This document shows, piece by piece, positions 1 to 64,000 of a stretch of 64,000 nucleotides of DNA. Location: the NCBI GenBank assembly GCA_024280295.1, contig JAJRQK010000016.1, positions 1-64,000 of the forward strand, in the 5' to 3' direction. The notes beneath the pieces are model-generated. The model had not been told where the DNA came from, ran no database searches, and saw nothing but the letters and a program-made list of their open reading frames with translations. The DNA is from Bacteroidota bacterium (lineage in GTDB: Bacteria; Bacteroidota; Bacteroidia; Flavobacteriales_D; Crocinitomicaceae). The translations under genes and the position numbers were made by a program. Position 1 is the stretch's first letter. Each line of letters begins with the position of its first letter.

Positions 1-1115
1 CCTTGCCTCAATTCATCCCAGCGACATCTTAATCCGTTGGCATATCCTGGGTCTTGTAAAAGTTTTTCCCACCAAAATGGAATCGAAGTGGAGAAGTTGC
101 AGACATTATTAAAGTTATATTGCCATCCGGTGGTTAAATCAGCATCGCAATAATCAGCATTCCCGTAGGAAAGATTAAAATCCCACATTGGACCTGCATT
201 TAAACGAGCGTTCCATGTTAATGTATTTTTGTCCTTAAATAAGAATGAACTAGACCGATATCCATCTACTGTCCTTCCCAATTCTTGCATGATAAAAAAA
301 TCATGGAATGTCTGTGCTTCAATATATTTGGGCCAACCATTAATTGGGTCATTGAAGTTCGGACCCCAAATCACATCTTCAAATTCTTTGATATAATCTT
401 CCATATAGGTCTGCTGAAAGCTATTCAATTCGTCATATTCAGGATCATGAAATTGGAAAACTACTTCATTGTCATAGTCAGATTGCCATGAGTAAGGAAC
501 ATCACCTGTCAGTTTATCAACCTTTACAATATATCCTCCAGTCAGTGTATCTCCCCATAAGTTGGGTACATGAACGTCGTCTACCACTACACGATCGTTG
601 TCTCTCTTAATGCGCTCCATCATTACATAAACCCCACGATAATCACCATTAATCATCAGTTCACAATAACGCGTATTAGATGCGTAATGTCCCATTTGCC
701 TGAAAATATCGAAGGTCATCACGTTTCGAATCATTGTTTTATCAGGATAAGGTCCGTACAAGATCCAATCGTTTTCGACAGGCAAACCCAGTAGTGCAAC
801 TTGTGCATTCATTCCAAGATTGTCTTGTGTTTCGAAACCATAACCTTTTTTTGGATATTGCTGAGATGTAGAACCACGAATCTCTATTTCAATCCTGCCA
901 TCATAGTTCGTAAATGGATCGGTTAAATAGTTGCGAATTCCAGGGCCGTTATCTATGACTCCCATGTGAGCTACTATCCTTGGGTCATCCTCAATTGGTG
1001 CGCCTCCTGTTGTTGTAATAACCACAATAGGCAAATCAGAATCCGTAAAAACTTGAGAATTGCCAATGAAGACTAACAATGAGGCAATGACGAAGAGGTA
1101 AAGTTGTGTTTTCAT
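1..1115 (-). CDS. CotH kinase family secreted protein (5' part, cut by window edge)
   Basis: Reading down from the ATG at 1115 gives 371 open codons that run off the left edge. Residues 1-20 are a signal peptide ending in GNSQ. The body carries hallmarks of the CotH kinase-like family: GSTSQQYPKKGYGFE (about residue 80), NDWILYGPYPDKTMIRN (about 125), a MERIKRDNDRV block, and later GPMWDFNLSYGNADY. CotH proteins are atypical kinases; bacterial secreted versions often sit in large surface or cell-wall-linked proteins, and in Bacteroidota many end in a T9SS sorting domain, which would lie outside this window. The gene is divergent from metH with about 90 bp between the start and the riboswitch. 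Family assignment is good; substrate is unknown. Confidence 0.85.
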   Translation of the reverse strand, partial: MKTQLYLFVIASLLVFIGNSQVFTDSDLPIVVITTTGGAPIEDDPRIVAHMGVIDNGPGIRNYLTDPFTNYDGRIEIEIRGSTSQQYPKKGYGFETQDNLGMNAQVALLGLPVENDWILYGPYPDKTMIRNVMTFDIFRQMGHYASNTRYCELMINGDYRGVYVMMERIKRDNDRVVVDDVHVPNLWGDTLTGGYIVKVDKLTGDVPYSWQSDYDNEVVFQFHDPEYDELNSFQQTYMEDYIKEFEDVIWGPNFNDPINGWPKYIEAQTFHDFFIMQELGRTVDGYRSSSFLFKDKNTLTWNARLNAGPMWDFNLSYGNADYCDADLTTGWQYNFNNVCNFSTSIPFWWEKLLQDPGYANGLRCRWDELRQ

Positions 1116-1154
1116 AAGTCGTTGACTAAGATACAACTCTTTTATCAATTGACT

Positions 1155-1184
1155 TTGAAACTAGTTTAATTCGGTTTATCTTTG
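1155..1184 (+). promoter_or_regulatory. Bacteroidota-type promoter for the metH operon
   Basis: TTG at 1155-1157, a 19-base spacer and TATCTTTG at 1177-1184 match the Bacteroidota sigma-A consensus TTG-N17-20-TAnnTTTG. The predicted start lies just upstream of the riboswitch, so the aptamer would be the first structure in the transcript. Confidence 0.7.
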
Positions 1185-1204
1185 TGTCAGTTCTTTAACA
1201 ATAG

Positions 1205-1320
1205 ACTTATGAAGAAAGGTGGAGGGATAGGCCCTGCGAAACCTTGGCAACCTACTCAATGTGTAGTAAAATTGAAAAAGGTGCCAAATCCAGTCTCAAT
1301 GAAAATTGAGTAGAGATAAG
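1205..1320 (+). promoter_or_regulatory. SAM-I (S-box) riboswitch
   Basis: The segment shows the S-box core: GGTGGAGGGA, then GGCCCTGCGAAACC, then TTGGCAACC, and further on AAGGTGCCAAATCC, which are the SAM-binding and kink-turn parts of SAM-I. P1 is closed by CTTAT (1206-1210) with ATAAG (1316-1320), P3 by CTAC/GTAG around 1252-1265, and P4 by CTCAAT (1295-1300) with ATTGAG (1305-1310) across a GAAA loop. It precedes split methionine synthase, so high S-adenosylmethionine should lower expression. No intrinsic terminator is visible between 1321 and the start codon at 1366, so control of translation is more likely than attenuation. Confidence 0.9.
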
Positions 1321-1365
1321 TTTGTGATTGATAATCTTCACTCTTCTTCGTATAAATACATAAAT

Positions 1366-2370
1366 ATGACAGATCTACATAAGATACTGCAAGAGAGAAT
1401 TCTTGTCCTAGACGGAGCGATGGGGACAATGATTCAGCGGCATAAATTAGAAGAAGACGACTTCCGAAAAGGTTGGTTTGAAGATCATCCTTCATCCTTA
1501 AAGGGGAATAATGACTTGTTATCACTCACTAGACCTGAGATTATTCGTGAGATTCATTCCGAATATTTCGAAGCAGGTGCAGATATTGCAGAAACAAATA
1601 CATTTTCTGGAACAACAATCGCTCAAGCTGATTACGGATTGGAAGATGCGGTGTATGACATCAATTTCCACAGTGCAAAAATAGCACGAGAAGTTGCCGA
1701 TGAGTTTACTGCTCGTGAGCCAAATAAACCTCGATTTGTTGCAGGGTCAATGGGACCTACCAACAGAACAGCGTCGATTTCTCCAGATGTGAATGATCCA
1801 GGATTTCGTGCGATCACTTTTGAGGAGTTACTCGTAGCCTATAAACAACAAGCCTTGGCACTACTAGAAGGCGGAGTTGACTTGTTGCTCGTTGAAACAG
1901 TTTTCGATACATTAAACGCGAAGGCAGCACTGTTCGCAATTGAAGAGGCATTTGATGAATTTGGGAAAAAGGTTCCAATTATGGTTTCTGGTACGATTAC
2001 AGATCAAAGTGGTCGAACATTGACAGGACAGACAACAGACGCTTTCTTGATCTCAGTTTCTCATATGGATTTGTTGACTATAGGGTTGAATTGTGCCCTT
2101 GGGGCTTCAATGATGCGCCCATATTTACAAATTTTGGATAAAAATGCTCCTTTTGGTGTCAGCGCTCATCCAAATGCAGGATTACCGAATGAATTTGGAG
2201 AATATGAAGAAACCCCTGAATTGATGGCTGAGCAAATCAAAGAGTTTTTGGATGAAGGTTTGGTGAATATTATTGGAGGTTGTTGTGGAACGACTCCTGA
2301 ACACATTAAAGCAATAGCTGATCTTGCAGTTAATTACGAACCACGAAAAAGAGAATTGCATGAGCAATAA
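1366..2370 (+). CDS. metH: Cobalamin-dependent methionine synthase, homocysteine-binding half (MetH N-terminal module)
   Basis: 334 residues forming the homocysteine S-methyltransferase barrel that binds homocysteine through zinc. The zinc cysteines are visible: C243 in GLNCALG and C306-C307 in [10 protein letters not shown], offset by four from E. coli C247/C310/C311. The opening [13 protein letters not shown] is typical. I chose the ATG at 1366; the upstream TTG at 1306 lies inside the riboswitch P4 stem. The stop overlaps the start of the second half by 11 bases, so the two are translationally coupled. With the downstream 890 residues the total is 1224, close to E. coli MetH (1227), so this is a split enzyme, not a truncated one. 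Confidence 0.95.
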
Positions 2371-5032
2371 GGCTACGCTAAAATTATCTGGACTTGAACC
2401 GTTAATTGTAACGCCAGAAAGTAATTTTGTGAATATTGGTGAACGAACAAATGTAACTGGTTCACGCAAGTTTTTGCGATTGATCAAGGAAGAGTTATTC
2501 GATGAGGCATTGAGTGTTGCTCGTGAACAAGTTGAGGGAGGAGCGCAAATCATTGATATCAATATGGATGAGGGAATGATTGATGGGGTTGAGGCCATGG
2601 TTCGTTTCTTAAATCTTATTGCTGCTGAACCTGATATTGCACGAGTGCCCGTGATGATAGATAGTTCTAAATGGGAAATCATAGAGGCTGGATTAAAATG
2701 TATTCAAGGAAAGGGAATTGTGAATTCAATCTCTCTCAAAGAAGGTGAAGAACAATTCAAAAACCGAGCAAAGAAAATTAAGCGTTACGGTGCTGCAATG
2801 ATTGTGATGGCATTTGATGAAGATGGGCAAGCAGATAGCTACGAGCGTAGGATTGAAATTTGTGAACGATCTTACCGAATTTTAGTTGATGAGGTTGGTT
2901 TTCCACAAAATGATATCATCTTCGATCCAAATATTTTCCCAGTAGCAACAGGAATGGAGGAGCATAATAACAATGCACTCGATTTCTTTAATGCAACAAA
3001 ATGGATTCGTGATAACCTTCCCGGTGCTCATGTCAGTGGTGGAGTTTCTAACGTTTCTTTTTCTTTTAGAGGGAATAATGTGGTTCGTGAAGCCATGCAT
3101 GCCTCGTTTTTATACCATGCGATTCGCAATGGAATGGACATGGGGATTGTGAATCCATCGATGCTGGAGATTTACGATAATGTCGATAAGGATTTAATGA
3201 CTCATGTAGAGGACGTTTTACTAAATCGTCGTGATGATGCAACTGATCGACTTTTGGAATTTGCGCAAACTGTCACTGGTGAGGTTAAGAAACGTGAGAT
3301 TGATCTCTCTTGGCGTGAAACGAATGTGAATGAACGACTTTCCTATTCATTGGTAAAAGGTCTAACTGACTTTATCGTCGAAGATGCAGAAGAATGCAGG
3401 CAACAATTTGATCGAACAATAAGTGTTATTGAAGGTCCTTTGATGGATGGGATGAACGTGGTTGGTGATCTTTTTGGGAGTGGAAAGATGTTTTTACCTC
3501 AGGTTGTTAAATCAGCGCGTGTAATGAAAAAGGCTGTTGCTTATTTATTGCCATTTATTGAAGATGAAAAGGGTGAGGGGGAGAGTACTTCAGCAGGAAA
3601 GGTATTGATGGCAACAGTCAAAGGTGATGTGCATGATATAGGAAAGAACATAGTTGGAGTTGTCCTAGGATGCAACAATTATGAAATTATTGACCTCGGT
3701 GTTATGGTTCCGGCCGACCGTATAATTAGAGAGGCAATAGAGCAGAAGGTTGATGTTATCGGGTTGAGCGGGTTAATTACTCCGTCTCTCGATGAGATGG
3801 TAACAGTTGCCAAAGAAATGGAACGCGCGAACCTGTCTATTCCACTATTGATTGGTGGGGCAACTACCTCAAAAGTTCATACAGCTGTGAAAATTGATGA
3901 GCATTTCACAATGGATCAAGTAATTCATGTTTTAGATGCATCAAGATCTGTTACAGTTGTTGAGCAATTGCTAGGATCAAAAAAAACCGATTTTATCTTG
4001 AAGACTCAAGAAGAGTACAAACGTGTCCGTGAACATCACGCTAAACATCGAGGGCAAAAGCAAATGTTAAGTCTAGAACAAGCGCGGAAGAATAAATTTC
4101 AAATCGATTGGGAAAATCAGATAATTGAATCACCGAAATCACTTGGTGTAAGCAATGTGTCAGTGACTCCTAAAGATTTAATCTCCTTTATTGATTGGAC
4201 CCCCTTCTTCAGAACATGGGAGTTGCATGGTAAATACCCAGCTATCCTCAATGATAAAACGGTTGGAAAAGAAGCGACGAGTTTGTTCAAGGATGCGCAA
4301 GAGATGTTGGATAAGATTATCTCTGAAAATTGGTTGACATACAAAGGTGTTGTTGGTATCTTTCCGGCTGAAGCGGTTGGAGATGATATTGTGATTTACT
4401 CTGATGAATCAAAATCTGATAGTGCGTACATCCAAAAAAGTATGCGGCAACAATCAAAAAAAGCTCCAGGGGTTCCAAATATTGCTTTGGCGGATTTTAT
4501 CGCACCAAAAGAAACAGGAATTTCTGATTACATCGGTGGATTTGTAGTTACTTCAGGTCATGGAGTAGAAGAGCGAGCGAAAGAATTTGAAGCGGATCAT
4601 GATGATTACAATTCTATTCTACTAAAGGCACTGGCGGATCGTTTGGCGGAAGCTTTTGCGGAGTATTTGCATAAAAAGGTTCGTACAGAAATTTGGGGCT
4701 ATGCAATCGATGAGCAATTCGATAACAGTGCGCTCATCAAAGAAAAATACCGTGGAATAAGACCCGCTCCAGGTTATCCTGCTTGTCCAGATCATACTGA
4801 GAAAATCGGATTGTTTGAACTATTAGATGCCACCGCTCGTACAGGTGTTGAGTTAACAGAAAGTCTTGCAATGATGCCAGCGGCAAGTGTTTCAGGATGG
4901 TATTTTGCAAGCGAACATTCTAAGTACTTTGGTGTTGGTAAGATTAATGAAGATCAAGTTAAATCATTAGCAGATCGAAAGAACATGGAGTTGCATGTAA
5001 TGGAACGCTGGTTATCTCCAAATATTCATTGA
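2360..5032 (+). CDS. metH: Cobalamin-dependent methionine synthase, folate/B12/activation half (MetH C-terminal module)
   Basis: 890 residues covering the remaining MetH modules in order: methyltetrahydrofolate (pterin) binding ([14 protein letters not shown] near residue 25), the helical cap and B12 domain ([12 protein letters not shown] with lower axial ligand H425, equal to E. coli H759 minus 334; also [13 protein letters not shown] and GGATTS), and the SAM-dependent reactivation domain ([15 protein letters not shown] and [13 protein letters not shown]). It makes methionine from homocysteine and 5-methyl-THF. The start at 2360 ([11 protein letters not shown]) sits inside the last codons of the first gene; a longer reading from 2324 has no family support. 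The activation domain requires a flavodoxin or reductase that is not encoded here. Confidence 0.95.
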
Positions 5033-5166
5033 AGTAATAAATTAGTTGGATGGCTTGTATTAATTATCAATTCAAGATTTTGGGTTCGTATAAACTTTAG
5101 AAATTTGAACGTTAGCACCGTAAATTTAATTAATCGATTTATTTTTATTCTCTCAGTTATAACTCC

Positions 5167-5174
5167 TATCTTTG
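5167..5174 (+). promoter_or_regulatory. Putative -7 element upstream of T9SS cargo gene
   Basis: TATCTTTG matches the Bacteroidota -7 box and lies 29 bases before the ATG. The region 19 bases upstream is T-rich (around 5143-5147) but lacks a clean TTG, so the -33 box is weak. Confidence 0.45.
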
Positions 5175-5203
5175 CGGTACTATTTATTAATTAACTTATA
5201 TCT

Positions 5204-7930
5204 ATGATGAAAAAATTACTTTTTACAATTGCATGTGCAATGGTTGGCTCAATGGTCAACGCACAGGTAATTAACAGTTTTCCTTTTGTGGAAGACTTCG
5301 AATCGCAAGTAACAGGTCCAACTGGATGTGGTCCAACTTACTCAACAACAGGTAATACCTGGCAGAACGGTAATGATCCCGCTTTAGCACTTCCGCTAAT
5401 CGCAACGCACTTTGTGGATTGGACGAATGATGTTAATGGAACAAGTTCTTCTGGAACAGGACCATCAGCTGATCACACACTAGGAACAAGTTTAGGTAAA
5501 TACATGTATTGTGAAACTTCTTGTAATGGAACAGGATACTCAAACTCTGAGTTTGACTTGGTAAGCCCGTATATGGATTTTACTGCACTCACAGCTCCAG
5601 GGCTTGATTTTTGGTATCACGCATTTGGTACCTCGATGGGTAACCTTACTGTTAAGGTTCAAGTTGGCGCGTTAGGAGTATGGACAAATGTTGCAGGACC
5701 TATCACCGACAACTTAAACACTTGGCAACAAGCAATAGTACCCCTAATTGCTTATGCAGGTATGGATTCTGTGCGTGTCCAAATGAATTATATCTCCGGA
5801 ACTAGTTTTGGTGGGGATTTCGCATTAGATGATATCACGATCTTTCAACCAGCAAATGTAGATCTTCAAGCAGTTTCAGTGGATAGTATCCCAGGAACGG
5901 GATGTGGACTTGGATTAGAGAATGTTTGGGCAACGATTGATCAAATTGGAGCGGTTGGACTAATTGCTGGAGATTCAATTTTCGCAAACTACTCAGATGG
6001 AATAACTACAATTAACGATACAATTGTACTAGCTGGATTATTAGGGCCAGGGGCAACATACAATCACATGTTCTCTTCACCAGTTGATTTTAGTATTATT
6101 GGAACTTACAACATTACTGTTTCTGTTTCTAATTCTCAAGATCCAAATAATGGTAATGACACAACTTATGCTACTTTATCGAGTATACCGTTAATCAATA
6201 CTTTCCCTTATGCTGAAGGCTTTGAGGCTGGAGCAGGAGGTTGGACAATGACTAACGTTACAAACAGTACTTGGGAGTTAGCTACACCAAGTAATACAAT
6301 TATTAACTCTGCTGCTACAGATTCTATGGCATGGGTAACTAATGCAACTGGTTTATACAGCTCTAATGAGGATGGATATGTTGAAAGTCCTTGTTTTGAC
6401 TTTAGCACATTAGACAGTAGTGCTGTTATCTCAATGGATGTTTGGTGGGAATCAGAATTCTCTTGGGATGGTGCTAATGTAACAGCATCGACAGATGGAG
6501 GTGTAACATGGAACCTTGTAGGAAACAATGGAGACCCAACTAACTGGTACACGGACAACACAATTAACGGAAACCCTGGAGGGTTTGGAGAAGGTTGGAC
6601 AGGTAGAAATGGTTCAGGTTCAAATGGATGGGTTACAGCTCACCACCCAATAGGGAATGGACTAGCAGGTCAGTCAAGCGTAATGCTTCGTGTAAACTTT
6701 GGTTCCGATGGGTCTGTTCAAGATGAAGGATTTGCTTTTGATAACTTCCAAATTGGTTATCCTGTACCATTAGATACTTTAATGGCAGATTTCAGTGGAT
6801 GTGGTCCTTTTATGACTGCTTATGGAAGTGCAGGCACTTATGCTTGGGCATCTCAAGATACTTCAACGTTAGTTGTTACTCCTATTGATACTACAATGAT
6901 AGGTATGCGTCCATTCAATAATACAGGACTGACAGATACTACGTTCAATTTAATTGTGACATTCACAGATTACCTCGGATGTGAAACAATTGACACAACG
7001 CTAGTAACTATCGTTCCAACTCCTTTGGTAACAATAGAAGTTGATACAGCAATTTGTGTAGGTGGAACAGCAATGTTCTCAGCGCAAGCTGGAACTAACT
7101 ATGCATACATGTGGTCAGGTGGTTCTACTGCAATGACAGCTACATACTCAACAGGAGGAATGATTGGTGTCACCGTTACAAATACGATCTCTGGTTGTAC
7201 TGTTTCGGATTCATCACTTATCACTGTAGCTACAGTCGTCGATCTTCCATTAACAACTGCTAACGTTTGTGCGGGTGATTCATTGTTACTTGATGCAGGT
7301 GGGCCGTTCACAACATATATGTGGTCAACAGGTGCTACATCACAAGTTGTTGCTGCTTACACAGTTGGGACATACGTTGTAACTGCAACTGATTCTATTG
7401 GATGTATTTCTATGGATTCAACGGACATCACGACTAGTTTACCAACTCCTGCAATTACTGGATTAGTTGATACTATTTGTGCTAATGGTTCATTAACTTT
7501 AGATGCTGGTGCTGGATTTAGTTCTTATTCTTGGACAACTTCTGGAACTGCTCAAACTGAAACAATCAGTGGTGCTTCATTGCCGTTAGGTGATAACACG
7601 GTAACGGTAACAGTAACAGACGGAAACGGGTGTTCTAATACTGATGCTGTAACATTCAATATTGATGGATGTGCTGGAATTGATGAATTGAATGCGCTTT
7701 CAATGAGTATTTACCCGAACCCATCAACTGGTGAGTTCAACTACTCAATTGACAACATGACTGGGTCGATCACTATGATGATTACTGATCTTTCTGGTAA
7801 AATTGTTGATGCAGGAACTATCACTTCTGCAAATGGAATATTTGATCTTTCACCTTACCAAGCTGGTACTTACATCTTGAAACTTCAAGCTGGAGATGCA
7901 GTTAGTATCGTTCGTTTAGTGAAGAACTAG
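5204..7930 (+). CDS. T9SS-exported surface protein with MAM-like and Ig/PKD-like domains
   Basis: 908 residues. A signal peptide (MMKKLLFTIACAMVGSMVNA) is followed by two MAM/jelly-roll-like modules, each opening with an FPxxExFE motif (about residues 25 and 330) and each with an F(A)xDDI/DNFQI strand near its end. A series of Ig/PKD-like repeats follows (DTAICVGGTAMFSA, NVCAGDSLLLDAGGPFTTY, DTICANGSLTLDAGAGFSSY). The last ~75 residues are a type A sorting domain: IYPNPSTGEF, a central ITDLSGK strand and a terminal YILKLQAGDAVSIVRLVKN. It is therefore probably exported by the Sec and type IX pathways and anchored or released at the surface. Ligand unknown. Monocistronic, with its own terminator. 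Confidence 0.88.
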   Translation: MMKKLLFTIACAMVGSMVNAQVINSFPFVEDFESQVTGPTGCGPTYSTTGNTWQNGNDPALALPLIATHFVDWTNDVNGTSSSGTGPSADHTLGTSLGKYMYCETSCNGTGYSNSEFDLVSPYMDFTALTAPGLDFWYHAFGTSMGNLTVKVQVGALGVWTNVAGPITDNLNTWQQAIVPLIAYAGMDSVRVQMNYISGTSFGGDFALDDITIFQPANVDLQAVSVDSIPGTGCGLGLENVWATIDQIGAVGLIAGDSIFANYSDGITTINDTIVLAGLLGPGATYNHMFSSPVDFSIIGTYNITVSVSNSQDPNNGNDTTYATLSSIPLINTFPYAEGFEAGAGGWTMTNVTNSTWELATPSNTIINSAATDSMAWVTNATGLYSSNEDGYVESPCFDFSTLDSSAVISMDVWWESEFSWDGANVTASTDGGVTWNLVGNNGDPTNWYTDNTINGNPGGFGEGWTGRNGSGSNGWVTAHHPIGNGLAGQSSVMLRVNFGSDGSVQDEGFAFDNFQIGYPVPLDTLMADFSGCGPFMTAYGSAGTYAWASQDTSTLVVTPIDTTMIGMRPFNNTGLTDTTFNLIVTFTDYLGCETIDTTLVTIVPTPLVTIEVDTAICVGGTAMFSAQAGTNYAYMWSGGSTAMTATYSTGGMIGVTVTNTISGCTVSDSSLITVATVVDLPLTTANVCAGDSLLLDAGGPFTTYMWSTGATSQVVAAYTVGTYVVTATDSIGCISMDSTDITTSLPTPAITGLVDTICANGSLTLDAGAGFSSYSWTTSGTAQTETISGASLPLGDNTVTVTVTDGNGCSNTDAVTFNIDGCAGIDELNALSMSIYPNPSTGEFNYSIDNMTGSITMMITDLSGKIVDAGTITSANGIFDLSPYQAGTYILKLQAGDAVSIVRLVKN

Positions 7931-7951
7931 ACTGAGATTAACTTAATACTG

Positions 7952-7985
7952 AAATGCCCTGGCGATTATCGTCAGGGCATTTTTG
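7952..7985 (+). terminator. Rho-independent terminator
   Basis: An 11-bp stem (ATGCCCTGGCG at 7954-7964 with CGTCAGGGCAT at 7970-7980, one G-U pair), loop ATTAT, followed by TTTT. It ends the T9SS cargo transcript. Confidence 0.88.
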
Positions 7986-8024
7986 TGCTTAATAGAGTCA
8001 TAATAGTTTGAATGGATAGGCAAT

Positions 8025-8510
8025 CTAGATAGAATCTAACCCACATAAGTAATGCTCTTGCACAGGTTTGTTTACCGATTTCACTTCTGGTATAACACCT
8101 AAATCTGTGTACGAAGATCTAATATCCAGCTTTGGCTTACATCACAACCTCCTTTCTTGAACTTGGAAGTTCTCCCAGATAAAAATCTGGTAGTCGGGTT
8201 TTCCGTTGTACCTTTTATAGTCTTGATCCGGAACTATATTTCGTTCTTCAAAAGATAGATTCAATTTCCCTTCAAGTTGTTCCGATTTCACTAAATCTAA
8301 ATATGTCTCCAATCGAATTATGTTTTTGATAAAGAAAACACTTTCAGTTTAAATTTCCCCCAACTTTTGTGACTGACCCTGTAGCCTTCCCCTAAATCGG
8401 ACAGTTTTTAAATATAATTACTCCTTAATGACTTCTTCTAGTAAAGAGTCTCCAATATAGAACCAAGGACTCAGTCCGTTGAGGCCTTTACAAGGATGCC
8501 ACTGCAATCC
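8025..8510 (-). pseudogene. Decayed coding sequence, four open stretches in one frame separated by stops
   Basis: On the minus strand one frame reads protein-like over about 160 codons but is broken by stops at 8418 (TAA), 8349 (TAA) and 8142 (TGA). The upstream piece starts GLQWHPCKGLNGLSPW (8421-8510). The next is 22 codons (LYLKTVRFRGRL...). The third runs TESVFFIKNI...LVKSEQLEGKLNLSFEERN...IFIWENFQVQERRL, and the fourth continues past the TGA as CKPKLDIRSSYTDLGVIPEVK to a final TAG at 8025. No ATG start and no recognised family. Composition (charged and aromatic residues spread evenly) looks like former coding DNA, but only a database search can prove it. Confidence 0.45.
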
Positions 8511-8582
8511 CTAACTCGACAAACACCTGTTGCTTAAAATTTATAAGTATGTAACAAGATTAGGTAAAAGTTATTATAAAAC

Positions 8583-8683
8583 AGTAGAGCGACTCGGGCG
8601 AGTCGCTCTACATAACCTAACCTAACCACTATTCACTGAAAAAGACCTCTAGTTTGATATAATATCTTACTGTTTCAATCTTT
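8583..8683 (-). ncRNA. Candidate small RNA ending in a strong GC-rich hairpin
   Basis: A good minus-strand promoter at 8690-8720 points into about 100 bases without a usable reading frame. The stretch ends in a perfect 13-bp hairpin (GTAGAGCGACTCG at 8584-8596 with its complement at 8599-8611). On the minus strand the hairpin is followed by TGTTTTATAATAACTTTT, a plausible though imperfect U-tract. Just before the hairpin the RNA would carry GGTTAGGTTAGGTT (near 8614-8628). Promoter, short body and terminator together suggest an independent RNA. Alternatives are a leader for the decayed gene downstream, or a small palindromic repeat element. Confidence 0.4.
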
Positions 8684-8689
8684 ACACTA

Positions 8690-8720
8690 CAAATATAAGG
8701 ACACTTCTTCGGTTTTACAA
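8690..8720 (-). promoter_or_regulatory. Minus-strand promoter upstream of the candidate small RNA
   Basis: On the minus strand TTG (plus coordinates 8718-8720), a 20-base spacer and TATATTTG (8690-8697) fit the Bacteroidota promoter consensus. No intact gene lies downstream for more than 600 bases. Confidence 0.5.
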
Positions 8721-8727
8721 ACTTAAG

Positions 8728-9185
8728 TATGCCCATAATTTCACATTCTAAAATCCATTGTAAAGAAATAGTCAGCAATTCTTAAAATAGAAATGCTAAA
8801 TCGGGGCGTTTATAGCATATTTGAGCCATTTCATAGAAGAATTAGCAAATGTATTGTTGGATTCCTAAATGATGAAATAATTTTAAATATTCGACAGGTT
8901 TCAAGAAATTATCGACGAATATTTGGAAAAATTCATTTGCAACAAATTTTTCCGTATGTAACATTGGTTACATTAACCCCTTTAAATTAAGTGATTTATC
9001 ATCCCATCAGTTGTGAGTGTCAGATTCTTTATTCATAGAATGAGAAAAAAGTACTAGGATAGAGAAAGTGTATAATTACCATGGTGTATAGTTATTCTAG
9101 CCGAATTTTTTAAGCGAATTGAGAATTTTCACCCTACTAAGTCGATGTATTATGGTTATGAGGAGGGGGCTTAGTTTCCCTCTAG
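8728..9185. other. Gene-poor intergenic stretch
   Basis: No convincing gene. The only open frame (8793-8990, plus) gives an unrecognised 65-residue product without a promoter. A 7-bp inverted repeat ATGTAAC/GTTACAT (8956-8973, spacer ATTG) could be an operator, but no regulator can be assigned. The right end borders the 3' end of the efflux operon; I see no clear terminator for it. Confidence 0.5.
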
Positions 9186-9650
9186 TTAAGAAATGCGTTT
9201 ATCTTCAAATTTTGTAAGTAAAGCATTCGTTTGAACGATTAGTTTTTTCTGAAAAAAATTCGTTCCTCCGAAAATTAATCCCTTCACTCCTAGTGCTTGT
9301 TTCGCCCAGGAGTATAGGTTGAAGTGATCGGTGTGCTTGATTATTTTACCATCCTGAAACTCGAATTCAGCATAGATTTTGTTGTGAACTTTTCTGCCTG
9401 TTTTAGAGAATGTGTAATGTGCTTCCCAGCGTACGGAGCCAGATTTTTCATTGAAAGATAATTCAGAGAATGCAATCTTTCGTTCTCCATCAATTTCACA
9501 GAACATTCGCCACATGTTTTTCGCACGTTCACCTTCCAATTTCCCGAATGCTGGATCTTCGAAAGTGATGTCATCATGATAGCAGTTGACCATTTTCTCT
9601 CCATCATTCTCTTGAAAGGCTTGGTAAAATGATTCAATGAGTCCTTTCAT
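9186..9650 (-). CDS. NTF2-like / SnoaL-like domain protein
   Basis: 154 residues with the one-domain NTF2/SnoaL fold pattern: an N-terminal helix IESFYQAFQENDGEKMVNCYHDDITFEDPAFG, a central WEAHYTFSKTGRKVHNKIYAEFEFQDGKI strand pair and KHTDHFNLYSWAKQALG. Members include polyketide cyclases, isomerases and non-enzymatic ligand-binding proteins, so the activity cannot be named. It starts 4 bases after the RND permease stop and is probably the last gene of the efflux operon. The extra C-terminal tail (about 35 residues after LYSWAKQALG) is common in Bacteroidota homologues. Confidence 0.75.
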   Translation of the reverse strand: MKGLIESFYQAFQENDGEKMVNCYHDDITFEDPAFGKLEGERAKNMWRMFCEIDGERKIAFSELSFNEKSGSVRWEAHYTFSKTGRKVHNKIYAEFEFQDGKIIKHTDHFNLYSWAKQALGVKGLIFGGTNFFQKKLIVQTNALLTKFEDKRIS

Positions 9651-9654
9651 ACTT

Positions 9655-12600
9655 CTAAAAATTACTTCTCATTTTAGTCTTCGTGATCCTGTAAAGCCAA
9701 ACTTTTAGCTTGTGCATCAAAAGATAGAGTGCCGGAATAATAACGAGTGTCAAAAACGTCGCGAAGGTTAAACCATAAATAATGGCCCAAGACATTGGAG
9801 CGAAAAATACGTTATTATCACCTCCAAAGTAGATTTTCGCATCATAGGTTGATAAGAAACTGAAGAAATCAATGTTAAACCCAATTGCAAGTGGAATCAG
9901 CCCTAAAATGGTTGTGATTGCTGTTAAAAGTACAGGACGTAACCTTGTTTTTCCTCCTTCAACCGCAGCCTTGACGATTTCATTATATGGCAATATGTCA
10001 TATTCTCCAAGTCCAAGTTCTTTACGTCTTCGTTTCCGAATTAGATTCGTGTAATCGATTAATACAATCGCGTTATTTACAACAACTCCAGCCAGTGAAA
10101 TTATTCCAATCATCGTCATCATTATCACAAAATTTTGACGTGAAATAACTAATCCAAGTAATACACCAATGAGAGAAAGTAGAACTGTCAACATGATGAT
10201 TGCCGGCATTGAGTAGGAATTGAATTGTGCGACTATGATTAGTAAAATTAAGAACGCTGCAATTAACAATGCTTTCAGTAGAAAGGCCATTTCTTTGGCT
10301 TGCTCATCTTGTTGACCTGAGAATACATAATTCACATTCTGATTCAATTTTCCCTCTTTTTCAAATTGCTCCATATGCATCTTTAAGCTGTCTACAACTT
10401 CATTTGGATTAAATCCTTCAGTAACATTTGAAGAGATCGTTACAAGTGGAATTTGATCTTTTCGAACCACTCCTGTATAGGACGCTATTTCCTTTGGATC
10501 CTCAATTACAGAGCGAATTGGGATGTCCATAATCTTTCCGACGTTATTTCGAAATATTAAGTGTTGATCTAGAAGGGCGTCTAAGCTTTCTCGATTGGTT
10601 TTATTGAATTTCACAACAATATCATAAGATTCATCATCTTTGGTATAAGTTGTAATATCTTGACCTAATAATGCTTTTCTAATCGCCATTCCAACTTGCA
10701 TTGTGGAAGCGTTCAATTTTCGTAGTTCGTCACGATCAACCTTGATAGGAATTTCAGGACGATTTGCCTCGACGTTAAGTTTCAGCTGTTCAACTCCTTT
10801 GACATTCTTTCCGTCTAAATACGACTTAATCGCAAGTGCTTCGTAAATCAAATCACGGTAATCTCCCTTTCCTGTAACATCAATGTTGATAGGGGCACCT
10901 TGTGGCGGTCCTGCTTCATCTTTCGCAACAGCAATTTCGATGTCTGCTGTGAATTGCCCTTTCAATTCGTCTTGAACTTTCTTCAATATATCAGAGCTAT
11001 TTACGCCATTTCGATACTGTGATTCTACAAAATTAATAGTAATTCTTCCTTTGTGAGGTGTGTTTCCATTAGATGCACCTTGCATTGGATCGCTTGTTCC
11101 TTCTCCAACTTGAGAAATGATAGATTTAATTAGACGTTTATCTTGAGGAACGTTGTTTTTCAAGTCATCCTTCATGTATTTTTCCAAGATACTTGAGAGT
11201 TTTTCTTCCACCTTCAACGTTGTTTCATTCGTTATAGTTATATCTGTTCCAATTGGATGAGATATGAAAATGTTCGCGTAATTGGGTTCATTTACTGGGA
11301 AGAAGTCAATTTTTGGAGGGAAAACACTCATGAGTACAAACGATGCTATCAATAACCCGAATGTCCCAAGTAGAAATTTACCCGGTCGTCTACCACTTAA
11401 AGCATACTCCAAAAATCGTTCATAGCGACGCTCTAATTTTGGTAAAAAACCATTTTGGAAACGAATAGTTCCAGGGTAGAGGACAAACAAGTTGAGAACT
11501 CCAATAATCCCAAGAATGATTAATAAATTTCCAAGTGCCATTGATCCTGCAATAACTAAAAGCACACCAATTCCAGCGAAAATCGTTGAATTCCTAAGTA
11601 CTTTCTTCTTTTTAGGTTCGTTTCCAGTTACTTTCATGTAAACAACTGCCAAAACTGGGTTAATAACCAGTGCAACGAATAGCGAAGAACTTAAAACAAT
11701 GATTAGTGTTATTGGAAGATATTTCATAAATTCTCCCATGATACCTGGCCAAAATGCGAGGGGAAGAAACGCAGCAAGTGTAGTTGCAGTTGATGCGATG
11801 ATTGGCATAGCAATTTCTCCAACACCAGCAATTACTGCTTCACTTGGTTTTTTTCCTTCAGCCATGTGACGGTAAATGTTTTCTACTGTAACAATTCCAT
11901 TATCAACGAGCATTCCAAGTGCGATAACAAGTGAGAAAAGCACCATAACATTTAGGGTGACACCCATCGAACTTAGAATCAAAAATGACATCAGCATTGA
12001 TAATGGAATGGCAATCCCAACAAAAAGTGCATTGCGTAAACCAAGAAAGAATAGTAAAACGATTACAACCAAAATGATTCCAAAAATGATCGAATTCAAT
12101 AGGTTTGAAACCATATCACGTGTGTTATTCGACTGATCACTAGTTCTCGAAACGTTTACGCTTGAAGGGATTGTTCCATCTCTTTTCGCTTTCGCAATGA
12201 TTTCTGTGATTTTATCCGATGCGTCAAGTAAATTTTCTCCACCTTGCTTTTTAATGTCTAACATGACAACTGGGTCGCCAAACTCACGTGCATAAGAGGT
12301 CGTATCGCCATTTCCGAATGTAACTGTTGCAACATCTTCTAATCGAACAGGCATGAAATCATCTTGCTTAATTATGATCTTCTTCAGTTCTTCTTCATCT
12401 GCAAATTCACCTTCAATTCGAACCGTTTTCCGAACTCCATCCATAAGTACTTCTCCTCCTGAAATTGTTTGATGTTCTGCATTTACAGCATTTTGAATAT
12501 CATCGATTGTAACTTTGACCGCTTGAGCTCTAATTGGATCGACCTCAATTTTCATCTCTTGAACCTGTACTCCGCGAATATCTACTTCACTGATTTCTGG

Positions 12601-13125
12601 CAAATCTTCGATTAAATCTTCTAGTTTTTCCGCAATCTCTTTTAATAAAAGAGGATTATCTCCCCTAAGGTTGATATTCATAATAGGCATGTCTGATGGA
12701 CTCATCTCAAAGATGTTTGGTTCCACAGGAAGATCCGGAAAATCTGTTTTTGCACGTGCTTTGTCGACGGCATCCTTGACTTTTAGTAACGCTTCATCAA
12801 CAGGCATTTTAAAGTCAAATTTTACGCGGGTTGTAGAGTAACCATGGTTAGATGTTGTATTGATTTCATCCACCAACTTTATTCCGCCAAGCTCTTTTTC
12901 AATCGATTTGGCAATTTTTTTAGACATATACTCTGGAGACGATCCAGGTTTCGCAATACCAACATAAATCTCTGGAATTTGAATCTCCGGAAAGTTCTCT
13001 TTTGGCATGTTTTGAAACGCAACTACTCCTCCAAGGATAATAATCGCAGCAATTAGAAAGACCGTCTTTCTATTGTTTACAGCTAGGGTGGACAGACCGA
13101 ACCCTTTAGTTTTTTTCTCTCCCAT
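9655..13125 (-). CDS. RND-family efflux permease (HAE1/AcrB type)
   Basis: 1156 residues. Inner-membrane, proton-driven pump subunit with the AcrB duplication: TM1 near residues 18-35, a periplasmic loop, a TM block, a second large periplasmic loop and a final TM block. Family motifs include the KPGSSPEYMSKKIAKSIE opening, the GMLVDNGIVTVENIYRH segment of TM4 and GVVVNNAIVLIDY in the second half. An insertion of about 50 residues after the first TM block (KKKKVLRNSTIFAG...LFVLYPGT) adds two hydrophobic segments, which explains the length relative to the usual 1030-1050. It lies 2 bases after the MFP gene. Substrate is unknown, but drugs, detergents or solvents are likely. Confidence 0.93.
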   Translation of the reverse strand: MGEKKTKGFGLSTLAVNNRKTVFLIAAIIILGGVVAFQNMPKENFPEIQIPEIYVGIAKPGSSPEYMSKKIAKSIEKELGGIKLVDEINTTSNHGYSTTRVKFDFKMPVDEALLKVKDAVDKARAKTDFPDLPVEPNIFEMSPSDMPIMNINLRGDNPLLLKEIAEKLEDLIEDLPEISEVDIRGVQVQEMKIEVDPIRAQAVKVTIDDIQNAVNAEHQTISGGEVLMDGVRKTVRIEGEFADEEELKKIIIKQDDFMPVRLEDVATVTFGNGDTTSYAREFGDPVVMLDIKKQGGENLLDASDKITEIIAKAKRDGTIPSSVNVSRTSDQSNNTRDMVSNLLNSIIFGIILVVIVLLFFLGLRNALFVGIAIPLSMLMSFLILSSMGVTLNVMVLFSLVIALGMLVDNGIVTVENIYRHMAEGKKPSEAVIAGVGEIAMPIIASTATTLAAFLPLAFWPGIMGEFMKYLPITLIIVLSSSLFVALVINPVLAVVYMKVTGNEPKKKKVLRNSTIFAGIGVLLVIAGSMALGNLLIILGIIGVLNLFVLYPGTIRFQNGFLPKLERRYERFLEYALSGRRPGKFLLGTFGLLIASFVLMSVFPPKIDFFPVNEPNYANIFISHPIGTDITITNETTLKVEEKLSSILEKYMKDDLKNNVPQDKRLIKSIISQVGEGTSDPMQGASNGNTPHKGRITINFVESQYRNGVNSSDILKKVQDELKGQFTADIEIAVAKDEAGPPQGAPINIDVTGKGDYRDLIYEALAIKSYLDGKNVKGVEQLKLNVEANRPEIPIKVDRDELRKLNASTMQVGMAIRKALLGQDITTYTKDDESYDIVVKFNKTNRESLDALLDQHLIFRNNVGKIMDIPIRSVIEDPKEIASYTGVVRKDQIPLVTISSNVTEGFNPNEVVDSLKMHMEQFEKEGKLNQNVNYVFSGQQDEQAKEMAFLLKALLIAAFLILLIIVAQFNSYSMPAIIMLTVLLSLIGVLLGLVISRQNFVIMMTMIGIISLAGVVVNNAIVLIDYTNLIRKRRRKELGLGEYDILPYNEIVKAAVEGGKTRLRPVLLTAITTILGLIPLAIGFNIDFFSFLSTYDAKIYFGGDNNVFFAPMSWAIIYGLTFATFLTLVIIPALYLLMHKLKVWLYRITKTKMRSNF

Positions 13126-13127
13126 GA

Positions 13128-14210
13128 CTAGTCTTTCTTGTCTTCGTCAACATTAATTCGAACGGTATCTTTGTCAGCAATTCCTTTCGCTCCTTCAACA
13201 ACTATCCGCGTGTCTTTCGTTAATTTCGTTGAGCTTGTAATGAGTGTTTCACCATCGAATTTATTCACGACCTTAACGTGAACAACGTGAACTTTGAAAT
13301 GGTCTTTCTTTCCTTTCTTAGCTTCAGCAACAAAGATGTAATCCTCATTATTTCGATCCTTCAAAACACTTATTGAAGGAACAACAAGTCCGTTTGACAC
13401 AGAAAAATCAGTAATGCTGACTTCAGCAAGCATATTGGGCAAAAAGAAGGTGTTGTTTTTTATCTCCGACATAATTCTAAATGTGCGATTCGTAGGCTGG
13501 ATGTAATTTCCAACGTTCGTGATCGCAAGTTTAATTACGGTATCAGTATAATTTGGAAATGAAACACTAATCTGAGTGCCAATCTTTACACGTGTAAAAT
13601 GTTTTTCAGAAACTGAAGCGACAATATCAATGGCTGAGTTATTTACAAGCCTAATAATTGGTGAAGCAGGTCCAGCCATCTGTCCGCGACGTGCAAAAAC
13701 TTCATCAACCACACCCGTGAATGGTGCTCGAATAACGGCTTTACCCCTTTGCGCATTCAATGAGCGCATACTTGCCATGATCGAATTTACTTGACTTTTT
13801 GCTGTTTCTAAATCGAATTCAGATCCGACTCCTCGTTTTTGAAGCTCTTCTTGTTTGTCAAGCATATACTCAGCGTATTCAAGCTTTGTCTTTAGTTCAT
13901 TCACATTCGAAGAAAGAACAGATGCGTCAACACGAGCAACAACTTGGCCTTTACGAACAGTTTGCCCTTCTTTGACGTTTATGGAAGTGATTAACCCACC
14001 CATTTCAGCACTTAATGTGACATCTTGATCAGTTTCGATGTTTCCTTGAACTCGAATTTCGTGGTGAAATGGTTTTTCCTGTACGTTTTGGATCGTGACC
14101 AATGGTTTGAGTACGATTTCCTTTTCGTCTTTTACTTCTTCCGCGCTACAAGATGAGAGAACGATTGTTCCCGAAAGCGCTACGAATAATCCTATGATTC
14201 CTGTTTTCAT
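13128..14210 (-). CDS. RND efflux membrane-fusion protein (periplasmic adaptor), lipoprotein
   Basis: 360 residues. A lipoprotein signal ends at the lipobox LSSC (C21), so it is lipid-anchored like AcrA. The barrel-sandwich (lipoyl-like) hybrid motif appears twice around an alpha-hairpin: NIETDQDVTLSAEMGGLITSINVKEGQTVRKGQVVARVD and, after the hairpin, KAVIRAPFTGVVDEVFARRGQM. A beta-barrel and membrane-proximal domain follow. It bridges the permease and the TolC protein encoded 2 and 8 bases away in the same operon. Confidence 0.92.
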   Translation of the reverse strand: MKTGIIGLFVALSGTIVLSSCSAEEVKDEKEIVLKPLVTIQNVQEKPFHHEIRVQGNIETDQDVTLSAEMGGLITSINVKEGQTVRKGQVVARVDASVLSSNVNELKTKLEYAEYMLDKQEELQKRGVGSEFDLETAKSQVNSIMASMRSLNAQRGKAVIRAPFTGVVDEVFARRGQMAGPASPIIRLVNNSAIDIVASVSEKHFTRVKIGTQISVSFPNYTDTVIKLAITNVGNYIQPTNRTFRIMSEIKNNTFFLPNMLAEVSITDFSVSNGLVVPSISVLKDRNNEDYIFVAEAKKGKKDHFKVHVVHVKVVNKFDGETLITSSTKLTKDTRIVVEGAKGIADKDTVRINVDEDKKD

Positions 14211-14218
14211 GGGGTGAA

Positions 14219-15550
14219 TTAGTTTGTTGGTAAGAGTTTATTGTAAATTTTATCGAGTGCTAATTGAGCTTTGAATAGTTCAATTAGCGATCCTGTATAT
14301 TGCGCTTGTGCCATAATCAGCTGATTGTATTTCTGAGTGACCACAATACTATTCCCTTTTCCAATTTGTTCTTTGGTGAGAGCCTTTTCATAAATTGATC
14401 GAGCAAGTGCGATATTTTCTTCTTGTAGCTTGTGTTTGTTCTTTGCTCCTGCAAGATTATTTGTTGCCTGCTCTGATTGAAATTTCAAGGTTTCTCCCAT
14501 TAACTTGAGATCATTCTCACTCTTTAGTAATCGAATTCTTGCTTGTGCTGTTCTTGCTTGGCGCGATAACCCTGAGAAAACAGGAATATTTAGTTGCAAT
14601 CCCCAAACCGTTTGCGGATACCATGGTTGGTTTGCAAAGAAATTAAATTCATTTCGATAAGCATTGTATGTGTGTTGAAAAAAGGCATTCAAAGAGGGTA
14701 AATTCGCATAACGATTGTTCTTTAAATCTAGTTCAGATAGGGTAACCTGTTTCTCCACTAAAGAATAAGTGAGGTTTTCAGTAATGTTTGTACTTCCGCT
14801 TCCTAAAGATGATTTGTTGAGAAGTGATACCGCTCCATCTGTAATTTTGAGTGAATTATCACTTGGATATCCCATTGAATATTTAAGTAAACTAATACTG
14901 TTTTTATAGTTTAACTCTGCCGACATGTGTGCATCCTTCGCCATGAGAAGTGAATAATTTAATTGATCCATCTCCTCTTGCTTCATTAATCCCAATTCGA
15001 GATAATTGACTTGTTTATCAATCAATTCTTGAGTGATGATTACCATGGAATCAGTAAATACTAAATTTTCTTTTGCGACTGAAGCTAACTGATAAGCTTG
15101 AATGACATTAAAAATGACATCCTCTTTTGTGATGTCGGATGCTGTCACTTGAAATTTTTTTAAATATTCAGCTGCTTGAAGTCCAACTAAGTAAGATCCA
15201 TTAAATATTAGTTGTGTAGCTTGAATGGTTCCGGATACTGTGAAATCTGTTCCTGCTCTGAAGGAAATTGTTTCACCTGGAGCTGCGTTAGGATTAATGA
15301 ACGAAGCATCAACAATTTGGATTGGTAGGTTGATGAAATTGCTAAATGATCCGGTGACATCAACTTGTGGTAAGCCCATGCCTCTAATTTCAATGTACCG
15401 CTGTCTCGTATTTTCAACATCGTTCATCGCATTACGGATGTTTAAATTGTTCTCCAACGCATACGCTTTTGCATCAGCTAGTGAAAATAATTCTTGTGAC
15501 CAAGTGTAACCTGTTAAGGTGATTAGTAGTAAGGTTATTAACTTATTCAT
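14219..15550 (-). CDS. TolC-family outer-membrane efflux protein
   Basis: 443 residues from the ATG at 15550 (MNKLITLLLITLTGYTWSQ signal peptide). Two repeated outer-membrane efflux protein domains are present, with long alpha-helical segments: LADAKAYALENNLNIRNAMNDVE at the N-terminus and LGAKNKHKLQEENIALARSIYEKAL later, the usual TolC layout. The longer reading from 15586 would start inside tetR without support. The start codon overlaps the last 8 bases of tetR, so translation is coupled. It forms the exit duct for the adjacent MFP/RND pump. Confidence 0.9.
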   Translation of the reverse strand: MNKLITLLLITLTGYTWSQELFSLADAKAYALENNLNIRNAMNDVENTRQRYIEIRGMGLPQVDVTGSFSNFINLPIQIVDASFINPNAAPGETISFRAGTDFTVSGTIQATQLIFNGSYLVGLQAAEYLKKFQVTASDITKEDVIFNVIQAYQLASVAKENLVFTDSMVIITQELIDKQVNYLELGLMKQEEMDQLNYSLLMAKDAHMSAELNYKNSISLLKYSMGYPSDNSLKITDGAVSLLNKSSLGSGSTNITENLTYSLVEKQVTLSELDLKNNRYANLPSLNAFFQHTYNAYRNEFNFFANQPWYPQTVWGLQLNIPVFSGLSRQARTAQARIRLLKSENDLKLMGETLKFQSEQATNNLAGAKNKHKLQEENIALARSIYEKALTKEQIGKGNSIVVTQKYNQLIMAQAQYTGSLIELFKAQLALDKIYNKLLPTN

Positions 15551-16160
15551 TGATTTGTGTATTAAAGTTTTCTTTGATGAATTCAATTCCGTTTTCGTTG
15601 GTAAGCCCTCTAATCTGGAAGCGGAGAATTTGTTTGACTATACTGTCTGCCTTAAATTCTGGCCATGGAAAAATATCTCCACTCATCATTACATCAATTG
15701 AAGCAACATAATAGCGTGCGATAATCTTAGGGTCGAGATTGTCTCGATACAAATCCTCTTTAATTCCCTGTAAAATATTTGTATGAATATGCTCGTAAAC
15801 AAATTCCCATTTATGTTCCTGAATCAATCCCCACGCTTCTGGATGAAATTTTTGAAGATCGTAAAAAAGCGTTGGATTCACGTTTGAAAAATTTTCAATG
15901 ATAAACTCACTAATATTCACAAGTGTCTCGATAGCGTTAACTCCTGTGTTAGAGCAGTTGATACATAGCTGTTTCTCGCTCTCAATTTTCAGCTGAATCG
16001 CTGATAGAACTAGATCGTTTTTATCTTTGAAGTGGATGTAGAACGTTTTCTTAGATATACCCAGTTCACGTGCAAGATCGTCCATTGTAACGCTCTTAAT
16101 ACCATACTTCATAAATACTGTACTAGCTCGTGCGACTAGGTGTATTTTTTTATCATCCAT
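15543..16160 (-). CDS. TetR/AcrR-family transcriptional regulator, efflux operon repressor
   Basis: 205 residues from the ATG at 16158-16160 (MDDKKIHLVARA). The N-terminal helix-turn-helix is typical: FMKYGIKSVTMDDLARELGISKKTFYIHFKDKNDLVLSAI. The all-alpha C-terminal part (FHPEAWGLIQEH...) would bind the inducer. It is the first gene of the tetR-tolC-MFP-RND-NTF2 operon, so it probably represses its own transcript and is released by pump substrates. The upstream ATG at 16184 would place eight residues across the predicted -7 promoter box, so I prefer the shorter start. Confidence 0.88.
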   Translation of the reverse strand: MDDKKIHLVARASTVFMKYGIKSVTMDDLARELGISKKTFYIHFKDKNDLVLSAIQLKIESEKQLCINCSNTGVNAIETLVNISEFIIENFSNVNPTLFYDLQKFHPEAWGLIQEHKWEFVYEHIHTNILQGIKEDLYRDNLDPKIIARYYVASIDVMMSGDIFPWPEFKADSIVKQILRFQIRGLTNENGIEFIKENFNTQINE

Positions 16161-16164
16161 AATG

Positions 16165-16172
16165 CAAACATA
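16165..16172 (-). promoter_or_regulatory. -7 promoter box of the tetR-efflux operon
   Basis: TATGTTTG on the minus strand ends only 4 bases before the tetR ATG, so the transcript would be leaderless or nearly so. No clear TTG occurs at -33; the position is T-rich. An imperfect palindrome with arms CACTT (16202-16206) and AAGTG (16217-16221) just upstream could be the TetR operator. Confidence 0.45.
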
Positions 16173-16255
16173 CAAAAAATACACTTAGGAAACTATTTGT
16201 TCACTTAAAGTTTTTAAAGTGTTAGAAATTTATTTCACCAATTTATAATCATTCG

Positions 16256-16286
16256 TTGTTGTTTTATCTGTTCTGTGTTATCTTCG
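16256..16286 (+). promoter_or_regulatory. Promoter of rnhA
   Basis: TTG at 16256-16258, 20-base spacer, TATCTTCG at 16279-16286 (one mismatch to TAnnTTTG). It predicts a very short leader of about 7 bases before the GTG start at 16300. Confidence 0.5.
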
Positions 16287-16299
16287 TAAAAAGCATCAA

Positions 16300-16761
16300 G
16301 TGGTTAAGATATTTACGGATGGATCGGCAAAAGGAAACCCAGGGAATGGAGGGTATGGCATTGTTATGCAGTTTGGTAAACAAGAAAAAGAGATTTCTCA
16401 AGGTTATCGAATGACCACTAACAATCGAATGGAGCTTCTTGCGGTAATTGTTGCATTAGAGTCTATGAAAACTACAAAACATCCTATTCATATCTATTCT
16501 GATTCGAAGTACGTCATTGATTCAATTGATAAAAGATGGGTTTTCGGATGGGAGGAAAAAAACTTTAAAGGCAAGAAAAATGAGGACCTTTGGAGGCGAT
16601 ACCTTAAGGTGCAGTCAAAATTTGATTTGACACTTCATTGGGTGAAAGGGCATTCGGGTCATCCAGAAAACGAACGCTGTGATGTTTTAGCAGTTACAGC
16701 GGCAGATGGCAATGACCACTTGGTGGATGAGTGGTTTGAAGCAAATCGCGAAAATTCTTAA
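16300..16761 (+). CDS. rnhA: Ribonuclease HI
   Basis: 153 residues, the usual RNase HI length. It cleaves the RNA strand of RNA-DNA hybrids (R-loops, Okazaki primers). The four catalytic acids are D7 (FTDGSAKGNPG), E45 (NNRMELLAVI), D68 (IYSDSKYV) and D128 (NERCDVLA); the GYG, WVFGW and HWVKGHSGHPENE motifs also fit. The start is GTG; no upstream ATG is in frame near the promoter. Its stop codon directly abuts the stop of the convergent gene, with no intergenic base. Confidence 0.96.
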   Translation: MVKIFTDGSAKGNPGNGGYGIVMQFGKQEKEISQGYRMTTNNRMELLAVIVALESMKTTKHPIHIYSDSKYVIDSIDKRWVFGWEEKNFKGKKNEDLWRRYLKVQSKFDLTLHWVKGHSGHPENERCDVLAVTAADGNDHLVDEWFEANRENS

Positions 16762-17460
16762 TTAGGCCTGTTTCGCTCTGTTTGACTCAATAACAGCTAG
16801 GCATGTCTTCATGAAAGTATAAATCATCGGATGAGGAAGGTCTCGTGTCGATGAAATTTGTGGACAGAAACTGCAACTCACAAAAAACGAATGACTTTTT
16901 AGGCTAATAATCTCTGGGTCTTCAAATTGATTATAGGCCTCAATGTCAACGATATCATCTTGCAAGGAATTAATCAATTTTGGATAAAGCGAATACCTGC
17001 TAGATGTTAATTCAACCTTCGAGTGATGCTCGTACAATTGAATGATCGCTTTCGAATGAGGACTAATCATTATTTTTTCAAATTCTTGCCCTTCAACAAG
17101 ATTGTCTGAAATTAATTTCTCGTTTGCCTTATTGAGTTGATACGTATTTACTAGTACATCAACAAATGTTCTATAACCCTCTCCGGTTATTAGTGTTGGA
17201 GTTTTTTTACCTAAGATCTCTTTGAGGATTCCGTGTAAGAAAAATTCATTTTTAATGGGACCCGGAGCAATCCAAAAGCCATCGTATTGATTGAATTGTT
17301 GAACTCTAAAGTTTAAGACTTCATTTAGTTTAATCCAATAATAGCTGATTTCGATATCTAAGAAATTTGCAGCATGATCAATTGCCATGTTGGTGGCATG
17401 GTGAGAATTATAAGTGAAATTATAATCACCGATGATCGCTATTTTTAAGCTCTGCTGCAT
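16762..17460 (-). CDS. CTP-synthase C-terminal-related protein (class I glutamine amidotransferase-like, catalytic residues lost)
   Basis: 232 residues resembling the amidotransferase part of CTP synthase and its stand-alone relatives: KIAIIGDYNFTYNSHHATNMAI, YDGFWIAPGPIKNE and, near the C-terminus, SFCPQISSTRDLPHPMIYTF. In active GATases the nucleophile sits in a GxCxGxQ elbow and the partner histidine in FHPE. Here the elbow region reads ITGEGYRTFV, without cysteine, and FCPQ replaces FHPE. The glutaminase function is therefore probably absent, leaving a binding or regulatory role. Family assignment comes from motif memory and should be checked by profile search. Confidence 0.65.
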   Translation of the reverse strand: MQQSLKIAIIGDYNFTYNSHHATNMAIDHAANFLDIEISYYWIKLNEVLNFRVQQFNQYDGFWIAPGPIKNEFFLHGILKEILGKKTPTLITGEGYRTFVDVLVNTYQLNKANEKLISDNLVEGQEFEKIMISPHSKAIIQLYEHHSKVELTSSRYSLYPKLINSLQDDIVDIEAYNQFEDPEIISLKSHSFFVSCSFCPQISSTRDLPHPMIYTFMKTCLAVIESNRAKQA

Positions 17461-17501
17461 TTACATGTTAGCGACGAAGAATCACAGTTGTAATTAATCT
17501 G

Positions 17502-18152
17502 CTATCGCTTAAACCATCCATTATAGATAGCATCTTGGATTAACAGTGAGTCAATCCAAGCAACAGGTGGCGTGAGTGCCAAGCTGTCTGGATTTAAACT
17601 GTAAACCAAACATTCAAAATTGCAAATGAACTTTGAATAATCTCCTGTTTCGTCTGATTCTTGTGTTATTCCAGTAAATTGAACACTTGCAGTTGGATGC
17701 ATACTACTTTCTGTACTTAACCATTCTCTTCCACCTGCATCAGTCCAAGAAACCTCAAAACCTGCAGCTCCAAAATCAGAATAGAGTGGGTTGTCATTTG
17801 CAGGAAAAAAATTATTGAAAAGTGTAAGTGTTGGGTTTGATGCAACTCCAGAATCAAAATTCACACTTCCGATCCCAATTTTAATTTTAGGAATTACTTG
17901 AGATGAAGACATTTCAGCGTAATAAACCGCAGTTGAAACTCCTCCTGGTGGTTGAATTAATTTAACTTTGGTTGAAAGGTTAGCATAACCAATTACATTA
18001 TCGGTATATTCTTTGTCTGTCCCGTTAATTACTCCGAAAAAGTGAGCTTCCAAATCAACAAGTGGTGTAGGTGCTGGAATAACTTCATGCTTAATACATG
18101 CACTGAATAATAGCCCCACGAATCCAATATATAATAATCCTCTTTTTGTCAT
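17502..18152 (-). CDS. Putative lipoprotein of unknown function
   Basis: 216 residues. A lipoprotein signal with lipobox FSAC (C19) is followed by IKHEVIPAPTPLVDLEAHFFGVINGT and beta-rich sequence ending DAIYNGWFKR. No known domain recognised. It lies in a minus-strand pair with the CTP-synthase-like gene, 41 bases apart, and may share its transcript. It is probably in the outer or inner membrane facing the periplasm, or surface exposed. Confidence 0.7.
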   Translation of the reverse strand: MTKRGLLYIGFVGLLFSACIKHEVIPAPTPLVDLEAHFFGVINGTDKEYTDNVIGYANLSTKVKLIQPPGGVSTAVYYAEMSSSQVIPKIKIGIGSVNFDSGVASNPTLTLFNNFFPANDNPLYSDFGAAGFEVSWTDAGGREWLSTESSMHPTASVQFTGITQESDETGDYSKFICNFECLVYSLNPDSLALTPPVAWIDSLLIQDAIYNGWFKR

Positions 18153-18281
18153 ATTTAAGTAGTTTAGATCAATTTCTTATGTCAATAGCATTCAACACAA
18201 AAATATCCTATCTACTAAATTACGAAAATTTCTTGCAAAGGTTGCCTGCCTGAGTGGATTTAACCGTGCGTCCTTAAGTTA

Positions 18282-18602
18282 TTATGCGCGAATTTGCATT
18301 ATTTCTTGTGTGCCAATGATTGACTCTACCTCAATTAGAGAATTAGATAGGTGTCCAAAATCTGCGTAGAATAATTTTTCATCTCTTCCAATGATTTCTG
18401 ATTGTAAGCATTCATCGATCTTGAAATAAGCATTTTGCTTGCTTAAGGTATTTATTACTTGATTCAATTGAGATTGTGTGATCACCAATTCTGTTTCATA
18501 CCCAAGATAACCGCGTTGAATCATACCTTTCAAAAGAACTTCACTATCATTAGATGTGAAAATGATTGAACTTACTGCTAGTCTATTTCCTGTTTTACCC
18601 AT
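18282..18602 (-). CDS. Conserved-looking small protein of unknown function
   Basis: 106 residues without signal peptide or membrane segment, probably cytoplasmic: MGKTGNRLAVSSIIFTSN, then LKGMIQRGYLGYETELVITQSQLNQVINTL and ECLQSEIIGRDEKLFYADFGHL. Evenly distributed charged residues and a clear start support coding. I do not recognise a family. It is divergent from the aminopeptidase gene, with about 140 bases between their starts. Confidence 0.65.
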   Translation of the reverse strand: MGKTGNRLAVSSIIFTSNDSEVLLKGMIQRGYLGYETELVITQSQLNQVINTLSKQNAYFKIDECLQSEIIGRDEKLFYADFGHLSNSLIEVESIIGTQEIMQIRA

Positions 18603-18742
18603 ATTATTTGTGTTTTGTTAGAACAAATATGAGGTAGTAGGTCGTAATCTATTTACGATGATAGAAAAAACATGAAAAATGCATATCTTTTTTATCAAAC
18701 GGCTGAAAAAATGTAATTTCATGTTCTCTAAATAGTAACGCA

Positions 18743-20047
18743 ATGAAGTATCATCCAATAAATAGAGATTTATTCATCTCTAACAGAGTTAATTTTGTGA
18801 AACAGATGAGGGATTTATCTCTCGCTGTTTTCAATTCAAACGACATTTATCCTGTGAGTGCTGATAGTACAATGCCTTTTCAGCAACATCGAGATATTTT
18901 TCATCTTTCAGGAGTGGATCAAGAAGAGAGTATTCTGATTCTCTCACCAATGTCAAAAAATGAAGCGCATCGAGAAGTGCTGTTTTTGAAGGAAACGAAT
19001 GATCATATCGCTGTATGGGAAGGTGCAAAACTAAATAAAACTCAAGCGTTCGATGTTACAGGAGTCAAAACAATTTATTGGTTGGATCAATTTGATACAG
19101 TTTTCAAGCAGATGATGGCAGAAGTTGATGCAATTTACTTGAATACAAACGAGCATTTACGCGCAAATACTACAGTGCAAACACGAGAAGATCGATTTAT
19201 TGAATCTGTAAAAAAGGATTATCCAGCACATCAAGTTCGAAGAAGCGGACCAATTACTCATCGAATTAGATCGATTAAGAGTCAAATTGAAATTGAGTTA
19301 ATGCAAAAGGCATGTGATATTACTAAAATGGGAGTTGAACGTCTATTGAGGTTCATTAAACCTGGTATTTGGGAATATGAAATTGAAGCGGAGTTGCTTC
19401 ATGAATTTGTTCGAAAACGTTCACAGGGTTTTGCTTACACTCCCATTGTTGCTTCTGGAGTGAACGCTTGCGTCCTCCATTACACACAAAATAATGGTGA
19501 ATGCAAGGATGGTGAGGTCATATTATTGGATGTTGGAGCAGAATATGCAAACTATGCTTCTGATTTAACGCGCTGTATTCCTGTCAATGGAAGATTTACT
19601 GACCGTCAGAGGGAGGTATATAATTCGGTATTATACGTTAAAAACGAAGCTCAGAAGTTATTGGTTCCAGGAACTCTGATGAACGATTATCATAAAGAAG
19701 TTGGTAGTTTTATGGAAGCGGAACTTATCAAACTAGGGCTCATCGATTCAACAGACATTAAAAATCAAGACGTGAATTGGCCTGCATATAAGAAGTATTT
19801 CATGCACGGTACTTCTCACTTTATAGGGTTGGACACACATGATGTCGGTATTTGGAATGAACCAATCAAAGCTGGAATGGCATTTACGTGTGAGCCTGGT
19901 ATTTACATCCCCGAAGAGGGGTTAGGGATTCGATTAGAAGATGATTTGATTGTTCAAGAATCGGGTGTTCCGCTTAATTTGATGGGGGATATTCCAATAG
20001 AAGCGGACCACATCGAAGCAATTATGAACGAGGGCGTAACGCTGTAA
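18743..20047 (+). CDS. pepP: Xaa-Pro aminopeptidase (M24B, aminopeptidase P)
   Basis: 434 residues. Removes N-terminal residues that precede proline. An N-terminal AMP_N domain (NRVNFVKQMRDLSLAVFNSNDIYP...QHRDIFHLSGVDQEESILIL) is followed by the pita-bread catalytic domain with all five dinuclear-metal ligands: D263 (LLDVGAEYANYAS), D274 (SDLTR), H359 (MHGTSHFIGLDTHD), E384 (CEPGIYIPEEG) and E399 (GIRLEDD). Cytoplasmic. The alpha/beta hydrolase gene follows after 24 bases, suggesting cotranscription. Confidence 0.95.
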   Translation: MKYHPINRDLFISNRVNFVKQMRDLSLAVFNSNDIYPVSADSTMPFQQHRDIFHLSGVDQEESILILSPMSKNEAHREVLFLKETNDHIAVWEGAKLNKTQAFDVTGVKTIYWLDQFDTVFKQMMAEVDAIYLNTNEHLRANTTVQTREDRFIESVKKDYPAHQVRRSGPITHRIRSIKSQIEIELMQKACDITKMGVERLLRFIKPGIWEYEIEAELLHEFVRKRSQGFAYTPIVASGVNACVLHYTQNNGECKDGEVILLDVGAEYANYASDLTRCIPVNGRFTDRQREVYNSVLYVKNEAQKLLVPGTLMNDYHKEVGSFMEAELIKLGLIDSTDIKNQDVNWPAYKKYFMHGTSHFIGLDTHDVGIWNEPIKAGMAFTCEPGIYIPEEGLGIRLEDDLIVQESGVPLNLMGDIPIEADHIEAIMNEGVTL

Positions 20048-20071
20048 CTGATTTCAGAATTCACTTTCATT

Positions 20072-20845
20072 ATGAGTTATCTCCTCCATTTTGAAAAAAG
20101 AGGAAACGGGAAGCCAGTAATTTTCTTGCATGGATTTCTTGAATCTTTAAGAATGTGGGAGAATGTTAAAGTCCCCTCAAATTTTCAAGCAGTCTACATT
20201 GATTTACCTGGTCATGGTAAATCTATCAAGCCAAAGATGTTATGCGAATCTATAGAGGAAATGGCCAAGTTGATTTCTGATGTTGCTGATAAGTTAACTC
20301 TTGATTCATATAGTGTGATCGGACACTCTATGGGTGGTTACGTTTCGTTAGCCCTCAAGAAAATTGACAGCCGATGTACAAATGTTATGTTGCTCAATTC
20401 TAATTTTTGGAGTGATTCTGAATCAAAAAAGAAGGATAGAATGCGAATCGCTGAAATTGTTCAAACAAAGCAATCTCGTTTTATCTACGAAGCTATTCCT
20501 AATTTGTTTATTGATCCATCAGCTTATGACAAGGAAGTAAAGGGGTTAATACGAGATGCGATGATGATGTCACCAACCGCGATAGCCAAATCATCTATCG
20601 CAATGAGTAGAAGGGTTGATCAAAAATATATAATTGAAAAAAATCAAGGAATATTTACAATTATTCAAGGTGAACAAGATCCAGTTGTAGATGTGATCAG
20701 AATGCGCGATCAAGCGGAAAATCTAGTTGTGAATTTTATTGAAATGAAAAATGTAGGACACATGGCGCACATAGAGTCACCGCAAGTCATAAATAAGTAT
20801 ATCCGAGAATTCTTAGTTCCCATTGTCGTTGAAAATCCAAATTAA
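20072..20845 (+). CDS. Alpha/beta hydrolase
   Basis: 257 residues with the complete alpha/beta-hydrolase pattern: oxyanion HGFLES (about residue 20), DLPGHGKS, nucleophile elbow GHSMGGY with S86, an acid in GEQDPVVD and a histidine in NVGHMAHIE. Cap-domain substrate residues cannot be interpreted, so esterase, lipase or C-C hydrolase activity are all possible. No signal peptide. Probably cotranscribed with pepP. Confidence 0.88.
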   Translation: MSYLLHFEKRGNGKPVIFLHGFLESLRMWENVKVPSNFQAVYIDLPGHGKSIKPKMLCESIEEMAKLISDVADKLTLDSYSVIGHSMGGYVSLALKKIDSRCTNVMLLNSNFWSDSESKKKDRMRIAEIVQTKQSRFIYEAIPNLFIDPSAYDKEVKGLIRDAMMMSPTAIAKSSIAMSRRVDQKYIIEKNQGIFTIIQGEQDPVVDVIRMRDQAENLVVNFIEMKNVGHMAHIESPQVINKYIREFLVPIVVENPN

Positions 20846-21100
20846 TTCTGGTGTTGTGAGTACATTTGATTTCATAAGATGTAGTGTTAAATTATAGTAA
20901 TAACTTTTACCAAGATAAGTCATTCTTACGCTGCGTTTTGAAAAATAACCTAAACTGTATGTGAGATTTAGCAAAGTGTTGTTAAATTTTTGTCAGCTGA
21001 TTTTTTTTACGCTTCATCTGTTCCGACTTTACCTTTAGATCTAACTTAGATTACTATATTAGTACTAATCTCTGCCTTCTTAAACGAAAGACTATAGAAT

Positions 21101-21877
21101 ATGAAACTAAGAGCACTAATAGTAGATGATGAAGAATTTGCCCGCAAGAACCTAACAATGATGTTGGAGGAATACTGTCCTGACATTGAGGTAATCGGTG
21201 ATGCATCGAATAAGGGGCAAGCGAAAGCAATTATTGAATCTGCCGATCCTGATGTTGTGTTTCTTGATATTCGAATGCCTTCTGGATCTGAAGGATTTGA
21301 ACTTTTGGATGAAATTGAGAATAAGAAATTTTTGGTCGTTTTCGTTACAGCATTTAAGGACTATGCAATTCGCGCGTTTAATGCAAGTGCAGTCTATTAT
21401 ATTCTTAAACCAATTGATATAGAGGAACTAAAGTTAGCTGTAAGTCGTTTGGTGGAGACCAAAGAATTATACAAGGAATCCCCAGAAAATTACCAGACTT
21501 ACTTTGATTCGCTTAAGGATTTGTCAAGTAATATTCTCGGAAAAAAACAAAATAACCGCATTGCGATTAGTCATACGAAAGGACTTAAAATTGTTGAAGA
21601 TCATACGATAACCCATCTTGAAGCAAGCGGGAATTGCACAACAATCTATTTTAATGATGGATCGAGGTATTTAGATACACGTACGCTCAAAGTCTATGAG
21701 AACCTCCTAAACCCTGATCGATTTTGCCGTGTACACAAGTCTCATATAATTAACTTAGACATCTTGCTTGAATACGTAAACGATGATGGACATTTTGCTG
21801 TATTGAAAGGCGATATTCGAGTCCCTGTTGCGCGTAATCGTGTGACAGAGTTCGTTCGAATGCTCAAAGAAAATTAG
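21101..21877 (+). CDS. LytTR-family response regulator
   Basis: 258 residues. A receiver domain occupies about residues 1-120: acidic pocket DDEE (9-12), phospho-acceptor D56 in VFLDIRMP, and KPID near residue 105. A LytTR DNA-binding domain occupies about 160-255 (DHTITHLEASGNCTTIYFNDGSRYLDTRTLKVYE, FCRVHKSHIINLD). It is followed 12 bases later by its kinase. LytTR regulators usually bind pairs of direct repeats upstream of target genes. A near-consensus TACCTTTA box lies at 21030-21037. Confidence 0.94.
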   Translation: MKLRALIVDDEEFARKNLTMMLEEYCPDIEVIGDASNKGQAKAIIESADPDVVFLDIRMPSGSEGFELLDEIENKKFLVVFVTAFKDYAIRAFNASAVYYILKPIDIEELKLAVSRLVETKELYKESPENYQTYFDSLKDLSSNILGKKQNNRIAISHTKGLKIVEDHTITHLEASGNCTTIYFNDGSRYLDTRTLKVYENLLNPDRFCRVHKSHIINLDILLEYVNDDGHFAVLKGDIRVPVARNRVTEFVRMLKEN

Positions 21878-21889
21878 CGCGAGTAACGC

Positions 21890-24829
21890 ATGAAGAACAT
21901 TTTTGGACTACTTCTAATTTTATTTCTTAGCGCGGATGCGAGCGCACAGAAATATGCTTTTACGACGTATAGCTCAGAAGAAGGATTGCCTCAATCTCAA
22001 GTAACTGCAATTTGTCAAGACAAAGATGGCTATTTGTGGGTTTCCACACTTGGCGGACTTGCCAAATTCAATGGGAGTGAATTTACTACTTTTTCGTCAA
22101 ACGATGGGCTTCTCAATAATCGAGTTCAAGCACTGTCCTATTTTCAAAATACGCTCTGGGTTGGTCATGATGGAGGGGTTTCGTACATCAAGAATAATTC
22201 AATTAACAATGTCGCTTTCAGTGGGAATGATAAATCACGAAAAGTATCAACAATTATTGAATTCAAAGGGCGAGTTATTATTTGCTCTAATGGTGGTGGA
22301 ATATGGGAATTGAAAAACAATAAACTGCTAAAAATCAGGTTGGAAACAGATGATTATCGAAAGATTAAAGGTGCATATTCACATGATGGAACGCTCTATC
22401 TAGCAACTAAAGGTGGTATTATTACAACTACTGATGTTCGAAATTTCGCTCTATTTCCAGGACTTGATTCACTTATCTTTTCTGGAGTAACGGGTCGAGG
22501 AAATTTGATTTATTTTTCAACTTTCAATGATGGTGTTTACCTTAAGAATTTAAAATCTGGAACTATCAAACTTTTTGACGACCAAGCGCTAAAACATACA
22601 ATTTACGGCTGTTATTTAGATGGTTATGATCGGTTGTGGATGAATACTCAAGAAGGTGCCGTTACTATCTCAAAGAACGGTGAAATTGGATTCATCGATC
22701 AAGAGCAAGGACTTCCAATTAACCCATTAAGCTGTTTCTTTCAGGATGCGGATGCAAATCTTTGGATGGGATCGCTTGGTAAAGGAATTTTCCGATTTCC
22801 TGGAGAAGGGTTCAAATATTACGATAAAACAACAGAGTTTGATGCAGACTTATTTTTAACTGGATTTCAGAAATCGAATGGAGATTATTATTTCGGAACG
22901 TATGGAGAAGGGTTACTCAGACGTGACTCTCAAATGAATATCCATAAGATTGATATCGGACAAGGCACAATATGGGCATCACTTCAAAATGTTGACAGGA
23001 AGGATTGGTTTGGCACGCAAACATCGCTTGTTTCGATAGACCAAAAAGGGGTGATAAAAGAGTTCTCCCTCGAATATGGTCTTCCTGGTGCCAAAATAAC
23101 GGCACTCTATCGAGTTGGTAAACATGAAATGTACATAGGCGGAAGTGAAGGTGTTGCACATTACAAAAACGGAGTTATTACAAAACTTTCTCAACTTGTT
23201 GATGGATATATTGGTACTGTACGCGATTTTGCCATGCAAAATGGAGTTCTTTATTGTGCGACAAATTTAGGACTATTTGTCTTTCAAGATGGATTCTTCC
23301 GACAGTATAAAGACGTTGCTGGGGTAATTTACAACATTGAAATTGATGCCTTTTCCAATTTTTGGTACGGAAGTGAGGAGGGGTTGTTTAGAATTAAAGA
23401 TAACAAAACAGAACGAATTGAATTAAGTAGCAATTCTGGGTCAAATTATATTAATTTCTTGAACCATAAGGATGGACTAATCTACGCAGGAACGAATAAC
23501 GGTCTATTTCTGTTGTCGGATTTAGATAAAACGGAAGTTTCTAAATTCCGATTTGGGAGTGGTGAAGGAATTGTGGATTTGGAAAGCAATTTGAATTCTG
23601 GATTTTTTGATCACAATGGGAATTTTTGGTTTGGTACTGCTTCAGGCTTGGTTTGTTATCATCCAGATAAAATGAAATTCTCTACAGCTAAACCAAAGGT
23701 TCGATTAAAGTCGATCTTAATGAATTATGAAAACTTCAATTATAGTGATTATAGTGAAACACTTAATGAGTATGGATTCCCAACAAACTTGGTACTTCCA
23801 TATTCTAAAAACAACCTTATTTTCGAACTTGATGGGATTTCATTGTCGAATTTTAAAGGTCTGAGTTACCAATTTTGGCTCGAAGGTCTAAATGATGGTT
23901 GGTCACCACTTTCTACTAATGCAACGATTACATTTACAAGTTTACCTGCGGGCGATTATATTTTAAAAATGAGAAGCGTAGACATGAAAGGGCGATTTTC
24001 GGATGAAATCTTAATTCCATTTTCCATCGGTCAAGCATTCTATAAAACTTGGTGGTTTATTACGCTTGTTCTATTGTCAATGCTTGCTGTGCTGATTCTG
24101 ATTTTCCGATTTCGCCTTCGGAGAGTAAATGAGATAAACGCCCAAGAAAAGTTAACCTATAAGGCGCGACTATTATCATTGGAACAACAATCTATGAATG
24201 CAAGCATGAACCGCCATTTCGTCTTCAATTCATTGAATTCAATCCAATATTTCATCAATACACAAGACCGTCTTTCTGCTAATAAGTACTTGACTAATTT
24301 TGCCAACTTGATCCGTAAAAATTTGGATTCAGCAACTGCAGTAGGAAATATGATCACCCTAGATGAAGAAATTGAACGCTTAGAACTCTACCTCTCATTG
24401 GAATCAATGCGATTTAAAGATCGATTTGACTATGTGATAAATGTCGTAAATGTCGATACTGAGTCCATTAGGATTCCCGCTATGATCATGCAGCCTTTTG
24501 TTGAGAATAGTATTATTCATGGAATCCTGTCAAATACAGAGAAAAAAGGGCTAATTCAGATTGATGTCGTCATAAAAGATAATTACTTGAATATCTCAAT
24601 AGAAGATAATGGAGTAGGAGTGGATCACAGCATGAAGAGTAAAGTCGAAGTGGATGGTGACCATCGCTCAAAAGGAATGGAAATTACCTCTAAGCGAATT
24701 GAGTTGTTGCAAAAAGTGTCGGATAACGATATATCCCTTGAAGGGCCGTATGAAATTGTAAATGATGACGGTTCAATCAATGGAACACGCGTTTTACTCA
24801 AAATATCCCTCAATGATTTGGAAAACTAG
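21890..24829 (+). CDS. Two-component sensor histidine kinase with beta-propeller sensor (LytS/His_kinase type)
   Basis: 979 residues. Signal peptide (1-20, ending ASAQ), then a large periplasmic sensor made of two-component-propeller repeats (EEGLPQSQVTAICQDKDGYLWVSTLGGLAKF, then DGYDRLWMNTQEGAVT, DADANLWMGSLGKGIFRF and others), a Y_Y_Y-like domain (LVLPYSKNNLIFELDGISLS, LPAGDYILKMRSVD), one TM segment near 715-740 (WWFITLVLLSMLAVLILIF), and a cytoplasmic His_kinase domain with H776 in MNRHFVFNSLNSIQYF. The ATPase N-box is PAMIMQPFVENSIIHGI and the G-box EDNGVGVD. Architecture resembles hybrid-like Bacteroidota sensors that in other species sense glycans or cell-envelope state; the ligand here is unknown. 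Confidence 0.94.
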   Translation: MKNIFGLLLILFLSADASAQKYAFTTYSSEEGLPQSQVTAICQDKDGYLWVSTLGGLAKFNGSEFTTFSSNDGLLNNRVQALSYFQNTLWVGHDGGVSYIKNNSINNVAFSGNDKSRKVSTIIEFKGRVIICSNGGGIWELKNNKLLKIRLETDDYRKIKGAYSHDGTLYLATKGGIITTTDVRNFALFPGLDSLIFSGVTGRGNLIYFSTFNDGVYLKNLKSGTIKLFDDQALKHTIYGCYLDGYDRLWMNTQEGAVTISKNGEIGFIDQEQGLPINPLSCFFQDADANLWMGSLGKGIFRFPGEGFKYYDKTTEFDADLFLTGFQKSNGDYYFGTYGEGLLRRDSQMNIHKIDIGQGTIWASLQNVDRKDWFGTQTSLVSIDQKGVIKEFSLEYGLPGAKITALYRVGKHEMYIGGSEGVAHYKNGVITKLSQLVDGYIGTVRDFAMQNGVLYCATNLGLFVFQDGFFRQYKDVAGVIYNIEIDAFSNFWYGSEEGLFRIKDNKTERIELSSNSGSNYINFLNHKDGLIYAGTNNGLFLLSDLDKTEVSKFRFGSGEGIVDLESNLNSGFFDHNGNFWFGTASGLVCYHPDKMKFSTAKPKVRLKSILMNYENFNYSDYSETLNEYGFPTNLVLPYSKNNLIFELDGISLSNFKGLSYQFWLEGLNDGWSPLSTNATITFTSLPAGDYILKMRSVDMKGRFSDEILIPFSIGQAFYKTWWFITLVLLSMLAVLILIFRFRLRRVNEINAQEKLTYKARLLSLEQQSMNASMNRHFVFNSLNSIQYFINTQDRLSANKYLTNFANLIRKNLDSATAVGNMITLDEEIERLELYLSLESMRFKDRFDYVINVVNVDTESIRIPAMIMQPFVENSIIHGILSNTEKKGLIQIDVVIKDNYLNISIEDNGVGVDHSMKSKVEVDGDHRSKGMEITSKRIELLQKVSDNDISLEGPYEIVNDDGSINGTRVLLKISLNDLEN

Positions 24830-24848
24830 TGATTGTGATGTATATTTG
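24818..24848 (+). promoter_or_regulatory. Internal promoter for the small lipoprotein gene
   Basis: TTG (24818-24820), 20-base spacer, TATATTTG (24841-24848). It overlaps the 3' end of the kinase gene, so the lipoprotein can be expressed independently of the two-component operon. Confidence 0.55.
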
Positions 24849-24866
24849 TTAGGTAAAGTATTGAGA

Positions 24867-25085
24867 ATGAAAAAGATTATTTATATAGCTGTTGCGTTTT
24901 TTGCCTTTGGTATGACGTCTTGTGACAAGCAAGATATTCAACCAAACGGTAATAATCCATCGCAAGAGCCTGTATGGAGATCTTCCTCTGCTGACCACTT
25001 TGATGAAGGAGGAGGATCTGAGGGAGGAGGAATAACAGATCCAAATACGGATCCAGATGGAGACGAAAAGAAAAAACCGATTTAA
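24867..25085 (+). CDS. Small acidic/glycine-rich lipoprotein
   Basis: 72 residues from the ATG at 24867: MKKIIYIAVAFFAFGMTSC with lipobox MTSC (C19), then a low-complexity segment with GGGSEGGG and a DPNTDPDGDEKKKP tail. No domain. The start inside the longer open frame is fixed by the signal peptide and by the promoter just upstream. The mature part is only about 53 residues, likely a flexible envelope tether or small surface lipoprotein. Terminated by a strong hairpin. Confidence 0.75.
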   Translation: MKKIIYIAVAFFAFGMTSCDKQDIQPNGNNPSQEPVWRSSSADHFDEGGGSEGGGITDPNTDPDGDEKKKPI

Positions 25086-25109
25086 ATTATAAATACTATT
25101 ATAGTGTAA

Positions 25110-25141
25110 AGTCCTAATTGAAACAATTAGGGCTTTTTTTT
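25110..25141 (+). terminator. Rho-independent terminator
   Basis: An 11-bp stem AGTCCTAATTG / CAATTAGGGCT (one G-U), AAA loop, then a run of eight T. It ends the lipoprotein transcript. Confidence 0.92.
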
Positions 25142-25217
25142 GTCCAAGATTCTTCGTCCGTTCACTAGATAAAAGATACACTTCAGATTTTAGCTCAAAA
25201 ACACTTGTTTCCTTTCC

Positions 25218-25258
25218 GTATATTAGATTTAACTACTTAGAATGATAAACTAATATAC
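25218..25258 (+). promoter_or_regulatory. Perfect 9-bp inverted repeat immediately before a start codon
   Basis: GTATATTAG (25218-25226) and CTAATATAC (25250-25258) are exact reverse complements separated by 23 bases. The second arm ends directly before the ATG at 25259. It could be an operator, or an RNA stem that hides the ribosome-loading region. Confidence 0.5.
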
Positions 25259-26818
25259 ATGTCTAGCAAGGTAAACAACGCACTATTTGAACTTATTCGA
25301 GCAATGTCCAAGTCGGAAAAAAGGTACTTCAAATTGATGTCCTCACGACATACAATTGGAAAGGAAAACAACTATGTTCGCCTCTTTGATTTTCTGGATA
25401 AACAATCAGAATATGATGAAAACTTGATCTTCTCAACGTTTAAAGGAGAGCCATTTTTAAATCGTTTTTCGATTACTAAAAAGCGACTGTATGACCATGT
25501 TTTATCTGCACTAGATTCTTTTCATAGTACAAATTCAATAGAAGCTCAATTACATAAGCAGCTACATGCAGCTGATATTCTTTTTGAGAAATCTCTTTAC
25601 GATCAATGTCGAAGAGTGCTAAGAAGCGCTGAAAAACTAGCCGAAAAGAATGAATTGCCAAGTATTTTGATGTTAGTTGCCTATAAAAAGAAGCGTTTAC
25701 GTGAAACGATGGGCTCTTTGAATGTGTCCGAAATTGAGATTGATGATATCTTAGATAAGGACAAACACTACTCAAATTCAATAGAGGCATATAATCAACT
25801 GTGGTCTATTAAAAGCAAACTGTTTTCTCGTTTATCTAAGAAAGGTGTCGCTCGATCGGATAATGATTCTACGGACTATAACGAACTTTGCAAAGAGGTA
25901 TTAGTTGGTTTTAATAGCGATGAACTTTCATTCGAGTCCTTGCATTTATATCATCACATTTTGAGCGCGTATTACTATGCAGTGGGAAATATGGCTGAGT
26001 CCTTATTTCACCTAGAAATAAATTTGAATGGAATAGATAAGGACTCACTTGTTAAGCGGGTTGATGCAAATAAATATGTTTCGGCATTAACAAACGCCAT
26101 TTACATTGCTGATAAGATTGGGGAGTACAGAAAATCGGTGGAATATCTCGCTGTATTAAAAGACTTTGCTGCTTCTACTAAGTCAAATGAAGACCTCTCA
26201 ATTAAACTTTTTTCAAGTATTAGTAGCATAGAACTAAGTATTTACCTTCGAAAAGGTGATTTCACTAAGGCAAGTAAAACTGCCGAAACAGTAACAGATA
26301 AATTAACGGAATATGGAGATAAAGTTGTTCCGGTTCGAAGAGCATTCTTGGAGTATAAAATGGCTGTTGTGAATATGGGATTAGGTGATTATTCTGCTGC
26401 TCTAAAATGGATTAATCGAATCTTAAATGATCCTAACCTCGATAAAACGGAAGATATCATTGGTTTTACACAACTACTTGATTTATTGGTTCACATTGAA
26501 TTAAATAACACGAAATTGTTGCCCTATTCTTTGAAAAATACTCAACGCTTTTTTAAAACACGAAACAGGTTGTACGGATTCGAAAAAGTACTTTTAGAAT
26601 CAATTAATAAGTTGATTAAATGCACCGACCCATTTGATAGTCAAAATATTTGGGAAACGCTTTACAATGAATTGGCGAAGATTACCAATGATGATGTTTT
26701 CGAGAGTATTGCCCTGGATTATTTTGATTTTCAATCATGGGCAGAGGCAAAACAAAAGCGAAAATCATTTGATTTAATCGTACGTGAGAAATACAATCGT
26801 AGGATGAGAGTTGCTTAA
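25259..26818 (+). CDS. Large helical protein of unknown function
   Basis: 519 residues without signal peptide or membrane segment. The opening (NNALFELIRAMSKSEKRYFKLMSS) is basic and helical. The rest is almost entirely predicted amphipathic helices with TPR-like pairs, for example QCRRVLRSAEKLAEKNELPS, EYRKSVEYLAVLKDFAAST and DYSAALKWINRILNDPN. TPR-like repeats usually mediate protein-protein contacts. I do not recognise a named family. It is monocistronic, between a terminator and convergent thiL, and its start is embedded in an inverted repeat. Confidence 0.8.
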   Translation: MSSKVNNALFELIRAMSKSEKRYFKLMSSRHTIGKENNYVRLFDFLDKQSEYDENLIFSTFKGEPFLNRFSITKKRLYDHVLSALDSFHSTNSIEAQLHKQLHAADILFEKSLYDQCRRVLRSAEKLAEKNELPSILMLVAYKKKRLRETMGSLNVSEIEIDDILDKDKHYSNSIEAYNQLWSIKSKLFSRLSKKGVARSDNDSTDYNELCKEVLVGFNSDELSFESLHLYHHILSAYYYAVGNMAESLFHLEINLNGIDKDSLVKRVDANKYVSALTNAIYIADKIGEYRKSVEYLAVLKDFAASTKSNEDLSIKLFSSISSIELSIYLRKGDFTKASKTAETVTDKLTEYGDKVVPVRRAFLEYKMAVVNMGLGDYSAALKWINRILNDPNLDKTEDIIGFTQLLDLLVHIELNNTKLLPYSLKNTQRFFKTRNRLYGFEKVLLESINKLIKCTDPFDSQNIWETLYNELAKITNDDVFESIALDYFDFQSWAEAKQKRKSFDLIVREKYNRRMRVA

Positions 26819-27051
26819 TAATTATTTAACTTTGATTGGTGCAACAAACTTCTGCGTCAAGAATAGTAACGGCATCCTTTTAGAAATGCATATCAATGGA
26901 GCAAAATAGGTATTTTAAAAGATAGAGTGAATAGTCTGACCTGTGGGTTGGGTCTGTGAGTTGGAAAGGGTACATCCAAAAAAATATAAAGTTTAAAAGG
27001 TAACAAAGTTTAGAGGGATTTGCGACTGCCGTAAATTTTCTCTTGATTTGT

Positions 27052-28089
27052 TTAATCCTCAAAATGATTCCAGCCTTGTGCTTGCAGTTCAATTGCTGCC
27101 CCTTGCTTATCGATTAAGTATTTACCAGCGTCTTTATCTGTAATATGTCCTATTACAGTCATGTGTGGATTTCCCTTAATTTTCTCGAAGTCATCTTGAG
27201 CAACGGTGAATAACAATTCGTAATCCTCCCCTCCGTTTAGCGCGCAAGTAACTGGATTTAAATTGAACTCAATTGCTGTCATGGATGTTTCTGTATCAAT
27301 TGGGATTTTCTCATCATATAGCTTGCAGCCTACTTCACTCGACTTGCAAATGTGGAAGACTTCGGAAGCGAGTCCATCGGAAATATCAATCATTGAAGTT
27401 GGAATCACTTCCAGTTCTTTCAAAAATTTAATCACATCAACGCGCGCTTCTGGCTTTAATTGGCGCTGAAGAATGTAATCGTGCCCATCTAAATCAGGTT
27501 GAATTTTTGGACTTGCTTCGAATACTTGTTTTTCTCTTTCAAGTACTTGTAACCCAACATAAGCACCGCCTAAATCACCGGTAGCGACGATCAAATCGTT
27601 TTCTTTTGCACCAGATCGATACGTGATTGATTTCGAATTCACACGACCGATAGCGGTGATACTAATCGTCAATCCAGATAAAGAAGAGGTGGTATCGCCT
27701 CCTACTAGATCAACTTCGAATGCGTCGCAAGCTGCGTGAATACCTTCGTACAATTCTTCCAATGCCTCGACAGGAAATCGACTAGAAACAGCAATAGAGA
27801 CTGTGATTTGCTCGGCTGTTCCGTTCATAGCGCATATATCCGACACATTTACAGCAACGGCTTTGTAACCTAGGTGTTTTAGTGGCATATACATCAAGTT
27901 AAAATGTACGCCTTCAATGAGCATGTCCGTAGAAATGAGTGTACTTTCTTTTTTTGAATGGAAAATCACAGCAGCATCATCTCCAATACCTGTGATAGTC
28001 GAAGACTGCTTGTTTTCGAAGTTCTTGGTAAGGTGATCGATTAATCCAAATTCACCAAGTTGTTCTAGTTCTGTTCTTTTTTCACTCAT
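27052..28089 (-). CDS. thiL: Thiamine-monophosphate kinase
   Basis: 345 residues from the ATG at 28089 (MSEKRTELEQLGEFGLID). ATP-dependent conversion of thiamine phosphate to thiamine diphosphate. AIR-synthase-like motifs: GIGDDAAVI (ATP/Mg), STDMLIEGVHF, GYKAVAVNVSDICAMNG, LVGGDTT and GGEDYELLFTV near the end. The family start EFGLID confirms the short reading; an upstream extension to 28170 has no support. A TAGCTTTG box (minus, 28105-28112) sits just upstream, so the leader is short. Confidence 0.93.
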   Translation of the reverse strand: MSEKRTELEQLGEFGLIDHLTKNFENKQSSTITGIGDDAAVIFHSKKESTLISTDMLIEGVHFNLMYMPLKHLGYKAVAVNVSDICAMNGTAEQITVSIAVSSRFPVEALEELYEGIHAACDAFEVDLVGGDTTSSLSGLTISITAIGRVNSKSITYRSGAKENDLIVATGDLGGAYVGLQVLEREKQVFEASPKIQPDLDGHDYILQRQLKPEARVDVIKFLKELEVIPTSMIDISDGLASEVFHICKSSEVGCKLYDEKIPIDTETSMTAIEFNLNPVTCALNGGEDYELLFTVAQDDFEKIKGNPHMTVIGHITDKDAGKYLIDKQGAAIELQAQGWNHFED

Positions 28090-28382
28090 TCCAAAAGTTT
28101 TTTGCAAAGCTACGAAAAGACTCCTATTTGTTGCTATCGAATTGATTTGAATGGACCCACAAGGGCGCAAAGTTTACGAATTTTTGTTGGGTTTGGTTTT
28201 TTTAGAAGTCGTGGTGTAATGATAATCCATCATAAATCGTCCTAGTTGCACTATTTAAATAGTCACGTTTTGGTGATCATATTCCGGAATGATGAAATTT
28301 ACACAGATTTAATCTGTAAGCTGTTAAGCAATCGTAATTTTGAATTTAGAAAGGTGTCTTGCCAGAAAGTGAATAGTCAAAC

Positions 28383-29312
28383 CTACATTTGTTCGAGGAT
28401 TGCAATTCTTTTATCAATAGGTGGGTGAGTTGAGAATAGCCCCTTTAGTCCTCCAAGGAAATTCTTCTTTTTAGATGTGCCGTTGGAGATGAACATCTGT
28501 TTTACATCGCCACTCTTTACGTCAAGGTCGTCATTTCCAGAAATTTTACGTAACGCTGCTGCCATCGCCATAGGATTTTTTGTCATTTCTACCGCACTAG
28601 CATCTGCCAAGTACTCACGCTTCCTTGATAGTGCAAATTTAAACATCACCGTCAATAGATAAACAACTAATCCAATTGCTAGAGCTATAAGCATTGCCCG
28701 ACCGTCAATTTTACTATCGCGTTTTCGGCCTGCACTACTATATATCATAGTTCGGAATAACATTTGAACTAAAAACCCAAGTATCCCTACAAAGATGATC
28801 GAAATAATAAGTAAGCGGACATCTTTATTTCGAATGTGTGACAACTCATGTGCGATTACAGCTTCGAGCTCCCGATCATCGAGATGTTCAATAATACCTG
28901 TCGTTAGAGTTACAGAATATGTCTTTTCATTCAATCCAGATGCAAATGCATTCAACGCGTCCGATTGAATGACATGTAGTTTAGGCATCTTCATTCCTAC
29001 TGAAATACATAAATTCTCAGTGAGGTTATACACACGCATATTCTCTGTTCGATCAAGGGTTTTAGATTTTGTTGAGAGTCGAATGAGTAATGAATGAAAC
29101 TTATATGCGATCAAGAACCATAAAGTTACACCACCAAGAATCCATGGAAGATAATAGATGAAATACCAATTCGCTACTGGGTAATAAGGATAATATAAAA
29201 AGTAAAAAAAAATGTAGACCCCAAGCAAAATGACTGCAGGGAACGCTAGTAAAACTAGCGTTGAGCGAAAATTATTACGATTAATTTGACGTTGAAGTCC
29301 GATGTATTTCAT
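28383..29312 (-). CDS. htpX: M48-family membrane zinc metalloprotease (HtpX-like)
   Basis: 309 residues. Two TM segments near the N-terminus (20-45, 50-72), the HExxH zinc motif H155-E156-LS-H159 in VIAHELSHIRNKD, two further hydrophobic segments (165-190, 205-230) and the third-ligand region KREYLADASAVEMT. The C-terminal STHPPIDKRIAIL is the family signature. The active site faces the cytoplasm and the enzyme degrades damaged membrane proteins. It follows lemA by 15 bases, the common lemA-htpX pairing. Confidence 0.9.
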   Translation of the reverse strand: MKYIGLQRQINRNNFRSTLVLLAFPAVILLGVYIFFYFLYYPYYPVANWYFIYYLPWILGGVTLWFLIAYKFHSLLIRLSTKSKTLDRTENMRVYNLTENLCISVGMKMPKLHVIQSDALNAFASGLNEKTYSVTLTTGIIEHLDDRELEAVIAHELSHIRNKDVRLLIISIIFVGILGFLVQMLFRTMIYSSAGRKRDSKIDGRAMLIALAIGLVVYLLTVMFKFALSRKREYLADASAVEMTKNPMAMAAALRKISGNDDLDVKSGDVKQMFISNGTSKKKNFLGGLKGLFSTHPPIDKRIAILEQM

Positions 29313-29327
29313 GAAGAATCTTTACTG

Positions 29328-29891
29328 TCAGAATTTAATTTCTGGAGCAACATCCATTTTTGCGCGACTTTCCTTTCCAAGATGAAACATTGGCTCAACT
29401 GTCATTTTTTTCATTCCTGCCACTATGTTAGAAGGAATGGACTCAATTGCAGTGTTCAATTCTTTTGTTGCTGAATTAAAGAACCTTCTTACTGCAGCAA
29501 GTTTATTTTCGATATCGGAAACTTCATTTTGAAGTTGCATAAAGTTCGAACTTGCCTTCAAGTCAGGATAGGCTTCAACCTGAATATTGAATGCGCTCAT
29601 TGCTGCTCCTAATTCGATCTCAGCGCTTACTTTATCATTGATTGTGCCTGCGCTCATCGCTCCAGATCTAGCCGCTGTAATTCGAGTTAGAACTTCACTT
29701 TCGTGGTCCATATATCCCTTAACGGCACCAATTAATTGTGGGATTAAATCGTGACGTTGTTTCAATTGAACATCGATATCTGCAAATGCATTTTCACGAT
29801 TATTTTTTAATGCAACCAACTTGTTATTCGCTACAACATACCAAATGATTAAAATCACAACAATTCCTAATACTACCCATAATCCTACCAT
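29328..29891 (-). CDS. lemA: LemA family protein
   Basis: 187 residues. An N-terminal TM segment (residues 3-21) precedes a coiled, helical periplasmic or cytoplasmic domain with the family motifs NNRENAFADIDVQLKQRHDLIPQLIGAVKGYM and FMQLQNEVSDIENKLAAVRRFFN. The function is not firmly established; it is often beside htpX and is thought to act with it in envelope quality control. A TACCTTTA box lies upstream on the minus strand (near 29918-29925). Confidence 0.93.
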   Translation of the reverse strand: MVGLWVVLGIVVILIIWYVVANNKLVALKNNRENAFADIDVQLKQRHDLIPQLIGAVKGYMDHESEVLTRITAARSGAMSAGTINDKVSAEIELGAAMSAFNIQVEAYPDLKASSNFMQLQNEVSDIENKLAAVRRFFNSATKELNTAIESIPSNIVAGMKKMTVEPMFHLGKESRAKMDVAPEIKF

Positions 29892-30021
29892 AATTCCCCT
29901 CTAAATTTTGTTTCAGCTAAAGGTACGCATTAACTTGTCAAGTTATTCCCAACAGATGGTAAAAAAGAAAACTTCATTGACATTTGCTCAATGAAGCGTT
30001 CTTCAATTCTTTAAAAGCACT

Positions 30022-31890
30022 TTATTTTTTCACTATTCTAAACCGTTTTGTCTTTCCAGAGTTAGTGATCAATTCGACCATATATATTCCAGAGGCTTCA
30101 TATATTGAAGTTTCGATAGTCTTTGATTCATTATAATAATTTGATGTGAGTAGCTGACCGCTCATTGCCAGTATATTCACTGTAATTCCTTCTTGAATGC
30201 TTTCAACATTAATTGTCAGATTACCAATAGTTGGGTTAGGATAAATGTTGATTAATTGACCAAAGAGTTGTTCATCTACTCCCGCATTATCAACTGTTAC
30301 TGTTAATTGCGTAGTGTCTGATCCACATGGACCATTCACAATGAGAATAACAACATATGTTCCACTCATTCCATAAATGTATGACGGATCCATCATTGTT
30401 GAAATTCCAGAGCCATCTCCAAAATCCCAAATATAACTTGTCGCATCCACACTCGTATTTGTGAAGTTAACTGTCAAAGACGTTGGGGTTGAAGTAAATC
30501 CAGCAACTGGAACATTAGCAATCGCTACAACAATATCATCAGTAGAAGAACAGCCCGAAACAGTATCTGTAACTGTTACAGAATATGTGTTAGCTGTACT
30601 TATCATAATGGTTTGCGTGACGTCTGTGGTATTCCATAAATAAGTGTCAGCAATACCCGCATCTAATAGCAATGTAGAACCAGTACATAAAGTCGTGTCT
30701 GTTCCCAGGTCGGCTAGTGGACCTATGAACATTACGTTGATTGTATCATTTTCAAGACAAGAGTTCAGGTCAGTTGAATTTACTGAATAAGTGCCTGGAG
30801 TAGTAACGTTTATTGTTTGGGTTACATCAGATGTTGACCACAAATAGTTTGTACCAGTTCCAGCATCAAGTGTTAATGACGATCCATTACAGACAGTAGT
30901 ATCCGAACCGAGATTAAGCATATTTACATTTACAGTTACGATCAAAGTATCCGAGCCAATACAACCAGAAGCGTCTGTCACGTCTACGAAATAAGCTCCA
31001 GAACTACTTGTTGTAATCATTTGCCCTGTTGCAGCTGTACTCCATAGATATGTCAATCCAGGATTTCCTGCATCAATCGTCACAGAATCCCCTTGGCAGA
31101 ATACTGGATCAGCACCAAGATTTACCAGTGGTGGTGTTGCAACAGTTACTAGAATAGAATCTGTGTTATTACAAGCATTGAGTGCATCTGTAACCGTTAC
31201 CCAATAATCAAGATCCGCAGCGGGTGTAATTGTAATGCTGCTTGTTGTTGCGCCTGTACTCCAAAGATAACTAAGAGGAACTTCGTAATGAATTTGTCCA
31301 TTCCAAACACGTGGGGAAAAGGCTGTTCCTGTAAAAGGATATTCTAATCCAACTCCTTCCAGAAATTGAATGTTGGCATCTTGTGAGTAAACACTTCCTT
31401 GAACGGTTCCATTTGTATAGTTTAATGATACTGCAACATTACTTGATGTAACATAGAAAGCATATGTCTGACCTGCTGGGATTATAATATTGACAGGCAC
31501 TGGAACTGGTGTTAATGTCCCAAGTGGTTGAGCAATGACAGCTGCTGAGCCAACTAGTGTCCATGCCGCGGCATTATTTTCTGATCCCGAGAAACCGCCA
31601 ACTTTGTAATAAATTTCGATTGTTGTATTTGCTTGAGGATGTGCATCAAACCCTGTTATATTAACTGTGTTAAGCGCAACTATGTCGAACATGTTACCGC
31701 GATGATTATTTCCAGCTGCCAATGTTGTGAAGAGACTGTCTGCGGCCCCTTGCGTTGATAGTACGGTTGAATCACCAAGGCAAAGAGTTGAATCGGCAGT
31801 TGTAATCGTGTAATTACATTGAGCTTGAGTTTGTTGTGCAAAGAGAAGAATTGCTGCACCACAAATTAATAATGTGTAGATTTTTTTCAT
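30022..31890 (-). CDS. T9SS-exported protein with PKD and Ig-like repeats
   Basis: 622 residues. Signal peptide (1-23, ending TQAQ), an N-terminal beta domain with AGQTYAFYVTSSN, then repeated Ig-like units (PVFCQGDSVTIDAGNPGLTYLWSTAAT; DTTVCNGSSLTLDAGTGTNYLWSTSD; DTTLCTGSTLLLDAGIADTYLWNTTD), a PKD domain (TSYIWDFGDGSGIST) and a C-terminal type A sorting domain (IYPNPTIGNLTIN ... MVELITNSGKTKRFRIVKK). Expected cell-surface or secreted protein. A TACCTTTG box (minus, 31914-31921) is its likely -7 element. Confidence 0.88.
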   Translation of the reverse strand: MKKIYTLLICGAAILLFAQQTQAQCNYTITTADSTLCLGDSTVLSTQGAADSLFTTLAAGNNHRGNMFDIVALNTVNITGFDAHPQANTTIEIYYKVGGFSGSENNAAAWTLVGSAAVIAQPLGTLTPVPVPVNIIIPAGQTYAFYVTSSNVAVSLNYTNGTVQGSVYSQDANIQFLEGVGLEYPFTGTAFSPRVWNGQIHYEVPLSYLWSTGATTSSITITPAADLDYWVTVTDALNACNNTDSILVTVATPPLVNLGADPVFCQGDSVTIDAGNPGLTYLWSTAATGQMITTSSSGAYFVDVTDASGCIGSDTLIVTVNVNMLNLGSDTTVCNGSSLTLDAGTGTNYLWSTSDVTQTINVTTPGTYSVNSTDLNSCLENDTINVMFIGPLADLGTDTTLCTGSTLLLDAGIADTYLWNTTDVTQTIMISTANTYSVTVTDTVSGCSSTDDIVVAIANVPVAGFTSTPTSLTVNFTNTSVDATSYIWDFGDGSGISTMMDPSYIYGMSGTYVVILIVNGPCGSDTTQLTVTVDNAGVDEQLFGQLINIYPNPTIGNLTINVESIQEGITVNILAMSGQLLTSNYYNESKTIETSIYEASGIYMVELITNSGKTKRFRIVKK

Positions 31891-32039
31891 ATGAGTAGCT
31901 TTTAAGTTGGATGCAAAGGTACGGTTTCTATAATTGAGAACGAATGGATAGCATTAATTGCACAATTTTTCCAGAATCGGTTAAATCCTATGATTACAAT
32001 TTTGGAAATGTTAGCTTTGAAACACAAAAAATAATCTGC

Positions 32040-34475
32040 ATGTTTCGATCACTTCTTCTTACAATATTTCTTATTAGTTCTTCTGCTATTTGGTGTCAGG
32101 ATATACAATCTCCATCGGATTTCTTAGGACATGAACTTGGGACGTATTTTTCTCGACATCATCAAGTAATGGAGTACTTTGAGTATCTCGGATCGAACAG
32201 TGATATGATTATTGTCGAGGAATATGGTAGAACCGATGAAAACCGAAAGTTAGTCACAGCAATTGTATCTTCAAGTGAGAATATTGCAGATTTAGATGAA
32301 ATCATGCGGAAACATGAGCTGGGCGAGCAGGAAGAAGTGGCTATCGTTTGGTTGAGTTATAATGTACACGGAAACGAAAGTTCTGGAACGGAAGCGTCAA
32401 TGAAAACAATCTTTGAACTAATTACAGAAAACCAAGATTGGTTGAAAAATACAGTTGTAATCATTGATCCGTGCCTAAACCCTGATGGGAGAGATCGCTA
32501 TGTAAATTGGTACAATCAAAACATGAATTCTGATTATAATACGAATGGAATTAGTGCGGAACATGATGAGCCATGGCCTTCGGGGAGATTTAATCATTAC
32601 CTCTATGATTTAAATCGTGATTGGGCTTGGTTGACACAAAAAGAAACGCGTCAACGAATAGCGGTCTATAACAAGTGGTTACCGCACATGCATGCCGATT
32701 TTCACGAAATGGGGATTAATAGTCCTTATTATTTTGCCCCAGCTGTTGCCCCTTTCCATGAAGTCATCACTGATTGGCAAATTGATTATCAAACGAAATT
32801 AGGTCGAAATCATGCGAAGTACTTTGACCGTGCAGGTTGGAAATATTTCACGAATGAAGAGTTTGATTTGCTCTACCCTGGTTTTGGGGATACCTATCCA
32901 ACTTTCAATGGAGCAATTGGTGTGACATACGAACAGGGCGGAAGTGGATATGCTGGTCTTGGAATTAAAACTAGAAATGGATCGACCTTAACGTTAAAGG
33001 ATCGCTTGGAACATCATCATACTGTTGGACTTTCCACTGTTGAGTTTGCCTCAATGAATGCTTCAAAATTGATAAGTGAATACCAAACATTCGTGAAGGA
33101 AAAGAATTACACCTACAGTTCTTATGTGATTTCAGGAAATCAAGACAACCTAAAAGCTCTGATAAAACTAATGGATCTCCATGATGTCGACTATTCGTTT
33201 GGAGATGGTGAAAAAGTTAGTGGATTTGATTTTTCAACAGGAGAAAATGGATCGGTAACTGCTTCCAAAAAATATCTAATTATATCCACGAATCAAAAGA
33301 AAGGGACACTGGTAAATGTCCTTTTTGAGCCAGATACTAAGTTGACGGATTCGCTGACTTACGACATCACTGCTTGGTCACTTATTTATGCTTATGGCTT
33401 GAATTGTATTGCATCTAAATCCCTTGTCACCGGATCGGAAAGTGAATTTAATAAAGCGGATCACCCAATAATCCCACGGGATGTTTATGCCTATATGATT
33501 AGATGGAATAGTATTTCAGGTGCTCAGGCATTAGCATCTTTGCTAAAGGAAGGAGTAGAAGTTCGATTTGCAGAAAAAGCATTTTCATTTGGAGAAGCAT
33601 CTTATGATCCAGGGACATTGATTATTCTCAAAGGTGATAATAATGGACTCGACTTAAGATCATTAATTCCAGGAATATGCAAGGAAATTGACATTGCATA
33701 TAGCACCTCTATGACCGGAATGGTTGATTTAGGTAGAGATTTTGGATCAAGTAGTGTTTCAAGGGTAGAAGAAGTTAATGTTGGTCTTCTCACCAAACAA
33801 GGTCGACCTGAGCGTGTGGGGGATGTTTGGCATTATTTTGAGAAAGACTTGGGTTATCCATTAACATTAATCAATGGTGGTGATTTGTCAGAATCAAAAT
33901 TGAAGCAATTAGACGTATTAATTATTTCCAGTGGTGAAATTGATTTGTCTAGTGACGTACTTACCTCATGGGTACGAAAAGGAGGTAAGATTATCGCAAT
34001 TGGAAGTGCTCTACATGAATTTAGTTCAAATGATGATTATCTGTTAGAATCGAAAGGAAATGATGAGGATGAAGAAGAGGAAGTTGATTATTCAAATGCA
34101 CACATTCCTTATGGTGATAAAGATCGAGAAGATATCAAATATGATGTGTTGGGCGCGATCTATAAATGTAAAATGGATAAAAGTCACCCACTCGCATTTG
34201 GGTATAAAAATGACTACTTCACATTGCGCGAAACAAGTACATCTTACAATTGGTTAAAAGATGGATCAAACGTTGTGTATTTAGAGGAAGGGGCTGAACC
34301 TGAATCTGGATTTGTTGGAAGTGAAGCAAAAGACGATCAATCTAAAAGCTTAGTGTTTGGTGTTGACCAAATAGGTAGAGGAAGCATCGTTTATATGGTG
34401 GACAATCCAATTTTCAGAGGGTTTTGGGAGAATGGAAAACTCTTCTTCGCCAATGCGGTGTTTTTTGTCAACTAG
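32040..34475 (+). CDS. M14-family zinc carboxypeptidase, exported
   Basis: 811 residues from the ATG at 32040 (MFRSLLLTIFLISSSAIWCQ signal peptide). The M14 zinc motif HGNE gives H110 and E113 (SYNVHGNESS), with NPDGRDRY around 148-154 and the third ligand H222 in HADFHEMG. A catalytic glutamate is plausible in GVTYEQGGSG near residue 300. After the peptidase domain comes a long C-terminal region with a GATase-like segment (VLIISSGEIDLSSDVLTSWVRKGGKIIAIGSALHEF). No T9SS domain is seen, so periplasmic or outer-membrane location is likely. The longer reading from 31944 adds 32 residues before the signal peptide. Confidence 0.87.
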   Translation: MFRSLLLTIFLISSSAIWCQDIQSPSDFLGHELGTYFSRHHQVMEYFEYLGSNSDMIIVEEYGRTDENRKLVTAIVSSSENIADLDEIMRKHELGEQEEVAIVWLSYNVHGNESSGTEASMKTIFELITENQDWLKNTVVIIDPCLNPDGRDRYVNWYNQNMNSDYNTNGISAEHDEPWPSGRFNHYLYDLNRDWAWLTQKETRQRIAVYNKWLPHMHADFHEMGINSPYYFAPAVAPFHEVITDWQIDYQTKLGRNHAKYFDRAGWKYFTNEEFDLLYPGFGDTYPTFNGAIGVTYEQGGSGYAGLGIKTRNGSTLTLKDRLEHHHTVGLSTVEFASMNASKLISEYQTFVKEKNYTYSSYVISGNQDNLKALIKLMDLHDVDYSFGDGEKVSGFDFSTGENGSVTASKKYLIISTNQKKGTLVNVLFEPDTKLTDSLTYDITAWSLIYAYGLNCIASKSLVTGSESEFNKADHPIIPRDVYAYMIRWNSISGAQALASLLKEGVEVRFAEKAFSFGEASYDPGTLIILKGDNNGLDLRSLIPGICKEIDIAYSTSMTGMVDLGRDFGSSSVSRVEEVNVGLLTKQGRPERVGDVWHYFEKDLGYPLTLINGGDLSESKLKQLDVLIISSGEIDLSSDVLTSWVRKGGKIIAIGSALHEFSSNDDYLLESKGNDEDEEEEVDYSNAHIPYGDKDREDIKYDVLGAIYKCKMDKSHPLAFGYKNDYFTLRETSTSYNWLKDGSNVVYLEEGAEPESGFVGSEAKDDQSKSLVFGVDQIGRGSIVYMVDNPIFRGFWENGKLFFANAVFFVN

Positions 34476-34662
34476 TTTAATCTACAGAAAAATCAACATC
34501 CTTAATGAGCTATATTGTGAAATCACCCGATTGGGTGACAGACTTTATTAGTTTATGTGCGTATATTTATACCAGATTTAAAACAAAATTATATAAAGCA
34601 TTGCAGACCTTACAATTACACCGTAAATCGCATGTGATTATTCACTAATTCAATACTAACCT

Positions 34663-37590
34663 ATGAAAAATTTACTAACGGCAATTGGAGCGATATTCGT
34701 TTCTGGATTGCTCTTCGCACAGACTTCAAATCATCGACCTGGCAACCCTGCCGATGGAGCAGGACAAAGTCTTTCATCTGGTGATAGAAACACAATGGTT
34801 GGTGATTCCGCTGGATTTAATACAAATACGGGTTCTCACAATATTATGATTGGTCATAATGCTGGAATTAGTAATACATCTGGTAGAGCAAATGTTTTCA
34901 TCGGAACCGCGGCAGGCGCGAATCATGTTAATGATCATTACAACATCGCTATTGGTTTTAAAGCACTTGGAGGGAACCCATATTATAGTAACGGTTCTGG
35001 AATTACAGATGGTGACACAGGTCCAAGAACTTTTGGAGCCACTGGTGATGAGAATATTGCAATTGGATATCGTGCGGCGGAGGATATTACATCTGGAACA
35101 GATAATGTAATTATTGGAGATGAAGCAGGCAGAAGTATGACAACCGGAATAGATAACGTTGTCATTGGGAAAGATGCAGGGCGTGCTATGTTAGGAGCGG
35201 ATGACAATACTTTTATTGGAAATGCTGCGGGTTTCTCTTATACTGATGGTACTGGCGGTGGCGATAATGTATTTGTTGGAAATGAAGCAGGATATAATTC
35301 TTCAACATCAGCGGAGAATGTTTTTATTGGAAATACTGCGGGTAGGTTTAATACCACAGGAAGTAAGAATACATTTGTAGGAAATGAAGCTGGATATGAT
35401 ACAAATACAGGTTCTAATAATGTGTTTATTGGTGATTCAACTGGACTTGATAACGGCGCGGGGATTGGTAATACATTTGTTGGGCAAGCAGCAGGTCCAA
35501 GAAATGAACACGCTGATTACAATACATTCATGGGCTATCAAGCTGGGTTTAGAACCAATGTAAGTAATGGAACAACTAACGCATCTAGGAATACAATGTT
35601 AGGCGCAAAGGCAGGATGGAGAAATGAAGAAGGTTCAGATAACTTAGTGATAGGTTATGGTGCGGATTTTTCTACCAGTTTAAGTGATGGTTCTGATTTT
35701 ATGACAATTATTGGAACTGGAGCATTGGGAACAGTTGGTGCTATTGATGAAAACTATGGGGTCGTTATTGGTGGAGGAGCTATCGGACGAGGGAGTTACA
35801 ATGTTGCAGTTGGGGGTCTAATTACGGAAGTAAATGATTATTCAGTTGGAATTGGATACCAAGTAGGTGTTTCAGCAATTCGATCGATAGCAATCGGTTC
35901 AAATAGCGCAGCGAATTATACTTATGCTGCTGCTCTAGGATCTGGTGCAATAGTTGACACGACTAACGGATTTGTTGTTGGTGGAATTACAGCAATTGAC
36001 AGAATGACGTTGGGAATTGGCACAACAAAACCAAACCAAAAATCATCAATTGATCTTGCAGAGACAGATCATGGCTTTTTAATTAATCGATTGACAGATC
36101 CTCAAGAAACTTCTCTATCTGCTTTGATTGGAACAACTGAGGAGGGGATGATGATATACAATACAACTGATGATCAAGTTAAAGTTTGGGATGGAACACA
36201 ATGGCTTTCTTCGGGTGAGCAAGATTTGGCTTTGGCTGGAAATAATCTAACAATTACCAATAATGCGTCACCAACTACAATTGATTTATCAAGCTACCTA
36301 GATAATACAGATGCACAAGATTTGTCCTTAGCAGGAAACACACTGTCATTGACAAATGATGCAACTCCAGTTGATCTTTCTGCTTATTTGGACAATACGA
36401 ATACCCAGTTAAATGAAGCGCAAGTTGATGCATTTGTCGCTAACAATGGATATTTGACTTCGTTTACAGAAGTAGATGGAAGTATTACGAATGAAATTCA
36501 GGATTTATCGATCGCTGGAAATACACTTTCACTTTCGAGTGATGCAACTCCAGTTGATCTTTCTGCTTATTTGGACAATACGGATACCCAGTTAAATGAA
36601 GCGCAAGTTGATGCATTTGTCGCTAACAATGGATATTTGACTTCGTTTACAGAAGTAGATGGAAGTATTACAAATGAAATTCAGGATTTATCTATCGCTG
36701 GAAATACACTTTCGCTTTCGAGTGATGCAACTCCAGTTGATCTTTCTGGATATCTTGATAATACAGATGCACAGGATTTGTCAATTGCTGGAAATACATT
36801 ATCTCTTACAAATGATGGAACAACTGTAGATTTATCAGGTTTCTTGGATAACACAGACGCGCAGGATTTATCACTTGCCGGAAACACACTTTCATTAACG
36901 AATGATGGAACTACAGTTGATCTTTCGGGGTATGTCAATACAGATGCGCAAAATTTGTCATTAACGGGTACGACACTGAATATTGATAATGGAACTGGAG
37001 TTGATTTAACTTCTATTATCACTAATACGGATGACCAGTTCTTATCATTGGTAGGGACAAGTCTTTCTATAGAAGATGCAAATACTGTTGATTTATCTGT
37101 TTTTCTCGATAATACAGATCAGCAAAACTTGACAGCGGCAACGTTAACTGGGAATATCCTACAAATCGATATCCAAAATGGATCATCAGTATCTGTGGAT
37201 TTAAGTCCAATGCTTGCAAGTATTGAAGCTCAACTAGCAGATCATGAAACAAGAATAATAGAATTAGAAAATTGTGCATGTGATTCATTAGCTGGATTGT
37301 GGAACAATGGAGGTAACACTGAAACAGAAACAGGTATTCTTTACCAGAACATTCCGAATCCTTTCAATAACACTTCTTCGATTAAGTATTACATTCCTTC
37401 ATGGGCAACGTCTGCAAATATTGTAATTAGTAACTCAATGGGACAGGTGATTTCAAATAATGAATTGAAGGAAACTGGAGCATACGGAAAGCTTTTCATT
37501 AACGCGGAAGGATTGAGTGCAGGAGCTTATTACTATACTCTGTACATCAATCAAACGGGAGTTGATACCAGAACAATGGTGGTAGAGTAA
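34663..37590 (+). CDS. Repeat-rich adhesin-like T9SS cargo (head-repeat / beta-solenoid type)
   Basis: 975 residues. Signal peptide (1-19), then about 12 copies of a 20-25-residue YadA-head-like repeat of the form GNxxxIGxxAGxxxTxGxxN (residues ~45-310), typical of left-handed beta-roll adhesins. A second array repeats QDLSxAGNTLSLxxDxTxVDLSxYLDNT (residues ~525-800), followed by a short coiled coil (MLASIEAQLADHETRIIELE) and a type A sorting domain (LYQNIPNPFNNTSSIKYYIP ... TRTMVVE). Similar layouts occur in tail-fibre-like structural proteins. Role in adhesion is inferred. The DNA of the second array has near-identical tandem units (see separate entry). Confidence 0.85.
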   Translation: MKNLLTAIGAIFVSGLLFAQTSNHRPGNPADGAGQSLSSGDRNTMVGDSAGFNTNTGSHNIMIGHNAGISNTSGRANVFIGTAAGANHVNDHYNIAIGFKALGGNPYYSNGSGITDGDTGPRTFGATGDENIAIGYRAAEDITSGTDNVIIGDEAGRSMTTGIDNVVIGKDAGRAMLGADDNTFIGNAAGFSYTDGTGGGDNVFVGNEAGYNSSTSAENVFIGNTAGRFNTTGSKNTFVGNEAGYDTNTGSNNVFIGDSTGLDNGAGIGNTFVGQAAGPRNEHADYNTFMGYQAGFRTNVSNGTTNASRNTMLGAKAGWRNEEGSDNLVIGYGADFSTSLSDGSDFMTIIGTGALGTVGAIDENYGVVIGGGAIGRGSYNVAVGGLITEVNDYSVGIGYQVGVSAIRSIAIGSNSAANYTYAAALGSGAIVDTTNGFVVGGITAIDRMTLGIGTTKPNQKSSIDLAETDHGFLINRLTDPQETSLSALIGTTEEGMMIYNTTDDQVKVWDGTQWLSSGEQDLALAGNNLTITNNASPTTIDLSSYLDNTDAQDLSLAGNTLSLTNDATPVDLSAYLDNTNTQLNEAQVDAFVANNGYLTSFTEVDGSITNEIQDLSIAGNTLSLSSDATPVDLSAYLDNTDTQLNEAQVDAFVANNGYLTSFTEVDGSITNEIQDLSIAGNTLSLSSDATPVDLSGYLDNTDAQDLSIAGNTLSLTNDGTTVDLSGFLDNTDAQDLSLAGNTLSLTNDGTTVDLSGYVNTDAQNLSLTGTTLNIDNGTGVDLTSIITNTDDQFLSLVGTSLSIEDANTVDLSVFLDNTDQQNLTAATLTGNILQIDIQNGSSVSVDLSPMLASIEAQLADHETRIIELENCACDSLAGLWNNGGNTETETGILYQNIPNPFNNTSSIKYYIPSWATSANIVISNSMGQVISNNELKETGAYGKLFINAEGLSAGAYYYTLYINQTGVDTRTMVVE
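36358..36723 (+). repeat. Tandem duplication of a 183-bp unit within the adhesin-like gene
   Basis: Units 36358-36540 and 36541-36723 differ at only four positions by eye. Each encodes 61 residues. A further partial copy continues from 36724. The near-identity points to a recent duplication and a possible site of length variation. Confidence 0.9.
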
Positions 37591-37609
37591 CGAAAATAAT
37601 TAAGGTATT

Positions 37610-37650
37610 AAATCCAGAATGAGTGAATGCTCGTTTTGGATTTTATTTAT
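37610..37650 (+). terminator. Likely terminator of the adhesin-like gene
   Basis: A 14-bp stem with two G-U pairs (AAATCCAGAATGAG at 37610-37623 with CTCGTTTTGGATTT at 37630-37643), loop TGAATG, followed by an A/T-rich tail that is not a clean T run. Confidence 0.6.
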
Positions 37651-37800
37651 AACTCAAGTTTCGTTAAAAAAAACGATTGTGACACGTTACTCGTGTATAT
37701 AGAATAATCAATCCAGACTCTTCTGTTTTTTGAGGCGTGATATGATTGATTAGTTCATTTCCCTCCATAAAAATTCAGTCTCTCCTCTAATTTTGGATAA

Positions 37801-39870
37801 TTAAAAGGACAATACCCTAAACTCCGTTCGTCGATTCATTTGATGTTGTTCTGGACTGCAATTCACTCCATTTTTACAGCCATTTACTAATTCTGTTTCT
37901 CCATAGCCGTTAAATTCTAGTCTTCCTGCATCAATACCATTCTTACTTAAGTAATCTACGACCGCTTTTGCACGTTGATCAGAAAGTGTCATGTTGTATG
38001 AATCCGACCCTTGTGCATCAGTATGTCCACCCAATTCAATTCGAAGCGTTGGAACATCTGTCATCAGTTTTATCAATCGATTTAATTCTGCCGTCGATTC
38101 TGGTCGCAATGTTGCTTTACTTAGATCAAAGAAAATATTTCGAAGAACGATTTTGTTTCCAACTGATAACATCTTCAATTTTACATTTTTCTCAACTTCT
38201 TGGAATGCGGCAGTTGCAGGAATATCGAAATTCTCTGAATGAAACAAATAGCCCTCTTTTTTGACTGCGATCCCATAATTTTTACCTGCAGGAAGAGAAA
38301 CGAGATACTTGCCTGTTTTACTGTTCGATTTAAACGTCGCGATAACTTTATTGGCATCATTGTCGACAATTTCGATCTCTGCTTCGAGTTTTTCATCTGT
38401 GAGGAAATCTGAAATCGTTCCTTTCAAGATTGTTAATTGTGCTTCTTTGACTTCAATTGTTGGAGCGATTACAACTTCTTGAACTGGAGCGGCAACACTT
38501 GCAAGGAGAACATCTTCAGTATTCAATAGCATTGGTTTTTCGGGTCCGAGGAATGTAATTATATAGAGATCACGGAGACCCTTTGTATCAGCGTTCATTG
38601 ATGTGTAATAGCCATGTCTTCCACTTGCTGAAATCACAAAGAAAATGTCGTCATCAGCTGTATTTACTGGATAGCCTAAGTTTTGTGGATCACTCCAGGT
38701 CTTCATTTTTTCATCATAAATCGACTTGAATATGTCATAACCACCCATAGACGAGTGTCCCATAGAGCTGAAGTAAAGCGTCTTGCCATCTGGATGCATA
38801 AATACAGCTTCCTCTTCATATTTAGTATTAATGACATTCCCTAGACTAACGGATTTACCCCATTTTCCTTTTTCATCGAGATGTGAAACGTAAATGTCGT
38901 GTTCACCAAGCCCGCCAGGTTTGTCTGAAACGAAATAGATTGACCTTCCATCTGGAGCATAAGCCGCAGATGATTCGTGATAGTCTGTGTTGATGTTTTT
39001 CCCAAATGACTCTGGCTTCGACCAAATATCCCCTGTTAAAGTTGACTCGAACAAGTCGCCCCCGTTTTTCTTTCCTAAGTAGATAATGAAACGTTGGCCA
39101 TCTGCTGAAATTCCTGAATTTGCGTCGTGATTAGATGTGTTAACCGGTTCACCTACATTCTTTGCTTCACCCCAATTTCCATTCTCGTCTTTATAAGAGA
39201 TGTAGATGTCCTCAAAATTCTCATTCAAGTTTTCGTCAATTTTCCCTCCTGTTGAGTTTGGTCTCCTTGCTGTAAAAACAATCACAGACTCATCCGCTGA
39301 AATGGATGCACCATACTCATTGTATTCAGAATTTAGACTGCTTCCAAGATTGTCAACAAAAACGCGGACTGGTTCTTTAACCAATTTTTTAGCGTTATCG
39401 CATTGTTTCATTTTCAATCGAATTTCTTCCAATGCATAAGTATCTGATTGAACAATGCGTTGGTATTTACTATAAGCAGTTATTGCCTTGTTGAATTGAT
39501 TATCTAGATGATAGGCTCTTCCTAGATGATAGTTTAAATCCTTAGGTGCTGAAGTTGAATTTAACTCAACGGATTTTTCCAAAAACGAAAGTGCTTTGTA
39601 TTTGTACATTGAAGTAAGATAGCATACACCAAGTTTATAGTTTAAACCAGAATTATTTGGATTGAATTTTTGTGCTTTTTCGTAAAATGGAATCGCATCT
39701 TTGTAGTGAATAGGTCCCATTTCAAAGTAATCATTACCTTCCTTGAGTTCTTTTTTGGCTTCTTTAAGGCCGTCTTTTTTATCGCCAAATGCACTCTTAT
39801 CAAATGGTACATCTTGTGCAAGTGCATGTCCCGTGAAAATAATTACTAATATGAATAGAATATTTTTCAT
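37801..39870 (-). CDS. OmpA-family protein with TPR, beta-propeller and CRD domains (PorE-like)
   Basis: 689 residues from the ATG at 39870 (MKNILFILVIIFTGHALAQ signal peptide). Domain order: TPR-like helices (about 30-150), a PD40/WD40-like propeller with repeated SxDG/ADGRSIYFVS units (about 180-440), a carboxypeptidase-regulatory-like beta-sandwich (about 480-560) and a C-terminal OmpA peptidoglycan-binding domain (about 580-689) with IELGGHTDAQGSDSYN and NRRTEFRVLSF. This is the architecture of PorE, which links the type IX secretion system to peptidoglycan. Many paralogues share it, so a specific T9SS role is an inference. The next minus-strand gene, encoding a TPR protein, is 42 bases upstream. 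Confidence 0.85.
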   Translation of the reverse strand: MKNILFILVIIFTGHALAQDVPFDKSAFGDKKDGLKEAKKELKEGNDYFEMGPIHYKDAIPFYEKAQKFNPNNSGLNYKLGVCYLTSMYKYKALSFLEKSVELNSTSAPKDLNYHLGRAYHLDNQFNKAITAYSKYQRIVQSDTYALEEIRLKMKQCDNAKKLVKEPVRVFVDNLGSSLNSEYNEYGASISADESVIVFTARRPNSTGGKIDENLNENFEDIYISYKDENGNWGEAKNVGEPVNTSNHDANSGISADGQRFIIYLGKKNGGDLFESTLTGDIWSKPESFGKNINTDYHESSAAYAPDGRSIYFVSDKPGGLGEHDIYVSHLDEKGKWGKSVSLGNVINTKYEEEAVFMHPDGKTLYFSSMGHSSMGGYDIFKSIYDEKMKTWSDPQNLGYPVNTADDDIFFVISASGRHGYYTSMNADTKGLRDLYIITFLGPEKPMLLNTEDVLLASVAAPVQEVVIAPTIEVKEAQLTILKGTISDFLTDEKLEAEIEIVDNDANKVIATFKSNSKTGKYLVSLPAGKNYGIAVKKEGYLFHSENFDIPATAAFQEVEKNVKLKMLSVGNKIVLRNIFFDLSKATLRPESTAELNRLIKLMTDVPTLRIELGGHTDAQGSDSYNMTLSDQRAKAVVDYLSKNGIDAGRLEFNGYGETELVNGCKNGVNCSPEQHQMNRRTEFRVLSF

Positions 39871-39912
39871 TGTTTTAATGTCTATTGTGTTCAAGTCTAC
39901 TTGTCTTACTGT

Positions 39913-40968
39913 CTAATTACAATTTCCAATATGTTGTTCTGCTGATTTCACGCCAAGCTCGATCGCCTTATTCCAATCGGAGCATGCACCATTGTCGTCT
40001 CTGAGCAATTCTTTTGCATTTCCACGATTCAGATAAGCAAACCCATAATTTGAGTTCAACTCAATCGCTTTTGTGCAATCTGTTAAACATCCATCATAAT
40101 CTTCAAGTCTGAACTTGGCAGCTCCTCTGTTGTTGTATGAAAATGAATAGTCGTCTTTCAGATTAATTGCCTTTGTAAAGTCAGCAGAAGCACCCTTGAA
40201 ATCGCCGTTGTCGTATTTCGCTGACCCACGATTGTTGTATGCCATATAATTTTCACCGTCCAGGTTTATTGCTATCGAGTAGGATTTAATTGCTCCTTTT
40301 AAGTCTCCCGATCGACGCAGCGCACTTCCCAAATTATTATGTGCGAAAACCAGTGAATTATCAATCATTAATGCTCTTCGATAATCACTTATAGCACCGC
40401 CGTAATCTTCTAACTGTCGTTTTGCACTGGCTCTGTCATTGTAGGCATGAGCATGCATTTTATTATTGTCAATTGCTTTAGAATAACTGTCAATTGCCTT
40501 TTGATAATCACCGTGACCAAAATGAATTACTCCCAAGTAGTAATAAGGTTTATCATTAGATGGGTCAGCTGATATGGCGGAGTTAAAATCACCTTCTGCT
40601 TTGTCTTCACTGCCTAACTCCATGTAGCATCGAGCTCTTAAGAAATATGCAGTCTTTTTATTCTCTGTATCGTTAAGAGATGTATTGTAATCACTTATTG
40701 CTTCGCTGTATTTTTTAAGTTCCATATAGGCCGATCCTCTATTGAGGTATGCGCTATAGAATCCGTCCCGCAGTCTAATAGCTTCAGTGAAATCCGACAC
40801 TGCACCTTCGAAATTAGTTAATTTAAATTTTTCAACTCCGCTGTTATAAAGCTTCCCAGCTTCGAGACTATCACTATTTAGAACAAGTGCTTGAATTGTA
40901 TCTGCTTGTGCAAATGTTCTAGGAATAGATGCGCAAATGCAAATTGTAGCAATGATTATATATTTCAT
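39913..40968 (-). CDS. Exported TPR protein
   Basis: 351 residues. Signal peptide (1-21, ending TFAQ) followed by about nine consecutive 34-residue TPR units (for example KAEGDFNSAISADPSNDKPYYYLGVIHF, AISDYRRALMIDNSLVFAHNNLGSALR and GACSDWNKAIELGVK). TPR superhelices scaffold protein complexes. Its position directly upstream of the PorE-like gene on the same strand suggests joint function in the envelope, but the partner is not known. Confidence 0.87.
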   Translation of the reverse strand: MKYIIIATICICASIPRTFAQADTIQALVLNSDSLEAGKLYNSGVEKFKLTNFEGAVSDFTEAIRLRDGFYSAYLNRGSAYMELKKYSEAISDYNTSLNDTENKKTAYFLRARCYMELGSEDKAEGDFNSAISADPSNDKPYYYLGVIHFGHGDYQKAIDSYSKAIDNNKMHAHAYNDRASAKRQLEDYGGAISDYRRALMIDNSLVFAHNNLGSALRRSGDLKGAIKSYSIAINLDGENYMAYNNRGSAKYDNGDFKGASADFTKAINLKDDYSFSYNNRGAAKFRLEDYDGCLTDCTKAIELNSNYGFAYLNRGNAKELLRDDNGACSDWNKAIELGVKSAEQHIGNCN

Positions 40969-41125
40969 AGAATAGAATATTTTCGGAGATGAAAATACAA
41001 CTTTTTTTGTTCTTATAGTTTCAACCTAGTTGAATCTTTAAGGCATAGTCTAAAATAATTCTCATTTGGTTTTTTGAGGTAATAAATTTAACTTGCACAA
41101 AATTCTAACAAATAAAATTACTATT

Positions 41126-41350
41126 ATGAAAAAAGTATTAGCGGTTGCAGCATTTGCAGCATTTGGTTTAATGTCATGTAAGAAAGATTATACGTGTGAG
41201 TGTACAACAACATCTGCTGGTGTTTCATCAGGAACAACTTCAATTACGATTAATGATACGAAAAAGAAAGCAACTGAGGCTTGTGAAGGTTCTAGTTCGT
41301 CTTCTACAGTTTTTGGAGTTGTTATTGAATCAAGTTGTGCGATTAAATAA
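41126..41350 (+). CDS. Small lipoprotein of unknown function
   Basis: 74 residues from the ATG at 41126: MKKVLAVAAFAAFGLMSC with lipobox LMSC (C18), then a short mature part with five more cysteines (YTCECTTTSAG, TEACEGSSSSST, ESSCAIK). The cysteines could form disulphides in the periplasm. No named domain. Ended by a strong terminator. Confidence 0.8.
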   Translation: MKKVLAVAAFAAFGLMSCKKDYTCECTTTSAGVSSGTTSITINDTKKKATEACEGSSSSSTVFGVVIESSCAIK

Positions 41351-41369
41351 TTGGGTCATCTGAATACTG

Positions 41370-41405
41370 AAAAGGTCGTTTTTACTTTAAAACGACCTTT
41401 TTTTG
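41370..41405 (+). terminator. Rho-independent terminator
   Basis: A 12-bp perfect stem AAAGGTCGTTTT (41371-41382) / AAAACGACCTTT (41389-41400) with loop TACTTT-like, followed by TTTT. It ends the small lipoprotein gene. Its tail lies just before the thioredoxin-like gene. Confidence 0.92.
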
Positions 41406-41436
41406 TTTGATGTATTTTGTTTTACGGGTATTGATT

Positions 41437-42018
41437 ATGGAAAGATTTATTTTTGATTTGGGTTTGGGTTGGACAATGAGTAAGGTGCTTCCCTATTTTG
41501 TGTTTTTGGTTTTGGGTCTGATTGTGATGGTGTTTATCCGAAAGTACGCGAAAAACCGAAAACTTCGGATAGGCGCAATTGTCGTTAGTATTATTCCATT
41601 ATCAGTATATTTTATGATTAACCCGATTTACGAAAGTGATTTCGCAAATGACTTTTCTTCTCATCAGCCATTGGCTAATATTTCTGAAGTGGATCATTTG
41701 ACTATAATTGCTATTCCGAATTGCCAGTATTGTCGCGAAGCACTTGGTAGGCTGATGAAAATTCAGGAGCGTACATCTAGCGTTAAAATTGATTTTAAAG
41801 TATTAACAAGTGACTCGCTCACTCTTGCGCCATACATTGATGAGGCAAATGGGTTAATCAACGTTGTTAAGGAAGAAAATTTCGCTGAATTCGAGAAAGT
41901 TGCAGAAACTAGGTTTCCGACGTATGTTTACACGTCATCAAGTGAATCAAGGGTTTGGCATAACGATCAAATCGGAACACGTGCATTAGATTGGTTGGAA
42001 GAGCAATTAAACAAATGA
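41437..42018 (+). CDS. Membrane-anchored thioredoxin-fold-like protein
   Basis: 193 residues from the ATG at 41437 (MERFIFDLGLGWTMSKV). Two hydrophobic segments (about 15-35 and 45-62) precede a soluble domain with a thioredoxin-like CxxC: IAIPNCQYCREALGRLMKIQ, then a beta-alpha pattern and RFPTYVYTSS, where a proline precedes the edge strand as the cis-Pro of thioredoxins does. An earlier ATG (41410) lies in the terminator tail, so I prefer 41437; 41476 is also possible. Probably a thiol-disulphide exchange protein facing the periplasm. Confidence 0.65.
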   Translation: MERFIFDLGLGWTMSKVLPYFVFLVLGLIVMVFIRKYAKNRKLRIGAIVVSIIPLSVYFMINPIYESDFANDFSSHQPLANISEVDHLTIIAIPNCQYCREALGRLMKIQERTSSVKIDFKVLTSDSLTLAPYIDEANGLINVVKEENFAEFEKVAETRFPTYVYTSSSESRVWHNDQIGTRALDWLEEQLNK

Positions 42019-42024
42019 TTTCGT

Positions 42025-42534
42025 TTATACACTTTTAACGCAAGCGATGTATTTTCGGCGATCCCAATAGATAATTATACTTTTGTTTGTGCTTTTTCTT
42101 AATTCAATTCCGGGAGTTCTAATTACTGTTTTAACTTTCTTTGAATCGAAATTATAGATTGCGTGATCTCGATAAATGAACCATTGATCGCACCAATCAA
42201 CATTGTCCCCTAATCCAATTGGTTTCCCTGCTCCCATTACAAAACATAGGTTTTTACCTCCATTTATGATGAAGGTGCCAACTGCTCCAGTCAATTTATG
42301 CTTGACTAAGAAAACAATATCTGTTTGATCATCATCATTGAAATCATCTTCAAAATAAAATGGATTCACATCCGAGAGAAGCAAATAATTATCAAATAGT
42401 TCAGATCGCTCTAGTGCTTCTTGTGCCCAGGTTGGAATCCGTTCATAGGTGAGTGTGCTATCGGTTTGACTGAGCCCCGTGGAACTGCAAATTAGCTGGG
42501 TAATTACTAGTGTTATTAAAATAATTCTCTCCAT
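42025..42534 (-). CDS. Exported protein of unknown function
   Basis: 169 residues with a signal peptide (1-22, ending GLSQ). The mature part has EDDFNDDDQTDIVFLVK, reminiscent of calcium-binding or FG-GAP-like acidic loops, and WCDQWFIYRDHAIYNF. No certain family. Convergent with the thioredoxin-like gene (stops 6 bases apart). Confidence 0.65.
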   Translation of the reverse strand: MERIILITLVITQLICSSTGLSQTDSTLTYERIPTWAQEALERSELFDNYLLLSDVNPFYFEDDFNDDDQTDIVFLVKHKLTGAVGTFIINGGKNLCFVMGAGKPIGLGDNVDWCDQWFIYRDHAIYNFDSKKVKTVIRTPGIELRKSTNKSIIIYWDRRKYIACVKSV

Positions 42535-42840
42535 ACTTCTTGATTTTTAGTGTTTGCCCAATGTCGGGAACCTTTATTCAAAATGTGATCAATAGTAGCT
42601 CAATGGAGGTGAAATTATACACGTCTAAAAAAACGAGATAAATATAGTGACTACATTCTCTTCGTTAACTGGAGGGGAATCAATAACTATTTTTGGGACT
42701 GAGACAATTTAAAAGAATTAAGTTTCTGTTTTCGGGAGTTTTTCAAAGCTTTTTTGCTGAAAAAAAACGAAGCTAATCCCTTCATAAAAAAGATGTAAAC
42801 ACAAGCTTGTGAAAAAAATGATCTTTTTTCCTTTCTCCCC
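42535..42840. other. Intergenic stretch upstream of the ribosomal cluster
   Basis: No open frame of interest. Includes a perfect 12-bp palindrome CACAAGCTTGTG (42800-42811) and A/T-tract-rich DNA, which could act as an UP-like or curved activating region for the rpsL promoter. No direct proof. Confidence 0.4.
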
Positions 42841-42870
42841 TTGGATTATAAATTAAAACTCATATCTTTG
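42841..42870 (+). promoter_or_regulatory. Promoter of the ribosomal-protein operon (rpsL)
   Basis: TTG (42841-42843), 19-base spacer and TATCTTTG (42863-42870), a full match to the Bacteroidota consensus. It is followed directly by a leader hairpin CACCCCCAAA / TTTGGGTG (42871-42894, two-base bulge) and a ~35-base A/T-rich leader before the rpsL ATG. Confidence 0.75.
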
Positions 42871-42929
42871 CACCCCCAAAAGAAGCTTTGGGTGAATTGT
42901 ATATTAATTAAAGTAAACAAGTATTTTTT

Positions 42930-43304
42930 ATGCCAACTATCCAACAATTAGTTCGCAAAGGGAGAAAAGCGGTAGTCAAGAAGAGCAAGTCAGCAGCACT
43001 TGATTCTTGTCCTCAGCGTAAAGGAGTATGTGTGCGTGTGTACACCACTACACCTAAGAAGCCAAACTCGGCGATGCGTAAAGTTGCCAGAGTGCGACTA
43101 ACAAACGGTAAGGAAGTTAATGCTTACATCGGTGGTGAAGGTCACAACCTACAAGAACACTCATTAGTATTGGTCCGTGGAGGAAGAGTAAAAGATCTTC
43201 CAGGGGTGCGTTATCACATTGTTCGTGGTGCAGAAGATACTGCTGGAGTTGAAGGGCGTACTCAACGTCGTTCTAAGTACGGAACAAAACGACCTAAGAA
43301 GTAA
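42930..43304 (+). CDS. rpsL: 30S ribosomal protein S12
   Basis: 124 residues, a decoding-centre protein. Motifs [18 protein letters not shown] and [17 protein letters not shown] carry the conserved lysines and the aspartate that is beta-methylthiolated in some bacteria. The PKKPNS and VKDLP lysines are wild-type, so no streptomycin-resistance substitution is seen. First gene of the cluster, 60 bases downstream of the -7 box. Confidence 0.98.
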
Positions 43305-43323
43305 TCGATTAAAGAATTAAGAG

Positions 43324-43797
43324 ATGAGAAGAAGAAAAGCCAAAAAGATAGCAATCCTTCCGGATCCAAGATTTAACGAAGTGATGGTGACGAAATTCGT
43401 CAACAACATGATGTTTAGCGGTAAGAAGAATTTAGCATTCAAAATTTTCTATGAAGCGATGGATATCGTTGATGAGAAAACTGATGAAGGTGTTACAGGT
43501 TTAGAGACTTGGAAAAAAGCACTAGATAATATTACTCCAAGTGTTGAAGTTCGTAGTCGCCGAGTTGGTGGAGCTACTTACCAAATTCCAACTCCAGTTC
43601 GTGAGGGAAGAAAGCAATCGCTCGGTATGAAATGGTTGATCGGATATGCGCGTAAACGTAATGAGAAGACCATGGCACAAAAGTTAGCAAACGAAGTTAT
43701 CGCAGCAGCGAAAGAAGAAGGCGCAGCTTACAAGAAAAAAGAAGATACATTAAGAATGGCGGAGGCAAATAAAGCCTTTTCACATTTCAGATTCTAA
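43324..43797 (+). CDS. rpsG: 30S ribosomal protein S7
   Basis: 157 residues. Nucleates assembly of the 30S head by binding the 3' domain of 16S rRNA. Sequence RRRKAKKIAILPDPRFNEVMVTKFVNNMM and the GGATYQIPTPVREGRKQSLGMKWLI core are characteristic. Lies 19 bases after rpsL and 3 bases before fusA. Confidence 0.98.
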   Translation: MRRRKAKKIAILPDPRFNEVMVTKFVNNMMFSGKKNLAFKIFYEAMDIVDEKTDEGVTGLETWKKALDNITPSVEVRSRRVGGATYQIPTPVREGRKQSLGMKWLIGYARKRNEKTMAQKLANEVIAAAKEEGAAYKKKEDTLRMAEANKAFSHFRF

Positions 43798-43800
43798 GTC

Positions 43801-45906
43801 ATGGCAAAAAGAGATTTGACATATACGCGTAACATTGGGATTATGGCCCATGTTGATGCTGGTAAAACAACTACCACAGAACGTATTTTGTACTACACAG
43901 GTATTTCTCACAAAATTGGTGAGGTACATGATGGTGCTGCGACTATGGATTGGATGGAGCAGGAGCAGGAAAGAGGTATTACTATTACTTCTGCTGCAAC
44001 GACTTGTTTCTGGAAATACAATGATACTGAATACAGAATGAACATTATTGACACACCTGGTCACGTTGATTTTACGGTGGAGGTTGAGCGTTCATTACGT
44101 GTTCTGGATGGTGCTGTTGCACTGTTCTGTGCCTCTTCGGGTGTTGAACCACAGTCTGAGACTGTATGGAGACAAGCTGACAAGTACAAGGTTCCACGTC
44201 TTTGTTTCATCAATAAGATGGACAGAATGGGTGCCGATTTTTTCGGTTGCCTTTCGCAAATTAAAGAACGTCTAGGAGCTAATGCTGTTCCATTACAAGT
44301 TCCAATCGGATCTGAAGATGAATTCATGGGAGTAGTTGATTTGATCACTATGAAAGGAATTACTTGGAACGAGGAGGATATGGGAATGACTTACGAGGAA
44401 ATTCCAATTCCAGAAGATCTTATTGAGACTGTAAATGAATACCGTGATCTATTGATTGAGGCTGTTGCTGAATCTGACGATGCTTTGATGGAGAAATTCT
44501 TCGAAGATCCTAATTCAATTACTACTGAAGAGATTATGAGTGCAATTCGTGTTGCTACAATCAACATGTCGATTCAACCAGTAATGTGTGGGTCAGCGTT
44601 CAAAAACAAAGGAGTTCAAACGATGTTGGATGCTGTTATGGCGTTTATGCCATCTCCAATGGATATCGAAGGTATTGAAGGAGTTAATCCTGATACTGAT
44701 GAGGTTGTTGTTAGACAGCCTTCTACTGATGAACCTCTCGCGGCCCTTGCATTTAAAATAGCAACTGATCCTTTCGTAGGTCGTTTGTGCTTTGTTAGAT
44801 GTTACTCTGGAAAGATTGATGCAGGTTCTTACGTGTACAATACGCGTTCGAATAAGAAAGAACGAATTTCACGTTTGTTCCAAATGCATTCAAATAAGCA
44901 GAATGCAGTTGATGAGTTAGCTGCTGGTGATATCGGTGCTGCTGTTGGATTTAAAGACATCAGAACGGGTGATACACTTTGCCATGAGAAAAATAAAATT
45001 GTTCTTGAGTCTATGGACTTCCCAGATCCAGTTATCGGGGTTGCAATTGAACCTAAGACACAAGCTGATATGGATAAATTGGGTGTAGGTCTGAATAAAC
45101 TTTCAGAAGAAGATCCAACGTTCAAGATTAATACAGATGAAGATTCGGGACAAACGATTATTTCAGGAATGGGTGAGCTTCACCTTGAGATCTTGATTGA
45201 GCGTTTGAAACGTGAGTGGAAAGTTGAGGTTAGTCAAGGCGCTCCTCAAGTATCTTATAAAGAAAACATCACTGCTTCGATTAATCATAGAGAGGTTTAT
45301 AAAAAGCAATCAGGTGGCCGTGGTAAATTTGCAGACATCGTTGTTGTTATATCTCCTCAAGATGATTCTGAGAAAACAGGCCTTGAATTTATCAACTCGA
45401 TTAAAGGGGGTAACATTCCGCGTGAATTTATTCCATCAGTAGAGAAAGGTTTCAAAGAGTCAATGAAAAATGGTGTCCTTGCTGGATTCCCAATTGATGC
45501 AATGAAAGTTGAGTTGAAAGATGGTTCTTTCCATGCGGTCGATTCAGATTCTTTATCATTTGAACTTTGTGCGAAGTTGGCATTTAAAACAGCACTTAAA
45601 TTGGCGAAACCAGTATTACTGGAACCAATCATGGCTTTGGAGGTGGTAACACCTGAAGAGAACATGGGTGATGTTGTTGCCGATTTGAACCGTCGTCGTG
45701 GTATGATGAAAGGTATGGATGATAGAAATGGAGCGAAAATCGTGAAAGCGGATGTTCCACTATCTGAGATGTTTGGATACGTTACGCAATTGCGTACAAT
45801 CACTTCTGGACGTGCAAGTTCAACAATGGAATTCTCACACTACGCGGACGCACCAAGAAATATTGCGGATGAAGTAGTAGCAAAAGTTAAAGGTGTTACA
45901 GCATAA
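43801..45906 (+). CDS. fusA: Elongation factor G
   Basis: 701 residues. GTPase that drives translocation and, with RRF, ribosome recycling. G1 [16 protein letters not shown]3 [10 protein letters not shown]4 NKMD and G5 GSAFKNKGV are all intact; domain [11 protein letters not shown] is also present. It sits between rpsG and rpsJ, the classic str-operon order (tuf is absent here). Confidence 0.98.
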
Positions 45907-45917
45907 TTATGAGTACG

Positions 45918-46223
45918 ATGAATCAGAAAATTAGAATCAAATTAAAATCATACGATCACAATTTAGTTGACAAGTCTGCTGAAAAGATCGTTAAGACAGT
46001 GAAATCTACAGGTGCAATCGTTAGTGGACCAATTCCTCTGCCAACGCACAAAAGAATTTATACTGTGTTAAAATCACCACACGTTAACAAAAAAGCGCGT
46101 GAGCAATTCCAACTTTGTGCATACAAGCGTTTGTTGGATATCTATTCTTCTTCTGCGAAGACGGTAGATGCGCTAATGCGTTTGGAACTTCCAAGTGGAG
46201 TTGACGTTGAAATTAAAGTGTAA
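45918..46223 (+). CDS. rpsJ: 30S ribosomal protein S10
   Basis: 101 residues from [14 protein letters not shown]; a GTG-free alternative ATG at 45909 would add three residues (MST). I chose 45918 from family conservation, spaced 11 bases from fusA. S10 (NusE) also binds NusB in antitermination. Motif [30 protein letters not shown] is intact. Confidence 0.95.
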
Positions 46224-46238
46224 TTAAAATATTGAGTT

Positions 46239-46260
46239 CTTAGTAGTTTTGACTACTAAG
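46239..46260 (+). promoter_or_regulatory. Perfect 9-bp hairpin in the rpsJ-rplC gap
   Basis: CTTAGTAGT (46239-46247) pairs exactly with ACTACTAAG (46252-46260) across a TTTG loop, with no T-run after it. It lies in a 74-base gap where most neighbours are spaced by under 15 bases. Possible L3/L4-type leader or RNase site; not a terminator. Confidence 0.5.
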
Positions 46261-46297
46261 GCTTAATGCTAAGTAATAATTAAATAACAAAAGAACA

Positions 46298-46912
46298 ATG
46301 CCAGGGATTATTGGTAGAAAAATCGGAATGACTAGCATCTTCAGTGCCGAGGGTAAAGCAATGCCATGCACAGTAGTAGAAGCGGGTCCTTGTGTGGTCA
46401 CACAGATCAAAACACAAGACAGAGATGGTTACGATGCCGTTCAATTAGGGTTTGGAGACCGTAAAGAAAAAAACACGCCAAACGCATTGAAAGGTCATTT
46501 TAAGAAAGCTAAAACTGAACCTAAAGAAAAACTCGTTGAGTTTAAGGGGATGGATGGCTTAAGTCTCGGTGACAGTATAGAAGTAGGAATCTTCGAAGAA
46601 GGTGAATACGTTTCTGTAGCGGGAACCTCTAAAGGTAAAGGTTTCCAAGGAGTAGTTAAACGCCACGGATTTGCTGGAGTTGGACAAGCAACTCATGGTC
46701 AGCACAACAGGTTGCGTGCACCAGGATCAATTGGAGCTGCTTCATATCCTGCACGTGTATTCAAAGGAATGCGCATGGGTGGACAAATGGGTAATGAGAG
46801 AGTGACAATGGAGAACCTCCAGATATTAAAAGTTCTTGCTGACAAGAATTTGATTATCATTAAAGGTTCTATTCCAGGTCACAAAGGTTCAATCGTAGAA
46901 ATTTTGAAGTAA
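46298..46912 (+). CDS. rplC: 50S ribosomal protein L3
   Basis: 204 residues. Initiates 50S assembly near the peptidyl-transferase centre. Motif [32 protein letters not shown] carries the GQ glutamine that is methylated in E. coli. Its stop overlaps the rplD start by one base (TAATG). Confidence 0.98.
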
Positions 46913-47538
46913 TGGAGATTAAAGTAATAAGTACAAAAGGAAACGCTACTTCAAAGTCTGCTAAGTTATCAGATGATGTATTTGGAATTGAACCAAATGA
47001 TCACGCGATCTACTTAGATGTTAAGCAGCACTTGGCAAATCGTCGTCAAGGAACGCATAAGGCGAAAGAAAGAGCTGAGATCACAGGATCTACAAGGAAA
47101 ATTAAGAAGCAAAAAGGAACAGGTGGTGCCCGTGCGGGATCAATCAAATCTGGAACGCGTAAAGGTGGTGGACGAATTTTCGGACCTCGCCCACGTGACT
47201 ATCATTTCAAATTGAATGTCAAAGTGAAAAGATTAGCTCGTAAATCTGCGTTTGCATACAAAGTTAAATCTGAAGATCTTATCGTAATTGATGATCCAAA
47301 ATTGGATAATATCAAAACAAAAGATTTCAAAGCGTTAATCGCAAACTTGAAATTGGAGAACGACAAGGTGTTGATGATCCTAGGTGAAAAGAATGATCAA
47401 GTTTACTTGTCATCTCGTAACCTTAAGAAAGTAAAAGTTGTAACTGCTGATTCTGTAAACACATTTGATGTGTTGAACGCAGAGAAAGTGGTAATGGCTA
47501 AAAGTTCAATTGAAGCAATCGAAGAGATTCTAAACTAA
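46912..47538 (+). CDS. rplD: 50S ribosomal protein L4
   Basis: 208 residues. Lines the exit tunnel; in many bacteria also represses the S10 operon. The conserved QKGTGGARAGSIKSGTRKGGGRIFGPRPRDY loop extends into the tunnel. One-base overlap with rplC. Contains an unusual cluster of basic residues at 40-62 matching rRNA contact. Confidence 0.97.
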   Translation: MEIKVISTKGNATSKSAKLSDDVFGIEPNDHAIYLDVKQHLANRRQGTHKAKERAEITGSTRKIKKQKGTGGARAGSIKSGTRKGGGRIFGPRPRDYHFKLNVKVKRLARKSAFAYKVKSEDLIVIDDPKLDNIKTKDFKALIANLKLENDKVLMILGEKNDQVYLSSRNLKKVKVVTADSVNTFDVLNAEKVVMAKSSIEAIEEILN

Positions 47539-47543
47539 TTGAG

Positions 47544-47840
47544 ATGAAGACAATTATCAAAAAGCCAATTATCACAGAAAAAGCGACAGCTCAAAGCGAG
47601 GATTTTAACCGCTTTACTTTCGCTGTTGATAAAACAGCAAATAAGATCGAAATAAAAAATGCCGTCGAGAAGATGTATGGGGTTCAGATAACTGAAGTTC
47701 GGACCATGAATTATGGCGGTGGAATACCCTCTACGAAATATACGAATAGAGGTATCGTTGAGCAAAGTAGCAAACTGTGGAAGAAAGCAGTAGTTACTGT
47801 TGCAGATGGAGAGACGATTGATTTATTTAATAACTTTTAA
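47544..47840 (+). CDS. rplW: 50S ribosomal protein L23
   Basis: 98 residues. Sits at the exit-tunnel opening and binds trigger factor and SRP. Start KTIIKKPIITEKATAQSEDFNRFTFAVDKTANKIEIKNAVEKMY is diagnostic. Five bases after rplD. Confidence 0.97.
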   Translation: MKTIIKKPIITEKATAQSEDFNRFTFAVDKTANKIEIKNAVEKMYGVQITEVRTMNYGGGIPSTKYTNRGIVEQSSKLWKKAVVTVADGETIDLFNNF

Positions 47841-47853
47841 GTACTGAACAAAA

Positions 47854-48678
47854 ATGGGTCTTAAAAAATTCAAGCCTACAACTCCAGGGCAAAGACACAA
47901 AGTCATCAGTGACTACAAAGACATCACCGCAGGAGCTCCTGAAAAAAGTTTGGTGAAAGGTCGAAGTAAGTCTGGTGGGCGAAACAATGACGGTAGAATG
48001 ACCATGCGCTATATTGGAGGTGGTCACAAACAAAAATACCGACTTGTTGATTTTAAACGTGAAAAGCATGGTGTACCTGCTTCGGTGAAGTCGATCGAAT
48101 ACGATCCGAACCGTACTGCGCGTATCGCACTACTTTATTATGCGGATGGTGAGAAACGATACATCGTTGCACCTGAAGGATTAAATGTTGGCGATACTGT
48201 GATGTCAGGCAAAGATGCCCTTCCAAATGTTGGAAACGCACTTTTCTTAAGTGACATTCCATTAGGAACGGTAATTCACAACATCGAATTAAAGCCTGGT
48301 AAAGGTGGTGCAATTGCTCGTGGAGCAGGAACTTATGCACAACTGAACGCTCGTGATGGACGCTACGCAATCGTTAAGATGCCTTCTGGTGAAACTAGAA
48401 TGATCTTGGTGACATGTATGGCTACTATCGGATCTGTTTCTAATTCTGAACACAGTCTTTCTGTTTCTGGTAAAGCAGGACGATCAAGATGGTTGGGACG
48501 TCGTCCACGTGTACGTGGAGTTGTAATGAACCCAGTTGATCACCCAATGGGGGGTGGTGAAGGTAAGAACTCCGGAGGTCATCCTAGATCTCGTAATGGA
48601 ATTCCAGCGAAAGGATACAAGACTCGTTCGAAGAAGAAGTATTCAGATAAATTCATTGTTGAAAGACGAAAAAAATAA
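47854..48678 (+). CDS. rplB: 50S ribosomal protein L2
   Basis: 274 residues, standard length. Required for subunit association and peptidyl transfer; HPMGGGEG with the catalytically implicated histidine (residue near 229) is intact, as is [22 protein letters not shown]. Thirteen bases after rplW. Confidence 0.98.
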
Positions 48679-48685
48679 GTAGGAT

Positions 48686-48964
48686 ATGAGTCGTTCGTTA
48701 AAGAAACCACCATTTGTGCACTACAAGTTATTGAAACGAGTAGATGACGCGCAAGAATCAGGCAGCAAGTCTGTTATTAAAACATGGTCGAGAGCAAGTA
48801 CTATTACTCCTGACTTTGTTGGACTGACATTCGCTGTTCATAATGGAAATAAATTTATCCCTGTATTCGTTTCAGAAAACATGGTAGGTCACAAGTTAGG
48901 TGAATTTTCACCAACTCGTAACTTCCGTGGTCACGCAGGAGGTAAAAAAGATAAGAAAAGATAA
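48686..48964 (+). CDS. rpsS: 30S ribosomal protein S19
   Basis: 92 residues. Contacts the A-site finger and 16S head. Motifs [18 protein letters not shown] and [18 protein letters not shown] are characteristic. Seven bases after rplB. Confidence 0.97.
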
Positions 48965-48975
48965 AATAGCGGATT

Positions 48976-49377
48976 ATGGGTGCTAGAAAAAGACTGAGAG
49001 CTGAGAAAATAAAAGAAGCGAATAAATCAATTGCTTTTGCAAAATTGAATAAATCGCCGATTGCTCCAAGAAAAATGAGATTGGTTGCTGATCTCGTAAG
49101 AGGAGTGGAAGTAAATAAAGCTCTAAATATATTGCAACATAACGCTAAAGACGCGTCTACTAGCTTGGAAAAATTACTTCGTTCTGCAATCGCTAATTGG
49201 GAGCAGAAAAATGAAGATAAGAGTATCGAAGAAGAAACACTTTTTGTTAAGTCTATCGAAGTAGGTGGGGGAGCAATGCTGAAACGTATTCAACCTGCAC
49301 CACAAGGTAGAGCGCATAGAGTTAGGAAAAGATCAAATCATGTTAGCGTAGTCGTTGACGCAGTTAACGCTGAATAA
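48976..49377 (+). CDS. rplV: 50S ribosomal protein L22
   Basis: 133 residues, with a basic N-terminal extension of about 25 residues before the conserved [17 protein letters not shown] core (E. coli L22 is 110). Tunnel-lining protein; the [24 protein letters not shown] hairpin is intact. Confidence 0.97.
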
Positions 49378-49387
49378 TTTTAGATAA

Positions 49388-50104
49388 ATGGGACAAAAAA
49401 CAAATCCAATTGGAAATAGATTAGGTTTCATCCAAGGATGGGAATCTAACTGGTACGGAGGAGACAATTACAAGGATAAACTCATTGAAGATGATAAAAT
49501 CCGTAAATACCTTCGTGCTCGTTTATCTAAAGCAAGCATTGCGAAAATTATTATTGAACGTACTCTTAAGTTGGTAACCGTTACTATCAACACTGCACGT
49601 CCAGGAGTAATTATCGGAAAAGGTGGTCAAGAGGTTGACAAATTGAAAGAGGAGTTGAAAAAATTGACGAAAAAAGAAATCCAAATCAATATCTTCGAGG
49701 TGAAACGTCCAGAATTGGATGCTCGATTAGTTGCGGATGGAATTGCTCGACAATTGGAAGCTCGTATCTCTTTTAGAAGAGCAATCAAAATGAGCATCGC
49801 TAGTACCATGAGAATGGGTGCAGAGGGAATCAAAGTGAAGATCTCTGGACGTTTGAATGGTGCAGAAATGGCGCGATCAGAAATGTACAAGGATGGACGT
49901 ACTCCGTTACATACGTTCAGAGCTGACATTGATTACGCACTCGCGGAAGCGCACACTACTTACGGTCGCTTGGGAATCAAAGTTTGGATTTGCAAGGGAG
50001 AAGTATTTGGGAAGCGTGACCTTTCACCAAATGTTGGCCAAAGCACCGGAAAAGGTGGTGGTGGTCGTAAACCACAAGGTAAAAGAAGACCGCAAAGAAG
50101 ATAA
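49388..50104 (+). CDS. rpsC: 30S ribosomal protein S3
   Basis: 238 residues. KH-domain protein at the mRNA entry site; the [20 protein letters not shown] loop and [13 protein letters not shown]-type motif ([14 protein letters not shown]) are present. The C-terminal tail is glycine/arginine rich. Ten bases after rplV. Confidence 0.98.
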
Positions 50105-50183
50105 TTGATGTCTCATGTTGAGGAGTTGCTTCAACAGTTGAAACTGAAATTATTAGTTTGATGAATTAGAAAAAAGAACAGAA

Positions 50184-50612
50184 ATGTTATCACCAAAAAG
50201 AACCAAATTTAGAAAAGCGCAGAAAGGACGTAACAGAGGTATCGCCCACAGAGGGAGTACAGTTGCTTTCGGATCTTTCGCGTTGAAGACTTTGGAGCCA
50301 GGTTGGATCACCTCTCGCCAGATCGAAGCATCTCGTATCGCAGTTACGCGTTACATGAAGCGTGAAGGTAAGGTGTGGATTCGCATTTTTCCAGACAAAC
50401 CCGTAACTGCTAAACCAGCAGAAGTGCGGATGGGTAAGGGAAAAGGAGCTCCTAGTCACTGGGTTGCCGTGGTTAGACCAGGTCGTATATTGTTCGAAGC
50501 AGATGGAGTACCTTACGAAACTGCAAAAGAAGCAATGCGATTGGCAGCACAAAAAATGCCTGTTAAATGTAAATTCGTGACTCGTCCGGATTATGTAATA
50601 CCAGGAAAATAG
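50184..50612 (+). CDS. rplP: 50S ribosomal protein L16
   Basis: 142 residues. Binds near the A-site t[28 protein letters not shown] and [21 protein letters not shown] are conserved. It follows a 79-base gap that contains a weak hairpin (GTTGA..TTCAAC, about 50116-50134), unlike its tightly packed neighbours. Confidence 0.98.
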
Positions 50613-50620
50613 AAATAATC

Positions 50621-50815
50621 ATGAAGCAGCAAGAAATCACAAAATTATCAGTTAAAGATTTGAAAACTCAAATCACAAATACAACTGAGCAGTTGGCAAA
50701 AATGAAACTAACGCATAGTGTAGCTCCTTTGGAGAACCCTTTGCAATTACGTTACGTTCGACGCTCGGTTGCTCGATTGAAAACTGAGTTAACTAAACGT
50801 GAAGCACAAGCCTAG
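50621..50815 (+). CDS. rpmC: 50S ribosomal protein L29
   Basis: 64 residues. Exit-tunnel rim protein near the trigger-factor site. LSVKDLKTQITNTTEQLAKMKL...NPLQLRYVRRSVARLKTELTKRE is the expected two-helix sequence. Eight bases after rplP. Confidence 0.96.
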   Translation: MKQQEITKLSVKDLKTQITNTTEQLAKMKLTHSVAPLENPLQLRYVRRSVARLKTELTKREAQA

Positions 50816-50842
50816 TTGCTTGTTAATTTAACGAAGCTTGAA

Positions 50843-51100
50843 ATGGAAAAGCGAAATTTAAGAAAAGAACGTATCGGGATCGTAACTAGTGATAAAATGG
50901 ATAAGTCCATCGTAATCGCAGTTGAACGTAAAGAGAAACACCCGAAATACGGAAAGTATGTTAAGAAGACTACTAAGTTCGTTGCACACGATGAGAAGAA
51001 TGACTCCAATATTGGAGACACTGTTCGAATCATGGAAACACGTCCTTTGTCTAAGACAAAGAACTGGCGACTAGTAGAAGTTATTGAAAGAGCTAAATAA
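50843..51100 (+). CDS. rpsQ: 30S ribosomal protein S17
   Basis: 85 residues from [14 protein letters not shown]; the open frame extends 27 bases upstream but family conservation fixes the ATG at 50843. OB-fold 16S-binding protein with [29 protein letters not shown] and [23 protein letters not shown]. Confidence 0.96.
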
Positions 51101-51109
51101 TTATTAGTA

Positions 51110-51478
51110 ATGTTACAACAGGAATCAAGGCTTAAAGTAGCAGACAATTCTGGAGCGAAAACTGTATTGGTCATCCGTGTTTTAGGAGGAACAAAACGTC
51201 GCTATGCCTCAGTAGGGGACAAGATTGTAGTTACTGTTAAGAGTGCAATGCCCTCTGGAGCTGTCAAAAAAGGACAGGTTGCCACGGCAGTAGTAGTTAG
51301 AACCAAAAAAGAAGTACGTCGTCCAGACGGTTCTTACATCCGTTTCGATGATAACGCTTGCGTTATCCTCAATACAACAGGCGAGATGAGAGGAACTCGT
51401 ATTTTTGGACCAGTTGCTCGTGAGTTGCGTGATGCAAACTACATGAAAGTAGTTTCATTGGCACCCGAGGTACTTTAA
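51110..51478 (+). CDS. rplN: 50S ribosomal protein L14
   Basis: 122 residues, contact for the 30S bridge and Rsf[28 protein letters not shown] and [10 protein letters not shown]...[28 protein letters not shown] are diagnostic. Nine bases after rpsQ. Confidence 0.98.
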
Positions 51479-51488
51479 ATCAGTAGTT

Positions 51489-51806
51489 ATGCAACAGAAA
51501 TTACACATTAAAGTAGGAGACGCTGTTAAAGTAATTAGCGGTGAATCTAACGGTCAAGAGGGAGAGATTCTTTCTATTGACCGGAACAAATTGCGCGTAA
51601 TTGTCGGTGGAGTGAATCTTGTTAAGAAACACGAAAAGCCAAGTGCCGCAAATCCAGAAGGTGGAATCATTGAGAAAGAAGCCGGGATACATATTTCTAA
51701 TATTATGGTTGTCCATAATGGTCAAGCTTCACGAATCGGACGTAAAGCTAACAAAGACGGGAAAATGGTTCGTTATTCTAAAAAGTCCGGAGAGGAGATC
51801 AAGTAA
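51489..51806 (+). CDS. rplX: 50S ribosomal protein L24
   Basis: 105 residues. KOW-motif assembly initiator: [47 protein letters not shown]. Its stop overlaps rplE by one base (TAATG). Confidence 0.96.
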
Positions 51807-52363
51807 TGAGTTATACACCAAGACTTCGAGACACGTACGCAGCAGAGATCATTCCTGCGCTTACTGAGAAGTTCGGTTACAAAACAGTAATGAAAGTACC
51901 GAAACTTCAGAAAATAATTATTAGTCAAGGTATCGGTGATGCTGTAGCTGACAAAAAACTGATTGATCATGCATTAGAGGATCTTACTCGTATTGCTGGT
52001 CAAAAAGCTGTCGCTACAATATCTAAGAAAGATATCTCGAACTTTAAATTGAGAAAAGGAATGCCAATCGGTACGAAGGTTACTCTTCGTGGAAATCGTA
52101 TGTATGACTTCCTTGATCGTTTGTTAGCAGTTGCTTTACCTAGAACACGTGATTTCCGTGGAGTTAATCCAAAAGGATTTGACGGTCGTGGAAACTTTAA
52201 CATGGGTGTTAAAGAGCATATTATCTTTCCGGAAATTGATATCGATAAAGTAAATCGTATCATGGGAATGGATATTACATTCGTTACATCCGCCGAAAGT
52301 GATGAAGAAGGTATGGCATTGTTAGATGCATTCGGTTTTCCATTCATTAAAAAACAAAAATAG
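51806..52363 (+). CDS. rplE: 50S ribosomal protein L5
   Basis: 185 residues. 5S rRNA-binding; [21 protein letters not shown] and [19 protein letters not shown] are characteristic. One-base overlap with rplX. Confidence 0.98.
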
Positions 52364-52365
52364 AG

Positions 52366-52680
52366 ATGGCAAAAGAATCAATGAAAGCGCGAGAGCGTAA
52401 AAGAGAAAGACTCGCTGCTCTACAAGTTGAAAAGCGTGCTGAATTAACTAAAATCTTAAAATCTTCAGATACTTCTGATGAGATGCAAGATGCGAAATGG
52501 GAAGCAATGATTGCATTGCAGAAATTGTCGCCTAATGGTTCTAAAGTTCGTGGTCACAATCGTTGTGGTTTGACTGGGCGTCCTAGAGGTTACATGCGTC
52601 AATTTGGAATTTCACGTGTGACGTTCAGAGAGATGGCATTGTCGGGGAAAATTCCAGGTGTTAGAAAAGCAAGTTGGTAA
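52366..52680 (+). CDS. rpsN: 30S ribosomal protein S14 (long, zinc-free form)
   Basis: 104 residues, close to the E. coli length (101) rather than the 61-residue zinc form. [16 protein letters not shown] and [38 protein letters not shown] are conserved. It lacks the two CxxC pairs of the zinc form. Three bases after rplE. Confidence 0.96.
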
Positions 52681-52741
52681 AATTATAAACTGGTTTTAGG
52701 TTCAATTTTTTATTGAAAACCGTTACCGCAATTTAAATTAT

Positions 52742-53140
52742 ATGAATACAGATCCAATAGCGGATTTTCTTACTCGAATTCGTAACGCGAGTGCTGCGAG
52801 AAAGAAGATGGTAGAAATTCCCGGTTCAAATGTGAAACGTGAGATGACTAAAATCCTTTTTGATCAAGGATACATTCGTGATTTCAAATTTGAGGACGAT
52901 AACAAACAAGGAGTGATCAGAATCGCTTTGAAGTATAATCCATCAACGAAAGTTCCTGCAATTACAAAAATGCAAAGAGCTTCTCGTCCAGGTTTACGTA
53001 AATACAATGGAGCACAAGAAATGCCACGTGTATTAAACGGTCTTGGAATTGCGATTGTTTCAACTTCGAAAGGTGTGATTACAAACAAAGAAGCAAAAAG
53101 AGAAAATGTAGGAGGAGAAGTTCTCGCTTACATATATTAA
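52742..53140 (+). CDS. rpsH: 30S ribosomal protein S8
   Basis: 132 residues. Binds helix 21 of 16S rRNA and in E. coli represses the spc operon. TDPIADFLTRIRNASAARKKMVEIP and GLGIAIVSTSKGVITNKEAKRENVGGEVLAYIY are standard. Preceded by a 61-base gap with partial complementarity (GGTTTT... / ATTGAAAACC), a candidate S8 site. Confidence 0.98.
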   Translation: MNTDPIADFLTRIRNASAARKKMVEIPGSNVKREMTKILFDQGYIRDFKFEDDNKQGVIRIALKYNPSTKVPAITKMQRASRPGLRKYNGAQEMPRVLNGLGIAIVSTSKGVITNKEAKRENVGGEVLAYIY

Positions 53141-53161
53141 ACAACACTTAAGTAATTAGAA

Positions 53162-53716
53162 ATGTCAAGGATAGGTAAATCCCCAGTTACAATCCCGAGT
53201 GGAGTAGAAGTGAAGTCAAACAGTGGCATTGTCACTGTTAAAGGACCAAAAGGTGAGTTGACACAAGAAATGAATTCTTGTATTACAATGAACGTTGATG
53301 GTGCTAAAGTAACTTTCGCCCGCGCATCAGACGCACCTGAGCATAGAGCAATGCATGGTTTATACCGCGCACTTGTTCAAAATATGATCATCGGTGTCAC
53401 AGAAGGGTACAAAAAGGAATTAGAAGTTATCGGAGTTGGTTTCCGTGCAAATGCAAGCGGTCAACGTTTGGATCTTGCACTCGGATATTCACATCCGATT
53501 GCAATCGAACTTCCTAAAGAAATTAAGGTATCAACTGTGTCTGAAAAAGGAAAAGCACCAATCGTAACATTGGAGTCAATTGATAAGCAATTAGTAGGAC
53601 AGGTAGCTGCCAAAATTCGTTCCCTTCGTAAACCAGAACCATACAAAGGAAAAGGTGTAAGATACCTAGGTGAAGAAGTTAGAAGAAAAGCTGGTAAAAC
53701 AGCAGCAGCAAAATAA
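53162..53716 (+). CDS. rplF: 50S ribosomal protein L6
   Basis: 184 residues. Two-domain protein near the factor-binding site: SRIGKSPVTIPSGVEV and KIRSLRKPEPYKGKGVRYLGEEVRRKAGKTAAAK. Twenty-one bases after rpsH. Confidence 0.98.
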   Translation: MSRIGKSPVTIPSGVEVKSNSGIVTVKGPKGELTQEMNSCITMNVDGAKVTFARASDAPEHRAMHGLYRALVQNMIIGVTEGYKKELEVIGVGFRANASGQRLDLALGYSHPIAIELPKEIKVSTVSEKGKAPIVTLESIDKQLVGQVAAKIRSLRKPEPYKGKGVRYLGEEVRRKAGKTAAAK

Positions 53717-53735
53717 TTAAGATATCTTAAAAGTT

Positions 53736-54089
53736 ATGGCATTTAGTAAAGTAACAAGAAGAGCAAAAATTAAGCGTAGAATCAGAAGAAATATTTCTGG
53801 TACTGCCGCACAACCACGTTTGACTGTTTTCAGAAGCAACAAACAAATTTATGCTCAAATTATTGATGATTTAACGGGTAAAACGGTTGTTTCTGCATCA
53901 TCATACAATAACAAAGTAGCAAGCAAAGGATCTAAAACAGATCAAGCTGTTGCAATTGGAAAAGAAGTGGCTGAAAAGGCTGCTAAAGTCGGAGTTACAA
54001 CTGTTGTGTTTGATCGCAACGGATACCTGTATCACGGTAGAGTTAAATCATTGGCTGACTCAGCAAGAGAAAGCGGTTTAAAATTTTAA
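53736..54089 (+). CDS. rplR: 50S ribosomal protein L18
   Basis: 117 residues, 5S rRNA-binding protein. [38 protein letters not shown] and [28 protein letters not shown] match the family. Confidence 0.97.
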
Positions 54090-54091
54090 TA

Positions 54092-54607
54092 ATGGGAGCA
54101 CAAGGAAATAGAGTAAAATCTGTAGATATTGAGTTAAAAGATAAACTCGTATCAATTAATCGTGTAACGAAAGTTACCAAAGGTGGTCGTACATTTAGTT
54201 TTTCCGCAATTGTTGTTGTTGGTGATGAAAATGGAATCGTAGGTCATGGACTTGGAAAAGCAAAAGAAGTAACTGAAGCTATTTCTAAAGGAATTGACGA
54301 TGCGAAGAAAAACTTAATACGAGTTCCTATTTTACATAGAACTGTACCACACCTTCAAAAAGGAAAATTTAGTGGTGCACGCGTTTTGTTAAGACCAGCA
54401 TCTGAAGGTACAGGAGTTATCGCCGGTGGTGCGATGCGTGCTGTATTGGAGAGCGTTGGAATCCACAACGTCTTAGCTAAGTCTCAAGGTTCATCAAATC
54501 CTCACAACGTAGTAAAAGCTACTATCGATGCATTATCTCAAATGAGAGATGCTGTCACAGTTGCCAAACAACGTGGAATTGATCTTGATAAAGTATTTAA
54601 CGGTTAA
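54092..54607 (+). CDS. rpsE: 30S ribosomal protein S5
   Basis: 171 residues, mRNA-entry and accuracy protein: [42 protein letters not shown] and [26 protein letters not shown]. Two bases after rplR. Confidence 0.98.
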
Positions 54608-54618
54608 TAGAAGAAATC

Positions 54619-54795
54619 ATGGAAACAATTAAAATCAAATTTGTTAGAAGTGCTATTAATCGTCCAGCAAGACAAAAAGCAACGATTAAAGCATTAGGAT
54701 TTAGTAAGTTGAATCAAGTAATTGAAAAAGAAGCAACTCCACAAATCCTTGGTATGGTCAAGAAAGTTCAACACTTAGTAACAGTAGTTGAGTAA
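54619..54795 (+). CDS. rpmD: 50S ribosomal protein L30
   Basis: 58 residues, below common ORF cut-offs: METIKIKFVRSAINRPARQK, GFSKLNQVIEKEATPQILGMVKKVQHLV. Small 23S-binding protein in the usual place between rpsE and rplO. Found by translating the gap after rpsE. Confidence 0.96.
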   Translation: METIKIKFVRSAINRPARQKATIKALGFSKLNQVIEKEATPQILGMVKKVQHLVTVVE

Positions 54796-54803
54796 TCTAT
54801 AAC

Positions 54804-54823
54804 GCTTTTGCTTAGTCAAAAGC
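54804..54823 (+). promoter_or_regulatory. 7-bp hairpin in the rpmD-rplO gap
   Basis: GCTTTTG (54804-54810) pairs with CAAAAGC (54817-54823) across CTTAGT. The following bases are not a T-run, so it is not a classical terminator; it may be a processing or attenuation site. Confidence 0.35.
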
Positions 54824-54838
54824 TCAAAACGCATTGAA

Positions 54839-55285
54839 ATGAATTTACATAATTTAACTCCTGCAAAGGGATCTACGAAAAACAGGAAACGTATCGCTAG
54901 AGGGCAAGGCTCTGGACGTGGTGGGACATCTACACGTGGACATAAAGGACAAAAATCAAGATCAGGTTACTCTAAAAAAGTTGGATTTGAAGGTGGACAA
55001 ATGCCTCTTCAACGTCGAGTACCTAAATTTGGATTTAAAAATATAAATCGAGTAGAATACAAAGCTATTAATTTGGATATTATTCAAGAGTTGATTGACC
55101 GTAAGAAAATTACAGAAGTCAACCATGAAGTGTTGATGGCGAATGGTTTAGTGTCTCGGAATGAGTTAGTAAAAATCTTAGGAAGAGGTGAACTTAAGGT
55201 AAAGATTGATGTCACTGCTCACAAGTTTTCAACAACTGCAAAAGCAGCAATTGAAGATAAAGGTGGGAATTGTACAGAAATCTAA
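54839..55285 (+). CDS. rplO: 50S ribosomal protein L15
   Basis: 148 residues. LTPAKGSTKNRKRIARGQGSGRGGTSTRGHKGQKSRSGYSKKVGFEGGQMPLQRRVPKFGF is the family signature. Precedes secY as usual. Confidence 0.98.
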   Translation: MNLHNLTPAKGSTKNRKRIARGQGSGRGGTSTRGHKGQKSRSGYSKKVGFEGGQMPLQRRVPKFGFKNINRVEYKAINLDIIQELIDRKKITEVNHEVLMANGLVSRNELVKILGRGELKVKIDVTAHKFSTTAKAAIEDKGGNCTEI

Positions 55286-55310
55286 TTAACTTTGCCAACA
55301 TTTTTTACCA

Positions 55311-56648
55311 ATGAAGAAGTTTATACAAAACATAAAAAATATCTGGAATGTTGAAGAACTGAGGAAGCGTATTATTCTTACGCTTGCTCTGATTCTCGTT
55401 TACCGGATTGGATCATTCATAATTTTACCTGGCGTTGATTATAGTGCGCTTCAAGCAGCACAATCAAAGGATGGTCAAAATATGCTTGAAACTTTGCTAT
55501 CTCTATTTTCTGGAGGTGGATTTTCAAATGCATCAATAATGGCACTTGGAATTATGCCCTACATTAGTGCATCCATTATTATGCAACTCCTCGGAATGGC
55601 AGTGCCTGCTGTACAAAAAATGCAGCAAGAAGGTGAGTCTGGAAGGAAACGAATCAACATGTTCACGCGTGTTTTAACAATTGTAATTTGTGCGCTCCAA
55701 GCTCCAAGTTACCTTGCATTATACGTGGAAAGCAAAGGAGCTCTTCCAGCAGATGCGGGAACGTTCTGGTGGGTTCAGTCTATCACGGTTCTTGTCGCTG
55801 GTGCGATGTTCGCAGTGTGGTTAGGAGAGCGTATTACAGATAAAGGGATTGGTAATGGAATTTCATTATTGATTACTGTTGGTATTCTTGCTCGTCTTCC
55901 AGAGGCGTTTATGGCTGAATTTACCTTCTCCATTGAAGGCGGTAATTTAATCAAAATTGTACTTGAAATCTTTGCCTTTATGGTTGTGGTTCTTGGAACT
56001 GTTTTAATTGTTCAAGGTGTCCGAAAGGTACCTTTGAATACGGCAAAGAGAGTCGTTGGTGCTCGCTCGGCTGAGGATCAAGGTGCACGAAGTTATTTGC
56101 CTATCAAGGTGAATGCTTCTGGTGTAATGCCTATCATTTTCGCGCAAGCAATAATGACTGTACCTGTTATGATCTTTGCTAGTAATGATGGTGGTTTTAT
56201 GTCCGAAGTGTTTGGAGATATCTATGGTTTCGGCTACAACCTTACGTTGTTCCTCTTAATTGTGGTGTTTACTTACTTCTATACGGCAATTATGATTAAT
56301 CCCCGTAAGATTGCGGATGAATTGAAACGAAGTGGTGGATTTATCCCTGGGGTTCGTCCTGGAGAGGAAACCGCTAGTTACATTGATTCATTAGTATCGA
56401 GAATTACGTTCCCTGGATCTTTGTTCTTGGCATTCATCGCGATTATTCCCTCAATTGCAAAATTAGCAGGTGTGAATGATGCATTTGCAATGTTCTTCGG
56501 AGGTACATCACTGCTGATTATGGTTGGGGTGGTATTGGATACGCTGCAACAAGTTGAATCGTATTTGCTAAACCGTCAAATGGATGGATTAATGGAAGGA
56601 ACTAGGATTAAAGGACGACGCACGCAAGGCGAAATGTCAGGAATGTAA
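55311..56648 (+). CDS. secY: Preprotein translocase subunit SecY
   Basis: 445 residues, ten predicted TM segments, beginning KIWNVEELRKRIILTLALILVYRIGSFIILPGVDY. The pore ring and lateral-gate blocks are intact (GIMPYISASIIMQLLGM; GNGISLLITVGIL; GVMPIIFAQAIM). Makes the SecYEG channel used by the many signal-peptide proteins in this window. Sits at the end of the spc block; map and adk, often next in other phyla, are absent. Confidence 0.98.
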   Translation: MKKFIQNIKNIWNVEELRKRIILTLALILVYRIGSFIILPGVDYSALQAAQSKDGQNMLETLLSLFSGGGFSNASIMALGIMPYISASIIMQLLGMAVPAVQKMQQEGESGRKRINMFTRVLTIVICALQAPSYLALYVESKGALPADAGTFWWVQSITVLVAGAMFAVWLGERITDKGIGNGISLLITVGILARLPEAFMAEFTFSIEGGNLIKIVLEIFAFMVVVLGTVLIVQGVRKVPLNTAKRVVGARSAEDQGARSYLPIKVNASGVMPIIFAQAIMTVPVMIFASNDGGFMSEVFGDIYGFGYNLTLFLLIVVFTYFYTAIMINPRKIADELKRSGGFIPGVRPGEETASYIDSLVSRITFPGSLFLAFIAIIPSIAKLAGVNDAFAMFFGGTSLLIMVGVVLDTLQQVESYLLNRQMDGLMEGTRIKGRRTQGEMSGM

Positions 56649-56651
56649 GAT

Positions 56652-56870
56652 ATGGCTAAACAAGCATCAATAGAACAAGACGGAGTAATCATTGAAGCAT
56701 TGTCAAATGCAATGTTTCGTGTTGAGTTGGAAAACGGACACGTGATTACCGCGCATATTTCTGGAAAAATGAGAATGTACTACATTAAGATTCTTCCAGG
56801 AGATAGAGTTAAAGTGGAAATGTCTCCTTATGACTTAACAAAGGGACGTATAACTTTTAGATATAAATAA
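56652..56870 (+). CDS. infA: Translation initiation factor IF-1
   Basis: 72 residues, S1/OB-fold: [65 protein letters not shown]. Three bases after secY, so translationally linked. Followed by a structured 110-base gap. Confidence 0.97.
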
Positions 56871-56872
56871 GA

Positions 56873-56909
56873 AAAAGCGAAGCTTTTGATTTGCGAACGA
56901 AAGGTTCGC
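56873..56909 (+). promoter_or_regulatory. Double stem-loop element, copy 1 (infA-rpmJ gap)
   Basis: AAAAGC (56873-56878) pairs with GCTTTT (56882-56887) over GAA; linker GATTT; then GCGAAC (56893-56898) pairs with GTTCGC (56904-56909) over GAAAG. It is the first of three look-alike elements. Unknown function: leader, RNase site or regulator-binding structure. Confidence 0.5.
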
Positions 56910-56980
56910 TCCGTTAAGGTGGAGGTTTTTTAAACTGGAGACCTAAACGAAATTTGAAAGCAGATTAAATAAAAAGAAAG

Positions 56981-57097
56981 ATGAAAGTAAGAGCATCAGT
57001 TAAAAAACGGTCAGTTGACTGTAAAATTGTGAAACGTAGAGGAGTAGTTTACGTGATCAATAAAAAGAATCCGAAATTCAAACAAAGACAAGGTTAA
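56981..57097 (+). CDS. rpmJ: 50S ribosomal protein L36 (zinc-free form)
   Basis: 38 residues, too short for common ORF cut-offs: [20 protein letters not shown], then [18 protein letters not shown]. The zinc-form pattern CxxC..C..H is lost (only one Cys remains), as in other Bacteroidota. Normal position between infA and rpsM. Confidence 0.96.
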
Positions 57098-57100
57098 TAT

Positions 57101-57466
57101 ATGGCACGTATTGCAGGTATTGATTTACCAAAAAATAAGAGAGGTGTTATCGGTTTGACATACATTTATGGAATCGGAAGAAGTACATCAAGAAAAGTTT
57201 TAGCAACTGCAAAAGTTGATGAAAGTGTAAAAGTTCAAGATTGGGACGATGATCAGCTAGGTGCTATCCGTACTGCTTTGAATGAAATTAAGGTTGAAGG
57301 CGCACTTCGCTCTGAGGTTCAAACAAACATCAAACGTTTGATGGATATTGGATGTCAACGAGGAATTCGTCATAGATCTGGTTTACCACTTCGAGGACAG
57401 CGCACTAAGAACAATTCTAGAACAAGAAAAGGAAGAAGAAAAACGGTTGCTAATAAGAAGAAGTAG
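57101..57466 (+). CDS. rpsM: 30S ribosomal protein S13
   Basis: 121 residues. Contacts the 50S bridge and P-site t[32 protein letters not shown] and [38 protein letters not shown]. Three bases after rpmJ. Its stop codon is part of the first stem of the second double stem-loop element. Confidence 0.97.
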
Positions 57467-57547
57467 CAAAGCTATTGATTTGGACTGAACTGAAAGTTCA
57501 GGAAGAGTTGGAAGCTACTTCTGATTTGGATTAAGCGGAAAGCTTAA
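57464..57547 (+). promoter_or_regulatory. Double stem-loop elements, copies 2 and 3 (rpsM-rpsK gap)
   Basis: Copy 2: TAGC/GCTA over AAA (57464-57474), linker TTGATTTGGA, then CTGAAC/GTTCAG over TGAAA (57485-57501). Copy 3: GAAG/CTTC over CTA (57511-57521), linker TGATTTGGA, then TTAAGC/GCTTAA over GGAAA (57531-57547). Same layout as copy 1, with compensating stem sequences. Confidence 0.5.
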
Positions 57548-57662
57548 GAAAAATTGGAAGTGTGATAACTTATCTTGCGGATAGACGGTCCGTTGTTTAA
57601 AAGTCATTTTTTGATTTTAGTTGAGCAACAATAATCGTCCCCTTGATTGGGTATTACTGAGC

Positions 57663-57677
57663 AGGAACACTGTTCCT
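57663..57677 (+). promoter_or_regulatory. Inverted repeat before rpsK
   Basis: AGGAACA (57663-57669) and TGTTCCT (57671-57677) are perfect complements about one base, 38 bases before the rpsK start. Either an operator-like palindrome or a short hairpin. Confidence 0.35.
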
Positions 57678-57714
57678 ATTCTAATGAAAGCAATGAACAT
57701 AAAAGCTAAATAAA

Positions 57715-58101
57715 ATGGCAAAGTCAAACGCAAAAAAGAAGAAAAAAGTCAAAGTTGACGCACTAGGACAAGCGCATATTCAAGCGACGTTCAATAATGT
57801 GATCATTTCATTGACAAATGGTTCTGGACAAGTTATTTCTTGGGCATCTGCTGGGAAAATGGGCTTTAGAGGATCTAAAAAGAACACTCCATACGCAGCG
57901 CAAATTGCAGCTGAAGATGCAGCGAAAGAAGCTTACGATTACGGTTTACGTAAAGTAAAAGTCTTCGTTAAAGGACCTGGTTCAGGTCGTGAGTCTGCAA
58001 TTCGCTCATTGCATAACGCAGGAATTGAAGTAACTGAAATCAATGATGTTACCCCAATGCCACACAATGGATGTCGTCCACCAAAAAGAAGAAGAGTTTA
58101 A
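57715..58101 (+). CDS. rpsK: 30S ribosomal protein S11
   Basis: 128 residues, platform protein: [46 protein letters not shown] and [19 protein letters not shown]. It lies 248 bases after rpsM, the longest gap in the cluster. Confidence 0.98.
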
Positions 58102-58204
58102 TTAATAATAAATCAAAGGGGTATCCTAACGATCTTAATGATCACTAGGAAAGGTTGTCGAAGGAAAAGCCTTAATTCATAACCACCTCTTTAAAATTGT
58201 AAAA

Positions 58205-58813
58205 ATGGCAAGATATACAGGTCCAAAATCAAAAATTGCACGTCGTTTCCAAGATCCAATATTTGGTCCAGACAAGTCGCTAGATAAACGTCAGTACGGT
58301 CCAGGACAACACGGTCCAAATAGACGTCGCGGTAAAAAATCTGAATACGCAGTTCAGCTTGGGGAGAAACAAAAAGCTAAGTACACTTATGGTATTCTTG
58401 AGCGTCAGTTCTCTAACCTTTTCGATAAAGCATCGAGAATGAAAGGTATTACAGGTGAAAACTTATTACAGTTGTGTGAAGCACGTCTTGATAACACCGT
58501 ATATCGTTTAGGACTTGCTCCTACTCGTTCAGGTGCTCGCCAGTTGGTAGCGCATAAACACATCACTGTTGATGGACAGATTGTGAACATCCCATCGTTC
58601 TCAACGAAAGTTGGTAACGTAATTAGTGTTCGTGAGAAATCAAAATCAATGGAAGTAATTAGTGATTCATTGGCGACACCGCAAATTAAATCTTTCGATT
58701 GGTTGGAATGGAATCCAAGTCAAATGGAAGGGAAGATTGTTGGTGTTCCAACACGTGAAATGATTCCTGAAAACATCAAGGAACAACTCATCGTAGAATT
58801 GTACTCTAAGTAA
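58205..58813 (+). CDS. rpsD: 30S ribosomal protein S4
   Basis: 202 residues. Initiates 30S assembly and in other bacteria autoregulates the alpha operon. [20 protein letters not shown] and the S4-domain [38 protein letters not shown] are typical. The 103-base gap before it has a small hairpin AAGG/CCTT (58161-58173). Confidence 0.98.
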
Positions 58814-58907
58814 TAATTAATAATATTGGGTTCGGCAAAAGGGCTTGATTGAGCTTCTTCAATCTTTCAAACCGCGCAACTGAATTTCAATTAAAACGAA
58901 GACAAAA

Positions 58908-59900
58908 ATGGCAATATTAGACTTTCAAAAACCAGATAAAGTGATTATGCTCGATTCTGATGAGCATGTTGGACAATTTGAATTCCGTCCACTTGAACCA
59001 GGATACGGTATTACTATAGGAAACTCACTACGCCGTATTCTTCTTTCATCACTGGAAGGGTTTGCGATTGCTTCGATTCGTATCGAAGGTGTGGATCATG
59101 AATTCTCGACAATCAAAGGGGTTGTTGAAGACGTTACTGAAATGGTTTTGAACTTGAAACAAGTTCGTTTCAAACAACAAATCGAAGGAACTGACAGCGA
59201 AACTGTAATGGTTTCTGTTGCAGGACAAAATACACTCACAGCAGGTGATATTGGGAAATATACTTCGGCATTCCAAGTATTGAATCCAGAGATGATTATC
59301 TGTAACATGGAACCATCTGTGAAATTGGAAATTGAATTGACGATCACTAAAGGTCGTGGATATCATCCAGCTGAAGAAAACACTGATAGTTCTGCTCCTT
59401 TCGGAACAATCGCTATTGATTCGATCTTTACACCAATTAAAAACGTAAAGTACGAAGTGCAAAACTTCCGTGTAGAGCAGAAAACGGATTACGAAAAATT
59501 GATCTTTAACATCACAACTGATGGATCAGTTCATCCGAAAGAAGCACTAAAAGAAGCAGCGAAAATTTTGATTCACCACTTCATGTTGTTCTCTGATGAG
59601 CGCATCACACTTGATAGTGAAGTGAAAGCAGAAACAGAAGAATTCGATGAAACTTCATTGCACATGCGTCAACTCTTGAAAACAAAATTAGTGGATATGG
59701 ATCTTTCGGTCCGAGCACTAAACTGTTTAAAAGCTGCTGATGTTGAAACTTTAGGTGATCTTGTTTCTTACAATAAGAACGATCTCTTGAAATTCAGAAA
59801 CTTCGGTAAGAAGTCATTAACTGAGTTGGAAGACTTAGTTGATAATAAAGGACTTTCATTCGGGATGAATGTTTCCAAATACAAATTAGATAAAGATTAG
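58908..59900 (+). CDS. rpoA: RNA polymerase alpha subunit
   Basis: 330 residues. N-terminal dimerisation domain ([31 protein letters not shown]) and C-terminal DNA-binding domain ([50 protein letters not shown]). Preceded by a 94-base gap with a hairpin GATTGA/TCAATC (58848-58865). Confidence 0.98.
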
Positions 59901-59994
59901 TATCGCAATTAAATAAAAAAGAAAAATGGCGTGATAGGTGATTGAATCTAGCGATACAAGATTCAGTTAACCGTTACTTGCGAAATTTATAGTT

Positions 59995-60633
59995 ATGAGA
60001 CACGGAAAAAAATTCAATCACTTAAGCAGAAAGACAGCGCATAGGAAAGCAATGCTTTCGAATATGGCCTGTTCATTAATTGAGCACAAACGCATTAACA
60101 CCACTGTAGCGAAAGCAAAAGCATTGCGTGTTTACGTAGAGCCAATATTGACGAAATCGAAAACAGATTCAACACACTCCAGAAGAACTGTATTTAGCTA
60201 CCTTCAAAATAAAGAAGCAATTAGCGAATTGTTCAGAGAAGTTGCTCCAAGAATTGCTGATCGTCCAGGGGGATATACACGTATTATTCGTACTGGATAC
60301 AGAGTTGGAGATAACGCGGAAATGTGTATGATCGAATTGGTTGACTTCAACGATATTTATGTCAACGAAGGAGTGAAGAAAACTACTCGTCGTTCGCGTA
60401 GAGGTGGAGGAGCTAAAACAACTGATGGAGCAGTGAACACTGAAGAATCAACAGAAGTTGAAGCAACGGATACAGAAGCTAAAGAGGAAGTGAAAGCTGA
60501 GAAGAAGTCTAAGGCAGAAACAACTGAAGCTCCAGTTAAAGAAGAGAAACCTAAAGCAGAAGCAAAACCAAAAGCTGAGAAAAAAGCAGAGGAAGATGCT
60601 CCTAAAAAAGAGGGTGAATCTGAAGAAAAGTAA
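59995..60633 (+). CDS. rplQ: 50S ribosomal protein L17 with long C-terminal extension
   Basis: 212 residues. The conserved core is residues 1-125 ([72 protein letters not shown]). An extra ~80 residues are low-complexity, lysine/glutamate/alanine-rich (repeats of KAExK); E. coli L17 has 127 residues. The gap before it contains TGAATCT/AGATTCA (59943-59965). Last gene of the ribosomal unit, with a strong terminator. Confidence 0.96.
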
Positions 60634-60662
60634 ATCGAATTGGCTTTAAGTCACCAAGATAC

Positions 60663-60696
60663 AAAAGGGATGTGATTTGATCATATCCCTTTTTTT
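60663..60696 (+). terminator. Rho-independent terminator after rplQ
   Basis: A 13-bp stem AAAGGGATGTGAT (60664-60676) / ATCATATCCCTTT (60680-60692), one G-U, loop TTG, followed by TTTT. It ends the ribosomal/rpoA transcript. Confidence 0.92.
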
Positions 60697-60901
60697 GTGA
60701 AAATGTTTTTCTGATGGACGTTCCTTCCTGTTGCTAGGTCCGATTATGCGATGTATCCTTTTGTATAAGTATGCCTCCTTATCCCTAACACCAAGTTTCA
60801 TTCTAATTATTGACAGAATTAATTAAGTCAGTTAGTCTTTGTATCTTAATATCTCGTTGATATCTTCTTGGGAAATCTTCGCTTGATTGAATTTGAAATC
60901 C

Positions 60902-60909
60902 TAAATTTG
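60902..60909 (+). promoter_or_regulatory. Putative -7 element of carA-eno
   Basis: TAAATTTG matches TAnnTTTG, ending 15 bases before the carA start. A TTG at 60883-60885 gives a 16-base spacer, slightly short, so confidence is moderate. Confidence 0.45.
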
Positions 60910-60924
60910 CAGAAAATTTCATGT

Positions 60925-63314
<2,390 letters not shown>

Positions 63315-63442
63315 AGTTATTGTGTTAAATATATCACCATAACGGTAGGAATCCTTGCCTAAAGTGTTTTTTATCAACTTTGTGCAGACAACCACGCAAC
63401 TTTTGTCTTAATTTTGCGTCAACTTACACAAAGGATATAATA

Positions 63443-63790
63443 ATGAAAACACTTCTATCACTATCACTAATTTTTGTTTTGGCATCTTTTTCTAGCCATT
63501 CACAACAAACCAACACTGTATTTTTTGCGCAATGCATGTTTGACATTCAAAATCAGGCTGAAATGAGCGTGCTTCAAGATGAGATGAATGCTAATCCTTA
63601 CGTGGAAATGGTACGATTGGACTATCACACGCAGAGAGCTCTTATTTTCACCCATGATCTCTCTCAATTGACAGAAGCGGAATTCACAACTTGGTTCGGA
63701 ACACACGCTAGTACAGTATATTGTGTGCAAATTGGTGTTAGAGGAACCGATATGATGAATCCTTATCCATTTACAAATTGCCAACAATGA
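63443..63790 (+). CDS. Exported small protein of unknown function
   Basis: 115 residues from the ATG at 63443: signal peptide MKTLLSLSLIFVLASFSSHSQ, then QTNTVFFAQCMFDIQNQAEMSVLQDEMNANPYVEMVRLDYHTQRALIF and WFGTHASTVYCVQIGVRGTDM. The pattern resembles a ferredoxin-like betaalphabeta fold (heavy-metal-associated shape) but lacks metal-ligand motifs. A TAATTTTG box (63409-63416) could be its promoter. Five bases separate it from the next exported gene, suggesting cotranscription. Confidence 0.72.
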   Translation: MKTLLSLSLIFVLASFSSHSQQTNTVFFAQCMFDIQNQAEMSVLQDEMNANPYVEMVRLDYHTQRALIFTHDLSQLTEAEFTTWFGTHASTVYCVQIGVRGTDMMNPYPFTNCQQ

Positions 63791-63795
63791 TTAAG

Positions 63796-64000
63796 ATGAA
63801 AATAGTTCTTTTTATTGCAGTATCGTTTGTTTCGTTTTCAATCCTTTCTCAAGGAGTTGTTTCCAATTCATGTGATCAAGCTCAGAATATTTGTAACAGT
63901 GTCCCAGTTCCATTTCCACTTTCCACTGGGGTCAGCCCGAATCCAACTGTACCTCCGGCAGGTAGTTTTTCAAACCCTAATGTCAATCCAGCTGGTGTGA
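63796..64000 (+). CDS. Exported surface protein (5' part, cut by window edge)
   Basis: 68 codons are visible: signal peptide MKIVLFIAVSFVSFSILSQG, then SNSCDQAQNICNSVPVPFPL and NPTVPPAGSFSNPNVNPAG. This opening, with a cysteine pair and a proline/asparagine-rich tract, is common at the start of large Bacteroidota gliding or adhesin-like proteins that end in a T9SS domain; here the 3' end is missing. In-frame open to the window edge. Confidence 0.7.
   Translation, partial: MKIVLFIAVSFVSFSILSQGVVSNSCDQAQNICNSVPVPFPLSTGVSPNPTVPPAGSFSNPNVNPAGV

Follow-up and report, generated by a model that had tools for sequence, protein, structure and literature searches.

Few small RNAs (sRNAs) of Bacteroidota have been characterised. 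Those described include structured RNAs such as 6S-flavo, Flavo-1, Bacteroidales-1 and other Rfam RNAs (in the part of PMC2864571 that concerns them), and the conserved sRNA Rfp18 of Flavobacterium psychrophilum, which acts on protease mRNA levels and, in the portion of PMC9723704 used here, is said to carry its pairing region in a third stem-loop; Rfp18 is likened to the RNA reported below by description only. The published case nearest in layout is FopS/GibS of Bacteroides thetaiotaomicron. In the relevant sections of PMC11697453 and PMC7366714, these are intergenic sRNAs with paralogs and a canonical promoter, in which a long conserved unpaired stretch is followed by an intrinsic terminator; relatives occur in a phage, and the RNAs are bound by the RRM protein RbpB. 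The R1' seed of FopS blocks start regions, and a FopS model is stated to have been deposited (both from the section of PMC11697453 on FopS), and B. thetaiotaomicron has no obvious Hfq or ProQ according to a passage of PMC7366714.

A 64-kb stretch of DNA from a Crocinitomicaceae bacterium (the window) was analysed, and the minus-strand segment 8684-8577 is very probably a real, free-standing sRNA gene that has not been catalogued. As far as the published descriptions go, the predicted RNA shares with FopS/GibS an unpaired conserved stretch followed by a terminator, a promoter, paralogs and phage relatives, and the short words AUAGU, UUAG and AGGUUA are common to both. It differs in that a 5' stem-loop precedes the conserved core, in the bacterial family, and in copy number (12–15 for FopS in Bacteroides, one or a few per genome here); whereas FopS/GibS are bound by an RRM protein, here it is the RRM genes that co-occur with the core. 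Membership of FopS/GibS by sequence failed, as the likeness to the consensus printed in the source was not significant for the window: local alignment with the R1/R1' seed gave a p of 0.13, and a variant from Fluviicola was marginal (p 0.011, with mononucleotide shuffles and post hoc). A phylum-wide search for intermediates with a FopS-type pattern matched 4 of 395 genomes, the window's own included, versus 4 genomes for the reversed control; the pattern deviated by one base from the spacing in FopS, and the test is therefore a weak one.

Rfam release 15 yielded no match to the sRNA at the gathering score, either for the window or for seven copy-bearing loci, and at E up to 10 there were seven sub-threshold matches only (best E 0.12, to rli37). 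An S4-Flavobacteria ribosomal protein leader at 58153-58184 (+) of the window scores above the gathering score. We found no description of this RNA in the open-access literature, nor any work there on a Fluviicola sRNA or on noncoding RNA of Crocinitomicaceae; on paralogous Bacteroidota sRNAs the FopS paper (PMC11697453, consulted in part) was the only one found, and the repeat string of the core was met only in Daphnia telomere work.

Anatomy and conservation of the predicted gene

The predicted promoter is of the Bacteroidota housekeeping type and lies at 8690..8721 on the minus strand (TTTG at 8721-8718, a 20-nt spacer and TATATTTG at 8697-8690), bearing out the promoter-like start on this strand that the earlier note had proposed. 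In F. psychrophilum, the sigma-A -7 box is given as TAnnTTTG in the pertinent part of PMC9723704. The 5' end was estimated from the promoter, which yields a predicted sRNA of about 108 nt (8577..8684, minus strand); the interval proposed earlier also took in the promoter. The stretch is free of reading frames, as had been claimed: no ORF of at least 50 aa overlaps 8583-8721. Folding of a 121-nt RNA was better than that of 195 of 200 shuffles (z −2.3).

The transcript would begin with a 5' stem-loop (8642..8682, minus strand; outer stem AAGATT/GGTCTT), followed by a near-invariant core, CUUUUUCAGUGAAUAGUGGUUAGGUUAGGUUA (8613..8644, minus strand). The first bases of the core overlap the 3' arm of the 5' stem and the rest is unpaired in the consensus; GGTTAGGTTAGGTTA occupies 8627-8613 on the minus strand. 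The terminator hairpin directly follows (8584..8611, minus strand). It had been described as a perfect GC-rich hairpin of 13 bp; it is perfect and G+C-rich, and a drawing with 13 bp and a 2-nt loop is possible, but it folds with 12 bp and a loop of 4. The U tract, TGTTTTAT (8576..8583, minus strand), is weak yet passes the terminator scan, for which 1.0 chance site is expected across the 1.9 kb scanned. Only two perfect stems of at least 12 bp occur in the window, and this hairpin is the only G+C-rich one; none was found in 15 first-order Markov controls of 64 kb. The other stem, at 41370-41401, has 13 bp, is A+T-rich and has a loop of 6.

Alignments of the relatives show four blocks, namely the TAnnTTTG box, the 5' stem-loop, the core UUUUUCAGUGAAUAGUGGUUAGGUUAGG and the terminator. 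Terminator sequences are unrelated between subfamilies while the core is kept. Over 28 sequences of the genus, 97.9% of the cells pair in a structure derived from the same alignment on which it was tested, with changes on both sides at 7 of 17 pairs; none of 500 shuffles was equally good, and structures slid along the alignment were far worse. The 5' stem-loop has 96.4% of its cells paired and the terminator hairpin 98.7%; in the hairpin, both partners have changed at 5 of 11 pairs. The covariance check suggested for the hairpin thus returned compensatory changes, and did so in both stems.

Statistics of the flanks were taken from 76 distinct bacterial copies with full flanks, picked by the 15-mer GAATAGTGGTTAGGT, so that identity within that 15-mer is by construction. 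Outside it, UCAGU is conserved at 89–96% per base and AGGUU at 86–97%. A terminator lies directly 3' of the core in 75 of the 76 copies versus 3.9% of 1520 control positions; in the sole exception (L160) the hairpin is present and the U tract is broken. In the interval −80 to −38 relative to the core, 53 copies have TAnnTTTR (3.1% of the 1520 control positions) and 47 have TAnnTTTG (1.4%); no TAnnTTTR box was found at promoter distance in the remaining 23. The core contains a repeated UUAGG-like word, with one to three GGUUA units per core.

With the 161-nt query, matches were obtained in 30 of 34 genomes of the genus (the window's own genome counted) and in 0 of 26 outside it. For G001, G014 and G032 the match is just 22–28 nt long; the whole layout is still visible in the aligned loci of G001 and G014, and the G032 match belongs to a tandem class linked to SCFA_trans (see below). 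As to the genomes missed, G026 keeps a diverged copy, hairpin included, in the interval from metH to the RND gene, the contig of G006 ends right after metH, no copy was seen near metH in G024, and the metH fragment was not found in G013. A 21-nt core, with up to 2 mismatches, occurs in 70 of 399 genomes of the order (1 of 399 for the reversed pattern); by a tally made by hand, all 70 are among 217 genomes of the same family, in 9 genera, versus 0 of 182 genomes of other families. None was found in the sampled genomes of genus g24.

In GTDB contigs, the exact 19-nt core is present in 67 stretches, mostly titled Fluviicola, Crocinitomicaceae, Taishania, Flavobacteriales or Flavobacteriia, and exact cores are also found in records titled Fluviicola chungangensis and Taishania pollutisoli, both of them named strains. 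The phylum as a whole was sampled via the FopS-type pattern only, so that the case for the exact core being absent outside the order depends on the GTDB contig scan. Relaxing the core to two mismatches in 28 chosen genomes of the family gave 38 matches versus 77 for the reversed control, and by eye a terminator stood right after the site in 0 of the 20 matches listed. One record titled Glaciecola amylolytica (L050, CP034120.1) carries a Fluviicola-like sRNA copy and, within 7 kb, a metH 73% identical to that of the window; its title looks wrong, or the record mixed. In the predicted sRNA gene, a promoter-like start, folded ends and a near-unchanging middle are kept across related aquatic bacteria.

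Neighbourhood, paralogs and phage copies

Many copies follow a co-oriented efflux gene of the RND type (ACR_tran), are convergent with metH, or both. An RND gene is found within 1.3 kb in 28 of 69 distinct copies with enough upstream sequence, and metH within 4.5 kb in 34 of 63 with enough downstream sequence; of 62 copies testable on both sides, 19 have both genes and 38 at least one. In the window, metH is separated from the sRNA by a gene for a T9SS-sorted protein (5204-7930), and the RND gene by a SnoaL-like gene (9186-9650). The match of the window's metH (2324-5032, plus strand; 902 aa) to the methionine synthase model is confined to the later part of that model, and a SAM riboswitch (1204-1322, plus strand) is located about 1 kb upstream of the gene.

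The hairpin region has just one other copy in its own genome (G000:C60:29028), which rules out the dispersed repeat that had been named as a possible refutation. This second copy has a shorter core, and no TAnnTTTR box was found for it. Matches to the 21-nt core number at most 2 per genome, and most genomes have one or two exact copies. In G025 and G020 there are additional copies that combine a shortened core with a hairpin, G025 having a few such short-core copies. Paralogs lie about 5–6 kb from a short-type RRM gene on the same strand in L200 (G020:C4, 206745 and 213064) and in G025:C52 (104226 and 109389).

A tandem class has two cores in L041 (5637, 5845), three in L066 (5444, 5676, 5863), two in L037/L072 (L072:6779) and one in L091 (6428-6446, minus strand). 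In the three loci with a flank long enough, the cores precede a co-oriented gene for a short-chain fatty acid transporter (SCFA_trans), named by Pfam in L066. In this class the core sits close to the presumed 5' end, with an extra hairpin ahead of the terminator. Copies in tandem also occur in L096 (7486, 7687); there and in L066 they are ~190–230 nt apart, each with a terminator of its own. The element TTTGGCAC (GGCAC) is found upstream of 6 of 8 tandem-class cores, with no GC at −12; we take it to resemble the −24 element of sigma-54 promoters.

Three exact 17-nt patterns gave seven stretches in all in IMG/VR. On six viral contigs the core is followed at once by a hairpin and a T-rich tail (L135:7762-7778, L136:1773-1792, L302:4315-4331 and L304:3168-3184 on the minus strand, L137:1240-1259 and L305:266-282 on the plus strand); the seventh stretch (L303) was discarded as a chance match inside a polymerase-like gene. 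A tRNA-Met directly precedes the core in L304, a tRNA-Ser directly follows it in L136, and three tRNAs lie ~0.5–0.85 kb from it in L305; none was found on L135, L137 or L302. PHROGs matches were terminase, Erf and a RusA-like protein for L135, endolysin, exonuclease and tail families for L137, tail proteins for L302, terminase and polymerase exonuclease for L304, and one family of unknown function for L136; two L305 proteins gave no match. Among 50,697 named phage records the core had 14 matches (best E 0.9), taken as chance.

The small-RNA reading of the earlier note is supported by the promoter box, 5' hairpin, unpaired core and terminator, which are retained together in relatives. Its term orphan is only partly right because the family has paralogs and phage copies, and the trans-acting role that it suggests is likely.

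RRM proteins and target searches

Proteins with an RRM_1 domain are encoded in 32 of 34 genomes of the genus versus 6 of 23 genomes of other families. In a comparison of 36 hand-chosen genomes of the family, two RRM matches were obtained in every one of 18 genomes from eight core-bearing genera, and at most one in each of 18 from eight core-less genera; in G062, G097 and G112, which are within the former 18, the core was not found. The window's own genus (g1) breaks this pattern, 25 of its 34 genomes having one match, 7 two and 2 none. A tree of 20 RRM proteins separates a short type (MTNIFIANLDW) from a long type (MTSIFVAKLDF) with a support of 1.000. The short type is present in all 8 core-bearing genomes examined, three genomes of g24 have the long type only, and in g32 and g36 the short type occurs with no detectable core. 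The link between RRM proteins and the core is an association along a tree, not proof.

Near-complements of the core in the 34 genomes of the genus numbered 89 (sRNA copies included) versus 85 for the reversed control. Two such matches common to G020, G017 and G025 were rejected, being coding-like sequence without a terminator by eye. Of 664 start regions, from 800 kb of one relative, 100 paired with the core at −16 kcal/mol or lower, versus 86.5±15.4 for shuffled cores. The best single target site was also rejected: its duplex of −24.0 kcal/mol falls to −7.6 to −12.2 in seven other homologous matches. Such pairing tests are blind to a small or CDS-internal target set. The negative searches lean slightly towards protein binding and are still compatible with a small target set.

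Candidate modes of action

The features generally asked of a trans-encoded sRNA can be read in the family: its own promoter, an intrinsic terminator, no conserved coding frame and compensatory structure. The sequences themselves show conservation, paired structure, absence of coding, paralogs and phage copies; transcription, action in trans, protein binding and targets we infer. The sRNA would be transcribed from a housekeeping-type promoter and ended by the intrinsic terminator; as one of a family-wide set of sRNAs, it would hold an unpaired, near-invariant core of ~20–30 nt between hairpins of drifting sequence. The core may offer a seed to mRNAs, a docking site to a small RNA-binding protein with an RRM domain, or both; the mode of action would be much as for the FopS sRNAs and RbpB in Bacteroides. 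For this reading, a trans-acting sRNA with such a core, we estimate a probability of roughly 0.5.

A pure base-pairing sRNA, in which the core pairs with few mRNAs and no dedicated protein is needed, is a possible though less probable account. A long conserved unpaired core beside a terminator is the layout of FopS, as set out in the part of PMC11697453 on that RNA, and speaks for it; start-region pairing without excess, near-complements at the control level and the loss of the best duplex in homologs speak against it. That mRNA partners were not found, that the hairpins are free to drift and that the UUAGG-like word is repeated would all suit a protein decoy, in which the core does nothing other than titrate an RNA-binding protein, as CsrB titrates CsrA, and phage copies do likewise to the host. 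The RRM association and the phages that carry the core with the hairpin alone point the same way. Mostly one or two exact copies per genome are few for a titrating RNA, however, and GGUUA units differ in number (one to three); we regard a decoy as unlikely.

An ordinary terminator or attenuator of a neighbouring gene would explain the terminator hairpin, which does exist. It would leave aside the promoter box and 5' hairpin just upstream, which are conserved together with the terminator; moreover, no ORF of at least 50 aa lies between promoter and hairpin in the window, and the downstream genes are often convergent, for instance metH in 34 of the 63 copies counted above. This explanation is very improbable. 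For a small ORF or dual-function RNA with a conserved peptide nothing speaks beyond conservation itself, and it is hardly credible given that all three frames are stopped inside the core (TGA, TAG, TAG) and that the length of the 5' hairpin varies between relatives without regard to frame.

The trans-acting sRNA with an unpaired core may, more tentatively, be part of an sRNA system of Crocinitomicaceae type. A small RRM protein would read the near-invariant word; the sRNAs would be made from two promoter classes (housekeeping, and GGCAC sigma-54-like with tandem copies upstream of the short-chain fatty acid transporter gene); and different phages would use their own copies of the word and hairpin, two of which directly adjoin a tRNA gene, to steer the host's network or disarm it. 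Outside Bacteroides, the family would offer a compact set of sRNAs whose core is near-invariant, for which there is a candidate RRM partner and of which phages carry copies; with it, a direct test would become possible of whether RRM proteins serve sRNAs throughout Bacteroidota and whether phages take advantage of this.
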